NCBI RefSeq assembly: GCF_015476235.1
Contig: NZ_CP064338.1
Span: forward strand, 1,178,001 to 1,242,000
DNA: 64,000 nucleotides
Source: Caldimonas thermodepolymerans
Lineage (GTDB): Bacteria > Pseudomonadota > Gammaproteobacteria > Burkholderiales > Burkholderiaceae_C
Direction: 5' to 3'
Shown here: piece by piece, positions 1-64,000 of the stretch
Layout: each line of letters begins with the position of its first letter
Position numbering within the stretch: the first letter of the stretch is position 1
The notes under the pieces: model-generated
What the model was told of the DNA's origin: nothing
Database searches by the model: none
The model's input: the letters and a program-made list of their open reading frames with translations, nothing else
Made by a program: the position numbers and the translations under genes

Positions 1-1
1 C

Positions 2-1384
2 GGCCACTACGTGGCCGACGCCGGGCACATCGAGGTGTGCGGCCGGCAGCTGCCGCCCGGCCAGCCTAAGGCCGCGCTGGCCGCGGGCATCGGCATGGTG
101 CACCAGCACTTCACGCTGGCCGACAACCTCAGCGTGCTGGACAACGTGCTGCTCGGCACCGAGCCGCTGTGGCGGCCGTCCTCGCAGCGTGCGGCGATGC
201 GCGAGCGCCTGCTCGATGCCGCGCAGCGCTTCGGCCTGCAGGTGCGGCCCGAGGCGCGCGTGGGCGACCTGTCGGTGGGCGAGCGCCAGCGCGTCGAGAT
301 CCTCAAGGCGCTGGTGCGCGGCGCCCGCATCCTGATCCTGGACGAGCCCACCGCGGTGCTCACCCCGCAGGAAAGCGAGTCGCTGTTTGCGACGCTGCAG
401 CAGCTGGTCGCGCAGGGGCTGTCCATCGTCTTCATCAGCCACAAGCTCGACGAGGTGCTGCGCGTCTCGCATCGCGTCGCGGTGCTGCGCGCAGGCCGGC
501 TGGTCGCGGTGCGCGAGGCGGCCGGCTGCAGCAAGGCGGAGCTGGCCGAGCTGATGGTGGGCCGCAGCGTGCGCATGCCCCGGCGCGAGCGCCGCGCCCC
601 CGGCGACGAGGTGCTGGTGCTGGAGCGCGTGAGCGTGCCGGGCCACCCGCCGCTGCACGAGGTGGACCTGCGCGTGCGCGCCGGCGAGGTGGTCGGCATC
701 GCCGGCGTGGCCGGCAACGGGCAGGAGACGCTGGCCGGGCTGCTGTGCGGCCTGCTCCCGCCCCGGCAGGGGCGGCTTGCGGTGGCCGGCCAGGCGCTGC
801 CCGCCACGCCTTCGGCCTGGGTGCGCGCCGGCGTGGCCCGCATCCCCGAGGACCGCCATGCGGTCGGCGTGGTCGGCGACCTGCCGCTGTGGGAGAACGC
901 GATTGCCGAGCGCCTGCACACGACGGCCTTTTCCCGCTTTGGCTTCGTGCGCCAGCGCGCCGCGAGGCAGTTCGCCGCCGACCTGGTGCAGCGCTTCGAC
1001 GTGCGCGGCGGCGGGCTGGACGCGCCGGTGCGGGCGCTGTCGGGCGGCAACATGCAGAAGCTCATCCTCGGCCGGGCGCTGGCCGTCGGCGGGCCGCGCC
1101 CGCCGGTGCTGGTGGTCGCGAACCAGCCCACCTGGGGCCTGGACGTGGGCGCGGTGGCCTACGTGCACCAGTGCCTGCTCGACGCGACCGTGCAGGGCGC
1201 GGCCGTGTTGCTGATGTCCGAGGACCTGGACGAGATCCTGGCCCTGTCCGACCGCGTCGCGGTGATCCACCACGGGCGGCTCGGCCCGGCGCGCCCGACC
1301 GGGGACTGGACGCTCGCCGCGCTGGGCCTGGCGATGGCCGGCGCCGATGCACCCTCGGCGCAGGAGGTGCGCGATGCGGCTTGA
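2..1384 (+). CDS. Nucleoside/nucleobase ABC transporter ATP-binding protein (5' end outside window)
   Basis: Energises uptake of a nucleoside or nucleobase across the inner membrane. The frame is open from base 2, so the start and the first Walker A lie to the left. Two ATPase halves are visible. Half one has signature LSVGERQRVEILKAL and Walker B ILILDEPTAVLTPQE. Half two has the relaxed P-loop GVAGNGQET, signature LSGGNMQKLILGRAL and NQPTWGLDVGA. This fused form is typical of the BmpA/YufO family. The D-loop region reads PTWGLD where PTRGLD is usual, a minor change. It overlaps the next permease by 11 bp, and two permeases plus a CodA-like deaminase follow. The expected BmpA-type binding lipoprotein is not in the window. 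The family is clear; the exact substrate is inferred from the deaminase. Confidence 0.9.
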   Translation, partial: GHYVADAGHIEVCGRQLPPGQPKAALAAGIGMVHQHFTLADNLSVLDNVLLGTEPLWRPSSQRAAMRERLLDAAQRFGLQVRPEARVGDLSVGERQRVEILKALVRGARILILDEPTAVLTPQESESLFATLQQLVAQGLSIVFISHKLDEVLRVSHRVAVLRAGRLVAVREAAGCSKAELAELMVGRSVRMPRRERRAPGDEVLVLERVSVPGHPPLHEVDLRVRAGEVVGIAGVAGNGQETLAGLLCGLLPPRQGRLAVAGQALPATPSAWVRAGVARIPEDRHAVGVVGDLPLWENAIAERLHTTAFSRFGFVRQRAARQFAADLVQRFDVRGGGLDAPVRALSGGNMQKLILGRALAVGGPRPPVLVVANQPTWGLDVGAVAYVHQCLLDATVQGAAVLLMSEDLDEILALSDRVAVIHHGRLGPARPTGDWTLAALGLAMAGADAPSAQEVRDAA

Positions 1385-2441
1385 ACTGCGCCCGCAGCCG
1401 TCGCTGGCCTGGCAGCTGGCCGCGCCCTTCGTCGCGGTGCTGGCCACGCTGCTGCTCGGCGCCGGGCTGGTCACCTGGGCGGACGCCCCGGTCGGTCGTG
1501 CCTACGCGCTGCTGTTCGAAGGCGCCTTCGGCAGCCGCTTCGCGATCACCGAGACGCTCACCCGCGCCACGCCGTTGATCCTCACCGGGCTGGCCGCGGC
1601 CGTGGCCTTCCGCGCGCGGCTGTTCAACATCGGCGCCGAAGGGCAGCTGTACGCCGGGGCGCTGGCGGCGATCGCCGTCGGCGGCCAGCATGCCTCGGGC
1701 GCGATCGACCTGCCGCTGGCGCTGCTGTTCGTGCTGATGGTCGCGGCCGGGGCGCTGGCCGGCGCGCTGCTGCTGCTCGGGCCTGCATGGCTCAAGGTGC
1801 GGCTGGGGGTCGACGAGGTGGTGACCACGCTGCTGCTCAACTTCATCACGCTGCTGTTCGTCTCGATGATGCTGGACGGGCCGATGAAGGACCCGCTCGC
1901 GATGGGCTGGCCGCAGAGCGTGGCGATGATCCCGGAGCTGGAGTTCTCGCGCCTGCTGGAGCGCTCGCGCGTGCACAGCGGGCTGCTGCTGGCCTGCGCG
2001 CTGGCGGTGATCCTGTGGGCGGTGAACCGCTACACCACCTTCGGGCTGGCGATGCGGGCGGTGGGCGCGAACGCGCGCGCCGCCGCCTTCGCCGGCTTCG
2101 ACGTGCGCAGCGTCATGCTGCGCACCGCGCTGCTGTCCGGCGCGCTCGCGGGCCTGGCCGGCGTCGGCGAGGTGGCCGGGCGCACCAGCTACCTGACGCT
2201 GGACATGTCGCCGGGCTACGGCTACTCCGGCATCGTGATCGCGATGCTGGCCGGGCTGCATCCGCTCGGCGTCGTGGCCGCGGCCGTGTTCGTCGCCGGC
2301 GTGCTGGTGGGCGCCGACAGCATGAGCCGCGCGATCGGCGTGCCCACGTACCTCTCGGACGTGATCGTCGCGCTGGCGCTGCTGTCCATGCTGGTGGCCT
2401 CGCTGCTGGTCCGCTACCGCGTGAAGTGGGGGCGGGCATGA
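1374..2441 (+). CDS. ABC transporter permease, nucleoside-type (YufP-like)
   Basis: Inner-membrane channel subunit of the importer started by the preceding ATPase; 355 residues. ATG at 1374 is chosen because AGGAGG lies at 1361-1366, 7 nt upstream, and an earlier in-frame ATG would extend the overlap without reason. The protein is strongly hydrophobic with roughly 8-10 membrane segments. It carries the family's FNIGAEGQLYAGALAAI segment and the EEA-like cytoplasmic loop near VGANARAAAFAGFDVRSV. It overlaps the upstream gene by 11 bp and the next permease by ATGA at 2438, so the cluster is one translationally coupled operon. Confidence 0.9.
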   Translation: MRLELRPQPSLAWQLAAPFVAVLATLLLGAGLVTWADAPVGRAYALLFEGAFGSRFAITETLTRATPLILTGLAAAVAFRARLFNIGAEGQLYAGALAAIAVGGQHASGAIDLPLALLFVLMVAAGALAGALLLLGPAWLKVRLGVDEVVTTLLLNFITLLFVSMMLDGPMKDPLAMGWPQSVAMIPELEFSRLLERSRVHSGLLLACALAVILWAVNRYTTFGLAMRAVGANARAAAFAGFDVRSVMLRTALLSGALAGLAGVGEVAGRTSYLTLDMSPGYGYSGIVIAMLAGLHPLGVVAAAVFVAGVLVGADSMSRAIGVPTYLSDVIVALALLSMLVASLLVRYRVKWGRA

Positions 2442-3388
2442 GCGAGTTCTTCGACATCCTGGCCTCGGCCCCGTTCTGGATCGCGGTGCTGCGCGTGGCG
2501 ACGCCGCTGATCCTGGGGACGCTCGGCGTGCTGCTGTGCGAGCGCGCCGGCGTGCTCAACCTCGGCATCGAGGGCATCATGGTGGCCGGCGCGTTCGCCG
2601 GCTGGTTCGCGGCCTACCAGGGCGCGGGCCTGTGGGGCGGGGTGCTGGCCGCGGCCGTGGTCGGCATGGCCTTCGGGCTGCTGCACGCCGCGCTGACCGT
2701 GGGCCTGGCGCTGTCGCAGCACGTGGCCGGCCTGGGCGTGACGCTGCTGGCCACGAGCCTGTCGTACTTTGCCTACCGCGTCAGCTTCCCCAAGGTGGAC
2801 ACGCCGCCCACGATCACGCCGTTTGCGCCGCTGGAGGCGCTGTCCGGTATCCCGGTGCTCGGGCCGGTGCTGGGCGCGCAGACGGCGCTGACGCTGCTGG
2901 CGATCGCGCTGGTGCCGGTGGTGGCCTGGGTGCTGTACCGCACGCCGGTGGGCCTGGCGGTGCGCATGGTCGGCGAGAATCCGGCCGCAGCCGAAGGGCA
3001 GGGCCTGAGCGTGCTGGGCCTGCGCACCGGCGCGGTGGTGGCCGGCTCGGCGCTGATGGGCGTGGCGGGGGCCTTCCTGACCCTGTCGGCCTTCAACGCC
3101 TTCTTCATCAACATGGTCAACGGCCGGGGCTGGATCTGCGTCGCGCTGGTGGTGTTCGCCTCGTGGCGGCCGGGCAAGGCGCTGCTCGGGGCGCTGCTGT
3201 TCGCCGCGTTCGACGCGCTGCAGCTGCGCCTGCAGCAGGGCGGCCAGACGCTGGGCGGCTGGGCCGTGCCCTATCAGGTCTACCTGATGCTGCCCTATGC
3301 GTTGTCCATCCTCGCGCTGGTCGTGATGGCCCGGCGCGCGTCGTATCCCCAGGCCCTGATGAAACCCTATCGCAAAGGAGAGCGCTGA
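2438..3388 (+). CDS. ABC transporter permease, nucleoside-type (YufQ-like)
   Basis: Second, non-identical inner-membrane permease that pairs with the gene before it; 316 residues. The start is the ATGA overlap with the previous stop. It is highly hydrophobic and carries the family hallmark ERAGVLNLGIEGIMVAGAF near residues 34-52, plus the coupling-helix region GLAVRMVGENPAAAEGQG. It ends in a TGATG overlap with the deaminase, whose ribosome site AAAGGAG (3374-3380) lies inside this gene's last codons. Heterodimeric permeases with one fused double ATPase are the rule in BmpA-type importers. Confidence 0.9.
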   Translation: MSEFFDILASAPFWIAVLRVATPLILGTLGVLLCERAGVLNLGIEGIMVAGAFAGWFAAYQGAGLWGGVLAAAVVGMAFGLLHAALTVGLALSQHVAGLGVTLLATSLSYFAYRVSFPKVDTPPTITPFAPLEALSGIPVLGPVLGAQTALTLLAIALVPVVAWVLYRTPVGLAVRMVGENPAAAEGQGLSVLGLRTGAVVAGSALMGVAGAFLTLSAFNAFFINMVNGRGWICVALVVFASWRPGKALLGALLFAAFDALQLRLQQGGQTLGGWAVPYQVYLMLPYALSILALVVMARRASYPQALMKPYRKGER

Positions 3389-4665
3389 TGCTCGACCTCA
3401 TCCTGCGTCGCTGCACCCTGCCCGACGGCCGCACCGGGCAGGACGTCGGCATCGCCGGCGGCCGCATCGTCGCGGTCGAACCCGCGCTGGCCGCCCAGGC
3501 CGGCCAGGAGATCGACGCGGCCGGACAGCTGGTGACGCCGCCCTTCGTCGACGCCCACTTCCACATGGACTCCACGCTCAGCTACGGCATGCCGCGCGTG
3601 AACCAGTCCGGCACGCTGCTCGAAGGCATCGCGCTGTGGGGCGAGCTGAAACCCCTGCTCACCCAGGAGGCGCTGGTCGAGCGGGCGCTGGCCTACTGCG
3701 ACTGGGCGGTGGCGCGCGGGCTGCTGGCGATCCGCTCGCACGTGGACGTCTGCGACCCGCGGCTGCTCGCGGTGGAAGCTCTGCTGCACGTGCGCGAGCG
3801 CGTGAAGCCCTACCTGGACCTGCAGCTGGTGGCCTTCCCGCAGGACGGCGTGCTGCGCTCGCCCGGCGCGTTCGACAACCTGCGCCGCGCGCTGGACATG
3901 GGCGTGGACGTGGTCGGCGGCATCCCGCACTTCGAGCGCACCATGGCCGACGGCGCCGAGTCGGTGCGCCTGCTGTGCGAGCTCGCCGCCGAGCGCGGGC
4001 TGCGCGTGGACATGCACTGCGACGAGTCCGACGACCCGCTGTCGCGCCACATCGAGACGCTGGCCTGTCACACGCAGCGCCTGGGCCTGCAAGGCCGGGT
4101 GGCGGGCTCGCACCTGACGTCCATGCACTCGATGGACAACTACTACGTCTCCAAGCTGATCCCGCTGATGCGCGAGGCGGGCGTGGCCGCGATCGCCAAC
4201 CCGCTGATCAACATCACGCTGCAGGGCCGGCACGACACCTACCCTAAGCGCCGCGGCATGACCCGCGTGCCCGAGCTGCTCGCCGCCGGCATCCCGGTGG
4301 CCTTCGGCCACGACTGCGTGATGGACCCGTGGTACGGCCTGGGCAGCGCGGACATGCTGGAAGTGGCCCACATGGGCCTGCACGTCGCGCAGATGACGGG
4401 ACAGGACGCGATGCGCCAGTGCTTCGAGGCCGTCACCACCGTGCCGGCCGCCATCCTGGGGCTGGAAGGCTACGGCACCGCCCCCGGCTGCCGCGCCGAC
4501 CTGGTGCTGCTGCAGGCCGGCGACCCCATCGAGGCGATCCGCCTGCGCGCCACGCGCCTGGCGGTGATCCGCGCCGGGCAGGTGGTCGCGACCACGCTGG
4601 CGCAGACGGCCAGCCTCGCGCTGCCGGGGCGGCCGGCGCAGGTGGATTTCCGTCGTGCAGTCTGA
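3388..4665 (+). CDS. codA: Cytosine deaminase-like amidohydrolase
   Basis: Metal-dependent amidohydrolase, 425 residues, most like CodA, which hydrolyses cytosine to uracil and ammonia in the cytoplasm. Visible metal and catalytic motifs are HFH (H57, H59), HCDE (H210-E213), SHLTSMHS (H242), and GHDCVMDPWYGLG with D309; CodA has DPWYPLG at the last site. Both ends are intact and AAAGGAG precedes the ATG. It is the last gene of the importer operon, which suggests that imported cytosine or a related base is deaminated on entry. Related deaminases acting on creatinine, isoguanine or 5-methylcytosine cannot be excluded from sequence alone. Confidence 0.85.
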   Translation: MLDLILRRCTLPDGRTGQDVGIAGGRIVAVEPALAAQAGQEIDAAGQLVTPPFVDAHFHMDSTLSYGMPRVNQSGTLLEGIALWGELKPLLTQEALVERALAYCDWAVARGLLAIRSHVDVCDPRLLAVEALLHVRERVKPYLDLQLVAFPQDGVLRSPGAFDNLRRALDMGVDVVGGIPHFERTMADGAESVRLLCELAAERGLRVDMHCDESDDPLSRHIETLACHTQRLGLQGRVAGSHLTSMHSMDNYYVSKLIPLMREAGVAAIANPLINITLQGRHDTYPKRRGMTRVPELLAAGIPVAFGHDCVMDPWYGLGSADMLEVAHMGLHVAQMTGQDAMRQCFEAVTTVPAAILGLEGYGTAPGCRADLVLLQAGDPIEAIRLRATRLAVIRAGQVVATTLAQTASLALPGRPAQVDFRRAV

Positions 4666-4678
4666 GGCCCGGGCGGCC

Positions 4679-5281
4679 TCAGAAGCGGCGGCGCCGGCTG
4701 AACGGCGGCTGGCCGCGCCAGTAGCGGATCATCAGGAAGCCGCCCAGCATGCCGCCCAGGTGGGCGAAGTGCGCGATGCCCGAGGCCGTGCCGGTCACGC
4801 CGAAGAACAGTTCCAGCGCGCCGTAGACCGCGACGAACACCTTGGCCTTCATCGGGATGGGCGGGAACAGCGGCATGATGGTGCGGTTCGGGAACAGCAT
4901 GCCGTAGGCCAGCAGCAGGCCGAACAGGCCGCCCGAGGCGCCGATGGTGGGCACGAACGAGCCGGCCAGGAAGGTCACCAGCAGCTGGGCCGCCGCGGCG
5001 GTCAGGATGCTCGCGCCATAGAACTGGATGAAGCGCTTGTCGCCCCACAGGCGTTCCAGCTCGCTGCCGAACATCCACAGGCCCAGCATGTTGAGGAACA
5101 GGTGGCCGATGTTGCTGTGCAGGAACGCGTAGGTGACCACCTGCCAGGGCATGAACAGCCCGCTTTGCAGCGGCCACAGGGCCAGGGCCTGCATCAGCAC
5201 CGGTCCCACGATGGCCTGCAGGCAGAACGCAGCGACGTTGATGAGCAGGAGCGTCTTGATGATCGGTGGAATGGGCGGCAT
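4679..5281 (-). CDS. Rhomboid family intramembrane serine protease
   Basis: Cleaves membrane proteins within the bilayer; 200 residues with six predicted membrane helices and a basic C-terminal tail. The catalytic motif GASG puts the nucleophile at Ser116. The partner His174 lies in the last helix (HFAHLGGMLGG). The helix-2 signature HLFLN gives H60 and N64. The ATG at 5281 is used because upstream in-frame codons encode a proline/glycine-rich stretch unlike the family. It lies tail to tail with codA, 13 bp apart. The natural substrate is unknown. Confidence 0.9.
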   Translation of the reverse strand: MPPIPPIIKTLLLINVAAFCLQAIVGPVLMQALALWPLQSGLFMPWQVVTYAFLHSNIGHLFLNMLGLWMFGSELERLWGDKRFIQFYGASILTAAAAQLLVTFLAGSFVPTIGASGGLFGLLLAYGMLFPNRTIMPLFPPIPMKAKVFVAVYGALELFFGVTGTASGIAHFAHLGGMLGGFLMIRYWRGQPPFSRRRRF

Positions 5282-5364
5282 CGTCTCTCGCGGCGTCAGG
5301 TGCCCCGCAGGGCAAGAGCGGGGATGATAGCCGCCGACTGCCCCGGGCGGGAGCGGCCGCCCAT

Positions 5365-5393
5365 GAAAAACGGGCACCCAGGGTGCCCGTTGC
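5365..5393 (-). terminator. Intrinsic terminator for the small membrane protein operon
   Basis: Read on the minus strand, a 9-bp GC-rich stem (AACGGGCAC, loop 5 nt, GTGCCCGTT) is followed by TTTTT. It lies just past the stop at 5443 and before the rhomboid start, so it would end transcripts of the two membrane proteins to its right. Confidence 0.75.
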
Positions 5394-5442
5394 CGGAGGC
5401 GGGGCCACCGTCACTGCAGGACGGCAGCCGGTGCGCGGCGAC

Positions 5443-5625
5443 TCACTTGATGTTGCGGTCGCGGATCAGGTACCAGATCAGGCCCGCCCAGGAGCCGGCG
5501 AAGGCCACCAGGTCGTAGTTGCGGATGGGCCGGAACGTGGTGTAGAACAGGCCGGTCGAGCCGATGTAGGCCGCGGCGGTCAGCAGCACGCAGATCACCA
5601 CGGCAAGCCATTTTTGCTTGGTCAT
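5443..5625 (-). CDS. Small two-helix membrane protein, unknown function
   Basis: 60 residues with two predicted membrane helices (about 8-27 and 39-54) and a charged C-terminus RDRNIK. AAGGA precedes the ATG. It starts 54 bp after the DoxX-like gene on the same strand and is followed by an intrinsic terminator, so the two form a short operon. I do not recognise a family; a membrane-associated accessory to its neighbour is possible. Confidence 0.7.
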   Translation of the reverse strand: MTKQKWLAVVICVLLTAAAYIGSTGLFYTTFRPIRNYDLVAFAGSWAGLIWYLIRDRNIK

Positions 5626-5679
5626 AAGTCAGCTGTCCTTCGTACTTCGTGTTCAGCAGGGTCGTGCGTCGCTGCGGGT

Positions 5680-6162
5680 TCAGCCGCGCGGGTCGAGCGT
5701 GCCGGCCTTCAGCTCGGGCACGTAGGCCTTGGCGCCGTCCCAGATCGGCAGGGGCTCCAGCTTGGGCCGGATCGCGCCGTACATCCATCCGCTGTAGGCC
5801 AGCAGCAGCACGCCGTTGAGGAACAGTTCCTGCGGGCCGGTGAACAGCTGGCGCGGCATTTCGGGGCCGCCGACGATGAAGGTGTTCAGCCAGAAGATGT
5901 TGACGGTGGCCGGGAATTCCAGGATCAGGCCGAGCAGCGGGAAGCGGTTGAAGAACAGCATCGCGCCGGTGACGATTTCCAGGTACTTGATGGCCTGGTA
6001 GAGGTAGATGTTGGCGTTGGCCTGGACCCATTCGCCCCCGATGCCGGGAATCTCCGGCACGTAGCCGGTCATGGCGTAGCGGATGCCGGAAAACAGCAGG
6101 TGCGCGCCGAAGTAGAACCTTATCCAGTGGATGACGTAATACCAAGTTGACCCACGGGTCAT
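5680..6162 (-). CDS. DoxX-like membrane protein
   Basis: 160 residues with about four membrane helices. The segment NRFPLLGLILEFPATVNIFWLNTF resembles the conserved central part of DoxX/DoxD-like proteins, which sit in the inner membrane and are linked loosely to redox or stress functions. The ATG at 6162 follows an AGGAG site. A long leader with two hairpins lies upstream (see 6163-6650). No catalytic residues can be named. The family call is moderate and the function is unknown. Confidence 0.65.
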   Translation of the reverse strand: MTRGSTWYYVIHWIRFYFGAHLLFSGIRYAMTGYVPEIPGIGGEWVQANANIYLYQAIKYLEIVTGAMLFFNRFPLLGLILEFPATVNIFWLNTFIVGGPEMPRQLFTGPQELFLNGVLLLAYSGWMYGAIRPKLEPLPIWDGAKAYVPELKAGTLDPRG

Positions 6163-6650
6163 GCCAAGCTCCTAGTCTTTCGAGTTCATGGAACGCATGG
6201 CCGCGCCCTGCGGCGACGGTCACGCTTTTTCGCCGGCAAGCCGGCGAAGGCTTCCCCGTTGGGGGAAGCACGGCGCGACCGGGACGGGGCAAGGCGGCGC
6301 GAGCCGACCTGCACCAAGGACGCACCGCAGTGTCTCCTCGTGTGGGTTGTTCTTGTGCGGGCGAAGGATGCATGAGCGCCGGGGCTACAGCAATCGCAGC
6401 GCCTGCAACACAGTTATGGGGTTTCGGTATGGAGGCGCAGCGGCCGTTCGGGGCGAAACGTCCTTTCGCCGGCGACATATATCGATGTAATTTCTCTGTC
6501 TGATCGGACCGGCGCATGCCCGAACCGGACCTGCCGCCGCCGGCGCCTTGCGAGGCCCGGAAGGCCCGTCCGTGGCCGGCTGCGGCAGGGTGTGCGCAGG
6601 CTTGGCGCCAGGGCTGCTATGACATAATCGCGCCTCGTTCCGTTTCACCT
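6163..6650. other. Non-coding interval with two adjacent hairpins
   Basis: No credible gene is seen in these 488 bp; open frames here lack family features and good starts. The interval holds a perfect 20-bp palindrome at 6229-6248 (TTCGCCGGC, AA, GCCGGCGAA). Directly beside it is an 8-bp stem at 6250-6269 (GCTTCCCC, loop 4 nt, GGGGAAGC). A locally AT-rich patch lies at 6474-6502. The minus-strand side probably carries the promoter and leader of the DoxX-like gene; the right end carries the tRNA promoter. Confidence 0.5.
6601..6628 (+). promoter_or_regulatory. Probable sigma-70 promoter of tRNA-Leu
   Basis: CTTGGC at 6601-6606 and CATAAT at 6623-6628 are spaced 16 bp apart, with a TATG just before the -10. 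The likely start is about 6635, some 16 bp before the tRNA. The -35 match is only partial. Confidence 0.5.
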
Positions 6651-6737
6651 GCCCAGGTGGCGAAATTGGTAGACGCAAGGGACTCAAAATCCCTCGCCAG
6701 CGATGGCGTGCCGGTTCGAGTCCGGCCCTGGGCACCA
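6651..6737 (+). tRNA. tRNA-Leu (anticodon CAA)
   Basis: An 87-nt cloverleaf. The acceptor arm GCCCAGG pairs with CCTGGGC at 6727-6733. The anticodon loop is CTCAAAA, closed by GGGA/TCCC, which gives CAA and reads UUG. A long variable arm follows, as expected for a type II tRNA. The T-arm contains GGTTCGAGTCC. The 3' CCA is encoded at 6735-6737. No integrase or phage remnant lies next to it. Confidence 0.97.
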
Positions 6738-6895
6738 GCCGTGCGGCCCCGCGCCTTGCCGCGATGCCGGCCGCCCTTTCCCGTGTCGACCGCGCCGGCC
6801 TCACCCCGGCGGCCGCAAAGGTACTCCAGCCGCTCCACCGCTTTGGCGCGAGGCTGCGACAATGCGGGCAGGCCATCCCTGGGAAACGAGTTCAC

Positions 6896-7801
6896 ATGCC
6901 CCGATACAAAACCATCGAAGACGTCATCGGCCAGACCCCGCTGGTCAAGCTGCAACGGCTGCCCGGTCCCGAGAACGAGCAGCGCGGCAACGTGATCCTG
7001 GGCAAGCTGGAGGGCAACAACCCGGCCGGCTCGGTGAAGGACCGCCCGGCCATCAGCATGATCCGGCGCGCCGAGGAGCGCGGCCAGATCAAGCCGGGCG
7101 ACACGCTGATCGAGGCGACCTCGGGCAACACCGGCATCGCGCTGGCGATGGCCGCCGCCGTGCGCGGCTACCGCATGCTGCTGATCATGCCGGAGGACCT
7201 GTCGATCGAGCGGGCGCAGACGATGAAGGCCTTCGGTGCCGAGCTGATCCTCACGCCCAAGGCCGGCGGCATGGAGTACGCCCGCGACCTGGCCGAGCAG
7301 ATGCAGCGGGACGGCAAGGGCGTGGTGCTGGACCAGTTCGCCAACCCGGACAACCCGCGCATCCACTACGAGACCACCGGCCCCGAGATCTGGGCCGACA
7401 CCGAGGGCCGGGTCACGCACTTCATCAGCGCGATGGGCACCACCGGCACCATCACCGGGGTGTCGCGCTACCTGAAGGAACAGAACCCCGACGTGCGCGT
7501 GATCGGCGCGCAGCCGAGCGAAGGCTCGCGCATCCCGGGCATCCGCAAGTGGCCCGAGGAGTACCTGCCCAAGATCTACGACCCGACCTGGGTCGACGAG
7601 CTGGTCTACGTCAGCCAGGCCGATGCCGAGGACATGGCGCGGCGCCTGGCCGCCGAGGAAGGCCTGTTCGCGGGCATCTCGGCCGCCGGGGCCTGCTGGG
7701 TGGCCCTGCAGATCGCCAAGCAGGTCGAGAACGCGACCATCGTGTTCGTCGTCTGCGACCGCGGCGACCGCTACCTCTCCACCGGCGTGTTCCCCGCCTG
7801 A
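6896..7801 (+). CDS. cysM: Cysteine synthase B (O-acetylserine sulfhydrylase)
   Basis: PLP enzyme that makes cysteine from O-acetylserine and sulfide, or thiosulfate for the CysM type; 301 residues, full length. The PLP lysine is K48 in NNPAGSVKDRPA, and the substrate-binding loop is SGNTG at 76-80. The ATG at 6896 starts the family's MPRYKTIEDVIGQTPLVKL. It is CysM rather than CysK by overall pattern (for example IPGIRKWPEEYLP). The last 31 bp overlap the 3' end of a convergent methyltransferase gene. Confidence 0.93.
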   Translation: MPRYKTIEDVIGQTPLVKLQRLPGPENEQRGNVILGKLEGNNPAGSVKDRPAISMIRRAEERGQIKPGDTLIEATSGNTGIALAMAAAVRGYRMLLIMPEDLSIERAQTMKAFGAELILTPKAGGMEYARDLAEQMQRDGKGVVLDQFANPDNPRIHYETTGPEIWADTEGRVTHFISAMGTTGTITGVSRYLKEQNPDVRVIGAQPSEGSRIPGIRKWPEEYLPKIYDPTWVDELVYVSQADAEDMARRLAAEEGLFAGISAAGACWVALQIAKQVENATIVFVVCDRGDRYLSTGVFPA

Positions 7802-8436
7802 GCCACCAGCCGCACGAGCGCATGGCCGCTCGCGCGGTACTTGCGTTCGAACGGCGTGAGCGGCGGCGCGTCGTCGCGCACCGCTTCCATCTCCGACGCG
7901 ATGCCGGCCCAGGCCAGCGCGGCCTGGAACTCCTCGGCGTACAGCCGCCAGTTGGTGCGCAGCTCGATGCGCCCGCCCAGCGCCAGCAGTTCCCGCAGGC
8001 GCGGATGGCCGTGCCAGCGCCGCTGCAGGTGCTCGGCCTTGGGCCAGGGGTTGGGGTAGAGCAGGTAATGCCGCGCCAGGCGCACCCCGTCCTGCACCAG
8101 CAGCGCCCACAGGTCGGTCACGTCGGCGCGCAGCAGCAGCGCGTTGGGCGGCAGGCCGGCGCCCAGCTTGCGCAGGCCCCGGCCGATGCGCTCGGCCGAC
8201 TGGTCCACCCCCACCACCAGCGCCTGCGGATGCCGCAGCGCCAGCGCCGCGGTGCTCTCGCCGGTGCCGCAGGCGCTGTCGAGCACCAGCGGGCCGCCGT
8301 GCGCGGCCAGGCGCGCGGCCAGCGCGGCGTAGGCTTGCCGGCTGTAGGGGGCGGGCGGGCGCCGGAACGGCGTGGCCAGGTGCTTGCGCACGGTGGCTTC
8401 CAGCCGGGGATGGAGCCCCTCCTGGTTGCTGGTCAC
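7771..8436 (-). CDS. TrmB-like SAM-dependent methyltransferase
   Basis: Rossmann-fold methyltransferase of about 221 residues related to tRNA (guanine-N7) methyltransferase TrmB. The SAM-binding loop reads LDSACGTGES where TrmB usually has EIGFGxG. The substrate-site motif YPNPWPKAEHLQRRW matches TrmB's PDPWPKKRHHKRR region well. I use GTG at 8436; an ATG at 8508 in frame would add 24 residues of proline/serine-rich sequence and would share its bases with the divergent NUDIX start. The 3' end overlaps cysM by 31 bp. Its divergence from classical TrmB suggests a paralogue with a different RNA target, which is inference. Confidence 0.75.
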   Translation of the reverse strand: MTSNQEGLHPRLEATVRKHLATPFRRPPAPYSRQAYAALAARLAAHGGPLVLDSACGTGESTAALALRHPQALVVGVDQSAERIGRGLRKLGAGLPPNALLLRADVTDLWALLVQDGVRLARHYLLYPNPWPKAEHLQRRWHGHPRLRELLALGGRIELRTNWRLYAEEFQAALAWAGIASEMEAVRDDAPPLTPFERKYRASGHALVRLVAQAGNTPVER

Positions 8437-8506
8437 GGGCCGGGATCGTCCCGGCAGCGCCGGGGACGGTTCCCCGTTAGGATGGCTGGACTGGATTGCG
8501 GAGTGC

Positions 8507-9055
8507 ATGGTGAGCGAATTCCGATTCTGCCCGTGCTGCGCGACGCCGTTGCAGTGGCTCACGCTCCCCGAGGACGGCGGCGAGCGCAAGCGCCTGCGCT
8601 GCGTGGCCTGCGGCTACACGCACTGGAACAACCCGACGCCGGTGCTGGCGGCCATCATCGAGATGCCCGAACGCGAGGGCCGCATCCTGCTGGCCCGCAA
8701 CGCGGCCTGGACCGGGCGCATGTTCGCGCTGATCACCGGCTTCATGGAGGCCGGCGAGTCGCCCGAGGACGGCATCCGGCGCGAGATCCACGAGGAAACC
8801 TCGCTGACCGTCTCGAAGCTGACACTGCAGGGGGTGTGCGACTTCCAGCGCATGAACCAGGTCATCATCACCTACCACGCGCTGGCGCACGGCGAGATCG
8901 TGCTGTCGCCGGAACTGGCCGAGTACCGGCTGTTCCGTCCCGAGGAGATCAAGTGCTGGCGCTCCGGCACGGGGGTGATGCTGGCACAGTGGCTGCGCTC
9001 GCGCGGCTACGAGCCGCAATGGATCGACGTCCCGCGCGCGGAGTCGGCAGCCTAA
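8507..9055 (+). CDS. NUDIX hydrolase with N-terminal zinc ribbon
   Basis: Hydrolyses a nucleoside diphosphate linked to another moiety; 182 residues. The N-terminus has CPCC (residues 8-11) and CVACGY, a four-cysteine zinc ribbon as in NudC-type NADH pyrophosphatases. The Nudix box is GFMEAGESPEDGIRREIHEE, which fits GX5EX7REUXEE. The protein is shorter than NudC (about 260 residues) and lacks its N-terminal domain, so NADH or mRNA-cap activity cannot be assumed. tusA follows 26 bp downstream. Confidence 0.88.
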   Translation: MVSEFRFCPCCATPLQWLTLPEDGGERKRLRCVACGYTHWNNPTPVLAAIIEMPEREGRILLARNAAWTGRMFALITGFMEAGESPEDGIRREIHEETSLTVSKLTLQGVCDFQRMNQVIITYHALAHGEIVLSPELAEYRLFRPEEIKCWRSGTGVMLAQWLRSRGYEPQWIDVPRAESAA

Positions 9056-9081
9056 AATCCTTGCGTACAAAGGACGTCCCC

Positions 9082-9309
9082 ATGGAAATCAGCAAGGAAC
9101 TCGACACCCGCGGCCTGAACTGTCCGCTGCCCATCCTCAAGACCAAGAAGGCGCTGGCCGAGATGCAGAGCGGCGAGCTGCTGAAGGTCGTCGCGACCGA
9201 CCCGGGGTCGGTGCGCGATTTCCAGGCCTTCGCCAAGCAGACCGGCAACGAGCTGGTCGAGCAGCAGACCCTGGACAAGGAATACATCCACATCCTGCGC
9301 CGCCGCTGA
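9082..9309 (+). CDS. tusA: TusA-family sulfurtransferase
   Basis: Small cytoplasmic sulfur carrier, 75 residues. Persulfide sulfur is carried on Cys14 in the family motif DTRGLNCPLPILKTKKAL. In the best-known case TusA passes sulfur from IscS towards 2-thiouridine of tRNA; other members feed sulfur oxidation or molybdenum cofactor work. AAAGGA lies 8 nt before the ATG, and a -10-like TAAAAT (9053-9058) overlaps the preceding stop codon. No other tus gene is nearby, so the specific pathway is open. Confidence 0.9.
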   Translation: MEISKELDTRGLNCPLPILKTKKALAEMQSGELLKVVATDPGSVRDFQAFAKQTGNELVEQQTLDKEYIHILRRR

Positions 9310-9410
9310 AGGCGCCCGGCGGGGCCCATTGCCCTCGCCCGGCATGTCGGACCCGTGGCCCCGTCGTGGACCCGGGCGCCGCGGGGCGGCGTGCAGCAGG
9401 CCTGGGCGGC

Positions 9411-10277
9411 TTACAGGTCCAGGCTCTTCAGGTATTCGCGGAAGCTGGCCCCCAGCTGCGGGTGCGCCAGCGCCAGCTCGACGGTGGCCTGCAGGAAGCC
9501 TTCCTTGCTGCCGCAGTCGTAGCGCGTGCCCTCATAGCGGTAGGCAAACACCTTCTCGCGACGCAGCAGCCCGGCGATGCCGTCGGTGAGCTGGATCTCG
9601 CCGCCCACGCCGCGCGGCTGGCGACGGATCTCGTCGAAGATGCCGGAGGTCAGGATGTAGCGGCCCGCCACGCCCAGGCGCGACGGCGCGGCCTCGGGGG
9701 CGGGCTTCTCGACGATTTCCTGCACGTCCACCAGCCGGTCGTTGACCTGGTGGCCGGCGACGATGCCGTAGCGGCGGGTGTGCTCCGGCGGCACTTCCTG
9801 CACCGCGATGATGGTGGCCTTCCAGTCGGCGAACTGGTCGACCATCTGCTTCATGATGGGCGGCTGGCCGACCATCAGGTCATCGGCCAGGATCACCGCG
9901 AACGGATGGCCGTTGACCAGGCGTTCGGCGCACAGCACCGCGTGTCCCAGGCCCAGCATCTTGGGCTGGCGCACGAACACGCATTCCATGTCGTCGGGCT
10001 TGATCGACTGCACGATCTTCAGCAGCTCGTGCTTGCCGGCGGCCTCGAGCTCGGTCTCCAGCTCGTAGGCCATGTCGAAATGATCCTCGATGGGACGCTT
10101 GGTGCGGCCGGTGACGAAGATCATCTCGCGGATGCCGGCCTCGTACGCTTCCTCCACCGCGTACTGGATCAGCGGCTTGTCGACGACCGGCAGCATTTCC
10201 TTCGGTTGGGCCTTGGTCGCAGGCAGGAATCGGGTGCCGAGTCCTGCCACCGGGAACACGGCCTTGGTGATATGCAT
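9411..10277 (-). CDS. galU: UTP-glucose-1-phosphate uridylyltransferase
   Basis: Makes UDP-glucose from glucose-1-phosphate and UTP, for surface polysaccharides and trehalose or osmoprotectant synthesis; 288 residues, complete. The nucleotidyltransferase signature [20 protein letters not shown] is near the N-terminus, and the catalytic-site regions [10 protein letters not shown] and VQEIVEKP are present. The ATG at 10277 has AGGAGG 8 nt upstream. It starts 41 bp after valS on the same strand, so the two are probably cotranscribed. Confidence 0.95.
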
Positions 10278-10318
10278 GGTTTTTCCTCCTGGAACTGAGC
10301 GATCCTGCCCTGCAAGCT

Positions 10319-13156
10319 TCAAGCCAGCCGGGCGAGCTGATCGCGGACCCGGGCGAGGGTAGCAGTGAAGTCGGACAGGCGCGCGCGCTCCTGTTCCACG
10401 ACGTTAGCAGGAGCGCGTGCGACAAAACTTTCGTTACCAAGCTTCGCTTGCGCTTTGGCGATTTCCGTCTCCAGGCGCTTGATTTCCTTGGCGAGGCGCT
10501 CGCGTTCGGCGGCCACGTCGATCTCCACGTGCAGTGCCAGCCGCGTCTGGCCCTGCACCGAAACGGGGGCCAGGCGGGTGGCGGCGGCAAATTCTGCTTC
10601 GTCGTGGAAGACCTTCACCTCGCTGAGCTTGGCCAGCGCCTGCAGCACCGGCGCCGCCTCGCTGACGAAGTCCGCGCCGCCGATCACGTACAGCGGCACG
10701 CGCGTGGCCGGCGACAGGTTCATCTCGCCGCGCAGGTTGCGGCAGGCGCCCACCAGCGCCTTCAGTCGCTCCATCCACGCGTCGGCCTTGGGGTCGACGC
10801 GCTCCAGCTGCGCCTTGGGGTAGGGCGCCAGCATGATGGAGTCGTCCGAATCGGGAGCCTTGCGGCCGGCCACCGGCGCGACCTTCTGCCACAGCTCCTC
10901 GGTGATGAAGGGCGCGATCGGGTGCAGCAGGCGCAGTACGGTCTCCAGCACGCGGATCAGCGTGCGGCGCGTGGCGCGCTGCTGGGCCGCATCGCCGGTC
11001 TGCAGCTGCACCTTGGCGATTTCCAGGTACCAGTCGCAGTACTGGTCCCAGACGAACTGGTAGATCGCGTTGGCGACGTTGTCGAGGCGGTATTCGGCAA
11101 AGCCCTGCTCGACCGCGGCCTCGACGCGCTGCAGCTCGCTGGTGATCCAGCGGTCCGCCGGGCTGAAGCTCAGGTAGCCGTGGAACGGTCCGCCGACGGC
11201 GCATTCTTCCTTGGTGTGCTCCTTCAGGCCGCAGTCCTGCCCCTCGCAGTTCATCAGCACGAAGCGGGTGGCGTTCCAGAGCTTGTTGCAGAAGTTGCGG
11301 TAGCCCTCGCAGCGCTTGCTGTCGAAGTTGATGTTGCGGCCCAGCGTGGCCAGCGCCGCGAAGGTGAAGCGCAGCGCGTCGGCGCCGTAGCCGGGGATGC
11401 CGTCGGGGAATTCCTTCTTCGTCGCCTCGCGCACCTTGGGCGCGGTCTCGGGCTTGCGCAGGCCGGTGGTGCGCTTTTCCAGCAGCGGCTCGAGCGCGAT
11501 GCCGTCGATGAGGTCCACCGGGTCGAGCACGTTGCCCTCGGACTTGCTCATCTTCTTGCCCTGCGAGTCGCGCACCAGGCCGTGGATGTAGACGTGGCGG
11601 AACGGCACCTTGCCGGTGAAGTGCACCGTCATCATGATCATCCGGGCGACCCAGAAGAAGATGATGTCGAAGCCGGTGACCAGCACCGAGGAGGGCAGGA
11701 ACAGGTCCAGCTCCTTGGTCTGCGCGGGCCAGCCCAGCGTCGAGAACGGCACCAGCGCCGAGGAATACCAGGTGTCGAGCACGTCCTCGTCGCGGGTCAG
11801 CTCGCCGGTGTAGCCGGCCGCCTGCGCCTTGGCGCGCGCTTCCTCCTCGCTGCGGGCGACGAACATCTCGCCGTTCGTGCCGTACCAGGCCGGGATCTGG
11901 TGGCCCCACCAGAGCTGGCGCGAGATGCACCAGTCCTGGATGTTCTTCATCCACTGGTTGTAGGTGTTGACCCACTGCTCGGGCACGAACTTCACCGAGC
12001 CGTTCTCGACCACCTCGATGGCCTTCTGGGCGATGGACTTGCCGTCCGGGCCCGGCTTGGTCATCGCGACGAACCATTGGTCGGTCAGCATGGGCTCGAC
12101 GATCTGGCCGGTGCGCGCGCAGCGCGGCACCATCAGCTTGTGCTTCTTCACCTCGACCAGCAGGCCCTGGGCCTCCAGGTCGGCGACCACCTTCTTGCGC
12201 GCGTCGAAACGGTCCAGGCCGCGGTAGGCCTCGGGCACCTCGTCGTTGGTCTTCGCGTCCAGCGTGAAGATGCTGATCATCGGCAGGCCGTGGCGCTGGC
12301 CGACCGCGTAGTCGTTGAAGTCGTGCGCCGGCGTGACCTTCACGACGCCGGTGCCGAACTCGCGGTCCACGTACTCGTCGGCGATCACGGGGATGGTGCG
12401 GCCGGTCAGCGGCAGCTGCACCTGCTTGCCGATGAAGCGCTGGTAGCGCTCGTCTTCGGGGTGCACCATCACCGCGGTGTCGCCGAGCATGGTCTCGGGA
12501 CGGGTGGTCGCGACCACCAGCTCGCCCGAGCCGTCGGCCAGCGGGTAGCGGATGTGCCACAGCGAGCCGTCCTCCTCCTCGCTCTCGACCTCCAGGTCGG
12601 AGACGGCGGACTTCAGCACCGGGTCCCAGTTGACCAGGCGCTTGCCACGGTAGATCAGGCCCTGTTCATACAGCTGCACGAAGGTGTCGGTGACGACCTT
12701 GGACAGCTTCTCGTCCATCGTGAAGTATTCGTGGTCCCAGGCCACCGACGCGCCCAGGCGGCGGATCTGCTGGGTGATGGTCGAGCCGGACTGTTCCTTC
12801 CACTCCCAGACCTTGGCGACGAAGTTCTTGCGGCCCAGGTCGTGGCGCGAGACGCCCTGCGCCTGCAGCTGGCGCTCGACGACGATCTGCGTCGCGATGC
12901 CGGCGTGGTCGGTGCCCGGCACCCACAGGGTGTTGAACCCGCGCATGCGGTGGTAGCGCGTCAGCGAGTCCATCACGGTCTGGTTGAACGCGTGGCCCAT
13001 GTGCAGCGTGCCGGTCACGTTGGGCGGCGGCAGCTGGATGGCGAACGAGGGACGGGTCTCGTCGAGCGTCGGCTCGTACAGCCGGCGGCGCTCCCATTCG
13101 GGGCCCCACTTCGCTTCGATGGCTTTCGGTTCAAAGGACTTCGCGAGTTCGGACAT
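10319..13156 (-). CDS. valS: Valyl-tRNA synthetase
   Basis: Class I aminoacyl-tRNA synthetase that charges tRNA-Val; 945 residues, full length. The HIGH-type motif is in [15 protein letters not shown] near residue 50, and KMSKS is in [10 protein letters not shown]. The editing domain (CP1) lies between, with [15 protein letters not shown]-terminal coiled-coil arm is visible at the end ([26 protein letters not shown] region). The start [10 protein letters not shown] fits the family. A -10-like TAAAAT on the minus strand (13237-13232) lies 75 bp upstream. galU follows. Confidence 0.97.
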
Positions 13157-13246
13157 GGTGCCGGGGATGGATGGATGTGCGAATGACGAACGGCGGCGTT
13201 CCACGAGGACGCCGCCGTCTGGAATGCCGCAATTTTAGGCGTCCCG

Positions 13247-15994
13247 TCAACCCCGCGCTTCGTCGAACAGCCGGCAGCGCCGCAGCAGGGCCTTTTCGGC
13301 CTCCAGCACCAGCATCAGCGCCACCCCCGCGGCGATGATCACCAGGCCGTCGACGAAGGGCACCGGGGCGCTGGCGAACCAGCGCTGCATGGTCGGGGCG
13401 TAGGTGAACGCCAGCTGCGCGACCACCACGACCACCAGGGCGATCAGCACCGCCGGGGTGCCGAGCACGCCCTGCCAGGTCAGCGACCCGCCGTGGAGGT
13501 AGCGCACGTTGAACAGGTAGAAGATCTCGAACACCACCAGGGTGTTGACCACCATCGTGCGGGCCTGCTCGAGCGAGTGGCCGCGCCAGCCGGCGTAGCC
13601 GAAGATGCCCAGCACGCCGATCACGAACAGCACCGCGACGAAGATGCAGCGCCAGACCATGAACGGCGACAGCAGCGCGGCGTCGCGCGGCCGCGGCGCG
13701 CGGGCCATCACCCCCGGCTCGGCCGGCTCGAAGGCCAGCGCCAGGCCCAGCGTGACGGTCAGGATCAGGTTGATCCAGAGGATCTGCGCCGGCGTCATCG
13801 GCAGCGTCAGGCCGAGCAGCAGCGCGACGATGATGGCCAGCACCTCGCCGCCGTTGGTCGGCACGGTCCAGGCGATGACCTTGCGGATGTTGTCGAACAC
13901 GACGCGGCCCTCGTGCACCGCGTCGACGATGGAGCGGAAGTTGTCGTCCAGCAGCACCATCTCGGCGGCTTCCTTGGCCGCCTCGGTGCCCTTGCGGCCC
14001 ATCGCGACGCCGACGTCGGCCTGCTTGAGCGCCGGCGCGTCGTTGACCCCGTCGCCGGTCATCGCGACCACGTGGCCCTGCGCCTGCAGCGCGCGCACGA
14101 TGCGCAGCTTGTGCTCGGGGCTGGTACGGGCGAACACGGTGGTCTCGCGCACCACGTCGCGCAGCTCCTCGTCGCTCAGCGCGTCGACCTGGGCCCCGGT
14201 GCGCACCGTGGGATCGGGCGCCAGCTGCAGCTGCCTGGCGATCGCCGCGGCGGTCTGCGCGTGGTCGCCGGTGATCATCTTGACGTCGATGCGGGCGCTG
14301 CGGCATTCGGCCACCGCGGCGACGGCTTCCTCGCGCGGCGGGTCGATGAAGCCGGCCGCCCCCAGCCAGGTCAGCCCGTGCACCACGTCGAAGTCCAGCG
14401 CGGCGGGCGCCTCAGCGAGCCGCTTCATCGCAAAGCCGAGCACGCGCTCGCCGTGGGCGGCGCAGCCCTCGATGCGCGCGCTCCACGCCCCCGGGTCGAA
14501 GGCGGTCTCGCCGTGGTCGCAGAGCTGCACGCTGCACATCGACATCACGGTCTCGGGCGCGCCCTTGACATACAGCACCGCGCCGCCGTCGGGGTGGCGG
14601 TGCAGCGTGGCCATGTAGCGGTGCTGGGCGTCGAACGGGATCTCGTCGAGCCGGCCGGCCTCGCCGCGCAGCGCGCCGGGCTCTTCCTCGGCCTTGATCG
14701 CCAGCGCCAGCAGCGCGCCTTCCATCGGGTCGCCGTCCACCTGCCACTGCCCGCCGGCCTCGCGCAGCATCGCGTCGTTGCACAGCGCGCCGGCACGCAC
14801 CAGCTCGCGCGCGGTGGCCGGCAGCGCCCCGGGCGGCACCGGCTCGCCACTGGCGCGGGTCCACCCGCCGACGGGGGCGTAGCCGGCGCCGCCGATCTCC
14901 AGCTCGTGGTCGTCGACCAGCAGGCGGCGCACCATCATCTCGTTGCGCGTGAGCGTGCCGGTCTTGTCCGAGCAGATCACCGAGGTGGCGCCCAGCGTCT
15001 CGACCGCGGGCAGGCGGCGGATCACCGCGTTGCGCGCGGCCATGCGCTGCACGCCGATCGCCAGCGTGATGCTGATGACCGCAGGCAGTCCTTCGGGCAC
15101 CACGCCGACGGCCAGCGACACCACCACCATCAGCGCGTCCAGCCAGCCGTAGTCGCGCACCAGCACCGCGTACAGGTACAGCAGCGCCGCGGCGCCGATG
15201 GAGAGCCAGGTGAAGCGCGCGCCGAAGCGGTTGACCTGCTGCAGCAGCGGGGTCGTGAGGGTGTCGATGTGGCGCAGCATCGCGCTGATGCGGCCGATCT
15301 CGGTGGCGCCGCCGGTGGCGACCACGACGCCCGCGCCCTGGCCGGCCGTCACCAGGCTGCCCGAGTAGGCCATGCAGCGCCGGTCGCCCAGGGCCGCGTC
15401 GGGGGCCACCGGATGCTCGGCCTTGCCGGCGGCCACCGATTCGCCGGTCAGCAGCGCCTCGTCGATCAGCAGGTTGCGCGCCTTGATCAGCCGCAGGTCG
15501 GCCGGGACCCGGTCGCCCGCCTCGAGCAGTACCACGTCGCCCGGCACCAGTTCGTGCGCCGGCACCGCGGTGCGGCGGCCGTCGCGCAGCACCTGGGCCT
15601 GCGGCGAGATCAGGCTGCGGATCGCGGCCAGTGCCTGCTCGGCCTTGCCTTCCTGCAGGAAGCCCACGATCGCGTTGACCGTGACCACCGCGACGATCAC
15701 GGTGGCGTCGATCCAGTGGCCCATGATCGCCGCCGCCACCGCGGCGGTGAGCAGGAAGTAGATCAGGGTGTTGTGGAACTGCGCCAGGAAGCGGCGCAGC
15801 GGGTGCGGGCGGGGCGGCTCGGGCAGGCGGTTGGGGCCGTGCTGCTGCAGGCGCCGCTGCGCCTCGGGGACGTCGAGGCCGTCGGGGCTGGTCCGGTGCG
15901 CGTCCAGCACCTCGTGCACCGGGCGGTGGTGCCAGTCCTGGCGGGTCGTCCCGGCGGGACGGCGGGCATCGGCGGGGGTGGGGGTCAGGGACAT
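13247..15994 (-). CDS. Type II cation-translocating P-type ATPase
   Basis: ATP-driven cation pump of the SERCA/PMA1-like class, 915 residues, inner membrane. In order: N-terminal cation-ATPase domain (about 20-60), actuator TGES at 183-186, M4 motif VPEGLP at 299-304, phosphorylation site CSDKTGTLT with Asp343, the nucleotide domain, TGDGVNDAPALKQADVG, then C-terminal helices with INLILTVTLGLALAFEP. That sequence in M6 lacks the acidic residues of classic Ca2+ pumps, so the ion (Ca2+, Mg2+, K+, Na+ or H+) is not assigned. The ATG at 15994 is preceded by AGGAG. It is co-directional with guaC before it and valS after it. Confidence 0.88.
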   Translation of the reverse strand: MSLTPTPADARRPAGTTRQDWHHRPVHEVLDAHRTSPDGLDVPEAQRRLQQHGPNRLPEPPRPHPLRRFLAQFHNTLIYFLLTAAVAAAIMGHWIDATVIVAVVTVNAIVGFLQEGKAEQALAAIRSLISPQAQVLRDGRRTAVPAHELVPGDVVLLEAGDRVPADLRLIKARNLLIDEALLTGESVAAGKAEHPVAPDAALGDRRCMAYSGSLVTAGQGAGVVVATGGATEIGRISAMLRHIDTLTTPLLQQVNRFGARFTWLSIGAAALLYLYAVLVRDYGWLDALMVVVSLAVGVVPEGLPAVISITLAIGVQRMAARNAVIRRLPAVETLGATSVICSDKTGTLTRNEMMVRRLLVDDHELEIGGAGYAPVGGWTRASGEPVPPGALPATARELVRAGALCNDAMLREAGGQWQVDGDPMEGALLALAIKAEEEPGALRGEAGRLDEIPFDAQHRYMATLHRHPDGGAVLYVKGAPETVMSMCSVQLCDHGETAFDPGAWSARIEGCAAHGERVLGFAMKRLAEAPAALDFDVVHGLTWLGAAGFIDPPREEAVAAVAECRSARIDVKMITGDHAQTAAAIARQLQLAPDPTVRTGAQVDALSDEELRDVVRETTVFARTSPEHKLRIVRALQAQGHVVAMTGDGVNDAPALKQADVGVAMGRKGTEAAKEAAEMVLLDDNFRSIVDAVHEGRVVFDNIRKVIAWTVPTNGGEVLAIIVALLLGLTLPMTPAQILWINLILTVTLGLALAFEPAEPGVMARAPRPRDAALLSPFMVWRCIFVAVLFVIGVLGIFGYAGWRGHSLEQARTMVVNTLVVFEIFYLFNVRYLHGGSLTWQGVLGTPAVLIALVVVVVAQLAFTYAPTMQRWFASAPVPFVDGLVIIAAGVALMLVLEAEKALLRRCRLFDEARG

Positions 15995-16087
15995 CCCGGG
16001 CAGCTCCTGCGTGTCTGGGCCCCCGAAGTGTGCAGGAAGCACGCCGCTTTGCCGACCGCCGGCCCGCCGCCCGGGACTTTGCTTGAC

Positions 16088-17065
16088 TTACATCAACAGG
16101 TGTTCGCCGGCGTTGTCGCCGCCGAGGATCACGTAGTTGACCTTGCGGATGTCGGCGAGCACCCGGCCGCCGGCGTAGCTGATCGAGCTCTGCAGGTCTT
16201 CCTGCATCTCGCGCAGCGTGTCGGCCAGCCGGCCCTTGATCGGCTCGAGGATGCGCTTGCCCTCGACGTGCTTGTACTCGCCCTTGTTGAAGTCGCTGGC
16301 CGAGCCGTAGTACTCCTTGTACAGCTTGCCGTCGACCTCGACCGTGCGGCCGGGCGATTCCTCGTGGCCGGCGAACAGCGAGCCGATCATCACCATGGTC
16401 GCGCCGAAGCGCACGCTCTTGGCGATGTCGCCATGCTCGCGGATGCCGCCGTCGGCGATGATGGGCTTGGTCGCCACGCGGGCGCACCACTTGAGCGCCG
16501 AGAGCTGCCAGCCGCCGGTGCCGAAGCCGGTCTTCAGGCGGGTGATGCAGACCTTGCCCGGGCCGATGCCGACCTTGGTCGCGTCCGCGCCCCAGTTCTC
16601 CAGGTCGATCACGCCTTCGGGCGTGCCCACGTTGCCGGCGATCACGAAGGTGTCGGGCAGCTTCTGCTTGATGTGGGCGATCATCTTCTGCACGCTGTCG
16701 GCGTGGCCGTGGGCGATGTCGATGGTGATGTAGTCCGCGCCCACGCCCTCGGCCGCCAGGCGGTCGATCACGGCATAGTCGTGCGGCTTGACGCCCGAGC
16801 TGATCGAGACGAACAGCCCCTGCTCGCGCATGCGCTTCGCGAACGCGAGGTTGTCGACCTCGAAGCGGTGCATCACGTAGAAATAGCCGTTGGCGGCGAG
16901 CCACTCGCAGATGGACTCGTCCACCACCGTCTTCATGTTGGCCGGCACGACCGGCAGCTTGAAGCGGCGGCCGCCAAATTCCACCGAGGGGTCGCATTCG
17001 CTGCGGCTTTCCACGCGGCACTTGCGCGGCAACAGCAGGATGTTGTCGTAGTCGAAGATTTCCAT
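16088..17065 (-). CDS. guaC: GMP reductase
   Basis: NADPH-dependent reductive deamination of GMP to IMP in purine salvage; 325 residues. TIM barrel of the IMPDH/GMPR family without CBS domains. The catalytic loop [17 protein letters not shown] places the active-site cysteine at C173. The phosphate-binding [20 protein letters not shown] follows, then [12 protein letters not shown]. The length matches the shorter GuaC group. A TAGAAT -10-like element lies on the minus strand at 17239-17234. Salvage fits functionally with the nucleobase importer at the left edge, although the two are unlinked. Confidence 0.94.
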
Positions 17066-17342
17066 GGTTCCAGGCTCCGTTGCAGTCCGTCCAGGAAGCG
17101 GTGGGACGGGATCACGGGGTGGCGCGTTGAAGCAGTGCGCGACCCAATGGCTGCGAGCGCTTGACTTGGTGGAACCGGCGTCGCGGGGAAGGGGGTGCGA
17201 GGGCCGGACACCAAAATTTGGGCCCGGTGGCGCATTCTAGCCGGTCGGGCAAGACCGGGCCGGACGTCCGACAATGCCCGCAGCGCGGGCCACGCGATGC
17301 GAGACTGTGGCCCCGCCGACACCGACATCCCCGTACATCCCG

Positions 17343-18755
17343 ATGCCCCTGGATCCCGCGACCCGACGCGCGCTGCCCTGGCTGGTGGCCGTGGCCCTGT
17401 TCATGCAGACGCTGGACGGCACCATCCTGAACACCGCGCTGCCCAGCATGGCCCACGACCTGGGCGAGAGCCCGCTGCGCATGCAGTCGGTGGTGATCGC
17501 CTACATGCTCACGGTGGCACTGCTGATCCCGGCCTCGGGCTGGCTGGCCGACCGCTTCGGCACCCGCCGCGCCTTCCTGGCCGCGATCGCGCTGTTCAGC
17601 CTGGGCTCGCTGCTGTGCGCGCTGTCGCCCTCGCTGCCGCTGCTGGTGACGGCGCGGGTGGTGCAGGGCGTGGGCGGCGCGCTGCTGATGCCGGTGGGTC
17701 GGCTGGCCATCCTGCGCGGCTTCCCGCGCGAGGAGCTGCTCAAGGTGATGACCTTCGTGACGCTGCCCGGGCTGCTCGGGCCGCTGATCGGGCCGACGCT
17801 GGGCGGCTGGTTGACCGAGGGCGCGAGCTGGCACTGGGTGTTCCTGATCAACCTGCCGGTCGGGCTGGCCGGGCTGATCGCCGCGCGCCGCTACATGCCC
17901 GACCTGCGGCCGGACGCGGTGAGCCGCTTCGACCTGGGCGGCTTCGTGCTGTTCTCGTGCGGGCTGGTGCTGGTGACGCTGGCACTGCAGGGACTGGGCG
18001 AGCATGCGATCGGCCGCGCGGTGGCCCTGTGGATGCTGGTGGCCGGGCTGGCGGCGATGGTGGGCTACTGGCTGCACGCGGCACGCACCGAGCACCCGCT
18101 GTTCAGCCTGGCGCTGTTCCGCATCCCGACCTTCGCGATCGGCATCGCCGGCAACCTGTTCTCGCGCCTGGGCACCGGGGCGATGCCCTTCCTGCTGCCG
18201 CTGTTCCTGCAGGTGGGGCTGGGCTACTCGCCGTCGCATGCGGGCATGAGCCTGATCCCGATGGCCGCGGGCATGATGCTGTGCAAGCTGTTCGCCGAGC
18301 GCGTCATCGAGCGCCTGGGCTACCGCACGGTGCTGGTGGGCAACACGGTCGCGCTCGGGGTGATGATCGCCGCCTTCGCGCTGGTCAAGCCGGACACCCC
18401 CTACGGCCTGCTGCTGGCGATGCTGGCCGTCTTCGGCGTCATCAACTCGCTGCAGTTCACCGCGATGAACACGCTCACGCTCGGCGACCTGGGTCCGGAC
18501 ACCGCCAGCGGCGGCAACAGCCTGCTGTCGGTGGTGATGCAGCTGTCGATGAGCCTGGGCGTGGCCGTGGCCGCGGCGCTGCTGTCGGTGTTCAGCGGCG
18601 TGACGTTCAACGCCGGCGGCGACGCCGTGCTGGGCAGCTTCCACGCGACCTTCGTCGGGGTGGGGCTGATCTCGGTGCTGGCCGCCTGCATCTTCCTGCA
18701 GCTCGGCCGCCGCGAAGGGCCCGCGGCGCCGGGCACGGTGGTCGACGAGGGCTGA
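17343..18755 (+). CDS. mdtD: MFS multidrug transporter, MdtD-like (DHA2 family)
   Basis: Drug/proton antiporter family, 470 residues, about 14 membrane helices. It closely follows the pattern of enterobacterial MdtD: FMQTLDGTILNTALPSMAHDLGESPLRMQ at the start, ASGWLADRFGTRR in loop 2-3, ARVVQGVGGALLMPVGRL, and MNTLTLGDLGPDTASGGNSLLSVVMQLSMSLGV late. The ATG at 17343 is chosen as the family start. Unlike in enterobacteria, no mdtABC pump is next to it. Divergent from guaC across 277 bp. Confidence 0.85.
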   Translation: MPLDPATRRALPWLVAVALFMQTLDGTILNTALPSMAHDLGESPLRMQSVVIAYMLTVALLIPASGWLADRFGTRRAFLAAIALFSLGSLLCALSPSLPLLVTARVVQGVGGALLMPVGRLAILRGFPREELLKVMTFVTLPGLLGPLIGPTLGGWLTEGASWHWVFLINLPVGLAGLIAARRYMPDLRPDAVSRFDLGGFVLFSCGLVLVTLALQGLGEHAIGRAVALWMLVAGLAAMVGYWLHAARTEHPLFSLALFRIPTFAIGIAGNLFSRLGTGAMPFLLPLFLQVGLGYSPSHAGMSLIPMAAGMMLCKLFAERVIERLGYRTVLVGNTVALGVMIAAFALVKPDTPYGLLLAMLAVFGVINSLQFTAMNTLTLGDLGPDTASGGNSLLSVVMQLSMSLGVAVAAALLSVFSGVTFNAGGDAVLGSFHATFVGVGLISVLAACIFLQLGRREGPAAPGTVVDEG

Positions 18756-18757
18756 AC

Positions 18758-18782
18758 GGCCGGCCCCGCGCCGGGGCCGGCC
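18758..18782 (+). terminator. Perfect 11-bp hairpin after mdtD, possible terminator
   Basis: Two nucleotides after the mdtD stop sits a perfect inverted repeat: an 11-bp stem of only G and C (GGCCGGCCCCG and its complement) with a 3-nt loop. No T-run follows, so it is not a textbook intrinsic terminator. It could act with Rho or protect the 3' end. Confidence 0.4.
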
Positions 18783-18936
18783 GCGTTGACGGCCGCCGGT
18801 GCCCGCGCCTAAAGTGGCCGCGTCTTCGCGCACCGCACGCCCGCATGCCCGCTGCCTGGCCGCCATCGGATGCACGACCCGCCGGCTGGCCGGCGAGGCG
18901 GGACGGTGCCGCGTCCGGGCGACGGGGCGGGGCCGC

Positions 18937-20166
18937 GTGAACGCCATGCTGCGCCGCCATCCCGTTGCGACCATCGTCGTCGCCCAGCTGTTCGGGACCT
19001 CCCTGTGGTTCAGCGCGAACAGTGCGGCCGACGACCTGGCGCGGGTCTGGCAGCTCGGCAGCGCCGAGCTGGGCCACCTCACCAGTGCCGTGCAGTTCGG
19101 CTTCATCGCGGGCACGCTGTCGCTGGCCGCCTCCGGCCTGGCCGACCGCTTCGCGGCGAGCCGCATCTTCATGGTCGCCTGCCTGCTGGGCGCGGCCTTC
19201 AACGCGATGTTCGCGCTCCTGGCCGGCAGCCTTGCGCAGGCGCTGGTGCTGCGCTTCCTCGTCGGCGTGTGCCTGGCGGGCATCTACCCCCTGGGCATGA
19301 AGATGGTCATCGGCTGGACCCCGGGTGCGTCTGGTGCGACGCTGGGCCTGCTGGTCGGCATGCTGACGCTGGGCACGGCCCTGCCGCATGCGGTGCGGGC
19401 CGCCGGCGCCGAGCTGCCCTGGCAGGCGGTGGTGCTGACCTCCTCGGCGCTGGCGCTGGTGGCGGCGGCCGCGGTGGGCATGCTGGGCGACGGGCCGTTC
19501 CTGGCACGCCGTGCGGCCGCCCCGGCGCTGCGCTGGGGGGCGGCCTTCAGGGCCTTTGGGGTGCGGCGCTTCCGCACCGCGGCGATCGGCTACTTCGGCC
19601 ACATGTGGGAGCTGTATGCGTTCTGGACGGTCACGCCGTTCCTGGTCGCGCAGGTGGTGCGCGACGGCGGGCTGGCGCCGCAGGCCCAGCCGGCGCTGAC
19701 CTCGCTGCTGTCCTTCTGCGTGATCGGCATCGGCGCGGCCGGCTGCATTGCGGGCGGCCTGCTGAGCCGGCGCTGGGGCAGCGCCCGGGTGGCCGCCGCG
19801 GCCCTGCTGGTCTCGGGGGCCATGTGCTGCCTGTACCCGCTGCTCGATGCGCTGGGCGCGGCGCTGCGCCTGCTGGCGCTGCTGGTGTGGGGCCTGGCCG
19901 TCGTGGCCGACTCGGCCCAGTTCTCGGCGCTGTCGGCCCGGGCCTGCCCGCCGGACCTGGTCGGCAGCGCGCTGGCGATCCAGAACAGCCTCGGGTTCCT
20001 GATCACCGTGGCCTCGATCACCTGGGCCACCGCCGGGATCGGCGACTGGGGCAGCCGCGTCGGCTGGCTGCTGCTGCCCGGCCCGGTGATCGGGCTGCTG
20101 TGCTTCTGGCCGCTGGTGCGGGAAGTGCCCGAAGCGCCGCCGGCACCCGCAGGCGCCGGGCGCTGA
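18937..20166 (+). CDS. MFS transporter
   Basis: Major facilitator carrier, 409 residues, about 12 membrane helices. The N-terminal [14 protein letters not shown] and the A-motif-like [14 protein letters not shown] resemble the nitrate/cyanate-type and NreB-like MFS groups; substrate unknown. GTG at 18937 gives [12 protein letters not shown] at 18946 is equally possible. It lies 181 bp after mdtD and 60 bp before uvrD, all on one strand. No cytosolic partner enzyme is nearby to suggest a substrate. Confidence 0.78.
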
Positions 20167-20214
20167 CCCGCCTGCCGGCGGGGCCGGCGCCGGTGGCCGG
20201 CGTGGCGGGCTCCT

Positions 20215-20220
20215 TAGAAT
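20215..20220 (+). promoter_or_regulatory. Putative -10 element of uvrD, leaderless geometry
   Basis: TAGAAT sits 6 nt before the ATG at 20227 and no Shine-Dalgarno sequence is present, so transcription may begin at or next to the start codon. No good -35 is seen. Confidence 0.4.
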
Positions 20221-20226
20221 TCGCCA

Positions 20227-22566
20227 ATGACTCCGCACACGCCCGATCCGGTCGACGCCTCGGCGTCCGGCAATCCCCTGCTGCGCCACCTCAACCCCGA
20301 ACAGCTCGCCGCGGTCACGCTGCCCGCGCGCCATGCCCTCATCCTGGCCGGCGCCGGCTCGGGCAAGACCCGCGTGCTGACCACCCGCATCGCCTGGCTG
20401 GTGCAGACCGGCCAGGTGTCGCCGGCCGGCGTGATGGCCGTCACCTTCACGAACAAGGCGGCCAAGGAGATGCTCACGCGCCTGGGCACCATGCTGCCCA
20501 TCCCGGTGCGCGGCATGTGGATCGGCACCTTCCACGGCTTGTGCAACCGCTTCCTGCGCGCGCACTGGAAGCTGGCCGGCCTGCCGCAGAGCTTCCAGAT
20601 CCTCGACGCGCAGGACCAGGTCTCGGCAGTGCGCCGCGTCATCAAGGCGATGAACCTGGACGAGGAGCGCTACGTGCCCAAGCAGGTGGCCTGGTTCATC
20701 GCCGGCAGCAAGGAGGAGGGGCTGCGCCCCAGGGACGTGAGCGTGCGCGACGAACAGACGCGCAAGCTGGTGGAGATCTACCAGGCCTACGAGGACCAGT
20801 GCCAGCGCGAGGGCGTGGTCGACTTCGCCGAGCTGCTGCTGCGCACCTACGAGCTGATGCGCGACAACGCCGCGCTGCGCGAGCACTACCAGCACCGCTT
20901 CCGCCACATCCTGGTCGACGAGTTCCAGGACACCAACCGCTTGCAGTACGCCTGGCTGAAGCTGTTCGCCGGCCCGGGCAACAGTGTGTTCGCGGTAGGC
21001 GACGACGACCAGAGCATCTACGCGTTTCGCGGCGCGCAGGTCGGCAACATGTCCGACTTCGAGCGCGAGTTCCACGTCGAGCACGTCATCAAGCTGGAGC
21101 GCAACTACCGCAGCTACGGCAACATCCTCGACGCGGCCAACGAGCTGATCTCGCACAACCGCCGTCGCCTGGGCAAGAACCTGCGCACCGAGGCCGGCCC
21201 GGGCGAGCCGGTGCGGGTCTACGAGGCCACCAGCGACTTCGCCGAGGCGCAATGGGTGCTGGAGGAGGCGCAGCAGCTGCACCGCGAGGGCACGCCGCGC
21301 AGCGAGATCGCGATCCTGTACCGATCCAACGCCCAGTCGCGCGTGCTCGAGAGCACGCTGTTCAACGCCGGGATCCCGTACCGCGTCTACGGCGGCCTGC
21401 GCTTCTTCGAGCGCGCCGAGATCAAGCACGCGCTGGCCTACCTGCGCCTGCTGGAGAACCCGAACGACGACACCAGCTACCTGCGCGTGGTCAACTTCCC
21501 GACGCGCGGCATCGGCGCGCGCACGCTCGAGCAGCTGCAGGACGCCGCGCGCACCAGCGGCCGCAGCCTCTACCAGAGCGTGGGTGCGGTCGCCGGCAAG
21601 GGCGGCGCGAACCTGGCGGCCTTCAACGCGCTGGTGGATGCGATGCGCGAGGCCACCCGCGGGCTGACGCTGCGCGAGATCATCGAGCACGTGCTGGAAG
21701 CCTCGGGGCTGCAGGACTACTACCGCAACGAGAAGGAAGGCCGAGAGCGGCTCGAGAACCTGGACGAACTGGTCAACGCCGCCGAGGCCTTCGTGACCCA
21801 GGAGGGCTTCGGCAAGGACGCGGTGGCCCTGCCCATCGACGAACAGGCCGGCGCCATTGCCGACGGCGACCCGCCGGCCGTGGCGCTGGCGGACATCGTG
21901 CCCGACGCCGAGACCGGCGAGATCATCTCGCCGCTGGCCGCGTTCCTGACGCACGCCGCGCTGGAGGCCGGCGACAACCAGGCACAGGCCGGGCAGGACG
22001 CGATCCAGCTGATGACGGTGCACGCGGCCAAGGGCCTGGAGTTCGACTGCGTGTTCATCACCGGCCTCGAGGAAGGCCTGTTCCCGCACGAGAACGCGCT
22101 GTCGGACTTCGACGGGCTGGAGGAGGAGCGGCGCCTGATGTACGTGGCGATCACCCGCGCGCGCAAGCGGCTCTACCTCAGCCACAGCCAGACCCGGATG
22201 CTGCACGGGCAGACCCGCTACAACATCCGCAGCCGCTTCTTCGACGAGCTGCCCGAGCACGCGCTGAAGTGGATCACGCCCAAGGTGCAGGGCTTCGGCG
22301 GCGGGCGCGGCGCGCAGTCCGGCTGGGGCAGCGCGCCGGCGACACCGCCATGGAGCGCGGCGCCGGCGAAGATCGAGCCCAGGGTGGCCACGTCCGACGG
22401 CGTGGCGCTGCGCGTGGGCCAGTCGGTGTTCCACAACAAGTTCGGCGAGGGGATGATCGTCACCCTCGAAGGCAGCGGCAACGATGCGCGCGCGCAGATC
22501 AACTTCGGCCGCCACGGCCTGAAGTGGCTGGCGCTGAGCGTGGCCAAGCTCACGCCGATCGAGTGA
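20227..22566 (+). CDS. uvrD: UvrD/PcrA-type DNA helicase
   Basis: Superfamily 1A 3'-5' DNA helicase used in nucleotide excision and mismatch repair; 779 residues, complete. All motifs are visible in order: AGAGSGKT (Walker A), VTFTNKAAKEM, GTFHGLC, DEFQDTNRLQY (Walker B), VGDDDQSIYAFRGA, LERNYRS, MTVHAAKGLEFD, and AITRARKRLYLSHS. The C-terminus has the Tudor-like module VFHNKFGEGMIVTLEGSG found in UvrD/PcrA, which contacts RNA polymerase. The start codon is the first possible ATG after a TAGAAT -10-like box. Confidence 0.95.
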   Translation: MTPHTPDPVDASASGNPLLRHLNPEQLAAVTLPARHALILAGAGSGKTRVLTTRIAWLVQTGQVSPAGVMAVTFTNKAAKEMLTRLGTMLPIPVRGMWIGTFHGLCNRFLRAHWKLAGLPQSFQILDAQDQVSAVRRVIKAMNLDEERYVPKQVAWFIAGSKEEGLRPRDVSVRDEQTRKLVEIYQAYEDQCQREGVVDFAELLLRTYELMRDNAALREHYQHRFRHILVDEFQDTNRLQYAWLKLFAGPGNSVFAVGDDDQSIYAFRGAQVGNMSDFEREFHVEHVIKLERNYRSYGNILDAANELISHNRRRLGKNLRTEAGPGEPVRVYEATSDFAEAQWVLEEAQQLHREGTPRSEIAILYRSNAQSRVLESTLFNAGIPYRVYGGLRFFERAEIKHALAYLRLLENPNDDTSYLRVVNFPTRGIGARTLEQLQDAARTSGRSLYQSVGAVAGKGGANLAAFNALVDAMREATRGLTLREIIEHVLEASGLQDYYRNEKEGRERLENLDELVNAAEAFVTQEGFGKDAVALPIDEQAGAIADGDPPAVALADIVPDAETGEIISPLAAFLTHAALEAGDNQAQAGQDAIQLMTVHAAKGLEFDCVFITGLEEGLFPHENALSDFDGLEEERRLMYVAITRARKRLYLSHSQTRMLHGQTRYNIRSRFFDELPEHALKWITPKVQGFGGGRGAQSGWGSAPATPPWSAAPAKIEPRVATSDGVALRVGQSVFHNKFGEGMIVTLEGSGNDARAQINFGRHGLKWLALSVAKLTPIE

Positions 22567-22621
22567 ACGAACGCCCGTGCCGGTGTCCCGGCGCGGGCGC
22601 TTCCCGTCGGGGGGCCTGCGG

Positions 22622-23950
22622 TCAGACCAGCGCGAGCGACAGCGCCGGGAACAGCGCCACCAGCACCAGCACCAGCAGCATCGCGGCCACGTAGGGCAGG
22701 GAGCCGGCGAAGATCGATTCCACCGACACCGCGGGATCGTTCAGGGTGGACTTCACCGTGAACACCGAGATGCCGAACGGCGGGGTCAGCAGGCCCATCT
22801 CCACCGCCAGCACGGTCAGCACGCCGAACTGGATCAGGTTGAAGCCGAGGTCGGTGGCGATCGGCACCGCCACCGGGGTCATGATCAGCAGGATGGAGCT
22901 GGAATCCAGGATCATGCCCAGGAACAGCAGGATCACGACGTAGATCGCGAGGAACCCGTACGGCCCGAGCCCGGCGTCCTGCACCAGCGCGCTGATCGCC
23001 TCGGGAATGCCCGCCACCGACATCATGCGGCTGTAGAAGCCGGCCGCGATCAGCAGGATCAGGATGGTCACCGAGACGCTGCCGGTCTCGTGCAGCACGC
23101 GCCACATCCGGCCTTCGCCCAGGCTGCGCCGCGCCAGCGCCACCAGCAGCGCGCCGAAGGCGCCGATGCCGCCGGCTTCGGTGGGCGTGAAGAAGCCGGT
23201 GTACAGGCCGCCCAGCACCAGCACCACCAGCGCGACGATGGGCACCAGCTTGCGTGCGATCTCTCCGCTGCCCAGGGCAGGCACCAGGCGGCGCTGCATG
23301 TCGGCCGCCTCGCGCCGCCGCAGGTCGTAGACCAGCTGCGGGCGGAACGTGGCCAGCGCGACGATGGTGACGACGAACATCGCCGCGAGCAGGAAGCCCG
23401 GGATGATGCCGGCGATGAACAGCGTGCCGATCGACTGCTCGGCGAGCACGCCGTAGATGATCATCAGCAGGCTCGGCGGGATCATCATGCCCAGCACCGA
23501 ACTGCCGGCCACGGTACCCGCCGCGAAGGCGGTGCGGTAGCCGTGGCGCACCATCTCCGGCACCGCCACGCGGGTGAACACCGCGGCCGAGGCGATCGAC
23601 ACGCCGGTGACCGCCGCGAACACCGTGTTGGCCGCGACAGTGGCCACGCCCAGTCCGCCGCGCAGCCGGCGCAGCAGCGACTCGGCCACGTCGAAGGTGT
23701 CCTTGCCGACGTTCGAGACCGACACCAGCAGGCCCATCAACACGAACAGCGGGATGGTCGCGAAGATGTAGTCGGCCACGCCGTTGTAGGCCGACAGGTA
23801 CAGCAGCCGCATGGCCATCTGCACGTCCTCGCGCACCAGCCAGATGCCGATGAAGCCGATGCCGATCAGCGCGACGGCGATGTGGATGCCCAGCAGCACC
23901 AGCACGACCAGCGCGCCGATCAGCAGCGCACCCAGGCTCAGGTCGCTCAT
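22622..23950 (-). CDS. dctM: TRAP transporter large permease (DctM)
   Basis: Membrane subunit that moves solute into the cell with Na+ or H+; 442 residues, about 12 helices. Family landmarks: LLFLGMILDSSSILLIMTPVAVPI near the C-terminus, and TVAGSSVLGMMIPPSLLMIIYGVL mid-protein. The ATG at 23950 follows AGGGAGA and overlaps the small permease stop by 4 bp (23947-23950). It is the last gene of the tetR-dctP-dctQ-dctM run. Confidence 0.93.
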   Translation of the reverse strand: MSDLSLGALLIGALVVLVLLGIHIAVALIGIGFIGIWLVREDVQMAMRLLYLSAYNGVADYIFATIPLFVLMGLLVSVSNVGKDTFDVAESLLRRLRGGLGVATVAANTVFAAVTGVSIASAAVFTRVAVPEMVRHGYRTAFAAGTVAGSSVLGMMIPPSLLMIIYGVLAEQSIGTLFIAGIIPGFLLAAMFVVTIVALATFRPQLVYDLRRREAADMQRRLVPALGSGEIARKLVPIVALVVLVLGGLYTGFFTPTEAGGIGAFGALLVALARRSLGEGRMWRVLHETGSVSVTILILLIAAGFYSRMMSVAGIPEAISALVQDAGLGPYGFLAIYVVILLFLGMILDSSSILLIMTPVAVPIATDLGFNLIQFGVLTVLAVEMGLLTPPFGISVFTVKSTLNDPAVSVESIFAGSLPYVAAMLLVLVLVALFPALSLALV

Positions 23951-24480
23951 GCGGGATCTCCCTGCTCGAACTCGCCGCGCCACAGCGCCGGCAGCTGCAG
24001 CGCATATGCGAGCGCCGCGATCAGCGCGCCCAGCACGATGAGGGCGCGAAACGGCCAGGCGGCCACGGTGTAGACGCCCTGCACGCCGATGAACTCATGC
24101 TCCTGCCACGACTGCGCGAGCTCCGGCCAGGCCATGAAGGCCAGCGCCAGGAACAGCAGCGCGCCCAGCGCCGCGTTGCCCACCTCCAGCACGCGCAGGG
24201 CGGTGCGCGAGCGCGCGCCGATCAGGCGCAGCAGGAAGTCGCTGCGCGTCATGCGGCCGGAGCAGATCGCCGCGGCCAGCTGCAGGAACACGATGGAAGC
24301 GACCGAGCGAGCCGCGAACTCGGCCACGCCGGTGATCGGGCGGTCCAGGAAGTTGCGCCCGGCCACGTCGGCCACCACGACCAGCATCAGCACGAAGATC
24401 CAGACCGTGCCGATCGCGGCCAGCACGCGCGCCACGCGCTGCAGCGGGTGGGAGCGGCCCGGATGGGAAGACTCTTGCAC
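23947..24480 (-). CDS. dctQ: TRAP transporter small permease (DctQ)
   Basis: Four-helix inner-membrane subunit, 177 residues, which stabilises DctM and takes part in docking the binding protein. It shows the family pattern: first helix VWIFVLMLVVVADVAGRNFLDRPITGVAEFA, then VASIVFLQLAAAI. The gene lies between the binding protein (56 bp upstream) and the large permease (4-bp overlap). Confidence 0.9.
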   Translation of the reverse strand: MQESSHPGRSHPLQRVARVLAAIGTVWIFVLMLVVVADVAGRNFLDRPITGVAEFAARSVASIVFLQLAAAICSGRMTRSDFLLRLIGARSRTALRVLEVGNAALGALLFLALAFMAWPELAQSWQEHEFIGVQGVYTVAAWPFRALIVLGALIAALAYALQLPALWRGEFEQGDPA

Positions 24481-24536
24481 GTTGCACTCCGCAGACGGCC
24501 GCCGCGCCCGTGGCGCGGCCGGCCCTCACAGTCCGG

Positions 24537-25607
24537 TCACAGGTTCTCGCGGTCCCAGTCGCGCAGCGGCTTCACGCCACGGGCGCGCAGTTCGTCGAAG
24601 TAGGCCTTGAGCACCGCCTTGCCGTTCTCGCCGGTGGCCTGCAGCCAGGGCTGCACGATGTTGGGCAGGCTCTTGACCCACTTCTGCTTCTCCTCGGCAG
24701 ACAGGTCCGAGAGCTGCAGGCCGGCAGCCTTCATGGTCTCCATCGCGGCGTTGGCGACCTTGGTCACGTGCTCGCCGTGCGCCTTGGAGGTGGCGCGGCC
24801 GGCCTGGACGAAGGCGTCCTGCACTTCCTTGGGCAGGCGCTCGAAGAACCGCTTGTTGACTGCCACCGCGCCGAAGTACATCGAGCCGATGTCGATGCGC
24901 GTCAGGTGCTTGGCGACCTCGTAGACGCGTGCCGGGCCGATGCCGCTGGCGAACGACAGCGCGCCCTGGGTCACGCCGGTCTGGATGTTGGTGTAGTAGG
25001 TGGTCAGCGCGCCGTCGACCGGGGTCGCGCCGGTGCCGTTGAGCCAGTTCGCCGAGGTGCCCGGGGCGTTGATCTTCTTGTTCTGGAGATCGGCCATCGT
25101 GCGGATCGGGAACGTGGCGTAGATGTCGTAGCTGTCGGTGATCAGCGACGACAGCGGCACCATGTTCTGCGCGGCCCAGCTGTCACGCAGTGCCGGCACC
25201 GTCGTGTTGAGCTTGTCGAAGATCTCGATCAGCAGCTCGTGGTTGGTGGTGGCGAACGGCGTGAAGTAGGTGACGTTCTGCAGCGGCATCGCCGAGTTCT
25301 CCCACAGCGTGCCGACCATGCCGACGTCGACGATGCCGTCCTTCACCGCGGCGCGGGTGTCGGTGAACTTGTACAGCGTGCCGCCGTAGGCCTCGCGCCA
25401 GCGGATCTCGTACTTGCCGCCGGCTGCCTTGAGGATGCGGTCCACCTCGGGCTGGAACACCTCCTTCATCGCGTAGGCCCAGATGTTGGTGGTCGGGTGG
25501 CTCGAGCCGATGTTGACGTTGATGCGTTGCTGGGCCAGGGCGGACGTGGCGGCCAGCCCCAGGCCCAGGGCCAGCAGGCAGTGCTTGGCGCGGTGCGTGA
25601 GTTTCAT
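24537..25607 (-). CDS. dctP: TRAP transporter periplasmic solute-binding protein (DctP family)
   Basis: Periplasmic receptor, 356 residues, with signal peptide MKLTHRAKHCLLALGLGLAATSALA. DctP-type fold with RAAVKDGIVDVGMVG and the hinge FPIRTMADLQNKKI. In the family the following residue in the K-x-R-x-P motif is the near-invariant Arg that clamps a carboxylate of the ligand; here the motif reads KKINAPG with Asn180 (codon at 25068-25070). All else looks intact. That hints at a ligand without the usual carboxylate contact, or a shifted clamp. It is encoded 75 bp after the TetR gene and is probably controlled by it. Confidence 0.9.
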   Translation of the reverse strand: MKLTHRAKHCLLALGLGLAATSALAQQRINVNIGSSHPTTNIWAYAMKEVFQPEVDRILKAAGGKYEIRWREAYGGTLYKFTDTRAAVKDGIVDVGMVGTLWENSAMPLQNVTYFTPFATTNHELLIEIFDKLNTTVPALRDSWAAQNMVPLSSLITDSYDIYATFPIRTMADLQNKKINAPGTSANWLNGTGATPVDGALTTYYTNIQTGVTQGALSFASGIGPARVYEVAKHLTRIDIGSMYFGAVAVNKRFFERLPKEVQDAFVQAGRATSKAHGEHVTKVANAAMETMKAAGLQLSDLSAEEKQKWVKSLPNIVQPWLQATGENGKAVLKAYFDELRARGVKPLRDWDRENL

Positions 25608-25682
25608 GGTCTTGTCTCCTTTGGTGTGTCGTGCCGGTGGCCCCGTGTGCCGGGGTCTGAGGCTCCTCTCGGAACGGACTCC

Positions 25683-26444
25683 CTACGCTTTGGTTCTTTT
25701 CCGGGATGACGATCCGGTCGCGGTGCGCGGCGCGCGTGCCGGCCGTTCGTCGGCGAACAGCTCGCGGCTGCTCGTCAGGTAGCTGCGCACGCGGTCGCGC
25801 ACCAGGGCTTCGTCGCAGGTCTCGTGCATCGCCTCGCTGTGCACGTCCTGGCCGTAGATCCAGCGCCGGATCGCGATGTAGTACATGCCGCCGTGCAGTC
25901 CCATCAGCAGCTCCAGCTCGCGTTCGCTGGGGCGTGCACGCGAGGTGCTGCCGCGGAAGCGCCGCGTCTCGCGGATCAGGCGCGGGAACAGGCGGTCGCG
26001 CAGCATCGCGAAGAAGCGGTCGGTGATGGTGTGGTCCATCAGGCCCGAGAACATCAGGATGCGCACGAACTCGCGTGACAGCCCGTTGTTCACGTAGTCC
26101 GTGTAGAACGCGGTGAGCTTGTCCTCGATGTCCATGCGCGGGTCGTCGAGCACCTGCTCCCAGCTGTCGCGCCAGCGGCCTTCGAACACCTCCACGTAGA
26201 CCCGGTCGATCAGCGCCTGCTTGGTGGGGAAGTAGTGGTAGAGCAGGGCGTGCGTGACGCCGATGCTCTTGGCCAGGTCGCGCAGCTGCCCGCCCAGCCC
26301 GTTTTCCGCGAAGAACTGGATCGCGCCGTCGACGATCTGGCGCTCGCGCTCCGACACGCTCAGACGCCGGCGCGCAGGGGCGGGCGCCGCCTCGGCCTTG
26401 CGGCGGCCGGGCTTCGAGGGTTCAGGGTTTTTCAGGATGGGCAC
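25683..26444 (-). CDS. TetR/AcrR family transcriptional regulator
   Basis: About 253 residues. The N-terminal helix-turn-helix spans RQIVDGAIQFFAENGLGGQLRDLAKSIGVTHALLYHYFPTKQALIDRVY; the C-terminal ligand domain is unclassified, and the tail is basic (SSSRKRTKA). GTG at 26444 is the likeliest start; further in-frame ATGs at 26477 and 26504 would place coding sequence inside the operator dyads. It is transcribed away from the molybdenum hydroxylase genes and towards dctPQM. The shared upstream region carries two similar dyads (26449-26495), so it is the probable regulator of both operons and of itself. The effector is probably the substrate or product of the oxidase, which is inference. Confidence 0.85.
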   Translation of the reverse strand: MPILKNPEPSKPGRRKAEAAPAPARRRLSVSERERQIVDGAIQFFAENGLGGQLRDLAKSIGVTHALLYHYFPTKQALIDRVYVEVFEGRWRDSWEQVLDDPRMDIEDKLTAFYTDYVNNGLSREFVRILMFSGLMDHTITDRFFAMLRDRLFPRLIRETRRFRGSTSRARPSERELELLMGLHGGMYYIAIRRWIYGQDVHSEAMHETCDEALVRDRVRSYLTSSRELFADERPARAPRTATGSSSRKRTKA

Positions 26445-26448
26445 TCTA

Positions 26449-26495
26449 TTTACCAACGGGTCAATGAGCCATAGCATTGTTGAACGATTGGTAAA
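26449..26495. promoter_or_regulatory. Paired operator dyads between tetR and the Mo-hydroxylase operon
   Basis: Two related 16-bp elements in inverted orientation: TTTACCAACGGGTCAA at 26449-26464, and TTGAACGATTGGTAAA at 26480-26495, whose complement is TTTACCAATCGTTCAA. Thirteen of 16 positions agree, and the outer 8 bp (TTTACCAA/TTGGTAAA) are a perfect inverted repeat. Each element is itself a weak dyad. Centres lie 31 bp apart, close to three helical turns, so two dimers would sit on one face. The position, right between the divergent starts, is ideal for a TetR repressor. Confidence 0.7.
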
Positions 26496-26530
26496 CAAGT
26501 GCACCCGTGAAAACCCGGGTGCTGCACCGG

Positions 26531-27193
26531 ATGGAACTGAACGGAGACGTCCTCGTCGCGGCCCCGCGCGACCAGGTCTGGAATGCCCTCAACGACACGG
26601 CGGTGCTGGCGCGCTGCATCCCCGGCTGCGAGGAAATGGAGGCGCTCGGCGAGACCGAGCGCCGTGCCCGGGTGGCTGTGAAGGTGGGGCCGGTGCGCGC
26701 GCGCTTCACCGGCCACGTGCGCCTGCTCGACGTACGCCCCGGCGAGGGATGCACGCTGCAGTTCGAGGGCTCCGGCGGCGCGGCCGGCATGGCGCGCGGC
26801 CAGTCCACGCTGCAGCTGTCGGACGACCCCGAAGGCACGCGGGTGAGCTACACCGCGCAGGCCACGGTGGGCGGCAAGCTCGGGCAGGTGGGCGGCCGGC
26901 TGATCGATGCGGCTGCGATGCAGATGGCCGACCAGTTCTTCCAGGCGCTGCGCCGCGAGTTCCAGCCGCCGGCGGCCGAACTGGCGGCACCGGCTCCTGC
27001 CGTGGACGCCGCGCCCGCGGCGCCCGAGGCCGCCGCCTTGCCCGCGCCGGGCCCTGCGGCCGCCGCGGTGCCGGCCGCCTTGGCGGCGCCGTCCACGACG
27101 CCGGCCTCCGAAGGGGTGCGCGTGCTGTGGTTCGCCATGGGCGTGCTGTCCACCGCCATCGGCGTGTGGCTGGGCGCGACGCTGTTCGGCTGA
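26531..27193 (+). CDS. coxG: CoxG-like SRPBCC protein with C-terminal membrane anchor
   Basis: 220 residues. Residues 1-150 form a carbon monoxide dehydrogenase subunit G-type SRPBCC fold (LNDTAVLARCIPGCEEMEALG, then LSYTAQATVGGKLGQVGGRLID-like pattern). A long Ala/Pro linker follows, then one membrane helix VLWFAMGVLSTAIGVWLGATLFG. Known CoxG anchors the oxidase to the membrane, and the same job is likely here. No clear ribosome site marks the start; ATG 26531 is used, and GTG 26507 in frame is the alternative. First gene of the oxidase operon. Confidence 0.82.
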   Translation: MELNGDVLVAAPRDQVWNALNDTAVLARCIPGCEEMEALGETERRARVAVKVGPVRARFTGHVRLLDVRPGEGCTLQFEGSGGAAGMARGQSTLQLSDDPEGTRVSYTAQATVGGKLGQVGGRLIDAAAMQMADQFFQALRREFQPPAAELAAPAPAVDAAPAAPEAAALPAPGPAAAAVPAALAAPSTTPASEGVRVLWFAMGVLSTAIGVWLGATLFG

Positions 27194-27214
27194 GGCCAGG
27201 CCAAGGAGAGGAAC

Positions 27215-28081
27215 GTGAAGGCAGCTGCGTTCGACTATGTGAAGGCGGACTCGGTCGCGCAGGTGATCGAGCTGCTGCAGCAGCACGGGGACGACGCGCG
27301 CGTGTTGGCCGGAGGGCAGACCCTGCTGGCCACGCTCAACATGCGCCTGTCCGAGCCGGCGCTGCTGATCGACATCAACGGCCTGGCGGCGCTGCGGGGC
27401 ATCGAGCGGCAGGGCGAGGTGCTGCGCATCGGCGCGCTCGTCACGCATGCGGAGATCGAGCGCAGCGAGCTGGTGGCGCGCCATGCACCGCTCCTGGCCC
27501 AGGCGGCACCGCACATCGCCCACCGGGCGATCCGCAACCGCGGCACCTGGGGCGGATCGCTGGCCTATGCCGACCCGGCCGCCGAATGGCCGGCCTGCCT
27601 GCTCGCGCTGGGCGGCACGGTGGTGGTGCAGGGGCCGGGCGGCGTGCGCCGCATCGCGGCCGACGACTTCTTCCTCGGGCTGTACACCACGGCGCTGGCG
27701 CCGGACGAGATCGTCATCGCCGGCGAGGTGCCCGTGGCCCGCGAAGGCCAGTGGCAGGGCATGACGCAGCTGGCGCGCCGGCACGGCGACTATGCGGTCG
27801 TGGGGCTGGCCGCCACCGCACAGCGCCGCGGCGCGGCGTTGGCCTCGGTGCGGCTGGCCTTCATGGGCGTGGCCGCGACGCCGTGGCGTGCGCGCCGCAC
27901 CGAGGAGCTGCTCGAGGGCCGCGAGCCCGACGACGCGACGCTGGCGATGGCCGCGGCCAGCCTGCGCGCCGAGATCGAGCCGCTGCCCGACCTCACCCAT
28001 TCCAGCGAGACCAAGCGCCACCTGGCCGGCGTGCTGCTGCAGCGCCTGCTGGCCTGTGCGCGCCGCGATTCCGAAGGCTGA
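27215..28081 (+). CDS. Mo-hydroxylase FAD-binding subunit (CoxM type)
   Basis: 288 residues. Medium subunit of the xanthine dehydrogenase/CO dehydrogenase family, passing electrons from the iron-sulfur subunit to FAD. The two FAD loops are visible: LAGGQTLLATLNM near residue 30 and RGTWGGSLAYADPAAEWPA near residue 110. The GTG start at 27215 follows AAGGAGAGG. It lies 21 bp after coxG and 4 bp before the iron-sulfur subunit. Confidence 0.92.
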   Translation: MKAAAFDYVKADSVAQVIELLQQHGDDARVLAGGQTLLATLNMRLSEPALLIDINGLAALRGIERQGEVLRIGALVTHAEIERSELVARHAPLLAQAAPHIAHRAIRNRGTWGGSLAYADPAAEWPACLLALGGTVVVQGPGGVRRIAADDFFLGLYTTALAPDEIVIAGEVPVAREGQWQGMTQLARRHGDYAVVGLAATAQRRGAALASVRLAFMGVAATPWRARRTEELLEGREPDDATLAMAAASLRAEIEPLPDLTHSSETKRHLAGVLLQRLLACARRDSEG

Positions 28082-28085
28082 TTCC

Positions 28086-28571
28086 ATGGCAGACACCCGC
28101 ACCATCCAGGTCACCGTCAACGGGCGCCCGCACCGTTGCCAGGTCGAACCGCGCACGCACCTGGTCGACTTCCTGCGCGACGAGCTCGGCCTCAAGGGCA
28201 GCCACCTGGGCTGCGAGCATGGCGTCTGCGGCGCCTGCACCGTCGAGCTGGACGGCCGCATCGTGCGCGGTTGCCTGACGCTGGCCGTGCAGGCCGACGG
28301 CGCGCAGGTGCAGACCATCGAGGGCGTCAGCGAGTCGGGCGTGATCCGCGACCTGCAGCAGGCCTTCGTCGCGCACAACGCGCTGCAGTGCGGGTTCTGC
28401 ACGCCCGGCATGCTGATGGCGGCCAAGGAACTGGTCGAGACCCGGCCCGAGGCGACGCGCGCCGAGGTGCGCGAATGGATTTCCGGCAATTACTGCCGCT
28501 GCACCGGCTACCACGCCATCGTCGACGCGGTGTGCGACGTGCTGCACCAGCGCAAGGAGGCACGCTCATGA
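28086..28571 (+). CDS. Mo-hydroxylase [2Fe-2S] subunit (CoxS type)
   Basis: 161 residues with both iron-sulfur clusters. The plant-ferredoxin-type cluster uses C43, C48, C51 and C63 (GCEHGVCGACTV, RGC). The second, helical-domain cluster uses C102, C105, C137 and C139 (CGFCTPGM, CRCTGYH). All eight cysteines are present. The gene ends in an ATGA overlap with the large subunit at 28568. Confidence 0.95.
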   Translation: MADTRTIQVTVNGRPHRCQVEPRTHLVDFLRDELGLKGSHLGCEHGVCGACTVELDGRIVRGCLTLAVQADGAQVQTIEGVSESGVIRDLQQAFVAHNALQCGFCTPGMLMAAKELVETRPEATRAEVREWISGNYCRCTGYHAIVDAVCDVLHQRKEARS

Positions 28572-30985
28572 AGCGCGACGTCGTCAACCTGGAGCCCGGG
28601 GTCGAGTCCACGCCGCCGATCGCGCCGGTCACCGAGGACCCGCGCTACATCGGCGCGCGCCTGCCGCGCCACGGCATCGAACGCCTGACGCAGGGGCAGG
28701 GGCAGTACGTCGACGACATCGAGCTGCCGCGCCTGGCGCACGTGGTGTACTGGCGCAGCCCGGTCGCGCACATGCGCATCAAGGGCATCGACGACCGCAT
28801 CGCGCGCTCGATGCCGGGCGTGCTGATGGTGGCCACCGGGCAGGACCTGGCCAAGGTGTGCAAGCCCTGGGTCGCGGTGCTCGGGCACCTGACCGGCATG
28901 AAGTCCGCCCCGCAATACCCGCTGGCGGTGGAGCGCGCCTGCTGGCAGGGCGAGCCGGTGGTCGCGGTGGTGGCCGAGACGCGCGCGCAGGCCGAGGACG
29001 CGCTGCAGCACCTGGTGGTCGACTGGGAGGAACTGCCGCTGACCGTGGAGATGGAGCGCGCGCTGGCCCCGGACGAGCCGGTCATCCATCCCGAGCTGGG
29101 CGACAACGTCTGCTTCAGCCGCCGGCTGGACGTCGGCGAGGTGGACCGCGTGTTCGCCGAGGCCGACGTGGTGGCCGAGACCACCTTCGAGTTCGGCCGC
29201 CACACCGGCGTGACGCTGGAGCCGCGCTCGCAGATCGCGCACTGGCAGCCGGCCGAGCAGCGCCTGACGGTCTACCACTCGTGCCAGGCGCCGCACATGA
29301 TGCAGGACCTGTACGCGCGGCAGTTCGACCTGCCGGCGCACGCGGTACGCGTGATCTGCAAGGACGTCGGCGGCTCGTTCGGCGTGAAGGTGCACGCCTA
29401 CCCGGACGACTTCGCCACCGTCGCGCTGTCCATGCTGCTGGGGCGCCCGGTGAAGTTCGTCGCCGACCGGCTGGAGAGCTTCACCAGCGACATCCACGCG
29501 CGGCACCACCGCGTCAAGGGGCGCATCGCGGTCAACCGCGACGGGGAGATCCTCGGCTTCGAGATCGACGACCTCACCGGCATCGGGCCGTACTCGATGT
29601 TCCCGCGCACCAGCGCGATCGAGGGCAACCAGGTGGTCAACCTGGTCGGCGGGCCTTACCGGCACCAGCACTACCGCGCGCAGCTGCACGTGGTGTTCCA
29701 GAACAAGACGCCCACCTGCCAGTACCGCGGCGTGGGCCACCCGATCGCCTGCGCGGTGACCGAAGGGCTGGTGGACCTGGCCGCGCAGCGCATCGGCATG
29801 GACCCGCTGGAGATCCGCGCGAGGAACGTGATCCCGGACGATGCCTACCCGGCCACCGGCGCCTCGGGGATCAAGCTCGAGGTGCTGTCGCACGAGGCCT
29901 GCCTGCGCAAGCTGCGCGAGATGATGAACTACGACGCGCTGCGCGCCGAGCAGGCGGCGCTGCGCAAGCAGGGCATCTGGCGCGGCATCGGCCTGGCCAC
30001 CGTGATCGAGCTGACCAACCCGAGCGCAGCGTTCTACGGCATCGGCGGCGCGCGCATCGCGTCGCAGGACGGCGCGACCGTGCGGCTCAACCCCGAAGGC
30101 CACGTCACCGTGCTGGTCGGCGTGGGCGAGCAGGGGCAGGGCACCGAGGCGATCTACCGCCAGATCGCGGCCGACGCGGTCGGGGTGGACATCGACCAGG
30201 TGCGCGTGATCACCGGCGACACCGACGTGACGCCCTACGGCGGCGGCACCTGGGCCTCGCGCGGCGCGGGCATCGGCGGCGAGGCGGTGCTGCTGGCCGG
30301 CCAGGCGCTGCGCGGGAACATCCTCAAGACCGCGGCGGTGATCCTGAACCGCGAGGCGGGGCAGCTCGGCCTGCACCGCGGCCAGGTGGTCGACGCCGTC
30401 ACCGGCGAGGCGCTGCTGCCGCTGTCGGAGGTCGGCCGCATCGCCTACTTCCGCACCGACACGCTGCCGCAGGGCTTCACGCCCGAGCTGATGGTCACGC
30501 GCCACTACGCGCAGCGCGACTACCCGTTCATCTTCACCAACGGCGTGCAGGCCTCCTACGTCGAGGTGGACCCGGACACCGGGTTCGTGACGCTGCTCAA
30601 GCACTGGGCGGTGGAGGACTGCGGGCGGGTGCTGAACCCGATGCTGGTCGACGAGCAGATGCGCGGCGCGATCGTGCAGGGCATCGGCGGCGCGCTGTAC
30701 GAGGAGTGCCTCTACGACGAGCAGGGGCAGATGCTCAACGCCAACATGGCCGACTACCTGGTGCCGATGGCCGCCGAGATGCCCGACATCGAGGTCGCCC
30801 ACGTGATGACGCCCACGCGCAGCTCGCGCCTGGGTGCCAAGGGGGCCGGCGAGGCCGGCACCGCGGGGGCGCCGGCGGCCGTGATGAACGCGATCAACGA
30901 CGCGCTGGCCCCGTTCGGTGCGCACGTGCACTCGCAGCCCATCACCCCCGAGAAGATCCTGCGAGCGCTGGGCAAGGTGAAGTGA
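28568..30985 (+). CDS. Mo-hydroxylase large molybdopterin subunit (CoxL family, not CO-type)
   Basis: 805 residues; binds the Mo cofactor and hydroxylates the substrate. Cofactor motifs: KDVGGSFGVK, GEQGQGTEAIYRQIA, and the catalytic Glu762 in KGAGEAGTAG. The active-site loop reads QYRGVG at 385-390. CO dehydrogenase has AYRCSFR with Cys388 holding copper; here residue 388 is Gly, so this is not a CO oxidiser. The RG(A/V)G form occurs in CoxL-like enzymes of mostly unknown substrate. No maturation genes (XdhC/CoxI or MocA type) are in the window, so cofactor insertion must be supplied elsewhere. Confidence 0.92.
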   Translation: MKRDVVNLEPGVESTPPIAPVTEDPRYIGARLPRHGIERLTQGQGQYVDDIELPRLAHVVYWRSPVAHMRIKGIDDRIARSMPGVLMVATGQDLAKVCKPWVAVLGHLTGMKSAPQYPLAVERACWQGEPVVAVVAETRAQAEDALQHLVVDWEELPLTVEMERALAPDEPVIHPELGDNVCFSRRLDVGEVDRVFAEADVVAETTFEFGRHTGVTLEPRSQIAHWQPAEQRLTVYHSCQAPHMMQDLYARQFDLPAHAVRVICKDVGGSFGVKVHAYPDDFATVALSMLLGRPVKFVADRLESFTSDIHARHHRVKGRIAVNRDGEILGFEIDDLTGIGPYSMFPRTSAIEGNQVVNLVGGPYRHQHYRAQLHVVFQNKTPTCQYRGVGHPIACAVTEGLVDLAAQRIGMDPLEIRARNVIPDDAYPATGASGIKLEVLSHEACLRKLREMMNYDALRAEQAALRKQGIWRGIGLATVIELTNPSAAFYGIGGARIASQDGATVRLNPEGHVTVLVGVGEQGQGTEAIYRQIAADAVGVDIDQVRVITGDTDVTPYGGGTWASRGAGIGGEAVLLAGQALRGNILKTAAVILNREAGQLGLHRGQVVDAVTGEALLPLSEVGRIAYFRTDTLPQGFTPELMVTRHYAQRDYPFIFTNGVQASYVEVDPDTGFVTLLKHWAVEDCGRVLNPMLVDEQMRGAIVQGIGGALYEECLYDEQGQMLNANMADYLVPMAAEMPDIEVAHVMTPTRSSRLGAKGAGEAGTAGAPAAVMNAINDALAPFGAHVHSQPITPEKILRALGKVK

Positions 30986-31051
30986 AGGGGGCAGGCCGCG
31001 CCTCGTGCGCCGGCCCGGATGCCGTGGCCGCCCCTGCAAGGGGGCCTGAGC

Positions 31052-31107
31052 GCGTCACGATCGCGTCATGCGACTGACACCGGTGCGTCACACGCGCTGC
31101 CTAGCAT
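31052..31107 (+). promoter_or_regulatory. Pho-box promoter of phoX
   Basis: Four 7-bp repeats start exactly 11 bp apart: GCGTCAC (31052), GCGTCAT (31063), CTGACAC (31074), GCGTCAC (31085). The PhoB consensus is CTGTCAT repeated every 11 bp. TAGCAT at 31102-31107 would be the -10, 10 bp after the last repeat, the normal spacing for a PhoB-activated promoter lacking a -35. Read towards phoX at 31148. Confidence 0.8.
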
Positions 31108-31147
31108 CGGCTGCGCTTGTGAACCACGACACCAGGAGAGTCTGTCC

Positions 31148-32983
31148 ATGTCCCATCTCACCGACCGTGCCCGTGCCGCTGCTGCCGCGGCCCAGGGGCG
31201 TCCCGACCATGTCACCGTGCCCGGCCAGATGTTCGACGAGGTGCTGGCCTCGGCCCGCGTCCGGCGCCGTACGCTGCTGCGCGGCGGGCTCGGCGCATCG
31301 ATGGCGGCGATCTTCGGCGGCGGGCTGCTGAGCGCCTGCGGCGGTGGCGGCGATGACACGCCCGAAACCTCCTACGCGGTCGGGTTCCGCGCGGTGCCGC
31401 CGCAGGTCGGCGACCAAGTCCGGGTGCCCGAGGGCTACACCGTCGACGTGCTGTTCTCGGCGGGCGACGCCGTGCTGGCCGGCGCGACCGGCTATGCCGG
31501 CCCGTTCCTCGGCGCGGCGGAGGCGGAGCAGGTCGCCGGCGGCAACCACGACGGCATGCACTACTACGAGCTGCCCGGGCAGGACCCGAATCGCCGCGGG
31601 CTGCTGGCGATCAACCACGAGCTGCCCGACTTCGGGATCCTCTTTCCCGGCGGCAGCTACGACGCGGCCAGCGCGACCGACGAACAGAAGCTCATCGCGC
31701 TGTCGGCCGTGGGCGTGTCGGTCATTGAGGTCGAGAAGGACGCGGACGGGCACTGGCGCGTCGTCGCGGACTCGCCGTACAACCGCCGCTACACCGGCAA
31801 CACGGTCTACCGCGTCAGCGGCCCCGCCGCCGCGGTCGTCGGCCCCACGGTGGTGGGCACGCTGAACAACTGCTCCAGCGGCCCGACGCCCTGGGGCACC
31901 TACCTCACCTGCGAGGAGACCACCGACAACTACCTCGACCCGACCCAGGCGCCGGAGGGCTACGGCTGGGTGGTCGAGATCGATCCGTACGGCGAGCTGG
32001 ACGGCCTGCCGGTCAAGCGCACCGCGCTGGGCCGCTTCGACCACGAGAACACCGCCTGCCTGCTGGGCCGCGACAACCACCTGGCCTTCTACATGGGCGA
32101 CGACGGCACGCCGGGCTGCATCTACAAGTTCGTGCCCCGTGGCCGCTACGACCCGGGCCGGCGGGCCGCCAATGCCATGTTGCTCGACGAAGGCACGCTG
32201 TACGTCGCGCGGTTCAACGCCGACGGCACGGGCGAGTGGATCGAGCTGGTGCAGGGACGCAACGGGCTGGTGCCTGGCGCGGTCGACCCGGGCAACGTGA
32301 CGCAGGGGGCGCAGGCGCCGGCGACCATCGACTTCCACTCCCAGGCCGACGTGCTCGTCCACACCAAGGCGGCGGCCCGGGTGGCGGGCGGCACGCTGAT
32401 GGACCGGCCCGAATGGATCACGGTGGGGCCGGACGGGCGCATCTACGTGACGCTCACCAACAACGGCGGCCGCCAGGTGACCGACGCGGCCAACCCGCGT
32501 CCGGGCAACCGCCACGGCCACATCATCCGCTGGACCGAGCAGGACGGCTCGCCGCTGGCCACCCGCTTCGAGTGGGAGATCTTCCTGCTCGCCGGCGACC
32601 CGCGGCTGGCCGACGAACACCTGCAGGGCGACATCCAGGGCGACACCTTCTCCAGCCCGGACGGCATCCGCGTCGACCCGCAGGGGCGGCTGTGGGTGCA
32701 GACCGACGCGAGCACCGGCAGCTCGATCACCGGCACCTTCGGCAACAACGCGATGTACTGCATCGACCAGGCCACGCGCGTCTCGCGCCGCTTCCTGGTG
32801 GGGCCCGACGGCTGCGAGATCACCGGGCTGGCCTACACGCCGGACCTGAAGACATTCTTCGTCAACATCCAGCATCCGACCGGTGCCTGGCCGTCCAACC
32901 AGCCGGGGCAGGACCCGGGGCTGCCGCCACGCTCGTCGACCATCGTCGTGCAGCGCAGCGACGGGCGGCCGGTGGGCGCCTGA
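31148..32983 (+). CDS. phoX: PhoX-type alkaline phosphatase
   Basis: 611 residues. Exported Ca2+/Fe3+-dependent phosphatase releasing phosphate from organic esters. Tat-type signal with RRRTLLRGG at 39-47 and a lipobox-like LLSAC with Cys64 followed by CGGGG, so it may be a lipoprotein. Family motifs: AINHELPDFG, WGTYLTCEETTDNY, RFDHENTAC and FSSPDGIRVD. AGGAG precedes the ATG. The Pho box just upstream independently supports a phosphate-starvation role. It stands alone between the oxidase operon and a convergent gene. Confidence 0.9.
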   Translation: MSHLTDRARAAAAAAQGRPDHVTVPGQMFDEVLASARVRRRTLLRGGLGASMAAIFGGGLLSACGGGGDDTPETSYAVGFRAVPPQVGDQVRVPEGYTVDVLFSAGDAVLAGATGYAGPFLGAAEAEQVAGGNHDGMHYYELPGQDPNRRGLLAINHELPDFGILFPGGSYDAASATDEQKLIALSAVGVSVIEVEKDADGHWRVVADSPYNRRYTGNTVYRVSGPAAAVVGPTVVGTLNNCSSGPTPWGTYLTCEETTDNYLDPTQAPEGYGWVVEIDPYGELDGLPVKRTALGRFDHENTACLLGRDNHLAFYMGDDGTPGCIYKFVPRGRYDPGRRAANAMLLDEGTLYVARFNADGTGEWIELVQGRNGLVPGAVDPGNVTQGAQAPATIDFHSQADVLVHTKAAARVAGGTLMDRPEWITVGPDGRIYVTLTNNGGRQVTDAANPRPGNRHGHIIRWTEQDGSPLATRFEWEIFLLAGDPRLADEHLQGDIQGDTFSSPDGIRVDPQGRLWVQTDASTGSSITGTFGNNAMYCIDQATRVSRRFLVGPDGCEITGLAYTPDLKTFFVNIQHPTGAWPSNQPGQDPGLPPRSSTIVVQRSDGRPVGA

Positions 32984-33008
32984 CCGCGGGCCTGCGGCGA
33001 AGGCGGCC

Positions 33009-33797
33009 TCAGCCCTGGCCGCCTTCGCCGGCGGGCAGCTCGAAGCAGTCGGCGAAGGTGTAGTACAGCGACACGTAGAACACGGTCGAGAACATCAGCG
33101 CCGCGGGCAGCGCGGCCAGCGAGGCGAGCTGGGGCGTCGACAGCAGCGAGAACACCAGCGTCGACATCACCGCGAACAGCGCCACCACCGCGGCCCAGGT
33201 CAGGCCGTAGACCAGGAAGGCGCCGCGGTTGCGCCAGCAGGCGACCAGGCTGAAGAAGACCGACTTGCCGGGCGAGACCCCGCCCCAGTGCACCAGCGCC
33301 GGCGCGTGCCAGAACGCGATGCTCAGCGGCAGTGCCAGCAGCAGGCGCAGCAACAGCCCGCCGGGCGGCTGAGCCACCTCGGCCGTCTCTTCTGCACCGC
33401 CGAGCACGCCGGGGCCCGGCAGCTCGGTGAAGCTGCTGCCGTCGATCAGGTCGGCCAGTCCCATCAGCAGCACCGAGGCGACCGCATAGCCCGCGCCCAG
33501 CTGGATCAGGCCGCGGGTGCGCTCGCCCGGCCCGCGAAAGGGCTGCAGGAAGACGTTGGGCAGCGGGAAGCGTCCGGCCTCGGACTGCCGGGTCGCGATC
33601 ATGAAGCCCAGCGTGGCGGCCGGCAGCAGCGTCAGCATCACCACCATGCCGACGTAGGACAGCATCAGCAGCAGGAAGACGGCGATGACGAACAGGAAGA
33701 ACAGCGCCGAGAAGGCCAGCGGCTGGCGGAAGAACACGCGGAAGGCCTGCCGCACCCAGAGCGCACCCTGGCGGGCCGGCACCAGACGGAGTTTCAT
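33009..33797 (-). CDS. BPSS1780-family membrane protein
   Basis: 262 residues with about six membrane helices. The N-terminal MKLRLVPARQGALWVRQAFRVFFRQPLAF is the hallmark of the BPSS1780 family, common in Burkholderiales and of unknown function. It lies 68 bp after thrB on the same strand, a usual arrangement in this order. No catalytic motif is seen. Confidence 0.85.
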   Translation of the reverse strand: MKLRLVPARQGALWVRQAFRVFFRQPLAFSALFFLFVIAVFLLLMLSYVGMVVMLTLLPAATLGFMIATRQSEAGRFPLPNVFLQPFRGPGERTRGLIQLGAGYAVASVLLMGLADLIDGSSFTELPGPGVLGGAEETAEVAQPPGGLLLRLLLALPLSIAFWHAPALVHWGGVSPGKSVFFSLVACWRNRGAFLVYGLTWAAVVALFAVMSTLVFSLLSTPQLASLAALPAALMFSTVFYVSLYYTFADCFELPAGEGGQG

Positions 33798-33865
33798 CGG
33801 GGAGGTCGGTCGAGCGGGCTGCACATCGGCCGGATGATAGGGGACGGCAGGCGGACCGCCCCCGG

Positions 33866-34825
33866 TCAGCCGCGCAGGTAGTGCCAGGGCTGGGCGCGCC
33901 GCTCGCGCAGGATGCGCTCGAAGTGCGCCGGGTCGTGTGCCTTGAGCATCTGCGCGTCGCGCGGCAGGTGGTAGTCCCACAGCCGCGAGATCCAGAAGCG
34001 CAGCGCCCCGGCGCGCATCAGCGCCGGCAGCAGCCGGCATTCGTCGTGGGTGATCTCGCGCACGCGGTCGTAGGCGTTGCAGAAGGCCTGCGCGCGCTGC
34101 TCGTCCAGCCGGCCGGTGGCGAGGTCCACGCACCAGTCGTTCAGGCACACCGCGATGTCGAACAGCCAGGTGTCCACGCCGGCGAAGTAGAAGTCGAAGA
34201 ACCCGGTCAGGGTGTCGCCCTCGAACATCACGTTGTCGCGGAACAGGTCGGCATGGATCGGCCCGCGCGGCAGCTGGGCGTAGGCGGGGGAGGCCGCCAG
34301 CGCCTGCTGGAACGCCAGCTCGTCCTGGATCAGCTCGGCCTGGGCCGGTTCCAGGTAGGGCAGCACCACCGGCACGGTCTCGGTCCACCAGGCCAGCCCG
34401 CGCAGGTTGGGCTGGTGGCGCGGGTAATCCCGGCCCGCCAGGTGCATGCGCGCCAGCATCGCGCCGACCTGCTCGCAATGGCGCTGGTCCGGGGCCAGCT
34501 GGTGCTGGCCGCGCAGCTTGTCCACCACCGCCGTCGGCTTGCCGTACAGCGCATGCAGGATCTCGCCGCTGGCGTCGCCCTTGGGCTCGGGCACCGGGAT
34601 GCCGCGCTGCGCCAGGTGCTTCATCAGGTGCAGGTAGAACGGCAGCTGCTCGAAGGTCAGGCGCTCGAACAGCGTCAGCACGTACTCGCCGCGGTCGGTG
34701 GTGAGGAAGTAGTTGGTGTTCTCGATCCCGGACTGGATGCCGCGCAGCTCGGTGAGCGTGCCGAGGTCCAGGCGCCGGGCGAGCGCGGCGGCGTCGTCGG
34801 GGGTTACGGGCGTGAAGACAGCCAT
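33866..34825 (-). CDS. thrB: Homoserine kinase
   Basis: Phosphorylates homoserine in threonine synthesis; 319 residues of the aminoglycoside-phosphotransferase-like type used by many proteobacteria rather than the GHMP type. Motifs: [22 protein letters not shown] near the N-terminus, the Brenner motif [18 protein letters not shown], and the metal site [11 protein letters not shown]. The operon order is DUF2782, thrB, BPSS1780. thrC is not in the window. Confidence 0.94.
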
Positions 34826-34874
34826 GACACGGGGCGCCGGCAGGGCGGCAGGGAGATCGACGTAGTAGCTGGGT

Positions 34875-35180
34875 TCAGAACGAGAACAGGTGCCATACGC
34901 GCTGGCCGGCGGCGCCGCGCGTGGACTCCGAGGACATGTCGCGGCTGCCGTCGGCCGGCAACACCTCGTAGGGCTTGCCGCCTTGCTTGGGCTGCACGGT
35001 GATGCGCTGGTTCTGGCCGCGCACGCGCAGTTCCTCGATGCGCGCCCGGTCGTCCTCGATCACCACGTGCTGCACGGCGGGTTCGGGCGGACCGGAAGGC
35101 GCGGCCTCCTGCGCGCGGGCCGTGGCGGACCACAGCACGAGCAGGGCGGCACCGGCGGCCAGGCAAGGAAAGCGCGTCAT
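34875..35180 (-). CDS. DUF2782 exported protein
   Basis: 101 residues with signal peptide [23 protein letters not shown]. The mature part ([26 protein letters not shown]) matches DUF2782, a small periplasmic family with no known function. The ATG at 35180 has no Shine-Dalgarno. A TAGAAT lies on the minus strand at 35193-35188, 7 nt from the ATG. It diverges from polA (67 bp) and leads the thrB operon. Confidence 0.85.
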
Positions 35181-35187
35181 GACGGCA

Positions 35188-35193
35188 ATTCTA
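35188..35193 (-). promoter_or_regulatory. Putative -10 element of the DUF2782-thrB operon
   Basis: TAGAAT read on the minus strand, 7 nt before the ATG at 35180. Same geometry as the uvrD and polA elements. Confidence 0.35.
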
Positions 35194-35235
35194 GGCGAGC
35201 CGGGCTGCCCGGCAGCTTTCCCGGCGGCCATCCTG

Positions 35236-35241
35236 CAAAAT
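35236..35241 (+). promoter_or_regulatory. Putative -10 element of polA, leaderless geometry
   Basis: CAAAAT lies 6 nt before the polA ATG at 35248, with no Shine-Dalgarno between them. No clear -35 is seen. Confidence 0.35.
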
Positions 35242-35247
35242 CGCTCC

Positions 35248-38016
35248 ATGAGCGACAACCTCCTGCTGCTGGTCGACGGCTCCAGCTACCTCTATCGTGC
35301 CTTCCACGCGCTGCCCGACCTGCGCGGGCCGGGGGGCGTGCCCACGGGCGCCATCCACGGGATGATCGGGATGTTGCGCAAGCTGCGCGAGCAGTTCCCC
35401 GCACACCGCGCCGCCTGCGTGTTCGACGCCAAGGGCGACACCTTCCGCAACGAGTGGTACGCCGACTACAAGGCCCACCGCCCGCCGATGCCCGAGGCGC
35501 TGGCGGCCCAGATCGAGCCGATCCACGAGGTGGTGCGGCTGCTCGGCTGGCCGATCCTGGAGGTGCCCGGCATCGAGGCCGACGACGTGATCGGCACGCT
35601 GTGCCGCGCCGGGCGCGAGGCCGGCTACAAGGTCGTCGTCTCCACCGGCGACAAGGACCTGGCCCAGCTGGTCAACGACGACGTCACGCTGGTCAACACG
35701 ATGAGCAACGAGACGCTGGATGCGGCCGGCGTGCTGGCCAAGTTCGGCGTGCCACCCGAGCGCATCGTCGACTACCTGACCCTGGTGGGCGATGCGGTGG
35801 ACAACATCCCGGGCGTCGACAAGGTCGGTCCCAAGACGGCGGCCAAGTGGATCCAGGAGCATGGCTCGCTCGACGGCGTGATCGCCGCGGCGGAGCGCAT
35901 CAAGGGCGTGGCGGGCGAGAACCTGCGGCGCGCGCTCGACTGGCTGCCGCTCGGCCGGCGGCTGGTCACGGTGGTCACCGACTGCGACCTGTCCGGCCAC
36001 GTGCCCGGCTGGCCGGGGCTGGACGGCCTGCAGCTGCAGGACGTCGACGCCCACGGCCTGCTGGACTTCTACACGCGCTACGGCTTCCGCACCTGGAAAC
36101 GCGAGCTGGAGCAGAGCCTGGGCGTCAGCGCCGCGCCCGCGCCGGCGGCCCCGGCCGGCCAGACCGGCGACCTGTTCGGCGGCGAGCCGGCCGCGGCGCA
36201 GCCGCTGGGCGAGCTGCGCTACGAGACGGTGCTGAGCTTCGAGGCGCTGGACGCCTGGATCGAACGCCTCGAGCAGGCGCCGCTGGTGGCGCTGGACACC
36301 GAGACCGACTCGCTGGACGGGATGCGCGCGCAGCTGGTCGGCATCTCGTTCGCGGTGCGCCCGGGCGAGGCCGCCTACGTGCCGCTGCGCCACAGCTACG
36401 CCGACGCGCCGGCGCAGCTGCCGCTGCAGGAGGTGCTGGCGCGCCTGAAGCCCTGGCTGGAGGACGCCAGCCGCCCGAAGGTCGGCCAGCACGTCAAGTA
36501 CGACATGCACGTGTTCGCCAACCACGGCATCACGGTGCGCGGCTACGTGCACGACACGATGCTGGAGAGCTACGTGCTGGAGGCGCACCGCCCGCACAGC
36601 CTGGAAAGCCTGGCCGACCGCCACCTGAACCGCCGCGGCCTGTCGTACGAGGACCTGTGCGGCAAGGGCGCGAACCAGATCCCGTTCGCCCAGGTCGACG
36701 TGGCGCGGGCGAGCCGGTACTCGTGCGAGGACAGCGAGATGTGCCTGCACGTGCACCAGGCGCTGTGGCCGCGCATCGAGGCCGACCCGGGCCTCAGGCG
36801 CGTCTACGAGGAGATCGAGATCCCGGTCTCGGCGGTGCTGCAGCGCATCGAGCGCAACGGCGTGCTGATCGACGCCGCCCTGCTGGCGCGCCAGAGCCAC
36901 GAGCTGGCGCAGCGCATCCTGGCGCTGGAGGCGCAGGCGCACGAGCTGGCCGGCCAGCCGTTCAACCTGGGCAGCCCCAAGCAGATCGGCGAGATCCTGT
37001 TCGGCAAGCTGCAGCTGCCGGTGGTCAAGAAGACCGCCAGCGGCGCGCCGTCGACCGACGAGGAGGTGCTGGAGAAGCTCGCGCAGGACTACCCGCTGCC
37101 GGCCAAGATCCTCGAGCACCGCGGGCTGTCCAAGCTCAAGAGCACCTACACCGACAAGCTGCCGCAGATGATCAACCCGGCCACCGGGCGGGTGCACACG
37201 AACTACGCGCAGGCGGTCGCGGTGACCGGGCGGCTGGCGAGCAACGACCCCAACCTGCAGAACATCCCGATCCGCACCGCCGAGGGCCGGCGCATCCGCG
37301 AGGCCTTCATCGCGCCGCCTGGCCACGTGATCGTCTCGGCCGACTACTCGCAGATCGAGCTGCGCATCATGGCGCACATCTCGGGCGACGCGAACCTGAT
37401 GCGCGCCTTCCAGGAAGGGATGGACGTGCACCGTGCCACCGCGGCCGAGATCTTCGGCATCGCGCCGGAGCAGGTCACGAGCGAGCAGCGCCGCTACGCC
37501 AAGGTCATCAACTTCGGCCTGATCTACGGCATGAGCGCGTTCGGGCTGGCGAGCAACCTGGGCATCGAGCAGAAGGCCGCGCGCGACTACATCGACCGCT
37601 ACTTCCAGCGCTATCCCGACGTGAAGCGCTACATGGACGAGACGCGCGCGCTGGCCAAGGACAAGGGCTATGTCCAGACCGTGTTCGGGCGGCGCCTGTG
37701 GCTGCCCGAGATCAACAGCCCCAACGGCCCGCGCCGCGGCGCCGCCGAGCGCGCCGCGATCAACGCGCCGATGCAGGGCACCGCGGCGGACCTGATCAAG
37801 CTGTCGATGATCGCAGTGCAGCGTGCGCTGGATGCAGCCGGCAAGCGCAGCCTGATGATCATGCAGGTGCACGACGAACTGGTGTTCGAGGTGCCCGAGG
37901 ACGAGCTGGAGTGGGTGCGCAGCGAGGTGCCGCGCATCATGGCCGGGGTCGCCGAACTGAAGGTGCCGCTGGTCGCGGAGGTGGGCGCCGGTCCCAACTG
38001 GGAACAGGCACACTGA
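35248..38016 (+). CDS. polA: DNA polymerase I
   Basis: 922 residues with all three domains. The N-terminal 5' nuclease has VDGSSYLYRAFHAL and GIEADDVIGTL. The 3'-5' proofreading domain appears active, with ALDTETDSLD, KYDMHVF and YSCEDSEM. The polymerase domain has DYSQIELRIMAHIS (motif A), RRYAKVINFGLIYGMSAFGL (O helix) and MQVHDELVFEV (motif C). It fills gaps in repair and removes RNA primers. The start gives MSDNLLLLVDGSSYLYR, the usual N-terminus. Confidence 0.97.
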   Translation: MSDNLLLLVDGSSYLYRAFHALPDLRGPGGVPTGAIHGMIGMLRKLREQFPAHRAACVFDAKGDTFRNEWYADYKAHRPPMPEALAAQIEPIHEVVRLLGWPILEVPGIEADDVIGTLCRAGREAGYKVVVSTGDKDLAQLVNDDVTLVNTMSNETLDAAGVLAKFGVPPERIVDYLTLVGDAVDNIPGVDKVGPKTAAKWIQEHGSLDGVIAAAERIKGVAGENLRRALDWLPLGRRLVTVVTDCDLSGHVPGWPGLDGLQLQDVDAHGLLDFYTRYGFRTWKRELEQSLGVSAAPAPAAPAGQTGDLFGGEPAAAQPLGELRYETVLSFEALDAWIERLEQAPLVALDTETDSLDGMRAQLVGISFAVRPGEAAYVPLRHSYADAPAQLPLQEVLARLKPWLEDASRPKVGQHVKYDMHVFANHGITVRGYVHDTMLESYVLEAHRPHSLESLADRHLNRRGLSYEDLCGKGANQIPFAQVDVARASRYSCEDSEMCLHVHQALWPRIEADPGLRRVYEEIEIPVSAVLQRIERNGVLIDAALLARQSHELAQRILALEAQAHELAGQPFNLGSPKQIGEILFGKLQLPVVKKTASGAPSTDEEVLEKLAQDYPLPAKILEHRGLSKLKSTYTDKLPQMINPATGRVHTNYAQAVAVTGRLASNDPNLQNIPIRTAEGRRIREAFIAPPGHVIVSADYSQIELRIMAHISGDANLMRAFQEGMDVHRATAAEIFGIAPEQVTSEQRRYAKVINFGLIYGMSAFGLASNLGIEQKAARDYIDRYFQRYPDVKRYMDETRALAKDKGYVQTVFGRRLWLPEINSPNGPRRGAAERAAINAPMQGTAADLIKLSMIAVQRALDAAGKRSLMIMQVHDELVFEVPEDELEWVRSEVPRIMAGVAELKVPLVAEVGAGPNWEQAH

Positions 38017-38070
38017 CGGCCACTGCGGAAACATCGACACGACGACCCTACTCACTGCCGAGGGCGACTC

Positions 38071-39867
38071 ATGGCCTATGACTACAGCTCCGAGAACAAG
38101 CGACTGGAGCTCCCCAACCCGTACCGGCTGCAGAACCTGTGGCTGTGGCTGTGCGCGCTGCTGCTGATCGCAGGCGGCGTGCTGTGTTTCTGGTGGACCC
38201 GCCAGCTGCTGCAGGCCGAGGCGGTGCCCTCGGGCATCGTGCCGCTCCTGGCCGGCGTGGTGCTGCTGGGCGGTGGTCTGACCAGCGCGGCGGTGGCCGC
38301 CAAGCGGCTGCGCTTCTTCTTCGGCCGCGGGCGTCCCGTGTCGCTGGCCGACGAGCTGCAGCCCGGCATGACCGGCGGCTCCAAGCGCGCCAACGCGCTG
38401 AAGGAGATCCTGCGCCAGGGCGGCCTGACCTACCCCGAGCCGCAGGGGGCGCTGGACGGCATCCTCTACCACTGGCTGCCGCAGCTCATCACCGCGCCGC
38501 TGGAAGTGCAGGCGCGGGCACGCCGGCACTTCTTCAACCTGGTCGCGCTGATCGCCACGACGCTGAGCTTCGCGGTGTCCTGGCTGGTGCTGGGCGATGA
38601 CCGCACCCGGCCCTGGATCGGCGTGCTGTACTTCGTGTTCGGCGCGGTGTTCCTGCTGCGGCCGGTGCTGCGCGACAGCCGCGCCAGTCTGTCGATGGCC
38701 TCGGTCATCGGCCTGTTCGCCGCGGCCATCCTGGCACCGGTGCTGATCGGCCTGGTCGGGCATGCCCTGCCGCCGATGGACCGCTTCTCGCTGAGCCTGC
38801 AGGCCGCCGTGATGCTCGGCACCGGCCTGGTTGCGGTGGTGCTGATCGCGTTGGCGGTGCGCGCGCAGATCGGCACGCCGCCTGCGGTGCAGTCGCGCGG
38901 CGAGCAGCACAAGCTGTCGATGAACGCGCCGCCGGGCATGCTGCTCGACGAGCTGGAGCGCAAGCTGCAGGACGAGTGGACCGAAGGCATCCCGAACCGC
39001 CGCTACGCGCGCCTGGAGCCGCTGATCGACCCCGCGCGCTCGACCGGCCCCTTCGCCGGCGAGCTGCTCGAGGAAACCCAGCCGCTGCCGCTGAGCGGCA
39101 CGGTCGCGCCGACGCTCGGCTCCGCGCTGGCCAACCCGATGCACCGCTGGCTGCTGGTGGTCGACATCTACGCGACGCTGCTGGTGGCCACCGCGGTCGG
39201 CCTGATGCTCTACTTCGTCAGCCACTTCCACCGCTGGGAGCACGCGCTGCATCCGCTGTCGCTGGCGAGCACCTCGGTGATCCTGCTGCTGATGGCGGTG
39301 TTCTGCTTCAAGGGCTCGGCCGCGCTGTGGGGTCGCTTCAACTTCGAGTCGGTGCTGCTGTGGGTCGAGCTGGCGGGCACCTTCCAGCGCTCGCGCGTGG
39401 GCACCGGCAACCAGCTGACCAGCCGCCTGAACACCGACAGCGAGGTCATCCGCACCGAGGCGATGACGCTGCGCGTCTGGCGCGCCCGCATCGAGTCGGT
39501 GGTGTTCGGCAAGGACGGCCAGCGCCAGATCACCGCGATGTTCTCGACCACCCAGGAGGCGCGCGACCTGGTCGGCCACCTCGTGGCCTTCGCGCGCAGC
39601 CAGAGCGTGCTGGTGGCGCCCGGCAGCGCCGAGGACGAGGTGCGCATCCAGGCGCTCAATGCCGGCGAGCGTGCGCTGGCGGTGCCGGCGGCCCCCGCCG
39701 CCCAGCTGCACCATGACATCCAGGCGATGGCCGCGCTGACCCAGGCACCGGCGGAGCCGGCCGGCACGGCACCCGCCGCGGCCCGGTTCTGCACCGAGTG
39801 CGGCGCGGCGCTGCCCCCTGGCGCGCGCTTCTGCGCCTCCTGCGGCGCACCGGTCGCGGCCGGCTGA
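38071..39867 (+). CDS. Polytopic membrane protein with C-terminal zinc ribbon
   Basis: 598 residues, no named family recognised. Two membrane helices near residues 25-75, four more at about 155-275, and two around 360-420. A soluble domain of about 120 residues follows (from FESVLLWVELAGTFQRSR to LNAGERALAV). The end is a zinc ribbon with CTECG and CASCG (four cysteines, 12-residue spacing between pairs). The start MAYDYSSENKRLELPNPYRLQN is preceded by GAGGG. It lies 54 bp after polA and 38 bp before yihY. The ribbon suggests a cytosolic contact surface for protein or nucleic acid; the function is unknown. Confidence 0.8.
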   Translation: MAYDYSSENKRLELPNPYRLQNLWLWLCALLLIAGGVLCFWWTRQLLQAEAVPSGIVPLLAGVVLLGGGLTSAAVAAKRLRFFFGRGRPVSLADELQPGMTGGSKRANALKEILRQGGLTYPEPQGALDGILYHWLPQLITAPLEVQARARRHFFNLVALIATTLSFAVSWLVLGDDRTRPWIGVLYFVFGAVFLLRPVLRDSRASLSMASVIGLFAAAILAPVLIGLVGHALPPMDRFSLSLQAAVMLGTGLVAVVLIALAVRAQIGTPPAVQSRGEQHKLSMNAPPGMLLDELERKLQDEWTEGIPNRRYARLEPLIDPARSTGPFAGELLEETQPLPLSGTVAPTLGSALANPMHRWLLVVDIYATLLVATAVGLMLYFVSHFHRWEHALHPLSLASTSVILLLMAVFCFKGSAALWGRFNFESVLLWVELAGTFQRSRVGTGNQLTSRLNTDSEVIRTEAMTLRVWRARIESVVFGKDGQRQITAMFSTTQEARDLVGHLVAFARSQSVLVAPGSAEDEVRIQALNAGERALAVPAAPAAQLHHDIQAMAALTQAPAEPAGTAPAAARFCTECGAALPPGARFCASCGAPVAAG

Positions 39868-39905
39868 GCGCCGGCGCCGGGCACGCGGCCTGCCGAGCCA
39901 GGACC

Positions 39906-40823
39906 ATGGAGTTGCAGAGCTTGCCCGCCCGCCTGTGGGCGCGGGTGCCCGCGCCGCTGCAGCGGCCGCTTGCGCTGGGCGCGGCGGCGGTGCAGACCTG
40001 GCTCGACGAGCTGGGGCCGCAGCTGGGCGCCTCGATCGCGTTCTACGCGATGTTCGCGATGGCGCCGCTGCTGGTCGTCGCGATCACGCTGGCCGGGGCC
40101 TTCTTCGGTCCGGAAGCGGCGCGCGGGCAGATCGTCGAGCAGATCCAGGAGCTGGTCGGCCGCGATGCGGCGCGCTCGATCGAGATCATGATCGCCTCGT
40201 CGTGGCGCGGGCAGGGCCGCGGGCTGGCCGGCGCGCTGGGCGTCGTGGCCCTGCTGGTGGGCGCCAGCGGCGTGTTCGTCGCGCTGCGCAACGCGCTGAA
40301 CCGGCTCGGGCGCATCCCCGAACTGCCCAAGGGCGTGAGCGCCTTCGTGCGCGCACGGCTGGTGGCCTTCGCGCTGGTGCTGGGCTTCGGGTTCCTGGCC
40401 ATCGTCTCGCTGATCGCCAGCGCCGCGCTGGCGGCGGTCGGTGCCTACCTGTCGCGCCGGCATCCGGCGCTGGCGCCGGCGATCTCGGCGATGGACATCG
40501 TGATCTCCACCGTGGTGCTGACCTTCGGCTTCGCCGCGCTGCTGCGCTGGCTGCCCGAGCGGGCGCCGGGCTGGCGGGCCGTGTTCACCGGTGCCGTGGC
40601 AAGCGCGCTGCTGTTTGCCATCGGCAAGCACCTGATCGGGCTGTACCTGGGCCGCGCCGGCGTGGCGTCCAGCTATGGCGCGGCCGGCTCCTTCGTGGTC
40701 GTGATGCTGTGGGTCTACTACTCCTCGCAGATCCTGCTGCTGGGGGCGGCGCTGGCGTGGACCGTGGACGGCGTGCAGCAGCGGCCGCACCCGCCTCAGC
40801 CGCGCGGCGGACCGGGGGCCTGA
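39906..40823 (+). CDS. YihY/BrkB-family membrane protein
   Basis: 305 residues with about six membrane helices. Family landmarks: LGASIAFYAMFAMAPLLVVAI near residue 45, and GAAGSFVVVMLWVYYSSQILLLGAAL near the end. Members were once annotated as RNase BN, which is not supported. The transport or export role is unknown. Its last 28 bp overlap the 3' end of the convergent response regulator gene. Confidence 0.88.
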   Translation: MELQSLPARLWARVPAPLQRPLALGAAAVQTWLDELGPQLGASIAFYAMFAMAPLLVVAITLAGAFFGPEAARGQIVEQIQELVGRDAARSIEIMIASSWRGQGRGLAGALGVVALLVGASGVFVALRNALNRLGRIPELPKGVSAFVRARLVAFALVLGFGFLAIVSLIASAALAAVGAYLSRRHPALAPAISAMDIVISTVVLTFGFAALLRWLPERAPGWRAVFTGAVASALLFAIGKHLIGLYLGRAGVASSYGAAGSFVVVMLWVYYSSQILLLGAALAWTVDGVQQRPHPPQPRGGPGA

Positions 40824-42202
40824 GCGCCCGGGGCACGGCCCGGGTCGCCCCCCGGGCGCCGGCGGTCGCGGGTCGCGTAGGCCTCCAGCCGGTTGTAGAG
40901 CGTCTTGAGGCTGATGCCGAGCACCTCGGCGGCACGGCGCTTGACGTTGCCGCAGCGCTCCAGCGTGGCCATCGTGACGCGGCGCTCCACCTCGGCCAGC
41001 GGCGTGCCGATGCGGATGCAGACCACGTCGGGGCCGGATTCGGCCGGGGGCTCGGGCGCTTCGGCCTCGAAGCCGTCGATCACGTCGTCGGCCAGGATGT
41101 AGGCGCGCTGCACGCAGTTCCGCAGCTCGCGCACGTTGCCGGCCCAGGGACGCGCGTAGAGGCGGGCGATGGCCTGCGGCGAGAAGGTCTTGCGCGTGCC
41201 TTCCTGGCGGTTCAGTTCCGCCAGGAAATGGCGGGCCAGCAGCTCGATGTCCTGGCCGCGCTCGCGCAGCGTCGGCAGGCGGATCGGGAACACGTTGAGC
41301 CGGTGGTAGAGGTCCTCGCGCAGCTTGCCCTCGGCCACCGCCTGGTCCGGACGGCGGTTGGTCGCGCCGATCACGCGCACGTCGGTGGTGATCGGCTTGG
41401 TGGTGCCCACGCGCACGAAGGTGCCGGTCTCGAGCACGCGCAGCAGCTTGACCTGCAGCTCCATCGGCATTTCGGTGACCTCGTCGAGCAGCAGCGTGCC
41501 GCCGTCGGCACGTTCGAAGAAGCCGACGTGCTGGCGGTCGGCACCGGTGAAGCTGCCCTTCTCGTGGCCGAACAGCTCGCTTTCGATCAGCTGCGGCGAG
41601 ATCGCGCCGCAGTTGACGGCAAGGAAGGGGCCGTGGCGGCGCGGGCTGAGCTCGTGCACCGTCTGGGCCGCGAGTTCCTTGCCGGTGCCGCTTGCGCCGA
41701 TCAGCAGCACCGTGGCCGAGGTGGGTGCCACGCGCGCCAGCTGGTCGTAGAGCGACTGCATCGCGGGTGAGGCCCCGAGCAACCGCCCGAAGCGGCCGGC
41801 CTCGCGGCGTTGCTGCGGCGAGGGCACGGGCGGGCGGGGGGCAGGGCCGTCCTGCGAGCGGCGGCGCAGCAGTTCCTGCAGCTTCGGCACCTCCAGCGGC
41901 TTGAGCAGGTAGTCGCTCGCGCCGGCGCGCAGGGCCTGCACCACGCTGTCGACCGAAGCCTGGCCGGTGACGACGATCACCTGGGTCTGCCCGGGCCGCT
42001 CGAGGTCGTCGACCAGCTGCAGGCCGCTGCCGTCGGGCAGCTGCAGGTCGGTCAGCAGCACGTCCGGCTGCTGCCGCGCCAGGTGGACGCGCGCGGCGCG
42101 CAGGGCCTCGGCGGTGGCCACCGTCCACCCTTCGCCCGCGGCGACTTCGGCCATCCAGGCCAGCTCGTCGGGCGAGTCCTCGACGATCAGCACATGTGGC
42201 AC
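40796..42202 (-). CDS. Sigma-54-dependent response regulator (NtrC family)
   Basis: 468 residues. The receiver domain has E8/D9, phospho-acceptor Asp52 (LLTDLQLPD), T79 and K101. The AAA+ domain has Walker A GASGTGKE (169-176), the sigma-54 contact loop as GSFTGA (216-221; GAFTGA is usual), and GGTLLLDEV. The C-terminal Fis-type helix-turn-helix is [27 protein letters not shown] start at 42202 lies 9 nt after the BON gene stop, suggesting coupling. No sensor kinase gene is adjacent. rpoN is 2 kb away, so a local sigma-54 circuit is plausible. Confidence 0.92.
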
Positions 42203-42211
42203 GGCCCGCCG

Positions 42212-42538
42212 TCAGTTGCTCGGTGGCCGCACGATGATGTCGTTGCGCACGCCCTTGACGTGCGGCACCGCCCGGGCCAGTTCGGCGGCCTGCGCCCGTT
42301 CGGCCTCGCTCGCGGCGAAGCCCGAGAGCTGGACGACGCCGTTCTGCGTCTCGACCTGGGTGCGCATCGCGCTGGCCACCGGATCCTGCGCGAGGCGGGC
42401 CTTGACACGGGTGGTGATGGTCGCGTCGTCGACGTACTCGCCGACGCTGCTCTGTCCGCTGGTGACGGCGCAGCCGACGCTGGTGCAGGCCGCGGCGGCT
42501 GCGATCAGCAGGGCAAGGAGGCGGGGTTGGCTGTTCAT
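42212..42538 (-). CDS. BON-domain lipoprotein
   Basis: 108 residues. Lipoprotein signal ending in SVGC with Cys23. One BON domain follows (DDATITTRVKARLAQDPV ... VQLSGFAASEAERAQAAELARAVPHVKGVRNDI), a fold linked to envelope binding and osmotic stress, as in OsmY. AGGAG precedes the ATG at 42538. It sits between the hemerythrin gene and the response regulator on one strand. Confidence 0.9.
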   Translation of the reverse strand: MNSQPRLLALLIAAAAACTSVGCAVTSGQSSVGEYVDDATITTRVKARLAQDPVASAMRTQVETQNGVVQLSGFAASEAERAQAAELARAVPHVKGVRNDIIVRPPSN

Positions 42539-42630
42539 GGTCGCTCCTGGGCGTGGAAGGGGCCGACGTGGACGACACACCGGCCCCTCATGAACGCAAC
42601 CGGCGTGCCCGGGAGGCCGGGCAGCGTGCC

Positions 42631-43203
42631 TCAGGCCCGGCGGGCGGCCTTGGCCTGCGTGCGGCCCTGGGCCTGGCGCGCCGCCAGCGCCAGGTCGGCC
42701 GCGGCCTCGTCCTCGGCGTCTTCGGCCGCGAGGCCCAGTTCCGCCTCGAGCTCCATGCGATGCGCCAGCATCTCCTCCAGCACGCCTTCCCAGTCCACCT
42801 TGGCGCGGCCCAGCTGTTCGAACATCTCGTTTTCCTCTTCCTTCACGTGGTGCTTGATGTACTCGCCCAGCACCGTGAAGGTCGCGGCGAACTTGGGGTC
42901 GTCGCCCGACAGCGCCTGCATCTTCTCGATCAGCGCCTTCGCGCTGCCGTGCTCGACCTCGGCTTCCTCGACGAGGTCCTCTTCCTTCAGGCCGGCACGC
43001 GCGGCCGGGTAGAACACGTCCTCCTCCAGCCGCATGTGCAGCTGCAGTTCCTTGCAGGTGCGGGCCGCGAGGGCTTCGCACGCCTGCGTGTCGCCTTCCT
43101 CGTCGAGCTTGGCGAAATCGCGGAACGCCTTCTTCGCGCGCTTGTGGTCTTCCTTCAGCATCTCGAAGATCTCGTTGCGAGCGCTGGTGCGGGTTCTGGC
43201 CAT
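42631..43203 (-). CDS. Hemerythrin-domain protein
   Basis: 190 residues. A four-helix bundle binds a diiron centre, with ligands visible as H20 (KEDHKRAKKAF), H56 and E60 (LHMRLEEDVFYP), H85 (EVEHGSAKA), and H118/H119 and E123 (YIKHHVKEEENEMF). The C-terminal 50 residues are Ala/Glu-rich with a basic tail (QAKAARRA). Such proteins bind O2 or store iron, or respond to nitrosative stress. GAAGGAGC precedes the ATG. A GGGAACGG element lies about 65 bp upstream on the minus strand. Confidence 0.88.
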   Translation of the reverse strand: MARTRTSARNEIFEMLKEDHKRAKKAFRDFAKLDEEGDTQACEALAARTCKELQLHMRLEEDVFYPAARAGLKEEDLVEEAEVEHGSAKALIEKMQALSGDDPKFAATFTVLGEYIKHHVKEEENEMFEQLGRAKVDWEGVLEEMLAHRMELEAELGLAAEDAEDEAAADLALAARQAQGRTQAKAARRA

Positions 43204-43339
43204 GGATGCTCCTTCATTGCGTGGGGCGCGCGGGGATCACGCGCGTGGCCACGTCATGTAGCAACCGCCGTTCCCTGTCCGCGCCGCGGGGCATGGCGCT
43301 TGCCGCCTGGCAGGAGGACGCTTACAAAGGAGACACCCC

Positions 43340-43612
43340 ATGGGATCGAGCAGCCCCCCGCGGCGCACCGCCGCACCGGTGACCCGCCGCAAGACGGGGG
43401 AGACGACCGCCAACGCCGCGCAGCGTCGCCTGCCGCGCCTGCCTCACGAGCGCGACGAATCCTCCGACAGCCAGGACCAGCTGGCCCCCGAGCAACTGGA
43501 GCGCATGCAGCAGGCCGGCGAGGACCTGGCACGCGGCCTGGAAGACACCGACCGCGGCCCGGTGATGGACAAGGTCTATCGCGAACAGCTCAAGCGCCCG
43601 CAGCGCCGCTGA
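43340..43612 (+). CDS. Small hydrophilic protein, unknown function
   Basis: 90 residues, rich in Arg, Glu, Asp and Gln, with no hydrophobic stretch. AAAGGAG precedes the ATG at good distance, which makes it a credible gene. The segment DESSDSQDQLAPEQLERMQQAGEDLARGLEDTDRGPVMDKVYREQLK resembles small stress-associated proteins found beside hemerythrin and BON genes in this order. It diverges from the hemerythrin gene. Confidence 0.7.
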   Translation: MGSSSPPRRTAAPVTRRKTGETTANAAQRRLPRLPHERDESSDSQDQLAPEQLERMQQAGEDLARGLEDTDRGPVMDKVYREQLKRPQRR

Positions 43613-44108
43613 CCAGGCGGGCGCCGCGCAGCATTTCTTGCGGCAAAGCCCACATGGGCAGCCGCATGCGGGCAGGCGCCGGGGCAGGTCGCCGGTGCCA
43701 TGGCCGCCTGCGGCCGGAACGCCTGTACCGGTGGCCCTGCCCCGGCTGATTTCGCCACGTTGCAGGCCGCCGACTTTCCATGATGCGACACGGCCGAATC
43801 TTCTTGTAGCGCACTCGTGCAGACGTAACGCGCACGGGCGCTCAAGATGGGCACGTGCGGTGCTGGCACACCCGTTGCTCCAACGGGTGTCGCTTGTCCG
43901 CGATGCAGTTGCGGCTTTTCGCTGTGCCTGGCACACGTCCTTGCATCATGACGACCACCACCATCGATACAGAAGTCACCGGTTCCGACAGGTCGGCGCC
44001 GGGGCCCTGCCCGCCAGGGCATGCGGTGGCTCGCGTCGGCATACGTTCATCCACATGCGTGGTTCGTCGAAGCGCAAGCGACGGGCTTGTTTCTTCCGGG
44101 AGGATTGA
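43613..44108. other. Long rpoN upstream region
   Basis: 496 bp without a firm gene. It contains the sigma-54 promoter and inverted repeat at 43863-43890. A second TGGCAC...TTGCA look-alike lies near 43929 with a spacing one base too long. A 54-codon frame from ATG 43948 ends at 44112 and overlaps the rpoN start by ATGA. The rpoN ribosome site GGGAGG lies just before 44109. The left 250 bp shows nothing clear. Confidence 0.5.
43863..43890 (+). promoter_or_regulatory. Sigma-54 promoter with overlapping inverted repeat
   Basis: CTGGCAC at 43863-43869 and TTGCT at 43875-43879 match the -24/-12 consensus with the correct 10 bp between GG and GC. A perfect 10-bp inverted repeat with 3-nt spacer (ACACCCGTTG at 43868-43877 and its complement at 43881-43890) covers the -12 element and the predicted start. 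It points towards rpoN, 219 bp away. Confidence 0.65.
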
Positions 44109-45545
44109 ATGAACGCACCGGTCATCCGGCTCGAGCACCGGCAACACCAGACCTTGACGCCCAGACTGCAACAGGCCGTGCGCCTGCTGCAGCTGTCGTC
44201 GCTCGACTTTGCGCAGGAAGTGCAGCAGGCCGTCGGCAGCAATCCCTTCCTCGAGGAGGACCCCGAGGCCCATACCGCCGCGGCGGTGGTGGCGGACAAC
44301 ACGCCGGCCGATGCGACGCCGACCTGGAACGAGGTGACGCCGGTGTCGGCCCCGGCGGCGGACACCCCCTGGGACCGCGAAAGCTGGGGCTCCCCGGGTA
44401 GCGGCTCGGGCCGTGGCAGCAGCGGCGACGGCGACCTGGACCTGGTCGAGATGGTCGCGGCCGACGTCTCGCTGCGCCAGCACCTGCACGGCCAGATCAA
44501 CGTGCTGCCGCTGTCGCCGCGCGACCGGCAGCTGGCGGCCACGATCATCGAGGCGCTGGACGACGACGGCTACCTGCGCCTGGGGCTGGACGAGTTGGTC
44601 GGGCTGTGCGAGTGCGCGCCGCCGCCGGAGGAGAGCGAGCTGAACGTCGCGCTGCGCCTGGTGCAGTCGCTCGACCCGGCGGGCATCGCCGCGCGCGACG
44701 TGCGCGAGTGCCTGCTGCTGCAGCTGAAGGACATCGCCCCCGAGGCCGAGCGGGAACTGGCCTGCCGCATCGTGCGCGAGCACCTGGACCGGCTCGCGAT
44801 GCGCGACGTCAACGGACTGGCGCGCATGCTGGGGGTCGGCGCCGCGCAGGTGGAGGCGGTGTGCGAGCGCATCCGCCACCTCGACCCGCGCCCGGGTTGG
44901 CGCTTCGGGCCGTCGAACACGCAGTTCGTCACCCCTGACGTGATCGTGCGCAAGATCCGGGGCGTGTGGACAGCCACGCTGAACCCGGACGTGATCCCCA
45001 AGGTGCGGCTGAACCAGGTCTACGCCGAGCTGTTCCAGCGCCATCGCGACGCCGGCCATGCGGAGCTGGCGGCGCACCTGCAGGAGGCGCGCTGGACCGT
45101 GCGCAACGTCGAGCAGCGCTTCGCGACCATCCTGAACGTCGCGCAGGCCATCGTGAAGCGGCAGCGGCATTTCCTCGAGTACGGCGCGCTGGCGATGAAG
45201 CCGCTGGGCCTGCGCGAGATTGCGGAGGAGCTGGGCCTGCACGAATCGACGGTCTCGCGCGTGACCAACAACAAGTACATGGCCACGCCGCTCGGCGTGT
45301 TCGAGCTGAAGTACTTCTTCTCGCGCGCCTTGCCGACCGTCAGCGGCGGCTCCTGCTCGGCCACCGCGATCCGGGGCGTGATCAAGGACATGATCGAGGC
45401 GGAGAACCCCAACGACCCGCTCTCCGATGCGCAGATCGCGCGGCAGCTTGCGCGCCAGGGGCTGACCGTGGCGCGCCGCACGGTGACCAAGTACCGGCAG
45501 ATGATGAAGCTGCCGTCGGTCGAGAAGCGCCGCCGCCACAGCTGA
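44109..45545 (+). CDS. rpoN: RNA polymerase sigma-54 factor
   Basis: 478 residues. Region I has the Gln/Leu-rich activator-responsive segment RLQQAVRLLQLSSLDFAQEVQQAV. Region II is an acidic/Gly-Ser linker (about 55-110). The core-binding domain follows. The DNA-binding part has LGLHESTVSRVTNNKYM (helix-turn-helix) and the RpoN box ARRTVTKYR at 455-463. It recognises -24/-12 promoters and needs NtrC-type activators. Unlike the usual locus, it is not next to lptAB, hpf or ptsN, so it may be a second copy. A sigma-54-type promoter lies upstream, suggesting autoregulation. Confidence 0.95.
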   Translation: MNAPVIRLEHRQHQTLTPRLQQAVRLLQLSSLDFAQEVQQAVGSNPFLEEDPEAHTAAAVVADNTPADATPTWNEVTPVSAPAADTPWDRESWGSPGSGSGRGSSGDGDLDLVEMVAADVSLRQHLHGQINVLPLSPRDRQLAATIIEALDDDGYLRLGLDELVGLCECAPPPEESELNVALRLVQSLDPAGIAARDVRECLLLQLKDIAPEAERELACRIVREHLDRLAMRDVNGLARMLGVGAAQVEAVCERIRHLDPRPGWRFGPSNTQFVTPDVIVRKIRGVWTATLNPDVIPKVRLNQVYAELFQRHRDAGHAELAAHLQEARWTVRNVEQRFATILNVAQAIVKRQRHFLEYGALAMKPLGLREIAEELGLHESTVSRVTNNKYMATPLGVFELKYFFSRALPTVSGGSCSATAIRGVIKDMIEAENPNDPLSDAQIARQLARQGLTVARRTVTKYRQMMKLPSVEKRRRHS

Positions 45546-45582
45546 AGCCCGCGCAACGCCGCGCGCGCGGCGCTCCCCGGGG

Positions 45583-46470
45583 CTACTTGCCCCGCGGTGC
45601 CGTGCCCGCCGGGGCGGCGCCGTGGCCGGTGTCCGCGTCGCTGCCGGCCTGGCCCGTGCCCGAGGTGCCGGTGCCCGTGCCGACGCTGCTGTCGCTGCCC
45701 GACGAGGCCGCAGCCGTGCCCGCGGGCTGCTGCTGGCGCGCGCGGCGCCACTGGTCGAACTCCTCGGAGAACTTGCGGTAGCGCTCCTGGCGCCACTGGT
45801 GGTAGTCCTCGTCGAGCGCGCGCATCTGCTCGGTGCGCCATTGGTGGTAGTCGGGGTCGAGGTGGCGCTGGCCTTCGTAGGTGTAGCCCTGGTAGTCGCC
45901 CGAGCCACCGTAGTTCTGGCCGTAGGTGCCGCGCGAGCGCTCGTCATACGACTGCCCGCCGTAGCCGCCGCTGCCGCGGCCGGCCCGGCCGCGGCCCTCG
46001 TCCCAGCCGCCGCCGTAGCGGGTCTCGTGCGGGCCGCCCCAGGGGCCGCGTCCGCGCGGGCCCGGGTCACCCTGGTAGCCGCCGTACTGCTCGCCCCGGT
46101 AGAACGGGTCGCGCCGCGGGGCGCTGCGTTCGTCCGCGTCCGGGTCGCGGCTGTCGTACGACCCGCGCGGGTCGCCGTCCCAGCCTTCGCCACAGGCGCC
46201 CGGGGGGCGGGCGACCGGGCCGCCGGCGCCGGGGCTGCCGCGCCAGCCGCCGGTGTAGTAGTCGCCCATCGAGCCGCGGCTGGCTTCGATGTCGCGTTCC
46301 GAACCGTAGTCGTCACGGTCCGGCCCGCCGCGCGGCCAGGAGTCGTCCGGCGCGCTGCCGTAGGGGCCGGGCGTGCGTTCCTGCCAACGGTCGCGGGCCT
46401 GGGGCTGGCGGCTGCGCCGGGCCTCGTCGTCCTCGGGGCGCGGGCGTGGCCCTTCGTGTCGGTGTGGCAT
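45583..46470 (-). CDS. Low-complexity Gly/Arg/Tyr/Asp-rich protein with DYHQWR repeats
   Basis: 295 residues, predicted mostly disordered. Residues about 1-200 are rich in Gly, Arg, Asp, Tyr and Pro, with many YGG and RG pairs. A short charged aromatic part follows, with DPDYHQWRTEQ, DEDYHQWRQER and EEFDQWRRAR, repeats roughly 14-19 residues apart. The tail is Gly/Ser/Thr-rich. AAAGGA precedes the ATG at 46470. Similar WR-repeat ends occur in stress-related proteins of Burkholderiales. No enzyme motif is present. Convergent with rpoN, 37 bp apart. Confidence 0.72.
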   Translation of the reverse strand: MPHRHEGPRPRPEDDEARRSRQPQARDRWQERTPGPYGSAPDDSWPRGGPDRDDYGSERDIEASRGSMGDYYTGGWRGSPGAGGPVARPPGACGEGWDGDPRGSYDSRDPDADERSAPRRDPFYRGEQYGGYQGDPGPRGRGPWGGPHETRYGGGWDEGRGRAGRGSGGYGGQSYDERSRGTYGQNYGGSGDYQGYTYEGQRHLDPDYHQWRTEQMRALDEDYHQWRQERYRKFSEEFDQWRRARQQQPAGTAAASSGSDSSVGTGTGTSGTGQAGSDADTGHGAAPAGTAPRGK

Positions 46471-46690
46471 CTGGCTGTCCTTTCCTCGGGGTGCGGCCGG
46501 GCCGCACCCGCATCGTCGTTGCGCATGGCGGTGCAGCCGCTGGCCGCGCCGTCGCCGGCCCGTTGCCGGGCCTCCCCGTTCCCGCCAGCAACGCCTGTAC
46601 CCGTCGGCAGGGGAACACCGCTGCCGGGCCCAGGGTGCGTGCGTGCACAATGCAGGATCCTCAAGGCATCCAACCACAGCTGAGCATTTC

Positions 46691-47353
46691 ATGGACACGA
46701 TGTACGCGGCCGTCGCGGTACTGGGCGGCTATCTGATCGGCTCCCTGTCGTTTGCGGTGATCATCAGCCGCCTCATGGGCCTGAGCGATCCCCGCACCTA
46801 CGGCTCCGGCAACCCCGGGGCGACCAACGTGCTGCGCTCGGGCAACAGGAAGGCCGCGGCGCTGACCCTGGTGTTCGATGCGCTCAAGGGCTATGTCCCG
46901 GTGGTGCTGGTGCTGCTGTACGGCGAGCGCTTCGGGCTCGGCGAGGGCGCGGCGGCAGTGGTGGGCCTGGCGGCCTTCATCGGCCACCTGTTCCCGGTGT
47001 TCTTCCGCTTCCAGGGCGGCAAGGGCGTGGCCACCGCGGCCGGCGTGCTGCTCGGCATCAACCCCTGGCTGGGGCTGGCGACGCTGCTGACCTGGCTGAT
47101 CATCGCGGTGTTCTTCCGCTACTCGTCGCTGGCCTCGATCATCGCCGCGGTGTTCGCGCCGTTCTACCAGCTGCTGATCTGGGGGGCCGGCCCGGTGCTG
47201 GGCGCGATCCTGTTCATGAGCCTGTTGCTGATCTGGCGTCACGCGCCCAACATCCGCAAGCTGATCGCCGGACAGGAGAGCAAGATCGGGCAGCGCGCCG
47301 CGCCGCCGGCCGGCGCCGCGGCCCGTCCCTCCACCCGCACGAAAGGACATTGA
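46691..47353 (+). CDS. plsY: Glycerol-3-phosphate acyltransferase PlsY
   Basis: Adds an acyl group from acyl-phosphate to glycerol-3-phosphate, first step of phospholipid synthesis; inner membrane, 220 residues. Conserved motifs: GYLIGSLSFAVIISR, YGSGNPGATNVLRSGNRKAA, and GHLFPVFFRFQGGKGVATAAG. The C-terminus is a basic Ala/Pro tail. RidA follows 2 bp later. Confidence 0.94.
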   Translation: MDTMYAAVAVLGGYLIGSLSFAVIISRLMGLSDPRTYGSGNPGATNVLRSGNRKAAALTLVFDALKGYVPVVLVLLYGERFGLGEGAAAVVGLAAFIGHLFPVFFRFQGGKGVATAAGVLLGINPWLGLATLLTWLIIAVFFRYSSLASIIAAVFAPFYQLLIWGAGPVLGAILFMSLLLIWRHAPNIRKLIAGQESKIGQRAAPPAGAAARPSTRTKGH

Positions 47354-47355
47354 CC

Positions 47356-47703
47356 ATGGTGCAGCGCTTCCACGTCGGCCGGCGCCTCTCGGAAATGGCG
47401 GTGCACAACGGCACCGTCTACCTGGCCGGGCAGGTGCCCGAGGACCTCGGCAAGGACATCCGCGGCCAGACCGCCGAGGTGCTCGGCATGATCGACCGCC
47501 TGCTGGCCGAGGCCGGCACCGACAAGACGCGCATCCTGATGGCGCAGATCTTCCTCGCCGACATGGCCGACTTCGACGGCATGAACGAGGTCTGGGACGC
47601 CTGGGTGCCGCCGGGCAACGCGCCGCCGCGCGCCACGGTGCAGGCCCGCCTGGCCAACCCGGGCTACCGCATCGAGGTGGTGGTGACGGCCGCCGTTGGA
47701 TGA
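47356..47703 (+). CDS. RidA/YjgF-family protein
   Basis: 115 residues; the family hydrolyses reactive enamine/imine intermediates from PLP enzymes. The pattern NGTVYLAGQVPEDLGKDIRGQTAEVLGMIDRLLAEAGTDKTRILMAQIFLADM fits, as does the late PPRATVQARLANPGYRIEVVVTA. The catalytic-type Arg of RidA (in the R-x-x-V motif) is present as PRATVQ. AAAGGA precedes the ATG at 47356. It overlaps the glutaredoxin gene by ATGA. Confidence 0.88.
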   Translation: MVQRFHVGRRLSEMAVHNGTVYLAGQVPEDLGKDIRGQTAEVLGMIDRLLAEAGTDKTRILMAQIFLADMADFDGMNEVWDAWVPPGNAPPRATVQARLANPGYRIEVVVTAAVG

Positions 47704-48053
47704 ACGCGCGAGCGCGCCGGCTGGCCGGCCTGCTGGTGCTGGGCGTGGCGGTGCTGGGGCTGTCGCAGCTGGCCGCCCGCTGGCAGGCCGGGCGCCTCGG
47801 CGCGCAGGCGGCGCGGGCGCAGCCGGGCGACATCGTGATGTACACCACCACCGACTGCCCGTACTGCGCCCAGGCGCGCGCGTGGTTCGGCAGGCACGGC
47901 GTGCCCTACGCCGAGTGCAACACCACCGTCGACGCGGCGTGCCGGGCGGTCTTCCAGGCGCTGGCCTCGCCCGGCGTGCCGACGCTGGTGGTCCGGGGCG
48001 AGCGCCAGGTGGGCTTCCAGCCCGAGCGCGTGGTGCAGGCGCTGCAGCGCTGA
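47700..48053 (+). CDS. Membrane-anchored glutaredoxin-like protein
   Basis: 117 residues. An N-terminal hydrophobic segment (about 8-23) acts as signal or anchor. A glutaredoxin fold follows with the redox motif CPYC (C53, C56) and cis-proline GVPTLVV. Probable thiol-disulfide exchange at the periplasmic face, although glutaredoxins there lack glutathione reductase support. Start in the ATGA overlap with RidA. Confidence 0.85.
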   Translation: MNARARRLAGLLVLGVAVLGLSQLAARWQAGRLGAQAARAQPGDIVMYTTTDCPYCAQARAWFGRHGVPYAECNTTVDAACRAVFQALASPGVPTLVVRGERQVGFQPERVVQALQR

Positions 48054-48065
48054 GCCGGCGCCGTC

Positions 48066-48692
48066 TCAGGCCAGGCCCAGCCGCTTGAGCGGGCCGCGGC
48101 CGGAGCGCACCAGCACCGGCTCGGGGCCGCTGAGGTCGATCACCGTGGTCGGCTCCATCGCGCAGGCCCCGGCGTCGATCACCAGCTGGATCAGCTTCTC
48201 GTAGCGCTCGCGGATCTCCTGCGGATCGTTGAGCGGGTCGGCCTCGCCGGCCGGGATCAGCGTCGTGGCCAGCAGCGGCTCGCCGAAGATCTCCAGCAGC
48301 CCCTGCGTGACGCCGTGTTCCGGCACGCGCAGGCCGATCGTGCGGCGCGACGGGTGCGACAGGCGCCGCGGCACTTCCTTGGTCGCCTCGAGCAGGAAGG
48401 TGTAGGGCCCGGGCGTGCCCAGCTTGAGCAAGCGGTACTGGCGGTTGTCGACGATCGCGTAGGTCGCCAGCTCCGACAGGTCGCGGCACAGCAGCGTCAG
48501 GTGGTGGCGCTCGTCGACCGCGCGCAGGCGGCGCAGCTGCTCGGCGGCGGCCTTGTCCTCGAGCCGGCAGACGAAGGCGTAGCTCGAGTCGGTGGGGATC
48601 GCGGCGACGCCGCCGGCCTGCAGGATCTGGGCGGCCTGCTTGAGCAGCCGGGGCTGCGGGTTGTCGGGGTGGACTTCGAAGTACTGGGCCAT
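48066..48692 (-). CDS. yciO: YciO/Sua5-family protein (threonylcarbamoyl-AMP synthase-like)
   Basis: 208 residues, one YrdC-like domain: GGVAAIPTDSSYAFVCRLEDKAAAEQL, then RHHLTLLCRDLSELATYA, and late LLATTLIPAG. The short length and the linkage to a YciV/TrpH-type phosphoesterase, as in Escherichia coli yciV-yciO, favour YciO over TsaC. YciO is related to but much less active than the t6A enzyme. The two genes run on the same strand 89 bp apart. Confidence 0.88.
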   Translation of the reverse strand: MAQYFEVHPDNPQPRLLKQAAQILQAGGVAAIPTDSSYAFVCRLEDKAAAEQLRRLRAVDERHHLTLLCRDLSELATYAIVDNRQYRLLKLGTPGPYTFLLEATKEVPRRLSHPSRRTIGLRVPEHGVTQGLLEIFGEPLLATTLIPAGEADPLNDPQEIRERYEKLIQLVIDAGACAMEPTTVIDLSGPEPVLVRSGRGPLKRLGLA

Positions 48693-48781
48693 GGTGCGAT
48701 TGTGCGTGCGATGCGCCGGCGTGCGCAGCGGCCGCGCGATCGCCTTCGCTGGCGACAGGGGCGTGTGCCCCGGCAGGCGCG

Positions 48782-49642
48782 TCACGCCGGGCGGTGGATG
48801 CGGTCTTCCAGCGCCGCCCAGACGGGCGAGAGGTGCCCGGCCAGCGGCGGCAGGGCGCCCAGGTCGGTGTGGCTTTCGCAGGGGGAGTGGAAGTCCGAGC
48901 CGCGCGAGGCCAGCAGGCCGAATTCGCGCGCCGCGTCGGCGTACTTGACGTAGTCCTGGCTGCTGTGGCTGCCGGTGACCACCTCGACCCCACGGCCGCC
49001 GTGCTCCTTGAACTCGGAGAACAGCGCGTATTCCTCGTTGGCGGTGAACTTGTAGCGTCCCGGGTGCGCGATCACCGCGATGCCGCCGGCGCCGGTGATC
49101 CAGCGCACCGCGTCGCCCAGCGTCGCCCAGCGGTGGGGCACGTAGCCGGGACGGCCTTCGGTGAGGTAGTTGCGGAACACCTCCTGGGTGTCGCGGCACA
49201 CGCCGATCTCGACCAGGTAGCGCGCGAAATGGGTGCGCGAGATCAGGTCCGGGTTGCCGACGTACTTCAGCGCGCCTTCGTAGGCACCCGGGATGCCCGC
49301 GCGTGCCAGGTCGTCGGCCATCTCGCGCGCGCGCAGCTCGCGCCCGCCGCGGGTGCGGCGCAGGCCCTCGACCAGCGTGGCGTCCTCCGGATCGAAGCCC
49401 AGACCGACGATGTGCACCGTCTCGCCCGCGAAGGTGACGGAGATCTCGGTGCCGGTCAGGTAGGGCAGGCCCAGCGCGAGCGCCGCCTCGCGAGCCCGTT
49501 GCTGGCCACCGACCTCGTCGTGGTCGGTCAGCGCCCACAGCTGCACGCCGTTGGCCTTGGCGCGCGCGGCCAGTGCCTCGGGCGACAGCGTGCCGTCCGA
49601 GACGCTCGAATGGCAGTGCAGGTCGGCGTTGAGGTGGTTCAC
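48782..49642 (-). CDS. PHP-domain phosphoesterase (YciV/TrpH-type)
   Basis: 286 residues. Metal-binding PHP motifs: NADLHCHSSVSDG, ALTDHDEVGG, GTEIS, IAVIAHPGRY, and ASRGSDFHSPCE. Characterised relatives hydrolyse 3',5'-nucleoside bisphosphates or act as a 5'-3' exonuclease on short RNA. GTG at 49642 begins VNHLNADLHCHS; no ATG lies near. Upstream of yciO on the same strand. Confidence 0.88.
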   Translation of the reverse strand: MNHLNADLHCHSSVSDGTLSPEALAARAKANGVQLWALTDHDEVGGQQRAREAALALGLPYLTGTEISVTFAGETVHIVGLGFDPEDATLVEGLRRTRGGRELRAREMADDLARAGIPGAYEGALKYVGNPDLISRTHFARYLVEIGVCRDTQEVFRNYLTEGRPGYVPHRWATLGDAVRWITGAGGIAVIAHPGRYKFTANEEYALFSEFKEHGGRGVEVVTGSHSSQDYVKYADAAREFGLLASRGSDFHSPCESHTDLGALPPLAGHLSPVWAALEDRIHRPA

Positions 49643-49734
49643 GCGACCATTGTAGGGGGACGCCCCGGACCCGCACGGCGCCAGGGCCAAGCCGGCCGGC
49701 GAGGCCGTGCAGGCGTCACGTGCAAAGTGCGCGG

Positions 49735-50838
49735 TCAGCGTTCCAGGCGCAGCACCTTGCCGTCCACGTTGTCGGTGAGGATGTACAGCCAGCCGTCCGG
49801 GCCCTGCACGACGTGGCGGATGCGCTCGTTGAGCGTGGTCAGCAAGCGCTCTTGGCGTACGACGCGCCGGCCGTCCAGCTCCAGGCGCACCAGCACCTCG
49901 GCGCGCAGCGCGCCGATGAACAGGCTGCCGCGCCAGCCGGGGTAGCGCTCGCTGGTCAGGAAGGTCATGCCGCTCGGCGCGATCGACGGCACCCAGTAGG
50001 TGAGCGGCTGCTCCATGCCCTCCTTGGCGGTGCCTTCGCCGATCCTGAAGCCGGTGCCGTACTCGCGGCCGTAGGTGATGACCGGCCAGCCGTAGTTCCG
50101 GCCCGCCTCGACGACGTTGAGCTCGTCGCCGCCTTGCGGGCCGTGCTCGTGCGCCCACAGCTCGCCGGTCTCGGGATGCAGTGCCGCACCCTGCACGTTG
50201 CGGTGGCCGTAGCTCCAGATCTCGGGGCGCACGCCCGGGCGGCCGACGAAGGGGTTGTCCGGCGGCACGCTGCCGTCCGGCGCGATGCGCACGATCTTGC
50301 CGATGTGGTTGGACAGGTCCTGCGCATCGTCGCGGCGGCTGAAGCGGTCGCCCAGCGTGACGAACAGGCGCCCGCCGCGGTCGAACACCAGGCGCGAGCC
50401 GAAGTGGGCGCTGCTGCCGTGCTTGGGCTGCTGGCGGAAGATCACGGCCACGTCGGTCAGGCGATGGCCCTGCAGGCGGCCGCGCGCCACCGCGGTGCCG
50501 TTGCCGCCGTCGCCGGCCTCGGCATAGCTGAGGTAGACCCAGCCGTTGTCGGCGAACTGCGGATCCAGTGCGACGTCCAGCAGCCCGCCCTGGCCGCGCG
50601 CGTCCACCGCGGGCACGCCCTGCACGGCGGGCCCGACCGTGCCCTGCGGCGTGACGATGCGCAGCCGCCCGGGCCGTTCGGTGACCAGCATGCGGCCGTC
50701 GGGCAGGAAAGCCAGGCCCCAGGGGTGCTGCAGGCCCTTGGCGACGGTCACCGGGCGCAGCGACGCGGACTGCGCACGGGCGGCCAGCGGCAGGGTCAGC
50801 AGCAAGGCGGACATCTGGCGGCGGGTGAGCTGGGTCAT
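49735..50838 (-). CDS. PQQ-dependent aldose sugar dehydrogenase (copy 1)
   Basis: 367 residues, periplasmic six-bladed propeller. Signal [22 protein letters not shown] with RR suggests Tat export. Family motifs: [62 protein letters not shown], and [16 protein letters not shown] precedes the ATG at 50838. It oxidises aldoses with PQQ. No pqq synthesis genes are in the window. It lies 54 bp after its paralogue on the same strand. Confidence 0.9.
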
Positions 50839-50892
50839 GTCGGGCTCCTCGTCGAGCGCCCCCAAGTCTAGGCCCGTCGGCTCCGGAACGGG

Positions 50893-52101
50893 TCAGGCCT
50901 CGAGCCGGTAGATGGTGGCCGGCGCGCCGTCGGTCAGCAGGTAGATGCGGCCGTCCGGTCCCTGGCGTGCGTCGCGCAGGCGCTGGCCGAGCGATGCGAA
51001 CAGCGGCTCGCGCTGCACCACGGTCGGCGCGGTGGCCGGCCCGCGCAGCACGATGCGCCACAGCGCCATGCCGGCGAGCGCGCCGACGAGCAGGTCGCCG
51101 CGCCAGCCGGGGTAGCGGTCGCCGTCATAGATGAAGCAGTTGCTCGGCGCGATGGACACCGGGGCCCACCAGGTCAGCGGCTGCTCCATGCCTTCCTTGG
51201 CCGTGCCTTCGCCGATCGGTGCGCAGGTGTCGTAGTCGCAGCCGTAGGTGATGACCGGCCAGCCGTAGTTGCGCCCGGCGCGGGTGATGTTGACCTCGTC
51301 GCCGCCGAAGGGGCCGTGCTCGCAGGTCCAGACCTCGCCCGACGTGGGGTGCAGGAAGATGCCCTGCGGGTTGCGGTGGCCGTAGCTCCAGATCTCGGGC
51401 CGCGCGCCCGGGGTCTGCACGAAGGGATTGTCTGGCGGCACGCTGCCGTCGCGGCGGATGCGCACCACCTTGCCGTGGTGGGTGGACAGGTCCTGCGCCT
51501 TGACGCGCTCGGCCTCCTCGCGCCGGTCGCCGAGCGTCAGGAACAGCATGCCGTCGGCGGACTGCGCCAGGCGTCCGCCAAGGTTCTCGCCGCTCTGCAC
51601 CTTGGGCGCCTGGCGGAAGATCTCCTCCACGTCGTCCAGCGTGCGCGCGTCGCCGTCCAGCCGGCCGCGCGCCACCGCCACGCCGTTGCGACCGGCGTCG
51701 GCACCGCTGCCGGCTTCGGTATAGCTCAGGTAGACGTAGCGGTTGGCGGCGAACTCGCGGTCGACCAGCACGTCCAGCAGGCCGCCGTGGTCGCGATGGT
51801 CGACCGCCGGCACGCCGGCGACACTCCACGGCTCGAGCTCGCCCCGCGGGGAGACCACGCGCAGCCGGCCGGGGCGCTCGGTGACGAGCAGCCGCCCGTC
51901 GGGCAGGAAGCCCAGCCCCCAGGGCAGTTCCAGTCCGCTGGCGACTCGCACCGGGCGGGGCGTGGCGGTGGCCGGTCCCGGCAACGCGCAGCCGGGCAGC
52001 ACGAGGGACGGGACGGCGGTCGAGGCACCGAGGGCGGCGAGGCGGCGCAGCGTGTCGCGGCGGGCGGGGCAGGGCGGGCGCGGGGGCTGGCGTTCGGGCA
52101 T
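50893..52101 (-). CDS. PQQ-dependent aldose sugar dehydrogenase (copy 2, lipoprotein)
   Basis: 402 residues. Same fold and motifs as the neighbour ([62 protein letters not shown]), so a tandem duplication. Differences: a lipobox LVLPGC in the signal, predicting membrane anchoring, and GCDYDTCAP, which adds a cysteine pair near the active face. The start is MPERQPP at 52101; the twin-arginine-like RRDTLRRL follows. Confidence 0.9.
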   Translation of the reverse strand: MPERQPPRPPCPARRDTLRRLAALGASTAVPSLVLPGCALPGPATATPRPVRVASGLELPWGLGFLPDGRLLVTERPGRLRVVSPRGELEPWSVAGVPAVDHRDHGGLLDVLVDREFAANRYVYLSYTEAGSGADAGRNGVAVARGRLDGDARTLDDVEEIFRQAPKVQSGENLGGRLAQSADGMLFLTLGDRREEAERVKAQDLSTHHGKVVRIRRDGSVPPDNPFVQTPGARPEIWSYGHRNPQGIFLHPTSGEVWTCEHGPFGGDEVNITRAGRNYGWPVITYGCDYDTCAPIGEGTAKEGMEQPLTWWAPVSIAPSNCFIYDGDRYPGWRGDLLVGALAGMALWRIVLRGPATAPTVVQREPLFASLGQRLRDARQGPDGRIYLLTDGAPATIYRLEA

Positions 52102-52207
52102 CGGGTACAGCAAGGCGTGGATGACGAGGGCCGAAGCCTAGCGGCATCCCGCGCGGCTTGCCCGCGCGGATGGCAACAGGATGAAAAGGCCCTCCGGCCG
52201 GGCCGCC

Positions 52208-53923
52208 TCAGTCGGCCACGCCCTCGACCACCATCTGCACGCGCCGGTTGCCGTTGAACTCGTCCAGCGACAGGCGGTAGGCCAGCAGCGCGCGCGGCGG
52301 CAGCGGCTCGCTGCGGCCGAACCAGATCGCCTCGCGCAGCATCCCGGCATGGCGCACGGTGAGCTTCAGGTGGCGCTCGCCGACGATGCGCTGCGAGACG
52401 ATCTCGACCTCGTCGCTGAACACCGGGGCCTCGAAGGCCTGGCCCCAGACCTGCTGTTCCAGCACCTGCACCACCTCGGGCACGAACCACTGCGGCTCCA
52501 GCGGCCCGTCGGTGGCCAGCGTCCGGTGCAGCTGGTGCGGCTCCAGCCATTCGTCGGCGACCTCCTGGAAGGCCCGTTCGAAGGTCGGGAAATGTTCCTC
52601 GGCCAGCGTCGCGCCGGCTGCCATCGCGTGGCCGCCGAACTTCTTCAGCACCTGCGGGTGGCGCTTGCTGACCAGGTCCAGCGCATCGCGCAGGTGGAAG
52701 CCCGGGATCGAGCGCCCGGAACCCTTGAGCAGCCCGTCCTGCCCGAGCGCGAACACGAAGGTCGGGCGGTGCAGCTGGTCCTTGAGCCGCGAGGCGACGA
52801 TGCCGACCACGCCTTCGTGGAAGTCCGGGTCGAAGATGGCCAGCGCCGCGGGCGGCTCGCCGGCCGGCATCAGGCGCTCGAGCATGGCCTCGGCCTGCTC
52901 GCGCATGCCCGCCTCGACGTCGCGCCGCTCGCGGTTGATCGCATCCAGCGTCTGCGCCAGCTCGGCGGCGCGCTGCGGGTCGTCGGTCAGCAGGCACTCG
53001 ATGCCCAGCGTCATGTCGGCCAGGCGCCCGGCGGCGTTGATGCGCGGGCCGAGCGCGAAGCCGAAGTCGAACGCGGTGGCGCGCGCCGGGTCACGCCGCG
53101 CGGCGGCGAACAGGGCCGCGATGCCGGCGTGCATGCGCCCGGCGCGGATGCGCTTGAGCCCCTGCGCGACCAGGCGGCGGTTGTTGGCGTCGAGCTTGAC
53201 CACGTCGGCCACCGTGCCGAGCGCGACCAGGTCCAGCAGCGCATCCAGGCGCGGCTGCGCGCCGTCGGCGAAGGCGCCGCGGGCGCGCAGCTCGGCGCGC
53301 ACCGCGAGCAGCACGTAGAACATCACGCCCACCCCGGCCAGCGACTTGCTGGCGAAGCCGCAGCCCGGCTGGCTGGGGTTGACGATCACGTTGGCCTCGG
53401 GCAGCACGACGCGCTCGCCGACCATGGCCGGCAGGTGGTGGTCGGTGATGATCACGTCCAGCCCGTGCGCGCGCGCCGCGGCCACGCCCTCGATGCTGGC
53501 GATGCCGTTGTCCACCGTCACCAGCACGTCCGGGCGCTGCTGGCGCGCCAGCTCGACCACGGCCGGTGACAGCCCGTAGCCGTGCACCGCGCGGTCGGGC
53601 ACGACGTAGCTCAGCGTTCCGGGCCGGGCGCCGAGCAGGCGCAGCCCGCGCAAGGCCACGGCGCAGGCGGTCGCGCCGTCGCAGTCGTAGTCGGCGACGA
53701 CGCACAGCCGGCGGCCCTGCTGGATCGCATCGGCCAGGAAGCGCGCCGCCTCGGTGGCGCCGCGCAGCTCGGTGGGGGGCAGCAGGCGGGCGAGCGAGTC
53801 GTCCAGCTCGTCCTTGCTGGCGATGCCGCGCGCGGCGTACAGCCGCGCCAGCAGCGGGTGGACGCCCGCCTGTTCCAGCGCCCAGGCGGCGCGCGGCGGA
53901 CATTCGCGCAGGATGATCTTCAT
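52208..53923 (-). CDS. recJ: Single-stranded-DNA-specific exonuclease RecJ
   Basis: 571 residues, complete. 5'-3' ssDNA exonuclease for recombination and mismatch repair. DHH-family motifs: VVADYDCDGATACAV, VTVDNGIAS, IITDHHLP, and the DHHA1 part KKFGGHAMAAGATL with GSGRSIPGFHLRDAL. An oligonucleotide-binding fold lies at the C-terminus. The ATG at 53923 gives MKIILRECP. It lies 10 bp after the PGAM-like gene, the usual order in Burkholderiales. Confidence 0.96.
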   Translation of the reverse strand: MKIILRECPPRAAWALEQAGVHPLLARLYAARGIASKDELDDSLARLLPPTELRGATEAARFLADAIQQGRRLCVVADYDCDGATACAVALRGLRLLGARPGTLSYVVPDRAVHGYGLSPAVVELARQQRPDVLVTVDNGIASIEGVAAARAHGLDVIITDHHLPAMVGERVVLPEANVIVNPSQPGCGFASKSLAGVGVMFYVLLAVRAELRARGAFADGAQPRLDALLDLVALGTVADVVKLDANNRRLVAQGLKRIRAGRMHAGIAALFAAARRDPARATAFDFGFALGPRINAAGRLADMTLGIECLLTDDPQRAAELAQTLDAINRERRDVEAGMREQAEAMLERLMPAGEPPAALAIFDPDFHEGVVGIVASRLKDQLHRPTFVFALGQDGLLKGSGRSIPGFHLRDALDLVSKRHPQVLKKFGGHAMAAGATLAEEHFPTFERAFQEVADEWLEPHQLHRTLATDGPLEPQWFVPEVVQVLEQQVWGQAFEAPVFSDEVEIVSQRIVGERHLKLTVRHAGMLREAIWFGRSEPLPPRALLAYRLSLDEFNGNRRVQMVVEGVAD

Positions 53924-53933
53924 GGGCGGGTGC

Positions 53934-54866
53934 TCACAGGCCGCACAGCAGCGCGGCGGTGTCCACCGCACGGAAGCGGGCCCGCAGGCGCTCCAGCCAG
54001 TGGCGGCTGACGCGCTCGAAACGTTGCCAGTGGCGCTCGCCGCACAGCGTGACGCTGACCGGCTCGCCGCGCTGGCTGGCCAGCAGCGCCTCGCGCACGG
54101 GACCCGCGTCCAGGCTGCGCCAGGCCTCGGCCCAGGCGGGCCAGTCCCCGGCCAGCAGCGGGTCGCGCAGGCGTTCGTCGACCACCAGCCCGGGCGTCGG
54201 GCGTTCGGGCTGGCTCGGGCCGCAGCCGCTGAGCCAGAAGGTGTTGACCGGCAGCCGGCCCTGCTCGACGCGGCGGTCGGTGCACGGGTGGGTGTAGAGC
54301 AGCATCTGCACCTCGTTCTGCAGCCGGCGCACCAGGCGGGCCTGGGGGTGGTCGGGCATCCAGAGGTCGACGTTGCGGCCGATCACCCGGTCCGGCGAGG
54401 CCGTGGGCAGGTCGGCCAGGGATTCGTGCGCGCCGTACCAGCGCGTCGGCGCGCCGTAGATCAGCAGCCACCCCTCGGACTCGAACAGCGGCCGCACCGC
54501 CTCGAGCAGCTCGCGCGACTCGGCCTCGTCCAGCTGCAGCGCCTGCGGGTCGACCATCGTCACGTGGTCGGCGCCGACATGCCAGTGCATCGGGGTCAGC
54601 AGGCCCCAGCACAGGTCCTGGGTCTCCACGCCGTCGCGGGCCGCGAGGTAGGCGGCCCAGGGCAGGCCGCCGTCCGGGCCGGCGAAACCGAGCGCCTGCG
54701 CGAGCGCGCGCTCGTGCGGCGGCGACAGGCTGTATTCGTCTGACTCGTTGCGTTCGGTCGGCGACAGGCGCCTCAGCAACTGCGTCAGGTGGGGCAGCTG
54801 CAGGTCCTTCAGCGTCTGGGTGCAGGCCTCGGACAGCGAGGAGGCATGAGGGATCAGCAGGTGCAT
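53934..54866 (-). CDS. Conserved phosphoglycerate mutase-like protein, function unknown
   Basis: 310 residues. It matches the protein usually placed before recJ in Burkholderiales and annotated as cofactor-independent phosphoglycerate mutase or regulatory protein. Features: MHLLIPHASSLSEACTQTL start, LLTPMHWHVGADHVTM, and NTFWLSGCGPSQ. The metal-binding Ser/Asp motifs of true iPGM are not evident, so mutase activity is doubtful. Expected to be cotranscribed with recJ. Confidence 0.75.
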   Translation of the reverse strand: MHLLIPHASSLSEACTQTLKDLQLPHLTQLLRRLSPTERNESDEYSLSPPHERALAQALGFAGPDGGLPWAAYLAARDGVETQDLCWGLLTPMHWHVGADHVTMVDPQALQLDEAESRELLEAVRPLFESEGWLLIYGAPTRWYGAHESLADLPTASPDRVIGRNVDLWMPDHPQARLVRRLQNEVQMLLYTHPCTDRRVEQGRLPVNTFWLSGCGPSQPERPTPGLVVDERLRDPLLAGDWPAWAEAWRSLDAGPVREALLASQRGEPVSVTLCGERHWQRFERVSRHWLERLRARFRAVDTAALLCGL

Positions 54867-54992
54867 GGACCATCATTATCAACCGGGTGCGGCGCCGTGA
54901 CGCGGTCGCCGACGGCGGCCTCGGGTAGCATCGAGCGCTCGGCTGACGCGCCGCGTGTGCGGCGGCCCCTGGCGGAGTGCAACCCAACGTCC

Positions 54993-56241
54993 ATGAACTG
55001 GCCTTACGAACTGCAGATCGGCTGGCGCTACACCCGCGCCGGCCGCGCCACGCGCCGCAACGGCTTCATTTCCTTCATCTCGGGCGTCTCGATGCTCGGC
55101 ATCGCGCTCGGGGTCGCGGCGCTGATCATCGTGCTGTCGGTGATGAACGGGTTCCAGAAGGAGGTGCGCGACCGCATGCTGTCGGTGATTTCCCATGTGG
55201 ACGTGTTCGCGCCGCAGGGCCAGGCGGTCGACGACTGGGAGCGCATCGCCCGCGAGGCGCGCCGGCACCCGCAGGTGGCCGGCGCCGCCCCGTACGTCGC
55301 GGCGCAGGCGCTGCTGGCGCGCGGCGACGACATGAAGGGGGCGATGATCCGCGGCATCTCGCCGCAGCACGAACCCGAAGTCACGCCGCTGGCCGCCGAG
55401 CTGAAGGACGGGCCGCTGCAGCGCCTGGTGCCGGGCGAGTGGGGCATCCTGCTCGGCAGCGAGCTGGCGCGCTCGCTGGGCGTCGCCGAGGGCGACAAGG
55501 TCACGGTCGTCTCGCCCAGCGGGCAGATGACCCCGGCCGGCGTCGTGCCGCGCCTGAAGCAGATGACCGTGGTCGGCACCTTCCACGCCGGGCACTACGA
55601 ATACGACAGCGCGCTGGCGCTGATGCACCTGGACGACGCCGCGAAGCTGTTCCGCGTCGGCGGCCCCACCGGCGTGCAGCTGCGCCTGCACGACGTGCAC
55701 CAGGCGCGCACGGTGGCCGCGGACCTCGCCCGGATGCTCAGCGGCGACCTCTACATCAGCGACTGGACGCGCACCAACGCGAACTGGTATGCAGCGGTGC
55801 AGCTCGAAAAACGCATGATGTTCATCATCCTGACCCTGATCGTCGCGGTGGCCGCGTTCAACCTGGTCTCGATGCTGGTGATGACCGTCACCGACAAGCG
55901 CGCCGACATCGCGATCCTGCGCACGCTCGGCGCGTCGCCGGCCTCGGTCATGGTCATCTTCATGGTGCAGGGCGCGCTGGCCGGGCTGATCGGCACGCTG
56001 GGCGGGCTGGTGCTGGGGCTGGCGGTCGCTTTCAACATCGACGTGATCGTCCCGGCGCTGGAGCGGCTGTTCGACACCGCCTTCCTGCCCGGCAGCATCT
56101 ACCTGATCAGCCGCATGCCGAGCGACCCGCAGGCCGGCGACATCGTGCCGATCGCGCTGATCTCGCTGCTGCTGGCTTTCCTCGCCACCCTGTACCCGAG
56201 CTGGCGCGCCAGCCGCGTCAAACCTGCGGAGGCGCTGCGCT

Positions 56242-56249
<8 letters not shown>
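54993..56249 (+). CDS. lolC: Lipoprotein-releasing ABC transporter permease
   Basis: 418 residues. Inner-membrane subunit that extracts outer-membrane lipoproteins and hands them to LolA. Four helices: one near 25-50, then a large periplasmic domain (about 55-265), then three helices after 270. Family motifs: [33 protein letters not shown] and [26 protein letters not shown] single LolC/E-type gene is present, so the complex is probably LolF-like or homodimeric. It overlaps lolD by 8 bp. Confidence 0.92.
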
Positions 56250-56916
<667 letters not shown>

Positions 56917-56958
56917 TGGTGCAGGAAGGCTTTCCAGGCAGGCCACATTGACCTTCCC

Positions 56959-57786
56959 ATGTGGATCGACACCCACGTCCACCTCGACGCCCCCGAGTTC
57001 GCCGCCGACCTGCCGGCGGTGGTCGGGCGCGCCCGGGCGGCCGGGGTGGCGCAGATGGTCATTCCTGCCATCGGCACGGTCGACTTCGATGCGGTGCGCG
57101 AGCTGGCGCACCGCTACCGGCTGACCTATGCGCTGGGCATCCACCCGCTGCTCTCAGGCAGCGAGCCCGACGACGCGCTGGAGCGCCTGCAGCAGGCGCT
57201 GCAGGTCCACCGGGACGATCCGCGCCTGGTCGCGGTCGGCGAGATCGGGCTGGACTTCTTCGTCGAGGGGCTGGACCGCCAGCGCCAGGAAGACCTCTAC
57301 ACCGGGCAGCTCAAGCTCGCGCGGCATTACGGCCTGCCGGTGCTGCTGCACAGCCGCCGCGCGGTGGATGCGGTCCTGAAGCACCTGCGCCGCATCGAGG
57401 TGCCCGGCGGCATCGCGCACGCCTTCAACGGCAGCCTGCAGCAGGCCACCCGCTTCGTCGAGCGGGGCTTCAGGCTCGGCTTCGGCGGTGCGCTGACCTT
57501 CGAGCGCGCGCTGCAGATCCGCCGGCTCGCGCAGCAGGTGCCTGTCGAGGCGATCGTGACCGAGACCGATGCGCCGGACATCCCGCCGCAGTGGCTGTAC
57601 AAGACCGCCGAGCAGCGCGCCGCCGGGGCACGCAGCCGCAACGAACCGGCCGAGCTGCCGCGCATCGCCGGGGTGCTGGCCGCGCTGCGCGGCCTGCCGG
57701 TGGACGAGCTGGCCGCGCGCACCCGTGACAATGCGGGCGCGGTGCTGCCGCGCCTGCTCGCCGTGACGGACGCCGACGACGCATGA
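56959..57786 (+). CDS. TatD-family metal-dependent hydrolase
   Basis: 275 residues, TIM barrel. Metal ligands are in IDTHVHLD (H6, H8), VGEIGLDF, VLLHSRRA, GIAHAFNGS and VTETDAPD. TatD proteins act as DNases or D-aminoacyl-tRNA deacylases in different species. It overlaps the glycosylase gene by ATGA, and a SpeE-like gene follows, also by ATGA, forming a three-gene coupled unit. Confidence 0.9.
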   Translation: MWIDTHVHLDAPEFAADLPAVVGRARAAGVAQMVIPAIGTVDFDAVRELAHRYRLTYALGIHPLLSGSEPDDALERLQQALQVHRDDPRLVAVGEIGLDFFVEGLDRQRQEDLYTGQLKLARHYGLPVLLHSRRAVDAVLKHLRRIEVPGGIAHAFNGSLQQATRFVERGFRLGFGGALTFERALQIRRLAQQVPVEAIVTETDAPDIPPQWLYKTAEQRAAGARSRNEPAELPRIAGVLAALRGLPVDELAARTRDNAGAVLPRLLAVTDADDA

Positions 57787-58298
57787 CGACGCCACGCACG
57801 ACCCGCGACCGGCTCCAGGGCCTTGCGCCGGTGATCGCGCCCCGCACCCGCCTGGTGGTGCTGGGCAGCTTCCCCAGCGTGGCCTCGCTGCAGGCGCAGC
57901 AGTACTACGCGCACCCGCGCAACCACTTCTGGCCCATCCTCTCGGCGCTGTGGGGCGTGGACCTGGTGCGCATGCCCTATGTCGCGCGGCTCGACGTGGT
58001 GCGCGAGCGCGGCCTGGGCATCTGGGACGTCTACGCCAGCTGCCGGCGCGAGGGCAGCCTGGACAGCGCCATCGAGGAGGCCGAACCGAACGACCTCGCC
58101 GGACTGGGCGCGCGCCTGCCGCTGCTGCAGGCCTTCGCGCACAACGGCGGCGAATCGGCACGCTCGATGCGCATCACCCGCGCGCTGGGCCTGGCGGTCT
58201 ACCGGCTGCCTTCGACCAGCCCGGCGAACGCCTCGTGGAGCTTCGAGCGCAAGCTCGCCGCCTGGCGCGAGGTGTTCGCCCGACACGATCTTCTATGA
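57783..58298 (+). CDS. DNA-deoxyinosine (hypoxanthine) glycosylase, UDG superfamily
   Basis: 171 residues, compact. Motif LVVLGSFPSVASLQAQQYYAHPRNHFWPIL is the signature of family 6 uracil-DNA-glycosylase-like hypoxanthine glycosylases, which cut deoxyinosine arising from adenine deamination. A late LPSTSPAN matches the family's second motif. Coupled by ATGA at both ends to tatD and the SpeE-like gene. Confidence 0.88.
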   Translation: MTTPRTTRDRLQGLAPVIAPRTRLVVLGSFPSVASLQAQQYYAHPRNHFWPILSALWGVDLVRMPYVARLDVVRERGLGIWDVYASCRREGSLDSAIEEAEPNDLAGLGARLPLLQAFAHNGGESARSMRITRALGLAVYRLPSTSPANASWSFERKLAAWREVFARHDLL

Positions 58299-59059
58299 AA
58301 GCGACGAAACGAAAGACCCAGGACATGGCGCCGGTCACCGTGTCCGAAGCGGGGGGCGTGCGCTACCTGCACCTGGGCACGCCCTGGGTGCAGGGCGCGA
58401 TGCGCCTGCGCAAGCCCTACGAGATCGAGCTCGAATACGTGCGCCGCATGATGGCCTGGATGCTGCTGCGGCCCGAGGACGAGGTCACGCAGGGGCACGC
58501 CGTGCAGCTCGGCCTCGGCGCGGCGGCCATCACCAAGTTCTGCCACCGGCAGCTGAAGATGCGCACCACCGCGGTCGAGCTGAACCCCGAAGTCATCGCG
58601 GTGTGCCGCGGCTGGTTCCACCTGTCCGAGGACGACGAGCTGCTGCGCGTGGTGCGCCAGGACGCCGCCACCTGGGTGGAGGACCCGCGCCACGAGGCGA
58701 CGGCCGACGTGCTGTGCGTGGACCTGTACGACCACGAGGCCGCCAGCCCGGTGCTGGACGACGCAGACTTCTATGCGGCCTGCCACCGCGTGCTGGCGCC
58801 CGGCGGCGTGATGAGCGTCAACCTGTTCGGGCGCGACGCCAGCTTCGAGCGCAGCGTGCGCCGCATGGCGCGCTCGTTCGGGCCGCAGGCGCTGTGGACG
58901 GTCACGCCCACCAAGGAGGGCAATACCGTCGTGCTCGGCACCAAGGCCGCCCTGCCGGTTGACCGCGACACGCTGCTGGCGCGGGCGGATAACATCGAGG
59001 CTCGCTTCCGCTTGCCGGCACGCAAGTGGGTGCGCATGATCAAGCCGCTGGCGGCCTGA
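58295..59059 (+). CDS. Spermidine synthase-like (SpeE fold) protein
   Basis: 254 residues with a SAM-type Rossmann domain: GHAVQLGLGAAAITKFC, then TTAVELNPEVIAVCR and ADVLCVDLYDHEA. It lacks the N-terminal beta domain and the GGG(D/E)G motif of true spermidine synthases; the equivalent loop is GLGAAA. Substrate uncertain. Start in the ATGA overlap with the glycosylase gene. Confidence 0.8.
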   Translation: MKATKRKTQDMAPVTVSEAGGVRYLHLGTPWVQGAMRLRKPYEIELEYVRRMMAWMLLRPEDEVTQGHAVQLGLGAAAITKFCHRQLKMRTTAVELNPEVIAVCRGWFHLSEDDELLRVVRQDAATWVEDPRHEATADVLCVDLYDHEAASPVLDDADFYAACHRVLAPGGVMSVNLFGRDASFERSVRRMARSFGPQALWTVTPTKEGNTVVLGTKAALPVDRDTLLARADNIEARFRLPARKWVRMIKPLAA

Positions 59060-59099
59060 GCCGTCCGGCATCCGAGGGCAACGCCGCAGGGACCATCCG

Positions 59100-60905
59100 A
59101 TGAGCACCAAGACGGCCGCATCTCCTGCTTCCCCGCGCCGCACCGCCGCCGCGCCCGCCTTTCGGGGGCGGCTGGACTGGCGCGTGCTGGTGGACTGGCT
59201 GCGCGAGGACGGCATCGTCGCGCCCGCCGAAGCGCAGCGCATCGGCCAGCGCCTGTCGGCCGACAGCGTGCAGCACCCGCTGGTGCGCCTGGCCCACGTC
59301 GGCGTGCAGCACGCGGTGACCGGCAAAGCACTGGACCTGGAGGCGCTGACCGAATGGCTGGCCGGCCGTGCCGGGCTCGAGTACCTGCGCATCGACCCGC
59401 TGAAGGTCAACGTCGCGCGCATTGCCGACGTGATGTCGATCAGCTATGCCGAGCGGCGCCGCGCGCTGCCGGTGCAGATCGGCACCCACGAGATCACCAT
59501 CGCCACCTGCGAGCCGTTCGACACCGACTGGGTGGCCGAGATCGAGAGCCACACGCGCCGCAAGATCCGGCTGGTGGTGATCAGCCCCAACGAGCTGCAG
59601 CGCTACACCACCGAGTTCTACACGCTCGCCAAGTCGGTGCGCGCCGCGCAGAAGAGCGGCGAGGTCAGCGGCCCGGCCAACTTCGAGCAGCTGGTGGAGC
59701 TCGGCAAGAGCAAGCAGCTGGACGCCAACGACGCCGGCGTGGTGCAGGTGGTCGACTGGCTGTGGCAGTACGCCTTCGACCAGCGTGCCTCGGACATCCA
59801 CCTCGAGCCGCGCCGCGAGACGGGGGCGATCCGCTTCCGCATCGACGGCGTGCTGCACACCGTCTACCAGCTGCCGCTGTCGGTGATGGCGGCGATGATC
59901 AGCCGCGTCAAGCTGCTCGGCCGCATGGACGTGGTCGAGAAGCGCCGGCCGCTGGACGGGCGCATCAAGACGCGCAACCCGGCCGGCGAGGAGGTCGAGA
60001 TGCGCCTGTCGACCCTGCCGACCGCCTTCGGCGAGAAGCTGGTGATGCGCATCTTCGACCCGCAGTCCTCGGTCAAGTCGCTCGAGGCGCTCGGCTTCGC
60101 GGCGCACGACGCGCAGCGCTGGGAGCAGCTGGTCGCGCAGCCGCACGGCGTGATCCTCGTGACCGGCCCGACCGGCTCGGGCAAGACCACCACGCTCTAC
60201 TCGACGCTCAAGCGCCTGGCCACCGACGAGGTCAACGTCTGCACGATCGAGGACCCAATCGAGATGATCGAGCCGGCGTTCAACCAGACCCAGGTGCAGC
60301 CGCAGCTCGACCTGAACTTCGCCAACGGCCTGCGCGCGCTGATGCGCCAGGACCCGGACATCATCATGGTCGGCGAGGTGCGCGACCTGGAAACCGCCGA
60401 GATGGCCATCCAGGCCGCGCTGACCGGTCACCTGGTGTTCACGACTCTGCACACCAACGACGCGGCCTCGGCGATCACCCGGCTGCAGGACCTGGGCGTG
60501 CCGTCCTACCTGATCAATGCCACGGTGCTGGGCGTGCTGGCCCAGCGGCTGGTGCGCACGCTGTGCCCCCATTGCAAGCAGCCCGACGAGGAGTTCAAGC
60601 GCGAGATGCTGGACGAGGCCATCCGCCCGTGGCGCATGACCGGCAGCTTCCGTCCGTACAAGCCGGTGGGGTGCATCGAATGCCGCATGACGGGCTTTCG
60701 CGGCCGCACCGGCCTGTACGAGCTGCTGACCGTCTCGGAAGCCCTCAAGGCGCTGATCACGCCGGCGCCCGACCTGTCGCGGCTGCGCCACCAGGCCACC
60801 CAGGACGGCATGCGCCCGCTGCGCCTGGCCGGCGCGATGAAGGTGGCCGAAGGCGTGACCACGCTGGAGGAGGTGCTGCGCGCCACGCCGGCGTGGGACA
60901 CCTGA
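59100..60905 (+). CDS. GspE/PilB-family secretion ATPase
   Basis: 601 residues. N-terminal MshEN-like domain (about 25-160), then Walker A GPTGSGKTTTLY, Asp box IEDPIEMIEPAFNQTQV, Walker B DIIMVGEVRDLETAEMAIQAALTGH, and a zinc site with CPHCK and CIECRMTG. Drives type II secretion or type IV pili. No other pilus or secretion gene is nearby, so it is an isolated copy. The start MSTKTAASP follows 40 bp after the SpeE-like gene. Confidence 0.9.
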   Translation: MSTKTAASPASPRRTAAAPAFRGRLDWRVLVDWLREDGIVAPAEAQRIGQRLSADSVQHPLVRLAHVGVQHAVTGKALDLEALTEWLAGRAGLEYLRIDPLKVNVARIADVMSISYAERRRALPVQIGTHEITIATCEPFDTDWVAEIESHTRRKIRLVVISPNELQRYTTEFYTLAKSVRAAQKSGEVSGPANFEQLVELGKSKQLDANDAGVVQVVDWLWQYAFDQRASDIHLEPRRETGAIRFRIDGVLHTVYQLPLSVMAAMISRVKLLGRMDVVEKRRPLDGRIKTRNPAGEEVEMRLSTLPTAFGEKLVMRIFDPQSSVKSLEALGFAAHDAQRWEQLVAQPHGVILVTGPTGSGKTTTLYSTLKRLATDEVNVCTIEDPIEMIEPAFNQTQVQPQLDLNFANGLRALMRQDPDIIMVGEVRDLETAEMAIQAALTGHLVFTTLHTNDAASAITRLQDLGVPSYLINATVLGVLAQRLVRTLCPHCKQPDEEFKREMLDEAIRPWRMTGSFRPYKPVGCIECRMTGFRGRTGLYELLTVSEALKALITPAPDLSRLRHQATQDGMRPLRLAGAMKVAEGVTTLEEVLRATPAWDT

Positions 60906-60942
60906 GCGCGTCGGCGCGACTGTCAGCTACGTGTAATCCACA

Positions 60943-60971
60943 CCCTCGGGCCCGAGGGGCGTCCCTAGAAT
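60943..60971 (+). promoter_or_regulatory. tctBA promoter region with 16-bp perfect palindrome
   Basis: CCCTCGGGCCCGAGGG at 60943-60958 is a perfect palindrome without spacer. TAGAAT at 60966-60971 is a plausible -10. The palindrome covers the position of the -35, so it may be an operator; no T-run follows, so it is not a terminator. Confidence 0.45.
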
Positions 60972-60998
60972 CCCCCCGAACTTGAGGAGACTACTCGC

Positions 60999-61460
60999 AT
61001 GAAGATCAAGAGTCAGCGGGACTTCGTCGCAGGCCTCGCTTTCATCGTCGTGGGTCTGGCGTTCGCCTGGGGCGCCACGAACTACTCCTTCGGGTCGTCG
61101 GCCCGACCCGGTCCCGGGTACTTCCCGTTCGGGCTGGGGATCATCCTGGCCATCATCGGCGCGGTCATCACCTTCGAGGCACTGACCATCGAGACCGAGG
61201 ACGGCGAGCCGATCGGTGACATCGCCTGGCGCCCCCTGCTCATCATCCTGGGCGCGGTCGGCGTGTTCGGCTTCCTGCTGCCGCGCGCGGGCATGGTCAT
61301 CACGATCCCGGTCCTGATCACGATGGCCTCGGCCGCCGCAGGACGCATCCGGTGGCTGGACGTCGCGATCCTCAGCGTGGTGCTGACGCTCGGCTCCTAC
61401 ATGGCGTTCGTCCGCGGCCTGGATCTCGTGATCCCCGTGTGGCCCAGTTTCCTCCAGTGA
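60999..61460 (+). CDS. tctB: Tripartite tricarboxylate transporter TctB
   Basis: 153 residues, four membrane helices. The small membrane subunit of the TctABC system for citrate-like solutes. Family features: SQRDFVAGLAFIVVGLAFAW at the start, and SARPGPGYFPFGLGIILAIIGAVI. GAGGAG precedes the ATG. tctA follows after 36 bp. The binding protein gene tctC, often first in such operons, is not present upstream. Confidence 0.92.
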   Translation: MKIKSQRDFVAGLAFIVVGLAFAWGATNYSFGSSARPGPGYFPFGLGIILAIIGAVITFEALTIETEDGEPIGDIAWRPLLIILGAVGVFGFLLPRAGMVITIPVLITMASAAAGRIRWLDVAILSVVLTLGSYMAFVRGLDLVIPVWPSFLQ

Positions 61461-61496
61461 CGCGCTGGTCAATCCTCCAACTAGAAGAGCAGTCAG

Positions 61497-63005
61497 ATGG
61501 ATCTTCTGCAAAACCTGGCGCTGGGCTTCGAGACCACGCTCACGCTGACCAACCTGATCTACGCCTTCATGGGCTGCCTGCTGGGCACGCTGGTGGGGGT
61601 GCTGCCGGGCCTCGGCCCGACGGCCACGATCGCCATGCTGCTGCCGTCGATCTACGCGCTGGACGCTACTCCGGCGCTGATCATGCTGGCCGGCATCTAC
61701 TACGGCTCGCAGTACGGCGGCTCGACCACCGCCATCCTGATCAACGTGCCTGGTGAAGCCGCCTCGGTGGTGACCGCGCTGGACGGCTACCAGATGGCCC
61801 GCCAGGGCCGCGCGGGTCCGGCGCTCGCCGTCTCCGCGCTGGGTTCGTTCTTTGCCGGCTGCGTGGGCACGATCATCATCGCCGCCTTCGCGCCGCCGCT
61901 GACCGAGCTGGCCTTCAAGTTCGGCCCGGCCGAGTACTTCTCGCTGATGGTGCTGGGCCTGATCGGCGCCGTGGTGCTGGCCTCGGGTTCGCTGATCAAG
62001 GCGGTCGCGATGATCATCCTGGGCCTGCTGCTGGGCCAGATCAACACCGACGTGATCTCCGGCGTGCCGCGCTTCTCGTTCGACGTCCCCGAGCTGAGCG
62101 ACGGCATCAACTTCGTCGTGATCGCGATGGGCCTGTTCGGCTTCGGCGAGATCATCGCCAACCTGGGCCAGCCGGCCGAGCAGCGCGAGGTGTTCACCAA
62201 GGACGTGAAGGGCCTGTGGCCGTCCAAGGAGGACTTCAAGGAATCTGCCCCTGCGGTGCTGCGCGGCACGGTGCTGGGTTCGCTGCTGGGCGTGCTGCCG
62301 GGCGGTGGCTCGCTGCTGGCCTCGTTCGCCTCCTACACGCTGGAGAAGAAGCTCTCGCCGACGCCGGAGAAGTTCGGCAAGGGCGCGATCCAGGGCGTGG
62401 CCGGTCCCGAGTCGGCCAACAACGCCGGCGCACAGACCTCGTTCATCCCGATGCTGACGCTGGGCATCCCGCCCAACGCGGTGATGGCGCTGATGGTCGG
62501 TGCCATGACCATCAAGGGCATCCAGCCCGGCCCGCAGGTGATGTCGAGCAATCCGGAACTGTTCTGGGGCCTGATCACCTCGATGTGGATCGGCAACCTG
62601 ATGCTGGTGATCCTGAACCTGCCGCTGATCGGCATCTGGATCCGCCTGCTGACCGTGCCGTACCGCTTCCTGTTCCCGGCCATCCTGCTGTTCTGCTGCA
62701 TCGGCCTGTACACGCTGAACAACAACAACTTCGACGTGTACCTGTCCGTGCTGTTCGGCCTGCTCGGCTACGTGTTCTACAAGCTCAAGTGCGAGCCGGC
62801 GCCGCTGCTGCTGGGCTTCATCCTGGGCCCGATGATGGAAGAGAACCTGCGTCGCGCGCTGCTGCTGTCGCGCGGCAACTGGGGCGACTTCGTCACCCGC
62901 CCGCTGTCGGCCACGCTGCTGGGCATGGCGGTGCTGATGCTGGTGATCATGGCCTTGCCGAACCTGCGTCGCAAGCGCGAAGAAGCCTTCCAGGACGCCG
63001 AGTAA
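61497..63005 (+). CDS. tctA: Tripartite tricarboxylate transporter TctA
   Basis: 502 residues, about 12 helices. Large permease of the TctABC system. Family motifs: GCLLGTLVGVLPGLGPTATIAMLLP near residue 25, YYGSQYGGSTTAILINVPGE, and the inverted repeat half PGGGSLLASFASYTLEKKL with AQTSFIPMLTLGIPPNAVMALMVGA. A strong terminator follows. tctC is absent. Confidence 0.95.
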   Translation: MDLLQNLALGFETTLTLTNLIYAFMGCLLGTLVGVLPGLGPTATIAMLLPSIYALDATPALIMLAGIYYGSQYGGSTTAILINVPGEAASVVTALDGYQMARQGRAGPALAVSALGSFFAGCVGTIIIAAFAPPLTELAFKFGPAEYFSLMVLGLIGAVVLASGSLIKAVAMIILGLLLGQINTDVISGVPRFSFDVPELSDGINFVVIAMGLFGFGEIIANLGQPAEQREVFTKDVKGLWPSKEDFKESAPAVLRGTVLGSLLGVLPGGGSLLASFASYTLEKKLSPTPEKFGKGAIQGVAGPESANNAGAQTSFIPMLTLGIPPNAVMALMVGAMTIKGIQPGPQVMSSNPELFWGLITSMWIGNLMLVILNLPLIGIWIRLLTVPYRFLFPAILLFCCIGLYTLNNNNFDVYLSVLFGLLGYVFYKLKCEPAPLLLGFILGPMMEENLRRALLLSRGNWGDFVTRPLSATLLGMAVLMLVIMALPNLRRKREEAFQDAE

Positions 63006-63029
63006 GCGGCATCCTGCCGCACCACCTGC

Positions 63030-63055
63030 AAGGGCCGCCACGTGCGGCCCTTTTT
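63030..63055 (+). terminator. Intrinsic terminator after tctA
   Basis: GGGCCGC at 63032-63038 pairs with GCGGCCC at 63044-63050 over a 5-nt loop, followed by TTTTT; flanking AA/TT can extend the stem. 27 bp after the tctA stop. Confidence 0.85.
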
Positions 63056-63140
63056 GCTGGCGCTTGCGGCCACGCGTGGCGGACGGCACGATCCGTGCGA
63101 CGGGCGCGGCTACCATCGCCCGCACGGAGGAGAAGTCTCG

Positions 63141-64000
63141 ATGTCGATGCCCCGCCCGCATCCCTTGCGCGAACGGCTGCACAACGAAGTCCATGCCCGT
63201 CCCTACGAGCGCCTGCAGGCGCCGCTGGCGCTGTCGCACCTGGCGCTGCTGACACCGCCCGGCGAGCGCGACAGCCGCGAGCACCTGCATGCGCTGCTGC
63301 GTTCGCGGCACCTGCCGCTGCCGGCCAGCGACGCGGGCCACCTGAGCGTCGACCTGGGCGGGCTGTGGCTGCGCTGGGAGCAGCACACCGAGTTCCAGAC
63401 CTACACCTTCTGGCGCCAGCTGCCGCAGGACCCGACCAGCTTCGAGCCGGCCGCGGTCTCCGAGGTGCCGCAGGACTGGCTGGCCCAGGTGCCGGGCCAG
63501 TGGCTGGTGGGCCTGCACGTGCTGGTCGCGGCCTCGCGCGAGGACGGCAGCGACCCGCTGGTGCGCGGCGCGCTGGACGAGACCAGCCTGGTGGGTGCCA
63601 TCGTGATGGACGGGCAGGCCGAGGTCTACACCGACTTCCGCCTGCACGGCGACGGTTTCGGGCGCGTCGTGGTGGTCGCGCCCAGCATGCAGCCGCGCCG
63701 CCTCGGGCGCACCGTGCAGCGCCTGCTGGAGGTGGAGACCTACCGCATGATGGCGCTGCTGGGGCTGCCCGTCGCGCGCGAGGTGACCGCGACGCTGGCC
63801 GACGCCGAGCGCGACCTGGCCCACATCGCCGGCCAGATCCGCAGCGCCGAACAGGACCGCGAGCCCGAGCTGCTGCGCCAGCTGACGCAGCTGGCGGGCC
63901 GTGTCGAGAGCCTGTACGCCAGTACCCATGCGCGCTTTTCCGCCAGCGCCGCGTACTTCGAGCTGGTGCAGCGGCGCATCGAGGAACTGCACGAGCATCG
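63141..64000 (+). CDS. DUF3422 family protein (3' end outside window)
   Basis: First 286 residues, still open at the right edge. MSMPRPHPLRERLHNEVHARPYERLQAP is the hallmark of DUF3422, a proteobacterial family of about 430 residues with a long coiled-coil stretch and C-terminal membrane helices. The last 90 visible residues (EVTATLADAERDLAHIAGQIRSAEQ and on) look coiled-coil. GGAGGA precedes ATG 63141; ATG 63147 is the alternative. Function unknown. Confidence 0.9.
   Translation, partial: MSMPRPHPLRERLHNEVHARPYERLQAPLALSHLALLTPPGERDSREHLHALLRSRHLPLPASDAGHLSVDLGGLWLRWEQHTEFQTYTFWRQLPQDPTSFEPAAVSEVPQDWLAQVPGQWLVGLHVLVAASREDGSDPLVRGALDETSLVGAIVMDGQAEVYTDFRLHGDGFGRVVVVAPSMQPRRLGRTVQRLLEVETYRMMALLGLPVAREVTATLADAERDLAHIAGQIRSAEQDREPELLRQLTQLAGRVESLYASTHARFSASAAYFELVQRRIEELHEH

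Follow-up and report, generated by a model that had tools for sequence, protein, structure and literature searches.

A conserved pair of putative TetR-family operators between divergent tetR and molybdenum hydroxylase genes in Caldimonas thermodepolymerans

The divergent tetR-coxG locus

The window is a 64-kb (64,000-nucleotide) stretch of Caldimonas thermodepolymerans DNA in which a gene for a TetR-family regulator (tetR) and a coxG-like gene diverge from a short intergenic region. Genes for a TRAP transporter follow tetR, and the coxG-like gene is the first of an operon on the opposite strand. Two 16-bp dyads lie between the divergent genes, together with a candidate promoter element and a mirrored outer element. 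The features, in coordinates of the window, are the following:

22622-23983, minus strand: dctM, TRAP transporter, after dctP
23947-24480, minus strand: dctQ, TRAP transporter, after dctP
24537-25607, minus strand: dctP, TRAP solute-binding protein, on the same strand as tetR and 75 bp after it
25683-26444, minus strand: tetR, TetR-family regulator of 253 amino acids, GTG start, Pfam TetR_N (PF00440)
26425-26439, minus strand: CATCCTGAAAAACCC, mirrored left-hand copy of the outer element, inside the opening codons of tetR
26449-26464, plus strand: putative operator 1 (left arm), TTTACCAACGGGTCAA, read as TTTACC AACG GGTCAA, conserved in relatives
26472-26477, plus strand: TAGCAT, candidate -10 element of a coxG promoter
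26480-26495, plus strand: putative operator 2 (right arm), TTGAACGATTGGTAAA, read as TTGAAC GATT GGTAAA, conserved in relatives
26502-26516, plus strand: CACCCGTGAAAACCC, right-hand copy of the outer element, located in the leader of coxG
26531-27193, plus strand: coxG-like gene, first of the divergent operon, Pfam COXG (E = 4.8e-30)
27215-28081, plus strand: coxM-like FAD subunit, Pfam FAD_binding_5 and CO_deh_flav_C
28086-28571, plus strand: coxS-like [2Fe-2S] subunit, Pfam Fer2 and Fer2_2
28568-30985, plus strand: coxL-like molybdopterin subunit, from NCBIfam and PDB comparison

The regulator is predicted to have a TetR fold. Its TetR_N helix-turn-helix domain (PF00440) is recognized at E = 2.8e-11, with 43.4 bits against a cut-off of 24, and the AlphaFold model (pLDDT 90.3) consists of 10 helices in the all-helical, two-domain arrangement of TetR proteins, with block pLDDT values of 60-75 at residues 1-20 and 231-253. 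The PDB fold comparison returned 142 matches at E <= 0.001, the best at E = 9.1e-6; the best 50 of these 142 are TetR-type proteins, with TM scores on query length of 0.42-0.61. No literature on the regulator and a molybdenum hydroxylase operon was found in titles or abstract openings.

The coxG-, coxM-, coxS- and coxL-like genes form a molybdenum hydroxylase operon. The coxL-like subunit lies below the cut-offs of all 13 NCBIfam models that it matches. Aerobic CO dehydrogenase was considered as the target and set aside, as the scores reach only 494 of 950 and 460 of 991 bits of the NCBIfam cut-offs. The best PDB sequence match of the coxL-like subunit is quinoline 2-oxidoreductase (449 bits), followed by a CO dehydrogenase (440 bits), and the subunit falls between quinoline 2-oxidoreductase, CO dehydrogenase, and glyceraldehyde dehydrogenase. 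A gene for a PhoX-type alkaline phosphatase (31019-32983) is found after the cox operon.

The coxG reading frame opens at GTG 26507, and ATG 26531 is its residue 9. Matches to the coxG genes of relatives (n = 73) begin at residue 9 in 40 cases, at residues 6-8 in 22, and earlier in 11 (at residue 1 in three), so that ATG 26531 is favoured as the start. With this start the tetR-coxG gap measures 86 bp, in agreement with the roughly 85 bp of a preliminary description of the locus; with GTG 26507 it would be 62 bp. The GTG start of tetR (26444, minus strand) is 4 bp from operator 1.

The two arms form a single inverted-repeat pair in a repeat search, 81% complementary (13 of 16 positions) with 15 nt between them. 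Their centres, at 26456.5 and 26487.5, are 31 bp apart, which is near three helical turns; the preliminary description had reported the same 16-mers with the same agreement and spacing. Each arm is itself an imperfect dyad of the form TTKACC-N4-GGTMAA, with the left half-sites (TTTACC/GGTCAA) symmetric at five of six positions and the right half-sites (TTGAAC/GGTAAA) at four of six. When the 86-bp region was shuffled with dinucleotides preserved, 18 of 3001 shuffles produced a 16-nt inverted pair agreeing at 13 or more of 16 positions. The inverted pair is modest in one sequence alone and strong once relatives are included.

Conservation among relatives and confinement to the tetR neighbourhood

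Related regions were gathered from a regulator search of public genomes, of which the best 80 of 141 loci were used, and from other genome searches. They comprise 115 loci with a tetR match, with one copy of the window (L135) set aside. A coxG- or coxM-like match lies across the gap in 105 of the 115; the ten loci without such a match (nine and a fragment, L010) were left out, and removal of 15 duplicates left 90 non-redundant regions, in which the next gene is coxG (73 regions) or coxM (17 regions). The motif TTKACCNNNNGGTMAA was built from the two arms of the window before being searched for in the relatives, and a pair was counted at up to four mismatches over 24 fixed positions and at any distance of 18-59 bp.

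The best pair lies at exactly 31 bp in 66 of the 90 regions, at 30 bp in seven, at 29 bp in one, and at other distances in three, and is absent from 13. (An earlier count on narrower stretches, now superseded, gave 65, 6, and 1 regions at 31, 30, and 29 bp, one at 47 bp, and 17 single sites.) Among shuffled regions, 2 of 1800 have any pair at 18-59 bp and none has one at 31 bp. Phylogenetic footprinting of the intergenic regions of relatives had been proposed beforehand in the preliminary description, and the dyads came through it: a 29-31 bp pair stands next to orthologous regulators in 74 of the 90 regions. That the repeat arose by chance in a short gap, as 18 shuffles of the single region might allow, is extremely improbable in view of these 74 regions against 2 of 1800 shuffles; the regions are related rather than independent, but their tree is deep.

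Information is concentrated in the half-sites. In the thinned set of 32 regions with 31-bp spacing (sets of 37 were used for the promoter and the outer element, and of 34 for the pair profile), core positions carry a mean of 1.69 and 1.55 bits at the two sites, against 0.33 and 0.65 bits for the 4-bp dyad centres and 0.55 bits for the remaining spacer. High-information cores with variable centres are the pattern expected for two dyad operators. In the two arms alike, invariant columns occupy symmetric positions. Compensatory change inside the dyads beyond this invariance was not seen, all five measures being below the shuffled mean; the symmetry of the dyads thus rests on invariance.

The protein tree of the regulator contains 98 rows, with L041 left out because its translation runs into a stop after eight residues. 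Ninety rows, made up of 89 of the 90 regions and L067 (on a contig that stops short of cox), group together with support and apart from eight paralogs (100/99), a split that carries the program's warning that long branches meet there. Nine rows are without a cox neighbour: the eight paralogs, in which no site with fewer than three mismatches occurs in the 480 bp scanned, and L067, in which the pair is present at 31 bp. Spacing classes change rarely on the tree, with seven changes for the 31-bp class, three for the 30-bp class (seven loci: L044, L047-L051, and L073), and three for single sites. At the threshold used, 16 of the 90 regions have no 29-31 bp pair. Eleven of these form one clade of Curvibacter, Polaromonas, and relatives (L005, L039, L121, L125-L127, L129-L131, L133, and L134) in which the right site is kept and the left site is unrecognisable, and in two others (L043 and L128) the left site, at 31 bp, is degenerate. 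The sister row of the one-site clade (L118) retains the 31-bp pair, and the clade itself indicates that a single site can suffice in some lineages. One contig in the collection (L082) is labelled Akkermansia muciniphila; because its tetR groups with Limnohabitans on the tree, it is taken to be probably misbinned.

The pair profile (34 thinned rows) was searched against 399 family genomes, which sample a larger group. Filters were strict and the best 14 candidates per genome were scored, so that weak second targets could escape. Profile matches at E <= 0.01 occur in 26 of these genomes. The match is directly beside the tetR ortholog in 21 of them (17 at E < 1e-5; four, G153, G250, G383, and G442, at 2e-4 to 6e-4), and the other five (G212, G239, G271, G350, and G401) have partial matches at E = 8e-4 to 1.8e-3. 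One further partial match, in G216, lies elsewhere (E = 0.006). All matches below E = 1e-5, in 17 genomes, adjoin an orthologous tetR. Counted from the regulator instead, a TetR match at E <= 1e-60 is likewise found in 26 of the 399 genomes and the pair in 21 of them; the remaining five are four one-site forms (G022, G260, G338, and G370) and a missed 30-bp pair (G270, the genome of L044). None of 12 genomes with weaker TetR matches, among them a fragment (G053), has a profile match beside tetR. Eleven of the 34 profile rows come from the scanned genomes and match by construction; the informative part of the scan is the absence of strong matches elsewhere.

The genome of the window shows no enrichment of the single site (20 sites at no more than one mismatch against 19 for a reversed control), and a single-site regulon was rejected on these counts. 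This lack of enrichment fits a regulator with one target yet adds no independent support. From the confinement of profile matches to the tetR neighbourhood, together with the unenriched single site, the regulator appears to be local and to have one target. The 64-kb window holds 40 matches to the operator pattern (up to three mismatches) against 17 expected and a maximum of 33 in 100 shuffles, an excess that may be caused by coding composition; a one-mismatch site at 6147-6162 was taken as chance. In at least 38 of the 90 regions, several of the loci being too short to show it, tetR is followed in the same orientation by a dctP gene (above 60% identity) at a distance of -4 to 108 bp. One control region may therefore set both importer and enzyme.

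A likely coxG promoter, the 31-bp spacing, and the outer element

The hexamer TAGCAT begins 17 bp after TTTACC (26449-26454), the outer half of operator 1. Among the 74 loci with a 29-31 bp pair, TAnnAT occurs exactly 17 bp after the left TTTACC in 54 (23 of 37 thinned loci) and at any other offset of 12-23 bp in at most four (two of 37), so that the coxG promoter seems to be threaded through both sites of the pair. TTTACC is likely the -35 element of this promoter, and operator 2 likely overlaps the coxG transcription start. A consensus promoter scanner with a threshold of 9 of 12 found no match in the window; TTTACC/TAGCAT scores 8, or four of six per hexamer. The conserved -10-like hexamer between the sites belongs to the candidate promoter toward coxG; no conserved -10 was found toward tetR.

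The position of this promoter bears on whether the repeat could act in RNA. A transcript running through both arms could form a hairpin with a 15-nt loop, given their complementarity, and two-sided changes between the arms number 23, where shuffles average 16.4 (32 of 500 shuffles reach that count). The other between-arm measures fall within the shuffles (71 to 165 of 500 as high), the dyad centres vary, and there is no Rfam match. As the likely coxG promoter starts inside the repeat, its transcript would not contain both arms, and an RNA hairpin is very unlikely.

The near-constant 31 bp may come from contact between dimers, from the promoter, or from descent. That promoter and descent hold the spacing, operator 1 having to include the -35 element and operator 2 the coxG start with no contact between dimers, is given slightly better than even chances, and the sharp preference of TAnnAT for the 17-bp offset is the evidence in its favour. 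A repressor can, however, block a start site from slightly shifted positions, and a promoter need not fix the distance to 1 bp. Moreover, the pair persists in every one of the seven 30-bp loci even though TAnnAT is absent there from the 17-bp offset. Their spacing nonetheless remains near three turns, which leans slightly toward contact.

The preliminary description had interpreted the pair as a site of cooperative binding by two TetR dimers. Its operator reading is borne out insofar as two conserved, putative operators lie beside orthologous regulators, whereas cooperation is compatible with spacing on one face of the helix but is not demonstrated by it. Such binding, in which dimers about three turns apart touch or jointly bend the DNA and thereby fix the 31 bp, is considered rather doubtful. 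It is consistent with the narrow range of distances (74 of the 77 regions with a qualifying best pair fall at 29-31 bp) and with the few spacing changes on the tree, and the lower-confidence tails of the regulator model could reach across. Promoter overlap or descent could also explain the spacing, however, and one clade lives with a single site.

Known systems also speak against cooperation. The operators tetO1 and tetO2 of Tn10 are about three turns apart, roughly the geometry found here. According to PMC3037858 and PMC11686294, Tn10 TetR binds the two independently, with no cooperativity. Where TetR-family dimers do cooperate, as in QacR and CprB, two of them share a single site (of 28 and 22 bp, respectively) as a dimer of dimers, and the four cooperative proteins listed in PMC4150764 use sites of 22-32 bp; the CprB dimers sit on opposite sides of the DNA (PMC4150764). 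The system described here resembles QacR and CprB in having a TetR-family regulator with two dimers (here predicted) on control DNA. It differs in that its two 16-bp palindromes are separate, with a distance of 31 bp and lower conservation in between, an arrangement that argues against a dimer of dimers on one continuous site of the QacR/CprB type. By analogy with Tn10 tet, independent binding is taken as the default.

In addition to the operators, an outer element is found on each side of the pair. Its two copies read outward and lie at a nearly fixed distance from the operators on both sides. At a threshold of 8 of 12 consensus positions, 31 of 37 thinned loci have it on both sides, against a shuffled rate of 0.29 per flank; the consensus was derived from the very data used for this count. 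Comparison of flank with flank gives a match of at least 10 of 12 in 8 of 37 loci versus 36 of 740 shuffles, and in 1 of 37 when the reverse complement is not taken. The left copy in L003 is upstream of the only tetR start found and is therefore non-coding, so that coding does not explain the element in that locus. The outer element has no Rfam match. It has eight matches in the genome of the window against one for a reversed control, and no common arrangement is apparent in the unannotated surroundings of the seven other matches.

These features could be combined in a rigid composite switch, with operators on the same face, a threaded coxG promoter, dimers meeting across three turns (perhaps through flexible tails), and an outer element about 20-35 nt into both transcripts that would add RNA- or DNA-level control shared by both operons. 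Such a switch is a long shot. If it existed, it would represent a same-face cooperative mode absent from the TetR members compared here.

A putative switch of known design

The reading favoured here, and held with high confidence, is that the adjacent TetR regulator uses the two arms as tandem operators and would repress coxG-M-S-L and tetR until a ligand binds. In the ligand-free state, one dimer, on operator 1, would cover the -35 element of the coxG promoter, while another, on operator 2, would cover the coxG start site, and both dimers together would close the divergent promoters of coxG-M-S-L and tetR. The downstream TRAP importer would probably be silenced as well, via read-through. The repressor would let go upon binding a small molecule, for which the imported substrate or a product is the likeliest candidate. 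The sites, their symmetry and spacing, their conservation with an orthologous regulator, and the embedded -10-like hexamer are observed directly, and binding, repression, ligand release, and TRAP read-through are inferred from these and from precedent. In PMC3511530, all five tested TetR regulators located less than 200 bp from a divergent neighbour repressed it; from this precedent and the predicted TetR fold, repression of coxG-M-S-L and tetR would be expected.

The closest precedent is the tetO1/tetO2 pair of Tn10. As in Tn10 tetR/tetA, a TetR-family gene is divergent from its target, with two operators (here putative) near the divergent promoters, and the Tn10-like arrangement of two palindromes about three turns apart is present. 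The gap is similarly short, at 81 bp for TetR in PMC3511530 and 86 bp here. In contrast to Tn10 tet, the operator and regulator sequences are different, the putative target is a molybdenum hydroxylase (often with a TRAP importer) rather than an efflux pump, and one clade has lost a site.

Two other regulators share features with the one described here. RutR of Escherichia coli has the consensus TTGACCAnnTGGTCAA, which would be the same dyad type. Its palindromic box of about 16 bp serves several targets (PMC10891134); the regulator here likewise belongs to the TetR family and has a palindrome of about 16 bp but, unlike RutR, appears to have one target. Likeness to RutR in the helix-turn-helix is weak (PRK15008, E = 2.7e-5; 3loc, E = 2.9e-4), and the scores, 24.1 of 230 bits (PRK15008) and 20.6 of 368 bits (TIGR03613), are far below the cut-offs of the RutR family. 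The target of XdhR of Streptomyces is xanthine dehydrogenase. XdhR is a TetR regulator 188 bp from its neighbour in PMC3511530, and the likeness to it, that of a TetR regulator less than 200 bp from a neighbouring gene, is one of gene arrangement.

The pair is thus very probably a genuine on/off switch, built along ordinary lines that are already known, and the general picture of TetR regulation is unchanged by it. The locus yields a defined putative operator, a likely single target, and a set of natural spacing variants (31, 30, and 29 bp, and one-site forms), and this set could show under which conditions two repressor sites are held in phase during evolution. It could also help to find the inducer, and hence the substrate of the enzyme.
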